A stretch of DNA of 25,482 nucleotides from Candidatus Abyssobacteria bacterium SURF_5 (GTDB lineage Bacteria > Abyssobacteria > SURF-5): positions 1 to 25,482 of the forward strand of contig QZKU01000087.1 in NCBI GenBank assembly GCA_003598085.1, read 5' to 3'. Shown here piece by piece: positions 1 to 25,482 of the stretch; positions within the stretch are counted from its first letter, which is position 1, and each line of letters starts with the position of its first letter. The translations under genes and the position numbers were made by a program. The notes under the pieces are model-generated. The model made no database searches and was not told the origin of the DNA. It worked only from the letters and a program-made list of their open reading frames with translations.

Positions 1-145
1 GATCGCGACTTTGCTCAAGAAATCTGCTGGTGGGATTACTTAAGGCAACTCAAGAACTTATGTGGGAATTCCCCACCCGGTTTGCGGAATCGCTGGGAGG
101 CGGGGCGATGGAGCAGGCAAGTAGGCGTTCCAGCGCAGCAGCGAG
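1..145. other. Window edge, no supported gene
   Basis: Short stretch beyond the 3' end of the AsmA-like gene. Two plus-strand frames stay open across it into the antisense of that gene, but neither gives a recognisable protein. A GGGAATTCCC palindrome lies near 64-73 with no T-tract beside it. The 3' tail of a plus-strand gene starting outside the window cannot be excluded. Confidence 0.3.
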
Positions 146-2728
146 TCAATCCTGGTCTTTTCCCAGCAGTTTTTCCGCCGCGGCGAATTTGACGCTGGGA
201 TCGGAGAGCGGTCCCCGGACGATGAAATCGGTGGAGAAGACGGTGTCCTTCGCCTTCTGCAGCTGATCGCCGGCAATAGGTATTTTGCCCATGATCGAGC
301 CGATTGATCCGAGCGGTGTGGCTCTGACGGTCATATCCAGTTGGCTCTGTGGGAGATCGACGTCTCCGCTGAACAAAAGGTGCGCAACGCCTGTCTCGAG
401 GCGCAGGTCGTCTGAATGAGCAATCCCATTTGTCAGGGTGAAGGAGCCTTCAATTTTATCATAGGTGATATTCGTGGGGTCCAATGAGCGGCCGCCTGTT
501 CTGATTGCGTCTATGAGCGTATTCGCGATTATCGTTTCCCTTATGCCGGGAATGAGCATGGTGCCGAGGGGGACCTGCATCAAGAGGAAAATATTCTTCA
601 GCATCGCGTATTGCTTGATTTGGCCGTCGGTCGCATTGACGTCTACGGTTCCGTTCACGCTGCTCAGGAAAGTGTCCACGTCACGGGCGGCATTGCCCGA
701 TAATGCTCCGTTCAAATGAACGCTGCCCGTTACTGCTGTCTTTTCCGGATTGAACAGAGCGGCGAGCTGCTCCAGCTTCATCTCGCGCCCGGAGACATCT
801 GCTTTCCAGGCGGGGACGCCGCCAGTGGTGTCGACATCAAATCTTCCTTCAATTGTTCCGCCGAACGACGAGAGCATGAGAGGATCAAAACTGTGCCGGC
901 CGGTTGAATACGTCCATGTGGTGGAGATAGGTCCGGTGGTCGCTGTGCCCGCGTATACCGAGTCCGCCTCGACGAGCAATTCCAGCGAGAGGTTGCTGGA
1001 GGGAGCAGAGCTGTTGTGATTCGAGGTCTCGTCATCTCTCTTTGAGATGAGCGCAATTATCTCGTTGAGATCCAGCACTGAGGTTCTCAGCGAGCCGGTA
1101 AGGTGTCTCTCATCGAGGTCGGCGATCTCCGCGGCGGCATGGTAAGTGGAGTTCCCCAAAGAAAAAGTCGATGCGTTCACTGCTGCTTTGCTTTCGGTGA
1201 GGGCAAAGGAAGCATCCAGATCGCGAACCGGTTGAGCCAGAAATTTGGCGGAGAGTTGCGCTTTTTCGACGGATCCCTCGCTTTTAAAGGCGATCTTCTG
1301 TGAGGCCGGCTGATTTTCCCTTATTGTTGCCTGCATAGCCAGCTTTCCGTCCTCAAAGGAGATCGCAGGAACCAAGTCCAGTTGCTCAAGGGGAAAGTCG
1401 CCGGTTTCGAGCGACGCATCCAGCCATGGCTCGGTCGACGGGTTAAACCTTGCTTCCCCTGTTACATTGCCATTACCGACAGCGAAATTAAAGTCGTTGA
1501 TCACGAGTTCACCTGGGGGAGTGAAAACGGCGTCGATTTTCAGGCGCGCGGGGGCGCCGGGTTCTTTACGCATCAGGCGCGGGATAGTGAGACCGGCGTT
1601 GAGCAAGTCCATGTCGGACTGCAATTCGACCTGCTTCATGGTGGCCGTAATGTTGAGCGCGGCTTCGATGGTCCCTTCGGGTTCGAATGAGGAAGCTGGG
1701 CGCATCTTTGTTGCCGCCATAAATTCCTTTACCGCCCAGAATGCTTTGCCCGAGAAATGCGCCTCTCTTTCTTTCGACCAGATTCTGGAGCACAAGCCTG
1801 CGAGGGATACAGAGCTCTTTCCTATCGAAGCATTTAGACTGGATATTTGCAATAAACCCTCCGAAGGCCGTAGTGTTCCCGTCAGAGTACCCGTGGTCTG
1901 CGCCCCGTTCGTCAGCTCAGGATTGCATGAAAAGGCGGCACTCAGCAGAACGTTTCTGCTTTTGCCGGACGCCTCGAGGTGAAATTCCGCAACCGGCTGA
2001 ATGGTGTCTGCATCGCGAGGTTTCAGCCGCGCAAGGGGGCCCTCACTCATCAGAACGCCCTCCGCGTTAAGAGCAAGGACAGGATCGGGCGTGGCAAGTT
2101 CGCTGATGGTTCCTGTCGCATGCGCGGAGAGAAACGGTAATTGTATCTTTGCCGATGCGATGAGCATCTGGCGGCCGGCGATATCGTATGTTGCATTTAT
2201 ATCTTCGATCAAAAGCTCAGCCGCGGGCGAACTGATTCTGATTGAGCCGTTGCGGATGCGTATAGGGCTGATTTTGATTTGTTCGGTCGTTTCTATTCGT
2301 TGGCCGGAGCCTTTCATTTTCTTGAAGGCTTTTTGCGTATTCCATTGTCCTTCCGGCTCGCGGACCAGGTGGAGTTCCGGCGAAGTGACGACGATATCCT
2401 CGAGCATCACATTGCGCTGAAGGAGCTGAAAGATGCTGACATCGAGGTAGACTCTCTTCATCGAGATCAACTCGGTTCCGGAGTCGCGGTCTTTTATCCT
2501 GACTCCTTTTGCGACGAGTTCGACATCGGGATAAAAGCCGACGGAGATGTCTTCGACGGTGACATCCTGATTCAGTCGATTTGAAAGTTCCTGTATCACC
2601 GCGGCCTTCACGCGCTCGCGCGGAAAGAATAACCAAAGGGATAGCGCGGCGACCAGGAAGAGGGAAATCAAACCGATGCCGACTCGCAGCGCCGGCTTCG
2701 CGAATCTCCTAATATTTTTTATATTCAA
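146..2728 (-). CDS. AsmA family protein (envelope lipid/OM biogenesis type)
   Basis: About 860 residues, with one N-terminal membrane anchor (GIGLISLFLVAALSLWLFF) followed directly by the typical AsmA start (basic stretch, VTVEDISVGFYP, then 'VKGVRI'-like strands). The long middle is beta-rich with weak repeats. The C-terminus has the AsmA_2-type region (IKGxxT-like 'YDKIEGSFTLTNGIAHSDDLRLET'-style strands, summarised here by IEGSFTLTNG). AsmA relatives are inner-membrane-anchored periplasmic proteins, some of which bridge the envelope and move phospholipid; the substrate here is not visible. No ATG lies near the N-terminus. I prefer a TTG at 2728, preceded by AAGGA at about 7 nt; an in-frame TTG at 2770 is the alternative. 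A promoter at 2830-2858 suggests transcription independent of the upstream protease gene. Family is fairly sure, role is inference. Confidence 0.88.
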   Translation of the reverse strand: MNIKNIRRFAKPALRVGIGLISLFLVAALSLWLFFPRERVKAAVIQELSNRLNQDVTVEDISVGFYPDVELVAKGVRIKDRDSGTELISMKRVYLDVSIFQLLQRNVMLEDIVVTSPELHLVREPEGQWNTQKAFKKMKGSGQRIETTEQIKISPIRIRNGSIRISSPAAELLIEDINATYDIAGRQMLIASAKIQLPFLSAHATGTISELATPDPVLALNAEGVLMSEGPLARLKPRDADTIQPVAEFHLEASGKSRNVLLSAAFSCNPELTNGAQTTGTLTGTLRPSEGLLQISSLNASIGKSSVSLAGLCSRIWSKEREAHFSGKAFWAVKEFMAATKMRPASSFEPEGTIEAALNITATMKQVELQSDMDLLNAGLTIPRLMRKEPGAPARLKIDAVFTPPGELVINDFNFAVGNGNVTGEARFNPSTEPWLDASLETGDFPLEQLDLVPAISFEDGKLAMQATIRENQPASQKIAFKSEGSVEKAQLSAKFLAQPVRDLDASFALTESKAAVNASTFSLGNSTYHAAAEIADLDERHLTGSLRTSVLDLNEIIALISKRDDETSNHNSSAPSSNLSLELLVEADSVYAGTATTGPISTTWTYSTGRHSFDPLMLSSFGGTIEGRFDVDTTGGVPAWKADVSGREMKLEQLAALFNPEKTAVTGSVHLNGALSGNAARDVDTFLSSVNGTVDVNATDGQIKQYAMLKNIFLLMQVPLGTMLIPGIRETIIANTLIDAIRTGGRSLDPTNITYDKIEGSFTLTNGIAHSDDLRLETGVAHLLFSGDVDLPQSQLDMTVRATPLGSIGSIMGKIPIAGDQLQKAKDTVFSTDFIVRGPLSDPSVKFAAAEKLLGKDQD

Positions 2729-2829
2729 CGGGTAGTCCTTTTTAAGCGGGTGAAAAGTGACCTGCGGCAAATCAACTGCTGTGTAAAGAGAGGAACGTGT
2801 TTAAGAGATATGCTCTTCCTATCAACCTA

Positions 2830-2858
2830 AATATACTGTACTTTTACGGGAATTTCAA
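2830..2858 (-). promoter_or_regulatory. Promoter of the AsmA-like gene
   Basis: On the minus strand TTGAAA (2853-2858) and TATATT (2830-2835) are separated by 17 bp; each matches the sigma-70 consensus at 5 of 6 positions. Transcription would start near 2823, giving a leader of about 95 nt to the TTG at 2728. It lies just after the stop of the M28 gene. Confidence 0.6.
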
Positions 2859-2905
2859 CATACCGGCAGAGGCTGTACTGACGCAGGCAAGAGACGCGGG
2901 TCCCT

Positions 2906-5785
2906 TCAGCGCTTCCGCAGGATGACAATCTGATCGATGCTTTCTTCAGTAAACCAGAAGAGCAGGCCTTTATTCCGGTAAAAAATAAGACTTCTGTTAC
3001 CGCTCGTGTGCAACTCCCGGTGCTCGCGGTCGAGTGAGAGGAAATCATTCACGACTTGTTCGCGTACGGGCCAGCCGTACACTTCAAATACGTCGGTGCG
3101 CGAAGACGCCATTGAGATCCGTGAATCGATCTCTCCCCTAAAGCCGTGATTAAGCCGGATCTCCATGAGGTGGTTTTCCAGATAGAAGTCGAGGCCGAAG
3201 GAGGGCCGATAATTCAGCCAGTGCTCCGTTTCCTCCACCGGGTTTCCGAGCTTGGACGTAATAAAGTCCTTCGTACAGCGGGGATCGCCGACGAAGATGC
3301 CGTTGAAGTTTCTTCCTGATTGCAGAGCGTGAGGAGAATAATCCACGACAACCGCTTGCCGCGAGCCGGCGGGAGGAACGGCGGGGGGAGCAACAGGTGC
3401 AACTGTGGGGGGAACAAAGGGGCGAGCGACTTGGATGTCTTGTGGAGATGCGGGAGCTGCCTGGTTCATCAGCATCTGAACAACGAGATCCACGACATTT
3501 TCCAATGCTTCGAAGCTCATTTTTTCAACGATGTCGTCTTCAGTGTGCTTAAACCTGTTATCTGTGGTAAGAGATATTGTCGGGATTCTCCGCTGTACGA
3601 AAGGAAAAGCGACAGAAGACGGTTTTTGCGTATGCGGCTCGATGGTCAGATGCAGTTTTTTTGCGGCCTTTTCTGCGCTGATAAAAAGTGGATGGCTTTC
3701 GTCGGACGCCTGAATGCGTACCATTTTGCCCGAACCTGCTCCGACCATATCGAGATAGAGCACGCCGCGGACGCGGTCAAGGGGGATCGGCGAATTTTGG
3801 CAGAAGTAATCCGCCCCTTTGCTTCCGGCTTCTTCTCCGCTCCAGGCGGCAAAGAGGACGGAGAAATCCAGAGCATGTGCTTTCCTTTGGAGGGCCTGTG
3901 CTATCCCGATGAGCGCAGCAACACCTGACGCATTGTCATTGGCGCCCGGAAAATATCCACTTCCTTCACGCTTTCCCTGGCCGTCATAATGAGCGCACAC
4001 GATGTAGTAGTCAGATGGTTCAACGTCTTCTTCACCTCGCAGGATTCCTACAACGTTTGAAGAGGTCGCCTTCGGATTCCGATTCACGGCCACGCTCATT
4101 GCTGCGGAAACGCCGGTTTCGAATGTATAAGGCCCTCGTTTCCGCATGATTCGTTTCTTGGCGCCGTCAACGTTCATGAAAGACGCGGACAATATTTCGT
4201 TCCCGATCTCGCGGGCTATATGAAAGGCGGGAATGCTCGCACTGAGCGGGTTTACAAACTTTTGCTGTAATTCGCCCGTTGGCTCGAGTGAATCAATCAA
4301 GAGAAAACCCGCGGCCCCATGTGCAGCGGCCTCCTGTATTTTGGCGCCGATCGGAAATTCCGATCCATCTGGCGCACCCTCGAGGACCAAGACGATTTTC
4401 CCGGTCACATCGACCGCATATTCATCATAATCCGGTCTTGAAATGCCATATCCGATGAAAATGATCGGCGCGCGGACAAGGCTGCCTTGATCGCCGGCCA
4501 AAGGGCGATAGTCCTCGTAGGCAACATAATTTTTTCCGTTTGCGAGGGAGAAGGAACTGCCACCGAACTCAGCAAACGGCAATTCAAAGGGCTGGAGGAA
4601 AGAGTTATCGGCCTGGAGCGGTTTCAGGCCATAATCATGGAAGAATTCAGTAATAAATTCTGCCGCGCCGTCACATCCGCGGCCTCCGGCCTTGCGTCCT
4701 TCGAATTCAGGTGAGGCAAGTTCCGCAATTATATCTTCCAATAGAGCGGGACGCCCGCTTTCCGTCAAACCCCGTCCATATCCATCGAGTTTATAGAAGC
4801 GCTGATATTCTTTCTGCAGCAGTTCTATATCTTTAGAGAGGACGGCGGCAAAGACATTTTGAATGTTTGCATTCGCGGAAGCATCGCAATTTCTGTCCCA
4901 GAACTCCACCAGCTTTTCGACTCCGTAAGCCTCTTCAATAAAGAAATAGATGCCCGCCGCCTTGCGCAATCTGGTGTCCCATAATTCGCCGGTGAGCTTG
5001 TCTCGGTCGATATCAGCAATCTGATTCCATGGAGTCGTATCTCTTTCAGCAGCCGTCCGGTAAAATCTCCAGACGCCGTTTTCCCTGCGGGAGGAGCGCT
5101 CATGATGATAGATGCACATGAACTCGCCCGACCACCAGTTCTGCGTTCTTCCCTTATTGAACAGGTGGGTGGCTTCATGCATGTACAGCGAGAGGAAACC
5201 GTCGAGCTGATTTCTTTCAGTCATATAGATTGACATGGTATCGAAGTCGCAGCGTGCCCCGGCGTCATCGGGCGTGAGGTAGACTTTGATGGGATAAGGT
5301 ATCTCCCGTCGCGTGCGCTCACTGAGGAACCGAAACACGTTGTCCTGGAGTGCAGCCAATTTCAGGATTTGTTCGCGGTCGGCCGAATCCTTGAAGTGGA
5401 GTTGGAAAAATCTTGTGGAGACTTGATTCCATTGCTCTCCCTCCTCGGACACGACCTGCACATCTGCAACGGACCCCTCTTCTGTTTTCCACAGGTTCAG
5501 CCAAACGGGATTTGTGCCGGGTTTCTTCCACGCGGGGAGTTCTTCCATTACTTCTATTTTTTCAATCAACGCGAGCGACAGCCATTTTTGACCGTCGCTT
5601 TTCTGAATCAGGATGCGGTCGTCCCTTTCTTCGAGGATTTCGACATTTCCGATTGTTCTTCCGTTTTTGAGGATAATATTTCCGATCCGCGTTTGGGCGA
5701 CAGCAGGGAAGGGGGCATGTGTCAGCGTTCCGGCAAAAAGGCAGAAAATGAGGATCTTTCGCAGTTGCCTGTAATAAAGGTCCAT
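2906..5785 (-). CDS. Secreted bimodular metallopeptidase: HExxH domain plus PA-inserted M28 aminopeptidase
   Basis: About 959 residues from an ATG at 5785 that has GGAGG six bases upstream; an ATG at 5878 is in frame but lacks a signal-like start. Order: signal peptide ending at AVAQ (about 31); an SH3-like strand set (about 34-80); a peptidase-MA/DUF1570-like region with HEATH at 203-207 and a downstream GE (Glu about 221) as possible third ligand; a PA-type insert (about 430-540); an M28 domain with all five expected metal/catalytic positions (His599, Asp617, Glu651/652, Asp679, His747); a Pro-rich linker; and a C-terminal region of two similar halves starting GIFVGD. M28 enzymes are di-zinc exopeptidases. 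The 125-bp gap from the upstream M23 gene allows co-transcription. Domain calls are strong for M28 and moderate for the HExxH part. Confidence 0.87.
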   Translation of the reverse strand: MDLYYRQLRKILIFCLFAGTLTHAPFPAVAQTRIGNIILKNGRTIGNVEILEERDDRILIQKSDGQKWLSLALIEKIEVMEELPAWKKPGTNPVWLNLWKTEEGSVADVQVVSEEGEQWNQVSTRFFQLHFKDSADREQILKLAALQDNVFRFLSERTRREIPYPIKVYLTPDDAGARCDFDTMSIYMTERNQLDGFLSLYMHEATHLFNKGRTQNWWSGEFMCIYHHERSSRRENGVWRFYRTAAERDTTPWNQIADIDRDKLTGELWDTRLRKAAGIYFFIEEAYGVEKLVEFWDRNCDASANANIQNVFAAVLSKDIELLQKEYQRFYKLDGYGRGLTESGRPALLEDIIAELASPEFEGRKAGGRGCDGAAEFITEFFHDYGLKPLQADNSFLQPFELPFAEFGGSSFSLANGKNYVAYEDYRPLAGDQGSLVRAPIIFIGYGISRPDYDEYAVDVTGKIVLVLEGAPDGSEFPIGAKIQEAAAHGAAGFLLIDSLEPTGELQQKFVNPLSASIPAFHIAREIGNEILSASFMNVDGAKKRIMRKRGPYTFETGVSAAMSVAVNRNPKATSSNVVGILRGEEDVEPSDYYIVCAHYDGQGKREGSGYFPGANDNASGVAALIGIAQALQRKAHALDFSVLFAAWSGEEAGSKGADYFCQNSPIPLDRVRGVLYLDMVGAGSGKMVRIQASDESHPLFISAEKAAKKLHLTIEPHTQKPSSVAFPFVQRRIPTISLTTDNRFKHTEDDIVEKMSFEALENVVDLVVQMLMNQAAPASPQDIQVARPFVPPTVAPVAPPAVPPAGSRQAVVVDYSPHALQSGRNFNGIFVGDPRCTKDFITSKLGNPVEETEHWLNYRPSFGLDFYLENHLMEIRLNHGFRGEIDSRISMASSRTDVFEVYGWPVREQVVNDFLSLDREHRELHTSGNRSLIFYRNKGLLFWFTEESIDQIVILRKR

Positions 5786-5910
5786 CCTTTCCCTCCAGGA
5801 GGACATGGTGCGGGAGTTCATTCTCTCAGTTTCCAAGAGAAAAATCAACTGAAAAACGGGGAAAACGGATGATGACACCGCGGCTTGTGAAATAAAGAGG
5901 AGAGATGTAC

Positions 5911-6819
5911 TTACTCGATGACGTACTTATACGGATTCACGAGTTTGTCCGCGAGACGGATCTCGTAATGCAGGTGGGGCCCGGTGCTTCGGCCGCTGCT
6001 GCCGAGGAGAGCAATGGTGTCGCCGCGCTTGACGTAGTCGCCTTTCTTGACAACGACCTTGTCATTGTGGCCGTAGATTGTGCGATAACCATAGCCGTGC
6101 TGAATTTCGATTGCCCTGCCCAGCCCTTCGCGCCAACCGGCGAAAGTGACCACTCCTTCGGCAGGCGCGATGACGGGGGTTTTTCTGGGCGCTACGATAT
6201 CAAGTCCGTCGTGGAAGCTTCGCTTACCGTTGATGGGATCCCTTCGATATCCGAATGAGGACGATATCCACGCATCGGGATGAGAAACCGGGTTGATTGA
6301 GGGCACATTGGAAAGGCGGTCTTGCTCTTTCTCGAACGCTTCCAGAATTTCAGCAAAACTATCTTTTGTATCCACGAAAGCCTGATGAAGCCTATCCGTC
6401 GGTATTTGTTTCAAGTCGGCTAGAAAGCGCATCGCCTCGTCTTGAGGCTCATAAAGATTCATCTCTTCTGTTTCAGGTCCTCCCTGTCCGCCTGCGGCGG
6501 CTTCGGCCAACTGCGGATGGCGCGGTTTCAGTCCTGCGATTGTCCGCAGTTTCTCTTCCAGGAGGATGATAGTGGCATACTCGCTTTTCAGGGATGACAA
6601 TTCTGATCCCTGTTGAACAAGTTCATTCTTTAATTCGATCACCTGTTTTCGATTGCCTTTTTTCCAGGCATGCATTGAGGCGGCGCAAAAGATGGAACCC
6701 GCCAGCAAGAAAAGGCAGAGGCCGATGAGGCCCGTTTTAACGGCGGACTCGGTGAACGTGATATTGTAGCCTTCATCGGAGGTGTTTGGAATTATCAGAA
6801 TGTTCCACTTTTTTTGCAT
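5911..6819 (-). CDS. M23 family peptidoglycan metallopeptidase with coiled coil
   Basis: About 302 residues. The ATG at 6819 follows GGGAGAGGAA, a usable ribosome site; an ATG at 6864 is in frame but less likely. One membrane segment near residues 30-55 (TGLIGLCLFLLAGSIFCAA) is followed by a coiled coil (about 60-95, rich in E, K and L) and a linker with Gly/Glu. The C-terminal LytM/M23 domain has HDGLD and HLHYEIR, supplying the H-x3-D and HxH zinc ligands, so it looks active. Such proteins cleave peptide cross-links in peptidoglycan or, if inactive, activate amidases. The topology places the peptidase in the periplasm. Its downstream neighbour is another envelope protease. Confidence 0.93.
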   Translation of the reverse strand: MQKKWNILIIPNTSDEGYNITFTESAVKTGLIGLCLFLLAGSIFCAASMHAWKKGNRKQVIELKNELVQQGSELSSLKSEYATIILLEEKLRTIAGLKPRHPQLAEAAAGGQGGPETEEMNLYEPQDEAMRFLADLKQIPTDRLHQAFVDTKDSFAEILEAFEKEQDRLSNVPSINPVSHPDAWISSSFGYRRDPINGKRSFHDGLDIVAPRKTPVIAPAEGVVTFAGWREGLGRAIEIQHGYGYRTIYGHNDKVVVKKGDYVKRGDTIALLGSSGRSTGPHLHYEIRLADKLVNPYKYVIE

Positions 6820-6910
6820 TTCCTCTCCCGAGGTCGTTAAGGAATCAATAAGTGTTATCGACATTGGCTTGAAAGTGCACGTATTATGCCATTGGGCCGG
6901 AAAATCTGTT

Positions 6911-6937
6911 TTTATATCGTAAATATACTTATTGCAA
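6911..6937 (-). promoter_or_regulatory. Possible promoter of the M23 gene
   Basis: Minus-strand TTGCAA (6932-6937) and TATAAA (6911-6916) with a 15-bp spacer, which is short. The surrounding DNA is AT-rich compared with the genes on either side. A weak call based on the -10 match. Confidence 0.3.
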
Positions 6938-7032
6938 GTACTTATCTGGATCAGCCGAGAAAGAGCGCAAGTGCGAAAATTGAACCGACAAAATTCAAAA
7001 TTGTAACATCGGGGGGCATGTAAGGACGAAGG

Positions 7033-7818
7033 CTATTTTTGACAGACGGCAAAAAAATCCAGGCAGCCCTCGAAAGAATCGGCTTGAAAGGCAAAATTTT
7101 TATAGGTGATCGTGCTGCACAGGCGCGGGTCGTGCTGTTCGAGGCGGGTCCTCATGAGGCGGCTGGCGGCGTCGAAAAGAGGCGCTTTCAGTTTATGGGG
7201 GAGGTGTTTGGCAAGGCCGAACACATCCAGTCGCATGAAGTTAGCGGCCCACTTGCGGTTGTTTTCCCAATAGCGCGCAAAGAGCTCATCCCCGAAAACG
7301 CCGTACATCTCGACTTGCGGGAAGTGAGAAAGAAGGAGGTCTTTCAGCTCGTGGGCGCCGAATTCATGGAGGTGGTAGGGGTTTTGCGTGATGCTTTCCT
7401 CTTTGTTGACGGTGGCGAACAGCGCGAGGCCGTCATTTACGAGAACCCTTTGCACTTCCGCCACGAGTTTCTGCGGCGTGTCGAGGTGTTCAATCATCTG
7501 AAAGCAGATGACCGCGTCGAAAGATGCTTCTCGGAAATCGATGGGCGGTACTTTCATGAATCGAAAATCTATGCCGCGATCGCCATACCGGAGGCGGGCG
7601 GAATAGAGCGCCTCCTCGGAATAGTCGACGGCGACGACACAGGCTGCTTTCTCTGCCAGCAGATATGATCCAATTCCTTCGCCACAGCCCAGCTCGAGCA
7701 CGCGGAACCCTTTAATATAGTGAAGGGCTCGATGGTATGCCGCGAGTTGCCGTTCTCGAATCGGCCGTTCTGCGGGATTATCGGCTGATGTTCGCTCGGC
7801 GGAGAATTTGGAGGGCAC
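7033..7818 (-). CDS. Class I SAM-dependent methyltransferase (Methyltransf_11 type)
   Basis: 261 residues with a GTG start; GGAG and an A-rich spacer precede it. Motif I is VLELGCGEGIGSYLL (about residues 39-53), followed by the acidic VVAVDYSEEAL that would bind the ribose of SAM, then FDAVICFQMIEHL (motif IV region) and VLVNDGLALFATVNK. The C-terminal half (about 160-261) is not a recognised substrate domain, so the acceptor is unknown; lipid, quinone and glycan methylations all use this fold. No membrane segment is seen. It has its own promoter (7883-7912), divergent from the DUF362 gene, and is separated from the M23 gene by about 210 bp. Confidence 0.9.
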   Translation of the reverse strand: MPSKFSAERTSADNPAERPIRERQLAAYHRALHYIKGFRVLELGCGEGIGSYLLAEKAACVVAVDYSEEALYSARLRYGDRGIDFRFMKVPPIDFREASFDAVICFQMIEHLDTPQKLVAEVQRVLVNDGLALFATVNKEESITQNPYHLHEFGAHELKDLLLSHFPQVEMYGVFGDELFARYWENNRKWAANFMRLDVFGLAKHLPHKLKAPLFDAASRLMRTRLEQHDPRLCSTITYKNFAFQADSFEGCLDFFAVCQK

Positions 7819-7882
7819 CTTTTTTCGGCTCCGGCTGTTTCGATGTCATTAATAGTAAACGGAGAAGCACGGCTTCTTTTTC

Positions 7883-7912
7883 AGTATAGTATGGAGTCCT
7901 TTGAAATATCAA
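7883..7912 (-). promoter_or_regulatory. Promoter of the methyltransferase gene
   Basis: Minus-strand TTGATA (7907-7912) and TATACT (7883-7888), 18-bp spacer, each 5 of 6 to consensus. It lies 26 bp from the divergent promoter for the DUF362 gene. Confidence 0.55.
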
Positions 7913-7937
7913 TCATGCCGGTAAGCTTGAGGATTTT

Positions 7938-7967
7938 TTGTCGAGCAAAGTAAAATTATGATAAAAT
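7938..7967 (+). promoter_or_regulatory. Promoter of the DUF362 gene
   Basis: TTGTCG (7938-7943), 18-bp spacer, TAAAAT (7962-7967) with an extended -10 TG at 7959-7960. The start would be near 7974, about 35 nt before the GTG start codon. Confidence 0.5.
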
Positions 7968-8009
7968 ACGTCGGTCTTTACAACCGTTGATGTCAACAAG
8001 GGGAATCCA

Positions 8010-9128
8010 GTGAGTATCGTATATTTCAGCGACATGCGCACGACCCGGAACCTCAGTTTACCGGAGAAGCTTGAGCGGCTTTGTTCCGAGCTCAGTGTGT
8101 TCAAGAATATCAAAAAAGGGGAACTTGTTGCCATCACTCTCCATTTCGGTGAGCGCGGCAATACGGGTTTCATACGCCCTTTGTATATCAGGCGGATCGT
8201 GAACCTTGTTCGGGAAGCCGGTGGGAAGCCTTTTTTGACGGATGCGAATACCTTGTATCGGGGATTGCGCTCCAATGCCGTCGATCATATCAATCTGGCG
8301 ATGGAGCACGGCTTCAATTACGCGAGCGTCAATGCCCCTATCGTCATCGCCGACGGGCTTCGCGGGAAGGATTACGTGGAGGTTGAGATCAACGGGAAGT
8401 ATTTCAAGAAGGTGAAAGTCGGATCGGCTGCCTATCATGCCGACTCGTTGATATCGGCGGCCCATGTGAAAGGGCACGTTCTTTTCGGCTTTGGCGGAGC
8501 GATGAAGAATATCGGGATGGGACTTGGCGCCAGGAGCGGCAAGCAGATGATGCATGCCGATCTGAAGCCCGAGATCATTGCGAAGAAATGCCAGGGATGC
8601 GGTCTGTGCGTGAAATGGTGTCCGACCGACTCGCTGTCGCTCGAGCGGCGGCCGGAGCGGGACAAGGCGTTATCGGTTCTGAACGCCGCGTCCTGCATCG
8701 GTTGCGGCGAATGCGTGGTCACCTGTCAGCACGAAGCCATCAAAATCAGTTGGAGCGGGGGCCCGCAATCGGTGCAGGAGAAGACGGTTGAATTTGCCTG
8801 GGCTATTGCGAAAGACAAGAAGGACAAGATCGGCGCGATCAATTTTTTAATGGATATCTCTCCCGATTGCGACTGTCTCGGACGCTCGGATGCTTCGATA
8901 GTTCCGGATATCGGCATCGTGGCGTCGGATGATATCGTGGCCGCCGACCGGGCCTCGATCGATTTGATAAATCGCCAACCGTCGCTTTGCAACACGATAA
9001 TCCCGGAGGACAAACTTGGGGTGGCCGATAAATTCGGCTTGATACACGGAGTGGAATGGCATCATCAATTCACCTATGCCGAGCAAATCGGGCTTGGCGA
9101 GACGACGTACGAGACGCGCAGCGTGTAG
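8010..9128 (+). CDS. DUF362 domain protein with two 4Fe-4S clusters
   Basis: 372 residues from a GTG preceded by AAGGGG at 6 nt. The first about 190 residues match DUF362 (NTGFIRPLYIRRIVNLVREAG; then VKGHVLFGFGGAMKNIGMG). A dicluster ferredoxin insert follows, with CQGCGLCVKWCP and CIGCGECVVTC, two complete C-x2-C-x2-C-x3-C sets near residues 193-240. The remainder returns to the DUF362 fold. These proteins are common in anaerobes and are often annotated as iron-sulfur proteins of unknown function; a role in electron transfer is an inference. No signal peptide, so cytoplasmic. It is the first gene of the plus-strand block; the next gene begins 74 bp later. Confidence 0.92.
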   Translation: MSIVYFSDMRTTRNLSLPEKLERLCSELSVFKNIKKGELVAITLHFGERGNTGFIRPLYIRRIVNLVREAGGKPFLTDANTLYRGLRSNAVDHINLAMEHGFNYASVNAPIVIADGLRGKDYVEVEINGKYFKKVKVGSAAYHADSLISAAHVKGHVLFGFGGAMKNIGMGLGARSGKQMMHADLKPEIIAKKCQGCGLCVKWCPTDSLSLERRPERDKALSVLNAASCIGCGECVVTCQHEAIKISWSGGPQSVQEKTVEFAWAIAKDKKDKIGAINFLMDISPDCDCLGRSDASIVPDIGIVASDDIVAADRASIDLINRQPSLCNTIIPEDKLGVADKFGLIHGVEWHHQFTYAEQIGLGETTYETRSV

Positions 9129-9161
9129 TTTTGGAACAGTCCGAGCTTGAAGCGTTAGACC

Positions 9162-9188
9162 TGTTATGAAGATGGAGCGATCATAACA
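9162..9188. repeat. 8-bp inverted repeat ahead of a start codon
   Basis: TGTTATGA (9162-9169) and TCATAACA (9181-9188) are exact reverse complements with an 11-nt centre. The right arm ends a few bases before the AGGAGG ribosome site of the next gene, so it could be an operator or a hairpin affecting translation. Confidence 0.5.
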
Positions 9189-9202
9189 TAAGGAGGCAAC
9201 TC

Positions 9203-9997
9203 ATGAGAAGTACGATGTTTCTGGTGCTGGTATTCCTCTTTTCTTCAGCCGCGAGCGCCGACATTATCATTTTCAAGAGCGGGTCGGCGAAAATCGGCAT
9301 CATTGAAGAGGAAACGGCGACGCATATCACGATTCGGGAAAAGGACAAAGTGGCTACGATCTCGAAGGCGAACATCGAGCGAGTGGAATATTCGGACGCG
9401 GAGGAAAACGAAAAGCTGCGCATGAAGTGGAAAGAGGAGAAAGAACGGCTCGAGGAGCAGAGGAAGAAAGCGCGAGAGGCGGAAGAGAAATTTGAAGCCG
9501 ACCAAAAAGCCAAGGGTCTCCTGAATGTGGATGGCAAGTGGATCTCGGTGGGCGAGGCTGAAGCGAGACGCCAGGAGCAAATTCGTCAGGAGGTCCAGCA
9601 GCAGAATCAATCTGCCGCGGGCACAGAGCCCGAGACGTCCGAGGAATTCGAGATTCCGGAATACGTTGAAGATCTGCCTGAAGACAAGAAGGAACTGGTG
9701 CTGGAGGAGCTGAAGCGCCAGCAAGAGATTGAAGTGCTCAACGTTCAGGTTGTCCAACTTGGTGGGGATCAGGTGCAGGTGAAGGGAACGGTCATCAACA
9801 AGAGTGATACGGTTGCCAAAGCCGTCGAGCTGGAGATTGAAAGTTTTGATGAACAGGGCGAAGTGCTCGAACTGGAGAGCGCCAGAGTTTCGTTTTTAAG
9901 GCCTGGTGAATCCGGTTCATTCACTGCGCCGCTGAAAACGAGCGCCGAATTAGTGAAGAATGCAAGCGTGCGGATACTGTCGGTCCGGTGGGAATAG
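9203..9997 (+). CDS. Secreted coiled-coil protein, SH3-like N-terminus and FxLYD-type C-terminus
   Basis: 264 residues; the ATG follows TAAGGAGG at a good distance. A short signal peptide ends at AASA (about 19). Residues 20-65 form a small beta-module (DIIIFKSGSAKIGIIEEETA...), like the N-terminal module of the M28 fusion at 2906-5785. Residues about 68-145 are highly charged and predicted coiled coil (KEEKERLEEQRKKAREAEEK). The last about 85 residues (VQVKGTVINKSDTVAKAVEL, LRPGESGSF) resemble FxLYD-type immunoglobulin-like domains, which are found in envelope proteins. No catalytic motif is seen. The gene sits 47 bp ahead of cysK and may share its transcript. Function unknown. Confidence 0.85.
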   Translation: MRSTMFLVLVFLFSSAASADIIIFKSGSAKIGIIEEETATHITIREKDKVATISKANIERVEYSDAEENEKLRMKWKEEKERLEEQRKKAREAEEKFEADQKAKGLLNVDGKWISVGEAEARRQEQIRQEVQQQNQSAAGTEPETSEEFEIPEYVEDLPEDKKELVLEELKRQQEIEVLNVQVVQLGGDQVQVKGTVINKSDTVAKAVELEIESFDEQGEVLELESARVSFLRPGESGSFTAPLKTSAELVKNASVRILSVRWE

Positions 9998-10044
9998 GGG
10001 AGGTCAGGCCGGAGGTGGTTCTTACATGAAGGAAGGAAGGGGAA

Positions 10045-10971
10045 ATGGGACGAATCTTTGATGATATCACTGAGACCGTCGGAAACACCCCCTTGGTGCG
10101 GATCAACCGATTGTCACGAGGTATCGATGCGACCATTGCGGCGAAGCTGGAATCATTCAATCCATTAAGTAGCGTGAAAGATCGAATCGGCGTCGCAATG
10201 ATCGATGCGGCAGAATCGCAGGGGTTGATCGATAAGGATACTGTCATTGTGGAACCGACGAGCGGCAACACGGGCATAGCTTTGGCTTTTGTTGCCGCCG
10301 CCCGCGGCTACCGGCTGATATTGACAATGCCCGAGACGATGAGCGTGGAGCGACGCACCTTGCTGAAGCTGCTGGGTGCGGAACTCGTGTTGACGCCCGG
10401 TCCCGCCGGCATGCGGGGGGCGGTCGCCGAGGCGGAGCGGATTGTCGCCAAAAACAAGAAGTCATTCATGCCTCAGCAATTCAATAATCCGGCGAATCCG
10501 GAAATACATCGCAAGACCACGGCGGAAGAAATATGGTCGGACACGGACGGCAAAATCGATATTTTTGTAGCCGGTGTCGGTACAGGCGGAACAATAACCG
10601 GAGTGGGTGAAATTCTCAAGAAGCGGAAGGCAAGTATCCGCCGAATTGCGGTTGAACCCGCCGAGTCACCCGTACTATCCGGCGGAAAACCAGGCCCGCA
10701 CAAAATCCAGGGAATCGGTGCCGGGTTCATTCCGAATGTTTTCAATCGTAATGCGGTTGATGAGGTGATCCAGGTGAAGACAGAGGACGCCATTCGCACT
10801 GCTCGTCGTCTGGCGTCTGAGGAAGGTATTCTATGCGGAATCTCTTCGGGCGCCGCCTGTCATGCCGCTCTTGAAGTCGGCCGGCGGCCGGAGAATTCGG
10901 GCAAGCTCATCGTGGTGATCCTGCCGGACACGGGGGAACGATATCTTTCAACCGATCTTGTCGAGCGATAG
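10045..10971 (+). CDS. cysK: Cysteine synthase (O-acetylserine sulfhydrylase, PLP-dependent)
   Basis: 308 residues, full family length. It makes L-cysteine from O-acetylserine and sulfide in the cytoplasm. Lys45 in [11 protein letters not shown] is the PLP Schiff-base lysine; [10 protein letters not shown] (71-80) is the substrate/phosphate loop; [13 protein letters not shown] binds the PLP phosphate; and the C-terminus has the SGAACHAAL segment near the PLP ring nitrogen. The ATG is preceded by a purine-rich GAAGGAAGGGG. It lies 47 bp after the coiled-coil gene. A weak terminator (11001-11021) follows the stop. CysK rather than CysM is favoured by overall motif wording, but O-phosphoserine or cystathionine beta-synthase-type use cannot be ruled out. 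Confidence 0.95.
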
Positions 10972-11000
10972 AGGAGATTTGGAACAAGGCGACTCGTGTC

Positions 11001-11021
11001 GCTGACCAGCTCAGCTTTTTT
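11001..11021 (+). terminator. Weak intrinsic terminator after cysK
   Basis: GCTGA (11001-11005) pairs with TCAGC (11011-11015) around a 5-nt loop and is followed by six T (11016-11021). A second small hairpin (GCGAC/GTCGC) lies just before it. The short stem makes this a modest call; it overlaps the 3' end of the antisense small gene. Confidence 0.45.
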
Positions 11022-11127
11022 GATCCTTACGGGCGGCCTCGAGAATCGTCAGAACGATGTACGTGGCGCCGCCGACAACGACAGCGACCGTGAGGATGAG
11101 GATCAATTTCAGCAAGAAAACGTTCAT
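11011..11127 (-). CDS. Small single-pass membrane protein, 38 residues
   Basis: An ATG at 11127 opens a 38-codon frame ending in TGA at 11011-11013. The product starts MNVFLLKLILILTVAVVVGG and continues with a hydrophobic segment to about residue 32, then a polar tail ending KDQKS. That is a clean single transmembrane helix with a short charged end. A candidate promoter (11167-11196) with an extended -10 lies at the right distance upstream, though no strong ribosome site is seen. The gene fills an otherwise empty 327-bp gap between cysK and the TlpA-like gene, and diverges from the latter. Function unknown; it may be a membrane-complex subunit or regulator. A chance frame is possible. Confidence 0.5.
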   Translation of the reverse strand: MNVFLLKLILILTVAVVVGGATYIVLTILEAARKDQKS

Positions 11128-11166
11128 AAGTTGAATTTCTGCAGGTTGATCAACGGCTTTTGGTGC

Positions 11167-11196
11167 AGTCTATCATAAGGGTGTGGATCGGTTCAA
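11167..11196 (-). promoter_or_regulatory. Candidate promoter of the small membrane protein
   Basis: Minus-strand TTGAAC (11191-11196), 18-bp spacer, TAGACT (11167-11172) with TG one base before the -10. The -35 lies inside the palindrome at 11192-11207. Confidence 0.35.
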
Positions 11197-11207
11197 GTAT
11201 ACTTGAA
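11192..11207. promoter_or_regulatory. Perfect 16-bp palindrome, candidate operator
   Basis: TTCAAGTATACTTGAA is its own reverse complement. It overlaps the -35 boxes of both divergent promoters (11167-11196 minus and 11203-11231 plus), the classic place for a dimeric repressor. I do not recognise the binding protein. Confidence 0.6.
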
Positions 11208-11231
11208 ATCTTTAAGCGATGACGCTAAAAT
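11203..11231 (+). promoter_or_regulatory. Promoter of the TlpA-like gene
   Basis: TTGAAA (11203-11208), 17-bp spacer, TAAAAT (11226-11231), both 5 of 6 to consensus. A start near 11238 means the in-frame ATGs at 11203 and 11230 lie upstream of the transcript, so translation must begin at 11299 or 11305. Confidence 0.6.
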
Positions 11232-11298
11232 GAAGAAACATCCCCGCCCGGGGCACGGCGGACGCGGGAATTGGCTTTTCGGCGAAACCAAAGGGAGG

Positions 11299-11844
11299 AT
11301 GAGCTTGAGGTGTTGGAAATTCCGCGGACAATCCATAATTTTATTTGTGGTTGCTCTCGTTATAGTTTTTTCGCATGCGCAGGGTCTGGCGCAGAACACA
11401 TTCAAGATTCCAGGGGACGCGACCGCCAGGACGCTTGACGGGAAACAAGCAAGTATCTCCGATTATAAAGGCAAGCTCATATTTCTCAGCCTGTGGAAAA
11501 TCGATTGTCCGCCGTGTCTCATGGAAATCCCGATCCTGAACAGGCTGCAGAAGGAATATTCTTCCGATGACTTCACCGTTATTGGGGTGTCGCTGGACCG
11601 GGGCAAGGAAGAGATGGTGAGCCACATTGTCAAGCGTGCGGACATCACGTATCCTGTCTGGCTTGCGTATGATCAGCCGATCCTCAAATATCTCGATGCT
11701 CCGTTTACTCCTTTCCTTTTTGTCCTTGGGCCGGATGGTGAAGTGCTTGGATACTATCCGGGGAAGATACCGACGTATAATGATGCGGTTACCGTCATGA
11801 ACGAGGCGCGGAAATTGGTCGATGGGGAGCAGAAGCGGAAATAG
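11299..11844 (+). CDS. TlpA/ResA-like secreted thiol-disulfide oxidoreductase
   Basis: About 181 residues with a signal peptide or anchor (SIILFVVALVIVF) ending near GLAQ (about 32). The thioredoxin fold of the AhpC/TSA-redoxin type follows: residues FLSLWKIDCPPCLMEIP carry the active CPPC (Cys70, Cys73), and FTPFLFVLGPDG holds the cis-proline. Family members reduce or transfer disulfides in the periplasm, for example during cytochrome c maturation. GGGAGG touches the ATG at 11299 but is six bases from an in-frame TTG at 11305, so the TTG may be the true start. The next gene encodes a heme c protein, a plausible client. It is controlled by the promoter and palindrome at 11192-11231. Confidence 0.9.
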   Translation: MSLRCWKFRGQSIILFVVALVIVFSHAQGLAQNTFKIPGDATARTLDGKQASISDYKGKLIFLSLWKIDCPPCLMEIPILNRLQKEYSSDDFTVIGVSLDRGKEEMVSHIVKRADITYPVWLAYDQPILKYLDAPFTPFLFVLGPDGEVLGYYPGKIPTYNDAVTVMNEARKLVDGEQKRK

Positions 11845-11869
11845 GCGTAAGTGTTTTCATAAAAGAGGC

Positions 11870-11899
11870 TTGACAATTCTTTTACCGCTGTGATAGGAT
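11870..11899 (+). promoter_or_regulatory. Promoter of the monoheme/toroid gene
   Basis: A perfect TTGACA (11870-11875), 18-bp spacer and TAGGAT (11894-11899). The transcript would start near 11906, leaving a long leader before the start codon at 12094. Confidence 0.5.
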
Positions 11900-11905
11900 G
11901 ATGCC

Positions 11906-12093
11906 GCACATAGGGTCCTACCTCTTCCATCCGCCGGGGAACATGGGTACGGCGAGGCTTTTCTGGGCGAGTCCGCCGAAAGAAATGGGACAGCCTGAGC
12001 GGAGTTTTAAGCGGGTTCTTTTCGCATCTCGGTTTAGGTGAGCGGGATGGAACTGTGACGGGTGACCTGAAACAAAAAGGGGAAGGAAAAGAA
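11906..12093 (+). other. Long 5' leader, possible structured RNA
   Basis: About 188 nt with no gene. It contains several complementary GC-rich blocks: CGCCG/CGGCG near 11932-11964 and TCCGC/GCGGA near 11970-12005. I compared it by eye with common riboswitch cores (GEMM, cobalamin, SAM, TPP, glycine) and found no match. It may simply be an untranslated leader. Confidence 0.25.
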
Positions 12094-14154
12094 ATGGATA
12101 ATCATGCAGGCTTTGGTTTTTGCAGGCGTACTTTGATCTTTATGTGCTTGCTGCTGTTCTTGTTCACTTCTGTTCCTGCGGCGCTGGCGCAAAGTTCCTC
12201 GGCCGGCGAGCCACTGTTCAAGGAAAAATGCGGTATCTGCCATTCGCTGGATCGCGCTTTGAATCGGTTTGATCCGACTGAGAGTTGGGAGAAAGTAGTT
12301 TCGAGGCAAAGGGCAAAAGCTCCGTTCTGGGTCTCGGCCGAAGAGGGTCGCGCGATTACCGGCTATCTTGATACGAGAGGGAAAATAGTTTCCTCCGGCC
12401 GGCCCGACCTGTTGCCGGAACAGATGCAGACCCGTCAAAGCGTAATTGTTGTGGAACCGGCCTCTCGCATGAACCCGAATGTCTCGGAGGCGCGTTTCAA
12501 TACGGCCAAGGCTGCATATGCCGCCAACGAGCTTTTCCTCAGCGGTGTCCCCTTCTTTGAAAAGATAACACAATTAGGTCTTCCAACCGATAAGGATCTT
12601 GTCACCATTACTTCAGAGGATTCCTTCTGGTATTCGCGGTACGGAATGAGCGCATTGCAGTTCGAATCGGGAATGGGGCTGCATTTGCTTCAGTCCCGGC
12701 GTACCATCCTTCAATCAGAAGAAGAAGGTATCTCGCCGAAGGAATTCTATGACGGTTTCCTTGCTCGAGTCCAGGAGAGGACGGGGCTGACTTCTCCACC
12801 TGCCGGGGTATATCCGGTGTTCGCTGAGTTCGCTTCGGGCGATCCCGAATTGACGCAACTGCCGAATTTCCAGGATTACAGCACGTTGCGCTGGAATCCG
12901 CAGAAATTCGACAAGACGATCTCGCTGGGCGCACTCGGGCAGGCGCTCTACAATCAGACTTTGTGGGCGGAATATTTCTTTGGGTCGAAGCACGGGGAGA
13001 ACCTGCTTGGCAACGATGCGACCGAGGGATATCTTGGAGCGCTTTTGGTTGCGGAGGCCGTCAACAAGATGCATTTTCTGATTTCGGAAGCCGCTTTTGA
13101 CGGCAAGAAGCTCGGACAGGTGAACCCGTTCTCCTATGAAGCGAAACTGCTGTATTATCCTCGTCAGATAGCCGTGGATCTTTCCTATCCGGACGACGCT
13201 CCTCCGATTCCTGAGTCGTATGCGGTACTTGATCCCACGAGCACGTTGTTTGATCAGGCCTCGCTGCTGCTGGGGGCGAGCGAGTTTTATTATTTCTCGG
13301 ACCCGAAGGTGGAGGATAACTGGGACGCGGTTTTCGGTTCGCCGGCCGAGGGAGCTCTTTTCCCGCCGGAGCCCCACAACAGCGCGAAGGGACTGTCGGG
13401 CGTGGTGCTGAAGAACATCGTTGCGATGCACTATAATCCAGTGCGCCAAACGTTCGTGTCCACTTGGGCAAATGGCGAGCGAGGCAAGACGATTGCCGCC
13501 GCTGATGCGGGTCTGGTTCTGGTTGCATTGAAAAACACCTACACCGCGTTCCATGATGATGAAGAGATACGGCAGGGTGCGCGGAAAATGCTGGAACGCC
13601 AGGCGGAGTTCCTGTTCGATTATCTGCAGCTCCCGGACGGTGGCTTCGCCAATGAGTACAATCTGGAAACGAGCGCTCATTCGGAGGATCCGCGAAAGCT
13701 TGTTACTCAGGCGCTGGCGATCCGAGGGTTATTGGCCGCGTATGCGGTGACTGAAGATCAGAAATACCAGGAGTCGGCGATGAGCGCGCTGAACTTCATG
13801 AATGAGAAACTGTGGTCGCCGGATGCCAAAATATATCGCTCGGAAGAAGAAGCCGCTCTCTCGCACTTGTCGCCGATGGATATGGGTGCAACCTTGGGCG
13901 CTCTGCGTGAGGTCGTCTTGGCAAGAAAAGACGAGGATGTCCTCAGGAAATTCATGATCGTCTTTATCAGCGTGTTGCAGCAAAACGGTATGCAGTTGGC
14001 GGAACTGACGCCGACCGGCGAGAAATTCGGCAGCGTCGCCGATGTGATGACGCCTGATTCGGACAGTAACGGTGTGCGGAAACCCCAGTTTGCCGGAGGG
14101 AGATTCGGAGTTGCTCCCGTTCTCGCCGGTCAAATAGCCGTACCGAGCCCGTGA
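12094..14154 (+). CDS. Secreted monoheme c protein with C-terminal alpha/alpha-toroid-like domain
   Basis: 686 residues. ATG at 12094 follows AAGGAAAAG; an in-frame ATG at 12055 is less likely. A signal peptide ends at ALAQ (about 33). One heme c site, CGICH (46-50), heads a small cytochrome-like domain continuing WEKVVSRQRAKAP...VSAEEGRAITGYL. In relatives I know, the 'RM' at the position of Arg71-Gln72 gives the axial Met; here there is none. The remaining about 580 residues are mainly helical. From about 455 to 640 they resemble the YyaL/AGE six-hairpin toroid (DAGLVLVALKNTY; LPDGGFANEY; LVTQALAIRGLLAAY; MDMGATLGALREV). No catalytic residues can be assigned. It sits after the TlpA-like gene and 35 bp before the DUF1858 gene. 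Domain combination is clear, function unknown. Confidence 0.8.
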   Translation: MDNHAGFGFCRRTLIFMCLLLFLFTSVPAALAQSSSAGEPLFKEKCGICHSLDRALNRFDPTESWEKVVSRQRAKAPFWVSAEEGRAITGYLDTRGKIVSSGRPDLLPEQMQTRQSVIVVEPASRMNPNVSEARFNTAKAAYAANELFLSGVPFFEKITQLGLPTDKDLVTITSEDSFWYSRYGMSALQFESGMGLHLLQSRRTILQSEEEGISPKEFYDGFLARVQERTGLTSPPAGVYPVFAEFASGDPELTQLPNFQDYSTLRWNPQKFDKTISLGALGQALYNQTLWAEYFFGSKHGENLLGNDATEGYLGALLVAEAVNKMHFLISEAAFDGKKLGQVNPFSYEAKLLYYPRQIAVDLSYPDDAPPIPESYAVLDPTSTLFDQASLLLGASEFYYFSDPKVEDNWDAVFGSPAEGALFPPEPHNSAKGLSGVVLKNIVAMHYNPVRQTFVSTWANGERGKTIAAADAGLVLVALKNTYTAFHDDEEIRQGARKMLERQAEFLFDYLQLPDGGFANEYNLETSAHSEDPRKLVTQALAIRGLLAAYAVTEDQKYQESAMSALNFMNEKLWSPDAKIYRSEEEAALSHLSPMDMGATLGALREVVLARKDEDVLRKFMIVFISVLQQNGMQLAELTPTGEKFGSVADVMTPDSDSNGVRKPQFAGGRFGVAPVLAGQIAVPSP

Positions 14155-14189
14155 AGATAGAATAAAAGGTGGAGAGGGGGAGAGAATAC

Positions 14190-14399
14190 ATGATATCCGC
14201 TCCACAGATCACGAAGAACATGAAAATAGAAGAGGTTGTGAAACGATATCCGAAAACGATATCCGTTTTTGAGCGGTTCGGTTTAAGATGTACCAGTTGC
14301 AGCGTGTCTGCGTTTGAATACATTGAAGAAGGCGCGCGCTCGCACGGCATCGATGTTGATATCTTGCTCGATGAGTTGAACCGCGTCGCGCACGAGTAA
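14190..14399 (+). CDS. DUF1858 small redox-disulfide protein
   Basis: 69 residues from an ATG at 14190 preceded by GGAGAGGGGGAGAG. The sequence MKIEEVVKRYPKTISVFERFG is the DUF1858/ScdA-N-like start, with CTSC (the CxxC of the hybrid-cluster-associated disulfide family) near residues 34-37, then a helix with EYIEEGARSHGID. Members occur beside or fused to iron-sulfur and nitric oxide repair proteins; the CxxC may be redox active or bind a metal. Cytoplasmic. It is 35 bp after the heme gene and about 20 bp before the SAM hydrolase, so probably in the same operon. Confidence 0.88.
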   Translation: MISAPQITKNMKIEEVVKRYPKTISVFERFGLRCTSCSVSAFEYIEEGARSHGIDVDILLDELNRVAHE

Positions 14400-14418
14400 C
14401 TGCTGTCTCTCAAGCGCG

Positions 14419-15354
14419 ATGAGCGAAAACATGAATCCTGGACGAGGAGGACATTTGCAGCGCAAGTGTTCCTCCTCGAGTTCTTTTTACAGATCGGAAC
14501 GGCCGGGCGGTGTCATTACTCTTCTTACCGATTTTGGACTGGCGGACGCTTATGTTGGGGTCATGAAAGGGGTGATCGCGGGCATAAATCGGGAGGCGTC
14601 GGTGATTGATCTGTGCCACGAAGTGGCGCCTCAGAATGTGCATCAAGCCGCTTTTCTGCTCGCCTCTTCATACGTTTATTTTCCGGGGGGCGCCATTCAT
14701 CTGGCGGTCGTCGATCCTACCGTGGGCGGCAAACGCCGCGCTATCTGCGTTGCGGCCGGTGATTTCTTCTTTGTTGGTCCCGATAACGGGATACTCTCGA
14801 TTGCGTGTTCTCGCGCGGGAATTAAAGAAATCCGGTCCCTCGACAACGAGGCGTATTTCCTGAAGGACAGGAGCAAGACGTTTCATGGGAGGGACATTTT
14901 TGCGCCGGTTGCGGCGCATCTTTCGCGCGGGGTTCCATTGGCGGAGCTGGGGCGGAAGCTGCGTTCAATGAAACATGTTACGCTGCCCGAGCCGGCGATT
15001 GAGCCGCGACGCGGAATCAGGGGGCGAATCGTATATCGGGACAGGTTCGGCAATCTGATATCAAATATAGATCGCGGATCAGTGGCGGCGGCATTCGCCG
15101 GTATTGACGAGGGACGGCTGGTCATTAGAGTGGGAGAGGCTTGCATCAAAGGATTAGGTGAGAGCTATTCGGCAGTGGCGCCCGGGCTGGCGGTGGCGTT
15201 TTTCGGCAGCTATAATTTCCTGGAAGTTGGAATTCGAGACGGCAACGCTGCGGAGATATTGAAGGCGGGTGAAGGAGCCGAGGTCAGAGTAGAAGCCACC
15301 GGCGATTCGCGAGAAGAACGAATCGGGAAGAGAGGTTCACATGGACGTTCTTGA
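14419..15354 (+). CDS. SAM hydrolase (DUF62, SAM hydroxide adenosyltransferase)
   Basis: 311 residues as given. The fold matches the chlorinase/fluorinase superfamily: VITLLTDFGLADAYVGVMKG, VIDLCHEVAPQNVHQAAFLL, AIHLAVVDPTVGG, FFVGPDNGIL, FHGRDIFAPVAAHL and YRDRFGNLISNI. The Asp99, Arg106 and His156 positions fit the Asp-Arg-His set known for the archaeal DUF62 enzymes, which hydrolyse SAM to adenosine and L-methionine; halogenase activity is unlikely but not excluded. No ribosome site precedes the ATG at 14419. GGAGG at 14446-14450 favours a TTG at 14455, which would drop a serine-rich tail. The stop overlaps the next gene by 14 bp, implying coupled translation. Confidence 0.9.
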   Translation: MSENMNPGRGGHLQRKCSSSSSFYRSERPGGVITLLTDFGLADAYVGVMKGVIAGINREASVIDLCHEVAPQNVHQAAFLLASSYVYFPGGAIHLAVVDPTVGGKRRAICVAAGDFFFVGPDNGILSIACSRAGIKEIRSLDNEAYFLKDRSKTFHGRDIFAPVAAHLSRGVPLAELGRKLRSMKHVTLPEPAIEPRRGIRGRIVYRDRFGNLISNIDRGSVAAAFAGIDEGRLVIRVGEACIKGLGESYSAVAPGLAVAFFGSYNFLEVGIRDGNAAEILKAGEGAEVRVEATGDSREERIGKRGSHGRS

Positions 15355-15793
15355 AGGCGACCAGGTCGCCCGTCAGCTCAAAAACCTGATCAGTGAGAAA
15401 ATCCAGGTTCATTCGGAAAGTGTCGACCTGACAGTGAAGTCTCTTTATCGGGTCGCGACCACCGGCAGCATTGATTTTGGCGGGACAGAATATGTGCCGG
15501 GTGAGAGGGTGGCGCTGATGCCGAAGAAGCTGCGCCCGGAGGACAAGTACGGCTGGTGGTTGCTGGCGGCCGGTGATTTTCTTGTGGAGTACGGCGAAGA
15601 ATTGGTGCTGCCTCCGCATCACCTCGCAATTATTCAGCCGCACGAGCGCCTGATCGAATGCGGGGTCACCCACAACACTCTATTGGTCACGGATCCCGGG
15701 CAGAAGCTCTCCACCCTCATCCAGGTCTGTCAGGCCGATGTCAGGATCAAGGAAAACGCGCGGATATCGAAGCTCATCATCCTGCGTCACTAA
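15341..15793 (+). CDS. dUTPase/dCTP deaminase-like protein, degenerate active site
   Basis: 150 residues. The ATG is preceded by AGAGAGG and overlaps the SAM hydrolase stop. The layout follows the trimeric dUTPase/Dcd fold: SVDLTVKSLYRV aligns with the Dcd 'VDVRLG' strand, then YVPGERVALMP, EELVLPPHHLAII and GVTHNTLLVTDPGQKLSTLIQV, like Dcd's VHVTA...DPGWSG. The central RSS(x)4G catalytic motif of Dcd and dUTPase is replaced by PHERLIECG, so normal nucleotide hydrolysis is doubtful. It may bind a nucleotide or SAM-derived product without the usual chemistry. The assignment rests on motif order, so the fold call is moderate. Confidence 0.65.
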   Translation: MDVLEGDQVARQLKNLISEKIQVHSESVDLTVKSLYRVATTGSIDFGGTEYVPGERVALMPKKLRPEDKYGWWLLAAGDFLVEYGEELVLPPHHLAIIQPHERLIECGVTHNTLLVTDPGQKLSTLIQVCQADVRIKENARISKLIILRH

Positions 15794-15832
15794 TTGAAAT
15801 TCGGGAAGGTTTCGGGCAAAGGCGAAGGGTGC

Positions 15833-16381
15833 TCAGTCGGCAATATATCCGGCCGAAGCATGCTTCGGCCGGATGTGAAGTTCCACCCTGCGGTTTTGCC
15901 GCCTGCCTTCTGCAGTATTATTGCGTGTCAACGGGCGTGACTCCCCATATCCAACGACCTGGATAGAGTATGGATCAAGTCCGTGACTTACCAGGAAATC
16001 AGCAACAAGACGCGACCTTCTTTCGGACAGCCATTGGTTGTAGCCTTCCTCGCCCTCGCTGTCGGTATGTCCTTCGACAACCACGAGATAGTCGGGGAAT
16101 GCTTTGAGGACCTCCACCACGTCTACAAGCATTCGCTCAGCGCCAACCCGAAGCGAATATTCATCGACATCAAACAGGGCCACATTCGAAAATCTGACCA
16201 CAAGAGAATCATTCCCGGTCCGTTCAGCTTGTGCGACGGCGTTCAACTCGGCATCCAATCGGTAAATCGGATCGGCGGCAGCATCAATTGTTTTCGGTTT
16301 TCGGACAAGAAGACTCGCGCATGCGGAAAAAAGGAAACCCGCTAAAACCAAGCTGAGAAAAAGTGGAGTCAATCTGCCCAT
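15833..16381 (-). CDS. OmpA-domain lipoprotein (peptidoglycan-associated)
   Basis: 182 residues from an ATG at 16381 with AGGAGG five bases ahead. The signal peptide ends in FSAC, so Cys21 is a likely lipidation site (the -3 Phe is slightly unusual). Residues about 55-170 are an OmpA C-like domain: ALFDVDEYSL, VVVEGHTDSEGEEGYNQWLS, SERRSRLVADFL, VVGYGESRP and GRRQNRRVELHI, with the usual Asp/Arg pair for meso-DAP binding. The protein would tether the outer membrane to peptidoglycan. After the conserved end it carries an extra about 12 residues encoded largely by a perfect palindrome (15847-15874). It lies 53 bp after the histidine kinase gene and is probably co-transcribed. Confidence 0.92.
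   Translation of the reverse strand: MGRLTPLFLSLVLAGFLFSACASLLVRKPKTIDAAADPIYRLDAELNAVAQAERTGNDSLVVRFSNVALFDVDEYSLRVGAERMLVDVVEVLKAFPDYLVVVEGHTDSEGEEGYNQWLSERRSRLVADFLVSHGLDPYSIQVVGYGESRPLTRNNTAEGRRQNRRVELHIRPKHASAGYIAD
15847..15874. repeat. Perfect 28-bp palindrome in the 3' end of the OmpA-type gene
   Basis: The 14-bp arms are exact reverse complements centred on GCATGC, with no loop. It sits in the coding end of the OmpA-like gene and 53 bp past the stop of the convergent dUTPase-like gene. No T-run follows on either strand, so it is not a standard intrinsic terminator. Confidence 0.8.
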
Positions 16382-16434
16382 TGCTGCCTCCTGCCGTAAA
16401 GCTGCCAGATTCGAATCGGGCGCCATAGGTGCAG

Positions 16435-19215
16435 CTACGCATCAAGGACTTTGCGAACTTTCAAGAGCAGTTCCTCCAGGTGAAACGGTTTTTGGAGCAA
16501 GCCCTTGACGCCGTCGCGCATGATCTCGCGGGTCTCCCCATTTCGGCCATACCCGGTAGAAAGGAGGGCTTTGACGCCGGGGTTGATCTCTTTCAGTCTC
16601 TGAAACGTCTCGCGTCCTCCCATTTTCGGCATGACCATATCGATGATCACGAGGCCGATGCTTCCATCATGCTCTCTGAACATCTCCACGGCTTCGACGC
16701 CGTCCTGTGCCAGAAGGACTTTATATCCGTAGGATTCGAGAACATCTTTTGCGAGCGAGCGTACGACTTCCTCGTCGTCGACAACGAGGATCAGTTCTTT
16801 TCCGCCACGGACCTCCTGAGGAGCGCTCGCGGTGGATGTCAATTCTTTTCCGCTAGCGGGCAAGTGTATCTCGAAGCACGACCCCTTGCCGAGCTTGCTG
16901 CGCACGCGGACATGTCCGCCATGATTTTTGATCACCCCATAGACCATAGAGAGGCCGAGCCCGGTTCCTTTCCCTTTTTCCTTCGTGGTAAAGAAGGGTT
17001 CAAAGATTCTCTCGATGGTTGCCGCGTCCATTCCGCATCCGCTATCTGACACGGATAAAACGACCGAGGGGATCGACTTTTTCGCGGGACGTTTGGCCGT
17101 ATGTTCCGGCGCCATCAGGTCTCGTTTTGTCTTGATAGCGAGTGTTCCACCGCCGGGCATTGCATCACGGGCGTTCACGCACAAATTCACCAGAACTTGT
17201 TGTATTTGCCCGACGTCAGCTTCGACGGTGGGGATCTCTTCATCGAGATGGATCTTGATCTGGATGAGTTTATCGAAGGTTCTGCCAATGATCTCCAGCG
17301 TCTCGTTCACGATGTCATTGATCGATACGACTTTCGGTTCGTATTTACCGCCTCGAGCGAAGGCCAGCAGTTGTGCAGTAAGCTCCGCCGCACGGCTCGC
17401 ACTTTTCTCGATGGTGTCGGCATAGGGATACACTTCATGCGCCGAGCCGATCCTGCTTTTCAGCAATGAAGCATATCCGAGAATTCCGCCAAGGAGATTG
17501 TTGAAATCGTGCGCTATCCCACCCGCCAGGGTGCCGATACTCTCCATTTTTTGCGCCTGCAAGAATTGCTGCTGAAGCTGTTTTTTTTCGGTGATGTCGC
17601 GCGTCACGCCCATCAATCCCGCGAGAGCCCCTTGCGAATTATGGAGAAAACTGATTTTTGTTTCAGCCCAAATCGAAGAGCCATCCTTCCGATAGAGCTC
17701 CGCATCGACAGTCCGAATCCGTGTTTTCTTTTGATCAAGCACGTCGGATTCGGCCTCGTTGGGCAGCATCTCTTTGATTGCTTTAAGGGGGCACAGCGGC
17801 AGGATTTTCTCTACTATCTGTCCGATTACCTCTTGTGGGTCAAGGCCCAGGACGGGTTTGACGGACGGACTGATGTAGGTGAACCGAAAATCGAGATCGG
17901 CTATCCAAATGATATCCAGTACGTTTTCCGCCAGTAATCGGTAATTGCTCTCGCTTTCCTCACGCGCCTTCTCGGCCTGGTTACGCTGCTCGATTTCATG
18001 GATGAGTTTCAGGTTCGAAATTCGCAGTTCCTCAGCAGAGCGGGCGATGACTTCGAGTTCGGCCTTTCGCTTCTGATTTCTGTAGAAGATTAACCCTGCA
18101 ACGGCGCCAATCAGCATCAGCAGTGAAGCCACGAGAAAATTATTTCTGGTATTTTTCCTCACTGGAGCGGCTATTTGCTCGTAATCGGTGGTCATGGCGA
18201 GAGACCACGGCTGGTCGTGAAGCCTGATGGGAAGGAAAGCGACGGCTTTTCTCACCTTTTCCGGTTTGCCACCGGCGCCGACAGCATAGTAGGTTCCGAA
18301 ACCTTCTTCTCCGTTAATCATCTTCTGAACGAGATCCTGAAAGTCTTTACCATCAGATTTTTCGAAGTTGCCGGATTCGATGTCAATGATGTTCTTGCCG
18401 ATATGGTCTGTATTCGAATGGGAGATCACAATGCCTTGAGTATCTATGATCCAGGTGGAATCGGCTGCTCCGGTTTGGACGCGGCAGGCGGATTCATTCA
18501 GGCAGGCCAAGGGGATCGAAATGCAAAGTATGCCCAGGAAATTTTTCTCATCAAAAACAGGGTGATAGAGATAGAAGCCGGGTTCTCCGGCAGAGAGTTC
18601 AAGGACCTGACTCACATGAGGTTCCCGCTTGTCCAGCACGTATTGGACCTCCGGCATCTGTGACCAATCTTTTCCGATATCGCTCTTCAGATAGGGCACC
18701 CGATGCAACACCTTTCCTGTCTTATCAAGCCGATAAATCGAGTCGACTCTGCCTCCCACGTGATCCAGTAAAGCCTCGCTGGCAACATAGTCGTAATAGG
18801 CTAGTGGTTTTCCTGACTTGAACTCACCGCTGAAAGGTTTGCGGGCAAGAAGACTCAGATAGTCCTGCATATCGCGAACGAATTGTTCGATACACTGCGC
18901 CTTTTCTCCGGCGATGCCGAACATGTATTGGTTTACTCTTGCTACAGTCTCTCTCTCGAATTTGTAAACGTTTCTCTGTGTCCATAACAGAACACCCGCT
19001 GCAAAGAGTATGCATGCTGAGGCGAGAAACGCCTTTTTCAGGAAACTTAACCAAGCAGGGCGCACCTTCATCCTGTGTAATTCAAGCCGCTTCCACACCT
19101 TTTCCAGGGTTCTGTAACCGCCGCACAATGAAGCCTTTCCCCGGCTAACGAAGGTGCCGAGGAGGCTGTCATTCAATGTGAGCTTGGACAGTGTTTTGGG
19201 AAACAGGAATTTCAT
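16435..19215 (-). CDS. Hybrid sensor histidine kinase (Cache-type sensor, PAS, HisKA, HATPase, receiver)
   Basis: 926 residues. A transmembrane helix near 60-82 and a second near 357-378 flank a periplasmic region of about 275 residues that looks like a double Cache sensor. PAS follows (about 422-550), then HisKA with AGGIAHDFNNLLGGILGY (phospho-His about 568), the ATPase with VNLCVNARDAMP (N box) and GTGLGLSMVYGV (G2 box), and a C-terminal receiver with VVDDEE, phospho-Asp about 857 (VIIDMVMPKMGG) and a QKP Lys. All residues needed for phosphotransfer are visible. No partner response regulator or Hpt gene lies here. No strong ribosome site precedes ATG 19215; an ATG at 19071 (after ACACAGG) is a serious alternative and keeps both helices. 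Confidence 0.95.
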   Translation of the reverse strand: MKFLFPKTLSKLTLNDSLLGTFVSRGKASLCGGYRTLEKVWKRLELHRMKVRPAWLSFLKKAFLASACILFAAGVLLWTQRNVYKFERETVARVNQYMFGIAGEKAQCIEQFVRDMQDYLSLLARKPFSGEFKSGKPLAYYDYVASEALLDHVGGRVDSIYRLDKTGKVLHRVPYLKSDIGKDWSQMPEVQYVLDKREPHVSQVLELSAGEPGFYLYHPVFDEKNFLGILCISIPLACLNESACRVQTGAADSTWIIDTQGIVISHSNTDHIGKNIIDIESGNFEKSDGKDFQDLVQKMINGEEGFGTYYAVGAGGKPEKVRKAVAFLPIRLHDQPWSLAMTTDYEQIAAPVRKNTRNNFLVASLLMLIGAVAGLIFYRNQKRKAELEVIARSAEELRISNLKLIHEIEQRNQAEKAREESESNYRLLAENVLDIIWIADLDFRFTYISPSVKPVLGLDPQEVIGQIVEKILPLCPLKAIKEMLPNEAESDVLDQKKTRIRTVDAELYRKDGSSIWAETKISFLHNSQGALAGLMGVTRDITEKKQLQQQFLQAQKMESIGTLAGGIAHDFNNLLGGILGYASLLKSRIGSAHEVYPYADTIEKSASRAAELTAQLLAFARGGKYEPKVVSINDIVNETLEIIGRTFDKLIQIKIHLDEEIPTVEADVGQIQQVLVNLCVNARDAMPGGGTLAIKTKRDLMAPEHTAKRPAKKSIPSVVLSVSDSGCGMDAATIERIFEPFFTTKEKGKGTGLGLSMVYGVIKNHGGHVRVRSKLGKGSCFEIHLPASGKELTSTASAPQEVRGGKELILVVDDEEVVRSLAKDVLESYGYKVLLAQDGVEAVEMFREHDGSIGLVIIDMVMPKMGGRETFQRLKEINPGVKALLSTGYGRNGETREIMRDGVKGLLQKPFHLEELLLKVRKVLDA

Positions 19216-19427
19216 CGTGAAAGTGTTCTTGGCCGTACAGCATCCGAGCAGTATTCTCCCCCCTGAGAGAAGAGCATTTATTATGCCGAGAGGCCCTTTG
19301 CGTCTGTCGAATGTAATAAACTTTTACGTGTCAAAGGGTTATCTTTAGAAGCGGTGAGCAGGGCATGCAGGCAAAAGGGGCGAATATCGTTTGCAAATGA
19401 GTACGATTTATGCCGTCTTTTTGAGAA

Positions 19428-20099
19428 TCAATGTGGGTTAGCGGGAAGCGTGAAGCGAGGGGGGAATTCGTCACCTGAGCGTTGAATCTCGAGGCGGACC
19501 TGTTCAAGGCCGGTGTCGACCATATCGAGGACTTGTGCCGCTCGATACGAGAGGTCGATTTCGCGGCCGTCGATAAAGGGTCCCCGGTCGTTGATGCGGA
19601 TGACAGTTTGGCGGCCATTGCGCACGTTGGTTACGCGAATACTGGTGCCGAACGGCAGTGTTCGATGCGCCGCAGTGTAGGCAAACATGTCATATCTCTC
19701 CCCGTTTGCAGTCGTTCGTCCATGGAAGCGGGGGCCGTACCAGGAGGCGATGCCGTAGATTATCTTGAATGGCCGTGGTTCAGCAAGGGGCTCTTCACCC
19801 AAAAGATAGCGGAAAGGCGCGATCCTTTTCACAATTTGTGGATCTCTTCTGATTGTTTGATCGGTCACATGATCTGTTCGGTTGGCAGCGGCGCCAATCG
19901 CTCTTTCCGGTTGCTGCGTTTCCGGTTCGAGCCGGTGAGAATGGTCCATCAATGGGAAACTTTCGGAATCAGCCGTTTGCCGGCGAAACTGCGCAGCTTC
20001 AGCAACTGTGGTAGATGGTTGAGTGAGTCCCGCCAGTCTGAATGTGACAAACCAGACGGCAGACAGGACCATCACGATGTAAAGAAGCAATCCTCTCAC
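19428..20099 (-). CDS. rlpA: RlpA-like septal lytic transglycosylase
   Basis: 223 residues with GTG start and an uncleaved-looking hydrophobic N-terminus (2-20). A low-complexity linker (about 30-105) leads to the double-psi beta-barrel: GIASWYGPRFHGRTTANGE, YTAAHRTLPFGT and RINDRGPFIDGREIDLS. Glu134, His145 and Asp171 correspond to residues needed in Pseudomonas RlpA, so activity on naked glycan is plausible. There is no SPOR domain, so septal targeting must be indirect. An extended -10 (TGATAATAT) lies about 60 bp upstream without a clear -35. The kinase gene begins 212 bp later; that gap holds a TTGACA near 19330 but no convincing -10 at the right spacing. Confidence 0.92.
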   Translation of the reverse strand: MRGLLLYIVMVLSAVWFVTFRLAGLTQPSTTVAEAAQFRRQTADSESFPLMDHSHRLEPETQQPERAIGAAANRTDHVTDQTIRRDPQIVKRIAPFRYLLGEEPLAEPRPFKIIYGIASWYGPRFHGRTTANGERYDMFAYTAAHRTLPFGTSIRVTNVRNGRQTVIRINDRGPFIDGREIDLSYRAAQVLDMVDTGLEQVRLEIQRSGDEFPPRFTLPANPH

Positions 20100-20194
20100 T
20101 GTTCAATTTTGGCAGATAGATCGGTTTTCAGATAGCGCGACCATCAAAATAATATTATCAGGATTATGAAAAAATGCTATTAGCGGAGGACTTT

Positions 20195-20219
20195 TCTCAA
20201 GGCATTTCCACTCTTGAGA
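20195..20219. repeat. 7-bp inverted repeat upstream of rlpA
   Basis: TCTCAAG (20195-20201) and CTTGAGA (20213-20219) with an 11-nt centre, about 100 bp ahead of the rlpA start. The arm and spacing resemble those at 9162-9188; a possible operator. Confidence 0.35.
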
Positions 20220-20300
20220 GATGAAGATCTTATTCTGGAGGAGTCCGGAGTTGCTTCAGTTTTCAGAGAGAGGAGAGACTGAGGGACAGCGGCGGGAGAA

Positions 20301-20332
20301 AGGACAGGCGACCTCTTCAGGCCGCCTATCCT
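20301..20332 (-). terminator. Terminator of the SDR/zinc-ribbon operon
   Basis: On the minus strand a continuous 14-bp stem surrounds a GAAG loop. Two of the pairs are G-U in the minus-strand RNA but would be A-C mismatches in a plus-strand RNA, which fixes the direction. The tail is CTTTCTCCC, moderately T-rich. It lies 27 bp after the zinc-ribbon stop. Confidence 0.65.
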
Positions 20333-20358
20333 TTTATTCTTCAGGTTTGGAACTGCTT

Positions 20359-20529
20359 TTACTGGCGAGGAGGTTGGAGCGTGCCGCAGTGAATACAGCG
20401 CTCGGTGTTGTAATCTTTGTCCTTCACCATTCCAAACCGGCCGCACTGAGTGCACCCGCGGGCAAAGCTCTTTATTTCGATTTTTAGGCCCGCAATGCTA
20501 TAGCTTTCGACTTTTTCTTCTTCGGCCAT
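20359..20529 (-). CDS. Small zinc-ribbon protein, 56 residues
   Basis: The ATG at 20529 is preceded by AAAGGTGG at 5 nt, better than an in-frame start at 20565. Four cysteines (26, 29, 45, 48) in CTQC and CIHC, 15 residues apart, form a typical rubredoxin-like or zinc-ribbon knuckle pair. An acidic N-terminus MAEEEKVESY precedes a hydrophobic strand. It follows the SDR gene by 41 bp and is closed by a terminator at 20301-20332, so the two are one operon. I do not recognise a named family; nucleic acid or partner binding would be usual for such proteins. Confidence 0.75.
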   Translation of the reverse strand: MAEEEKVESYSIAGLKIEIKSFARGCTQCGRFGMVKDKDYNTERCIHCGTLQPPRQ

Positions 20530-20570
20530 TGGTACCACCTTTCTTTGTTCCGGAGAATGAAGCACATGCC

Positions 20571-21368
20571 TTAGAGGCTGATCCCGGAATCGACTTCGAG
20601 GACTTGTCCGTTAACTCCATCGGCCTGCGGGATCGCGAGCGAGAAAATAGCGCCGGCGGCCTCTTCGGGGGTAAGAATCCGGCCCCCGCGCATGACCATA
20701 AACTGCTCACCCATGGAGCGCATCTGCTCGGGAATACCGATATTGGCGCCAAGGATCTGGTCGCCCTTGGTAGATTGTGTGAGACGCGTTTCGACGAATC
20801 CATAAGCGACGGCATTGCAATTGACTTTAATGCGAAGCCATTCTTTGGCCATTACCCGCATGAGACCGACAACGCCGCTTTTTGCGGCTCCGTAATTGCT
20901 CTGCCCGGAATTGCCACGAGTTCCCGCCTCAGAGGAGACGAAGATGACGCGGCGATACTTACCGTCCTGGCTCAATTCTTTCAAGTGAGGATAGGCCAAT
21001 TTACACAGCATCCATGGAGCTTCCATGTGGATCCGCTCCATCAGGCGGAAATCTTCAAGTTCCATCTTCTGTATGACTTTGTCGTTGCAGAAGCCGGCGC
21101 AAGGCACGAGAATATCCAGCCCCTTGAAGTTATCCAGCGCGGCTTTGATCAGAGCTTCATTGGTTGATTGTTCCATCACGTTTCCGGCAACGGCTACCGC
21201 TTTGCCACCGGCCTTCTTAATGGAATCCACAACTTCACCGGCCGGTCCCTTATCTAAATCGGATACGACTACACTTGCTCCCTGTTCGCCAAACATTTTC
21301 GCAGCCGCTGCGCCGATTCCACGACCGGCGCCCGTTACTACGGCCACTTTTCCATCGAGCAGACCCAT
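20571..21368 (-). CDS. SDR family NAD(P)-dependent oxidoreductase
   Basis: 265 residues from an ATG at 21368 with AAGGAGG eight bases upstream. Classical short-chain dehydrogenase: TGAGRGIG (12-19) binds the cofactor; Ser145/146, Tyr159 (SNYGAAKSG) and Lys163 form the catalytic set; and the C-terminus reads NGQVLEVDSG. The usual NNAG segment is PCAG (89-92), so the Asn that stabilises the central sheet is replaced by Cys. Resemblance is to FabG-like 3-ketoacyl or hydroxyacyl-CoA reductases, but the substrate is not decidable. Asp37 after the dinucleotide fold (VVVSDLD) suggests NAD(H) rather than NADP(H). First gene of a two-gene operon with the zinc ribbon. Confidence 0.93.
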   Translation of the reverse strand: MGLLDGKVAVVTGAGRGIGAAAAKMFGEQGASVVVSDLDKGPAGEVVDSIKKAGGKAVAVAGNVMEQSTNEALIKAALDNFKGLDILVPCAGFCNDKVIQKMELEDFRLMERIHMEAPWMLCKLAYPHLKELSQDGKYRRVIFVSSEAGTRGNSGQSNYGAAKSGVVGLMRVMAKEWLRIKVNCNAVAYGFVETRLTQSTKGDQILGANIGIPEQMRSMGEQFMVMRGGRILTPEEAAGAIFSLAIPQADGVNGQVLEVDSGISL

Positions 21369-21491
21369 GGTAACAGCCTCCTTTTTACTTGATACCCAGC
21401 GAACTTCGCTCATAGATTTGATATGTTTGGGACAGCCCATCGCGGGAAAATCGGGGCGCGCGCCGGGCCGGCTCCTGTCGAAGCAGATTTT

Positions 21492-21519
21492 ATTCTATCA
21501 TATTTTCGTGTAATTGCAA
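21492..21519 (-). promoter_or_regulatory. Promoter of the SDR/zinc-ribbon operon
   Basis: Minus-strand TTGCAA (21514-21519), 16-bp spacer, TAGAAT (21492-21497) with an extended TG one base before the -10. The leader to 21368 would be about 115 nt. The -35 overlaps the hairpin at 21516-21536. Confidence 0.5.
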
Positions 21520-21536
21520 CCTTTTTTTGAGGTTGC
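21516..21536. repeat. 7-bp hairpin with homopolymer loop downstream of the rhomboid gene
   Basis: GCAACCT (21516-21522) and AGGTTGC (21530-21536) surround a T6G loop. It lies 20 bp after the rhomboid stop, so it may end that transcript, but no U-tract follows the stem on the minus strand. Confidence 0.45.
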
Positions 21537-21555
21537 CCGCGGGGGGAGGAACCTG

Positions 21556-22785
21556 CTATCCGAAAACGGCCTTTCCCTGCGCTCTCAGCTTCCGGAGCCG
21601 GTATTCGGCGTCCAGGCTGCGGGGCGAATGGGGGAACAGTTCTTTGAGGAGGCTGAAAGCGGCGTGAGCGCGCCCATAGTCGTTGAGTGGACCGGCAAAA
21701 ATGTCGCCCATCTCGTACAGAAGCAAATCGAGTCCGCGAGGTTCGGCGCTCGGCCTGAACGCGTCGGCCATGATTCCGAGGGCGTGGCCATATTTCTTCA
21801 GCCGGGCAAATCTGCGTCCGATGACGAGGCGGCGCGAGTTATCGGGCCGGTTTTCACCCGTTGCGGCGAGGGCGAGATAAGAAGAAACCGCTTTGGCGTC
21901 GTCTTTTTTCCGGATCGCCGCCTCAAACGCCCGCTCAAACCATTTTCTTCCTTCATCCGCCCTTTTCCTCCGCATCTCTGTTTTGCCAAATTCGATTAAT
22001 ACGAGGGGGTCGCGGGGGTCGACTTTCAGCGCCTCCTTCAGCTTCTTTGCAGCCTCTTCAAACTTATTCTGACCGAGAAAATCAGAGTATTCATCGAGGG
22101 CGGCGACAACCTTTTGCCGCCGTATACTGGAGGTAACGGATGCTGAATAACTAAGGAGCAATGGCACAATTGCCCCGAATCCGAATCCGCCGATGTGCGC
22201 CCAGAAGGCAATCGCCGAATCGCCGGAGAACGGAGGCGACCACATGGCGTTGATGAGTTGCAGTATGAACCACCATCCCAAGAAAAGAATCGTTGGAAAC
22301 GTTATCTTTGTCCCATATCTCAGAATGAACGAGAAGTAAAGGCAATCCACTTTATCACCCGGAAATGAAGCCGCATACGCGCCTAATAATCCGGCAATGG
22401 CGCCCGATGCGCCTACGCACGGTATATCGGCGGCATACGAAGGCGTGAAACCCGCGTATAGCAATCCGCCGGCGATTCCGCTGCTGAAATACAGGAGCGC
22501 GCACGGCAGGGTTTTAAAGCGCTGCTCAACGGCGCGTCCAAACAACCAGAGGAAGTACATGTTTCCCAGAACGTGAAGCCACCCGCTATGAATGAACATG
22601 CACGTGAACAGGCTAAGCGAATCAAACCGTTCGGGAATGAAGCCGTAGTCGTAGTAGATAAGTTCCCGGACCGGGTCGGGATAGAACAGCAGCACCCCGA
22701 AAACGGCGGCGTTGGCGATAATGATGAGGTAGGTAAAGAGGGGAAATCTCTCTATCTCCGTTTCGATTTTATACGGCAAAATCAT
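21556..22785 (-). CDS. Rhomboid intramembrane serine protease with TPR-like C-terminal tail
   Basis: 409 residues. Six to seven membrane segments fill residues 15-215. Key residues are visible: HSGWLHVLGN (His71, Asn75), GASG with nucleophile Ser127, and AHIGGFGFG with His197 completing the dyad. Rhomboids cut transmembrane substrates in the plane of the membrane. From about 225 the protein is soluble and helical, with TPR-like repeats (FEEAAKKLKEALKVDPRDPLVLIEFGKTEM and a later FARLKKYGHALGIMADAF), suggesting partner binding at the cytoplasmic face. Its gene lies 81 bp after the TPR/zinc-finger gene and could be the last of three co-transcribed genes. The ribosome site is weak (GTGAG). Confidence 0.93.
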   Translation of the reverse strand: MILPYKIETEIERFPLFTYLIIIANAAVFGVLLFYPDPVRELIYYDYGFIPERFDSLSLFTCMFIHSGWLHVLGNMYFLWLFGRAVEQRFKTLPCALLYFSSGIAGGLLYAGFTPSYAADIPCVGASGAIAGLLGAYAASFPGDKVDCLYFSFILRYGTKITFPTILFLGWWFILQLINAMWSPPFSGDSAIAFWAHIGGFGFGAIVPLLLSYSASVTSSIRRQKVVAALDEYSDFLGQNKFEEAAKKLKEALKVDPRDPLVLIEFGKTEMRRKRADEGRKWFERAFEAAIRKKDDAKAVSSYLALAATGENRPDNSRRLVIGRRFARLKKYGHALGIMADAFRPSAEPRGLDLLLYEMGDIFAGPLNDYGRAHAAFSLLKELFPHSPRSLDAEYRLRKLRAQGKAVFG

Positions 22786-22866
22786 TGCTCACGCCTTTTT
22801 TCTTTACGGTTTGCTGCATTGCATTCTCTCCGTCGAGGTACGCAGCGAGCGCCGGGCCGGAGGATG

Positions 22867-24030
22867 TCATTCAAAATGAATGATCTCCACTTTCTCTTTT
22901 CTTTCTACCTCTACCTCGTTTTGCCTCTCGTCGTTTCTCGTCCCGCGTTGAACGGATTCAATTCGTCTTAATTCGAGCCTGGCTTCTTCTGCCGTTCGGG
23001 AACCAGGAATTGCATCGACTATGAGCCAAAGCCAGTATTCGGCATCTCCATGCCGATTGAGCGAGATAAGGAGGTGTCCCATTTTCAAGAACGTTTCATA
23101 TTCCACCGTCTCGAAGTCGAAATTAGTGCGGGTATAACTTGCGATGCGGGTTTCATAATTGTAGGGACCTTCGGGGCGCGCCATGACATTAAGGAATCGG
23201 GAGAAGGTTTCTGGCACGAACCGCACATCCTTCACGAGGCGTTTGTAGATTGCCAGTGCCTGGTCGGGTTGGCTGTCTTCAAGAAGCTGTGCCAGATGGA
23301 ATTCGGCGATGACGGGAAAGGTTTTGTCGTCTCCGGAGAGATTAACAAGCTTTTCGTAGATGGCAACGGCCGACTGCTGTTGCTCCGCCTTAGAAAGGAG
23401 ACGCGCGCAGGCAAGCGCTATTGCATGTTCTTCCCAACGGCCAGAATGTCTCACCTTCATTGATTCTAAAATGAGGCGGGCGCGCTCATATTCCTGTGTT
23501 GCTTCAAGAGAACGGCCATGTGCCTTAAGAGAGTCCGCGTACTCTTCAATGCGGTACGCTTTCTGGAGAAAGAGGATTGTTTCCAGCCGGAACCGCTCTT
23601 CAGCTTCCGCCGTGTTTGCAGGAAGGCCTCCGCCCAAAAGTCCTTTTCGTTGAATTTTTCCGCAGGTTAGCAGAATGTTTGCAAGAACGACAGCCAGCAC
23701 TACCGCCAGCGTAAGCGGATGGATAAGCAGTTTTTTAATCCGGCCGCCGAACCGCGAGCCGGCAAGGACCTCATCCCGAAAAGTCATGCATTTGGCGCAC
23801 ATGATTTTGTTCCGCCGAATTACATAGCAGCGGGCGCACAAGTCGGCGCCGCAGGACTCGCAGACCGCGGTTGCAATCCGGGCCGGATGATTGACGCATC
23901 TATAGTCGGCGGTTGTCTGGATATTGTGCAGGAGGTCGGTAACGGCGTTGGTGATCCGATCGTGCGGAGGGGCTGCTGCTTCCGCGTTCAGCTTGTTCTT
24001 TGGCCTCTTTTTTTCCTGTTTTTCACTCAA
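22867..24030 (-). CDS. Membrane protein with B-box-like zinc finger and TPR-like domain
   Basis: 387 residues. A charged start is followed by a Cys/His cluster (C45, H48, C57, C60, C65, C68, C78, C81) arranged as a B-box/FYVE-like double zinc site (HPARIATAVCESCGADLC), then a single transmembrane helix (about 103-123) and a long helical region with TPR-like repeats (SAVAIYEKLVNLS, QALAIYKRLVKD). The zinc end faces the cytoplasm and the TPR end the periplasm if topology follows the positive-inside rule. The start is a TTG whose ribosome site (TAGGA) lies in the end of the upstream gene; the 8-bp overlap TTGAGTGA means tight coupling. The last about 20 residues are low complexity (E/K/R/V). Not a named family. 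Confidence 0.8.
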   Translation of the reverse strand: MSEKQEKKRPKNKLNAEAAAPPHDRITNAVTDLLHNIQTTADYRCVNHPARIATAVCESCGADLCARCYVIRRNKIMCAKCMTFRDEVLAGSRFGGRIKKLLIHPLTLAVVLAVVLANILLTCGKIQRKGLLGGGLPANTAEAEERFRLETILFLQKAYRIEEYADSLKAHGRSLEATQEYERARLILESMKVRHSGRWEEHAIALACARLLSKAEQQQSAVAIYEKLVNLSGDDKTFPVIAEFHLAQLLEDSQPDQALAIYKRLVKDVRFVPETFSRFLNVMARPEGPYNYETRIASYTRTNFDFETVEYETFLKMGHLLISLNRHGDAEYWLWLIVDAIPGSRTAEEARLELRRIESVQRGTRNDERQNEVEVERKEKVEIIHFE

Positions 24031-25396
24031 CAGATATTCCTACGAGCCGTATGGGAGCCACATCCGGATAGCTGCCCGGGGTATGGACCCCTTGTTCGGA
24101 GGTGACGATTATGGCATTTTCCGTCACTCGCATATCCGTGCAATATCCATCTATATTTTTTTCCCATATCTTTTCGCCGGACATCGCATCGAACGCTCTC
24201 AGATGTGAAATCGTTCTTGACAATTCGCCGGTTTCGGCGTTTGGGTTATATATCTGAATTCGCTCAGCATGACGGAGCGTGTAGAGAAAGGCTTGGCTGA
24301 AGTGAAAGACGCCGCTGATTTTTGGAATCGACCAGCGCACGTCTCCGGTTTCCAGGTCGATCGCGTACAGGATGCCCTCGTAGGCGATTTCCGGTTTCTT
24401 CAGGCCGTTCTTGAGCAAATCCTCCGATCCTTGCCATCGTTTGGTAGGTATGACCTGAGTGGGCTCGATTTCTTTTCTAACAAGACCTCCGACGAAAGCC
24501 ATCGGGGCGGAAACAACGATTTTAGAGGCTTTCTCTCCTATTTTCGTTCTCCATTTCAATTCACCCGTTGTCAGAGAGAGGCAATTCACGAGGCCGTCGC
24601 TTAACGCCATCAGGAGAAGGCCCTCGTAGGGTTCGACTGCAACGGCGCGATTGTTCTTGAGCGGATACTGCCACTTGATTTCGCCTGCAGGAGAGACCAG
24701 ATAAAGGAATTGGTAGGTGGCAAAAAGGATTCCTTCGCTTGACGATCGGGGCGGCCAGGAAAAATAGCCCTCCGCCTCGACTTTCCATTTTGGTTTTCCC
24801 GTGGCCGACTCCAGCGCCCAAAGCTGGCTTATGAAGGGTTTCTGCTCACATGGAATATCGCCGCCGCAATCCCGCCCCTCCTTTGAGACGGAGTCAGCCT
24901 CTTCATCGGACGAATATGCGACGAAATACACCTGGGTCTCATCTGTCAGGAGATCGCTCACCAGGAGGTTTTCGAAATTGGTCGTCCAGATTTGAGCGCC
25001 GGACGCGAGCGCTACCGCGCTCACGGCGGAGGTTAACGGCTTTTTGGCTTCACTTTCGTAGAAGAACCGGAAGTCGCTGGTTGACAATTGTTTTTCGATG
25101 AACGACTCCGCCTCGGTTAACTTTTCAAACCAGTACTTGGATCGGCTCGCGACGATGATGTTCTCACCCGACGAAATTGGCGGCGCCGAAAAAACAGGCT
25201 CAGGAGGAACGTAACACCATTTGGGGACTTGAAAGTCCAGGGAGCACATCATAAGCTGCTCTTCTCCGTAAACGACGCAGTTGTTTTCATCGAGGATAAG
25301 AACACGGAGAGATTCCTTCTCCTGATATTCCTGCGGCAGCGTTGTTCGCCGGTGCGCTTGTGGTTCCGGCAGTTTTACTTTCCGGTTCTTCTCCAA
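24023..25396 (-). CDS. PQQ-type beta-propeller repeat protein without signal peptide
   Basis: 457 residues with TTG start; an in-frame TAA lies 15 nt upstream of the start codon and no ATG occurs before residue 48, so the N-terminus is either short or badly defined. Several blade-like repeats carry the Trp and Gly typical of PQQ/BamB-like propellers: ALASGAQIWTTNF, ALESATGKPKWKVEAEG, LTTGELKWRTKIG, DLETGDVRWSIPK and DAMSGEKIWEKN. No catalytic residue for PQQ binding can be pointed to. Most relatives are secreted or lipoproteins; this one has no visible signal, so a cytoplasmic place or a missed upstream start must be considered. It overlaps the zinc-finger gene by 8 bp. Confidence 0.82.
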   Translation of the reverse strand: MEKNRKVKLPEPQAHRRTTLPQEYQEKESLRVLILDENNCVVYGEEQLMMCSLDFQVPKWCYVPPEPVFSAPPISSGENIIVASRSKYWFEKLTEAESFIEKQLSTSDFRFFYESEAKKPLTSAVSAVALASGAQIWTTNFENLLVSDLLTDETQVYFVAYSSDEEADSVSKEGRDCGGDIPCEQKPFISQLWALESATGKPKWKVEAEGYFSWPPRSSSEGILFATYQFLYLVSPAGEIKWQYPLKNNRAVAVEPYEGLLLMALSDGLVNCLSLTTGELKWRTKIGEKASKIVVSAPMAFVGGLVRKEIEPTQVIPTKRWQGSEDLLKNGLKKPEIAYEGILYAIDLETGDVRWSIPKISGVFHFSQAFLYTLRHAERIQIYNPNAETGELSRTISHLRAFDAMSGEKIWEKNIDGYCTDMRVTENAIIVTSEQGVHTPGSYPDVAPIRLVGISVE

Positions 25397-25482
25397 ATTA
25401 GTTGGTGATCTTTAGTAAAAATGAATGGACATCTTCGAACTCTTCTGCTAGAAAGGAGTTGTGAAAGCAACCTTTCGGCAAA
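25397..25482. other. Window edge, no supported gene
   Basis: The last 86 bp lie upstream of the propeller gene. They have stops in the propeller frame, no clear ribosome site and no promoter I would defend. Confidence 0.4.

Follow-up and report, generated by a model that had tools for sequence, protein, structure and literature searches.

Within the 25,482-nucleotide stretch of Candidatus Abyssobacteria bacterium SURF_5 that we analysed (hereafter, the window), an S-adenosylmethionine (SAM) hydrolase gene is followed by a frame whose product resembles dUTPases and dCTP deaminases (Dcd). Does the second protein still act as an enzyme of that superfamily, and does it act together with the first? 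The two frames, at 14419–15354 and 15341–15793 on the forward strand, overlap by 14 bp (15341–15354), as the first-pass annotation of this sequence had stated, and a Shine–Dalgarno-like stretch (AGAGAGG) lies just upstream of the ATG of the second gene (hereafter, the partner).

The SAM hydrolase and the fold of its partner

Judged by its domains and catalytic residues, the product of 14419–15354 (311 aa) is an ordinary DUF62 (R)-SAM hydrolase. Both DUF62 domains are present (Pfam SAM_HAT_N, 5.5e-57; SAM_HAT_C, 2.1e-18), and the nearest solved relatives are 2zbu (PDB match at 1.7e-49) and PH0463/MJ1651; NCBIfam model NF058624 gives 203 bits, below its cut-off of 350. The Asp-Arg-His set read in the first pass was found in the aligned motifs, where Asp99, Arg106/Arg107 and His156 sit at the expected positions. 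The likeness to the described enzymes (NF058624, 2zbu, StDUF62) thus covers both domains and the catalytic set, whereas a poorly conserved N-terminal extension and a pseudo-dUTPase as neighbour set the window protein apart. A second SAM hydrolase, 40% identical to the window copy, is encoded on another contig of the same genome (L057; G000:C23:11457–11900).

The partner (150 aa) matches the Pfam DCD family PF22769 with 34.8 bits (gathering cut-off 27), the archaeal dUTPase model NF002598 with 57.6 bits, under the curated cut-off of 130, and PDB entry 9w59 at 1.2e-9. An AlphaFold2 model built with 21 family members reached a mean pLDDT of 96.0, and Foldseek and VIA-align grouped it with dUTPases and Dcds across its whole length; the best structural match was the Sulfolobus dUTPase 2zdc (Z 16.4, 132 residues, 2.0 Å rmsd), and the Thermococcus dUTPase 8y1w scored Z 15.2. 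The dUTPase/Dcd fold proposed from the sequence is thus borne out, and the nearest kin of the partner is the archaeal-type dUTPase (9w59, NF002598). With these enzymes (NF002598/PRK02253; 9w59; 2zdc; 8y1w) the partner has the fold in common over residues 2–150, as well as the segments QxxxxxxxLT, DF..xE, GW and KxNAR, but it falls below the NF002598 cut-off and lacks the RSS motif, the WDxGY.G hairpin and the glycine-rich C-terminal tail. To the dCTP deaminases and bifunctional Dcd-Dut enzymes (PF22769; 1ogh, 2qlp, 4xjc) it is related by a score just over the Pfam cut-off and by Z values of 13–15; here too it differs, with HER in place of RSS and a Dcd active-site region that is not conserved.

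Loss of catalytic elements in a conserved subfamily

The absence of the RSS motif, already remarked in the first reading, was confirmed in an alignment of 32 relatives, active and RSS-less, in which H-E-R stands at this position of the partner. The catalytic Asp hairpin (WDxGY.G) and the closing glycine-rich tail at the C-terminus are also missing, and the protein ends at the last strand. The active enzymes in the alignment have R-S/T-S/T, W-D-x-G-[YF]-x-G and a tail of at least 14 residues with Y.G.Y; the exceptions are a DPANN sequence (L009), with V for W, 9w59, whose sequence was truncated where the match ended, and a partly degenerate Diapherotrites sequence (L010). In all 16 members of the RSS-less group (the partner and 15 others) other residues stand in place of the RSS triplet, the Trp and the catalytic Asp. 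Two hairpin columns are deleted in the group, only one in the subset formed by G109, G245 and G372, and at most five residues follow the last strand, compared with 14–26 in the fully intact enzymes. The segments that lost constraint in the group are the pocket-forming and phosphate-binding ones of the superfamily. Because the RSS motif, the Asp hairpin and the tail are gone, as sequence and model both show, we infer that neither hydrolysis of dUTP nor deamination of dCTP by the known route should be open to the partner. The Diapherotrites homologue (L010, 5950–6450), which groups with the active enzymes, lacks the catalytic Asp as well as one Ser, possibly an independent loss.

In a phylogenetic tree, the 16 RSS-less proteins fall on one side of a single branch (support 99/97), and this branch is kept (92/91) when residues 99–132 and the tail are removed from the alignment; the grouping is therefore not produced by the loss itself. 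Seventeen residues are invariant in the 13 core members: Q22, L30, T31, D45, F46, G48, E50, Y70, G71, W72, W73, L75, E86, K137, N139, A140 and R141. All lie outside the lost motifs and include DFxGxE, YGWW and KxNAR; H111 is kept in most group members. The group is spread patchily over many bacterial phyla, the lineages compared being mostly represented by metagenome-type or sparse assemblies. A further member, from G425 (L067), shows the same pattern of loss. The G245, G372 and G109 proteins (L027, L028 and L029), which make up a second RSS-less subset, belong to one family and have a motif of their own, QPH....NG.WHP....DW; no SAM hydrolase was detected in these three genomes. Degeneracy of the partner is not a local oddity: the whole subfamily shares it as an old, conserved feature, and the pseudo-dUTPase subfamily, across several bacterial phyla, is real.

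Among the window, G001 and G002, which represent three genera of one family, the partner has a dN of 0.18–0.23 with dS at or near saturation; the SAM hydrolase changes faster in the same comparison (dN 0.35–0.40). Low dN with saturated silent sites means that the partner is maintained, not decaying.

Linkage of the hydrolase and the partner

The hydrolase and the partner close a tightly spaced run on the forward strand. Its first gene (12055–14154) encodes a protein of 699 aa that carries a CxxCH haem motif close to the N-terminus, gives only weak epimerase-like Pfam matches, with no confident family, and is 69–71% identical in G001 and G002. It is followed by a gene for a DUF1858/hybrid-cluster-associated redox disulfide domain protein (14169–14399), which lies 19 bp upstream of the hydrolase and is conserved in G001 and G002. 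This gene and cysK (10045–10971) had been taken as signs of a sulfur/SAM theme; both are indeed present, but DUF362/ferredoxin, redoxin and a c-type-cytochrome-like protein are encoded in the block as well, and this leaves the theme thin. Upstream of the partner, a search for an internal promoter gave a match at chance level only. The partner gene ends a run in which it and the (R)-SAM hydrolase gene point the same way, and the two are therefore probably co-expressed in the window's family, in which their co-transcription is likely. A perfect 28-nt palindrome, ATCCGGCCGAAGCATGCTTCGGCCGGAT (15848–15875), follows the partner's stop codon, inside the annotated 3′ end of the OmpA gene; no second copy of its 22-nt core exists in the genome. 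The pseudo-dUTPase and OmpA genes converge here, and the palindrome is probably a bidirectional terminator between them.

Three genera of the window's family, each represented by one genome (G000, that of the window, G001 and G002), share the gene order redoxin, 700-aa protein, DUF1858, SAM hydrolase, pseudo-dUTPase; linkage of hydrolase and partner was found only in these three genomes, which are those of the family that the analysis covered. The spacing of the two genes varies, from the 14-bp overlap in the window to an overlap of about 4 bp or a gap of 8 bp in G002 and a gap of 66–132 bp in G001. Moreover, the conserved block exceeds the pair, running from a methyltransferase gene through the gene at 20571–21440, and so synteny alone could hold the two together. 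Compared with the syntenic stretch in G001 and G002, the window carries an insertion at 15833–19215, with genes for an OmpA-family protein and a PAS-type sensor histidine kinase/response regulator.

Outside this family, in at least ten other carriers, no SAM hydrolase gene was found beside the partner in the stretches examined (G003, Stahlbacteria, two Aerophobetes, Coatesbacteria, G380, G216, G075, G074, G344, G425 and the G109/G245/G372 group); many of these genomes have a SAM hydrolase on another contig and in some none was detected. At the level of genomes, co-occurrence with a SAM hydrolase is at background (8 of 13 carriers and 176 of 373 other genomes; Fisher p = 0.40). Nor do the partner's neighbours have a theme in common across phyla; they include a PAS kinase, a 2-oxoacid oxidoreductase subunit, a nitroreductase, an O-methyltransferase, a radical SAM protein and an AbiEii-like protein. 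In the collection of papers searched, and for either of the two term pairs tried, no paper mentioned a DUF62 protein or SAM hydrolase together with a dCTP deaminase or dUTPase. Thus, the pairing noted in the first pass recurs in three genera of one family, but in other lineages the genes are unlinked. The repeated linkage in unrelated genomes expected of an obligate pair was not found; that the partner and the SAM hydrolase work as a pair is unproven, and direct cooperation of the two proteins is possible but unsupported.

Possible roles of the pseudo-dUTPase

The reading that we favour, and regard as moderately probable, is that the partner descends from archaeal-type dUTPases as a conserved pseudoenzyme with a non-catalytic binding or scaffold role, and that the SAM hydrolase is not its general companion across bacteria. 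An archaeal-type dUTPase ancestor would have given rise to a protein that keeps the beta-barrel fold and most likely serves as a small binding or scaffold protein, probably trimeric as the fold suggests. Its working surface, judged from where conservation persists, may be formed by DFGGxE, PEDKYGWW and KENARxS rather than by the old active site. The earlier idea that the pocket was reused for adenosine or SAM-derived compounds found no support.

The conserved residues could also serve new catalysis on another substrate. A re-purposed enzyme that hydrolyses or deaminates another, possibly modified or damaged, nucleotide, and so a second house-cleaner next to the (R)-SAM one, would account for the strong conservation of the partner, with D45, E50, K137, N139 and R141 invariant and H111 in most members, and its relatives are house-cleaning enzymes. 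We nevertheless consider it unlikely, given that the pocket and phosphate-binding segments lost constraint, that the closing tail is absent and that the neighbours show no nucleotide-repair theme. A putative house-cleaning context common to both proteins is a reasonable thought, because DUF62 enzymes remove (R,S)-SAM in vitro, their cellular role being debated; disposal of this off-epimer has been proposed as their function (PMC12120602).

Somewhat less likely still, the partner may be dedicated to the SAM hydrolase as its subunit or regulator; the two trimeric folds would then form a 3:3 complex, in which the partner would tune hydrolysis in response to a nucleotide or adenosine. The genes are adjacent and co-directional in three genera and overlap in two, the active sites of DUF62 enzymes are situated where trimer subunits meet and adenosine promotes trimerization of StDUF62 (PMC12120602), and dUTPases are generally trimers, some of which regulate through protein contacts (PMC4914113, PMC5593958). 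Against this stand the carriers in which the partner lies away from any SAM hydrolase, several of them with none detected, the background co-occurrence and the longer syntenic block into which the adjacency falls. A broader version, in which multi-phylum dUTPase-fold pseudoenzymes act as nucleotide sensors or scaffolds and one family recruited them to control its (R)-SAM hydrolase, trimer on trimer, is a long shot. A decaying gene or a functionless chance neighbour would fit the lost motifs, the patchy distribution and the variable neighbours; it is very improbable in view of the 70% identity between genera whose silent sites are saturated, the absence of internal stops from every match found and the occurrence of the same loss in several phyla.

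Viral dUTPase-related proteins that lost catalysis exist, and to our knowledge catalysis-free relatives are known mainly from viruses. The staphylococcal phage Dut proteins are regulators that act through protein contacts (PMC4914113, PMC5593958). These cases illustrate non-catalytic contacts made through a dUTPase fold, and the pseudoenzyme that we propose resembles them by analogy only. Unlike them, the partner is bacterial, with no sequence link shown, and relatives of it were found neither in the viral contigs covered by one scan nor in PHROGs.

The RSS-less group, a conserved cellular one found in several bacterial phyla, would be a clean case of a housekeeping enzyme turned pseudoenzyme, and offers a test bed for the role of the dUTPase fold without catalysis. 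Under standard annotation such proteins may wrongly receive the name dUTPase or dCTP deaminase, and a link to SAM, if real, would bear on the cellular role of DUF62 enzymes (PMC12120602). Some carriers also have an active enzyme. G000, G002 and G003 each encode, elsewhere in the genome, a PF00692 dUTPase of the canonical type, carrying RSG together with DADYRG or DSDYRG; the partner is probably not the cell's own dUTPase. Against this reading, no other dUTPase was detected in G001, although the assembly of that genome is about 92% complete. In G074 and G344, a canonical archaeal-type paralog is present alongside the dead copy, and in Omnitrophota active archaeal-type copies lie within apparent pyrimidine-synthesis gene runs (gene names read by eye).
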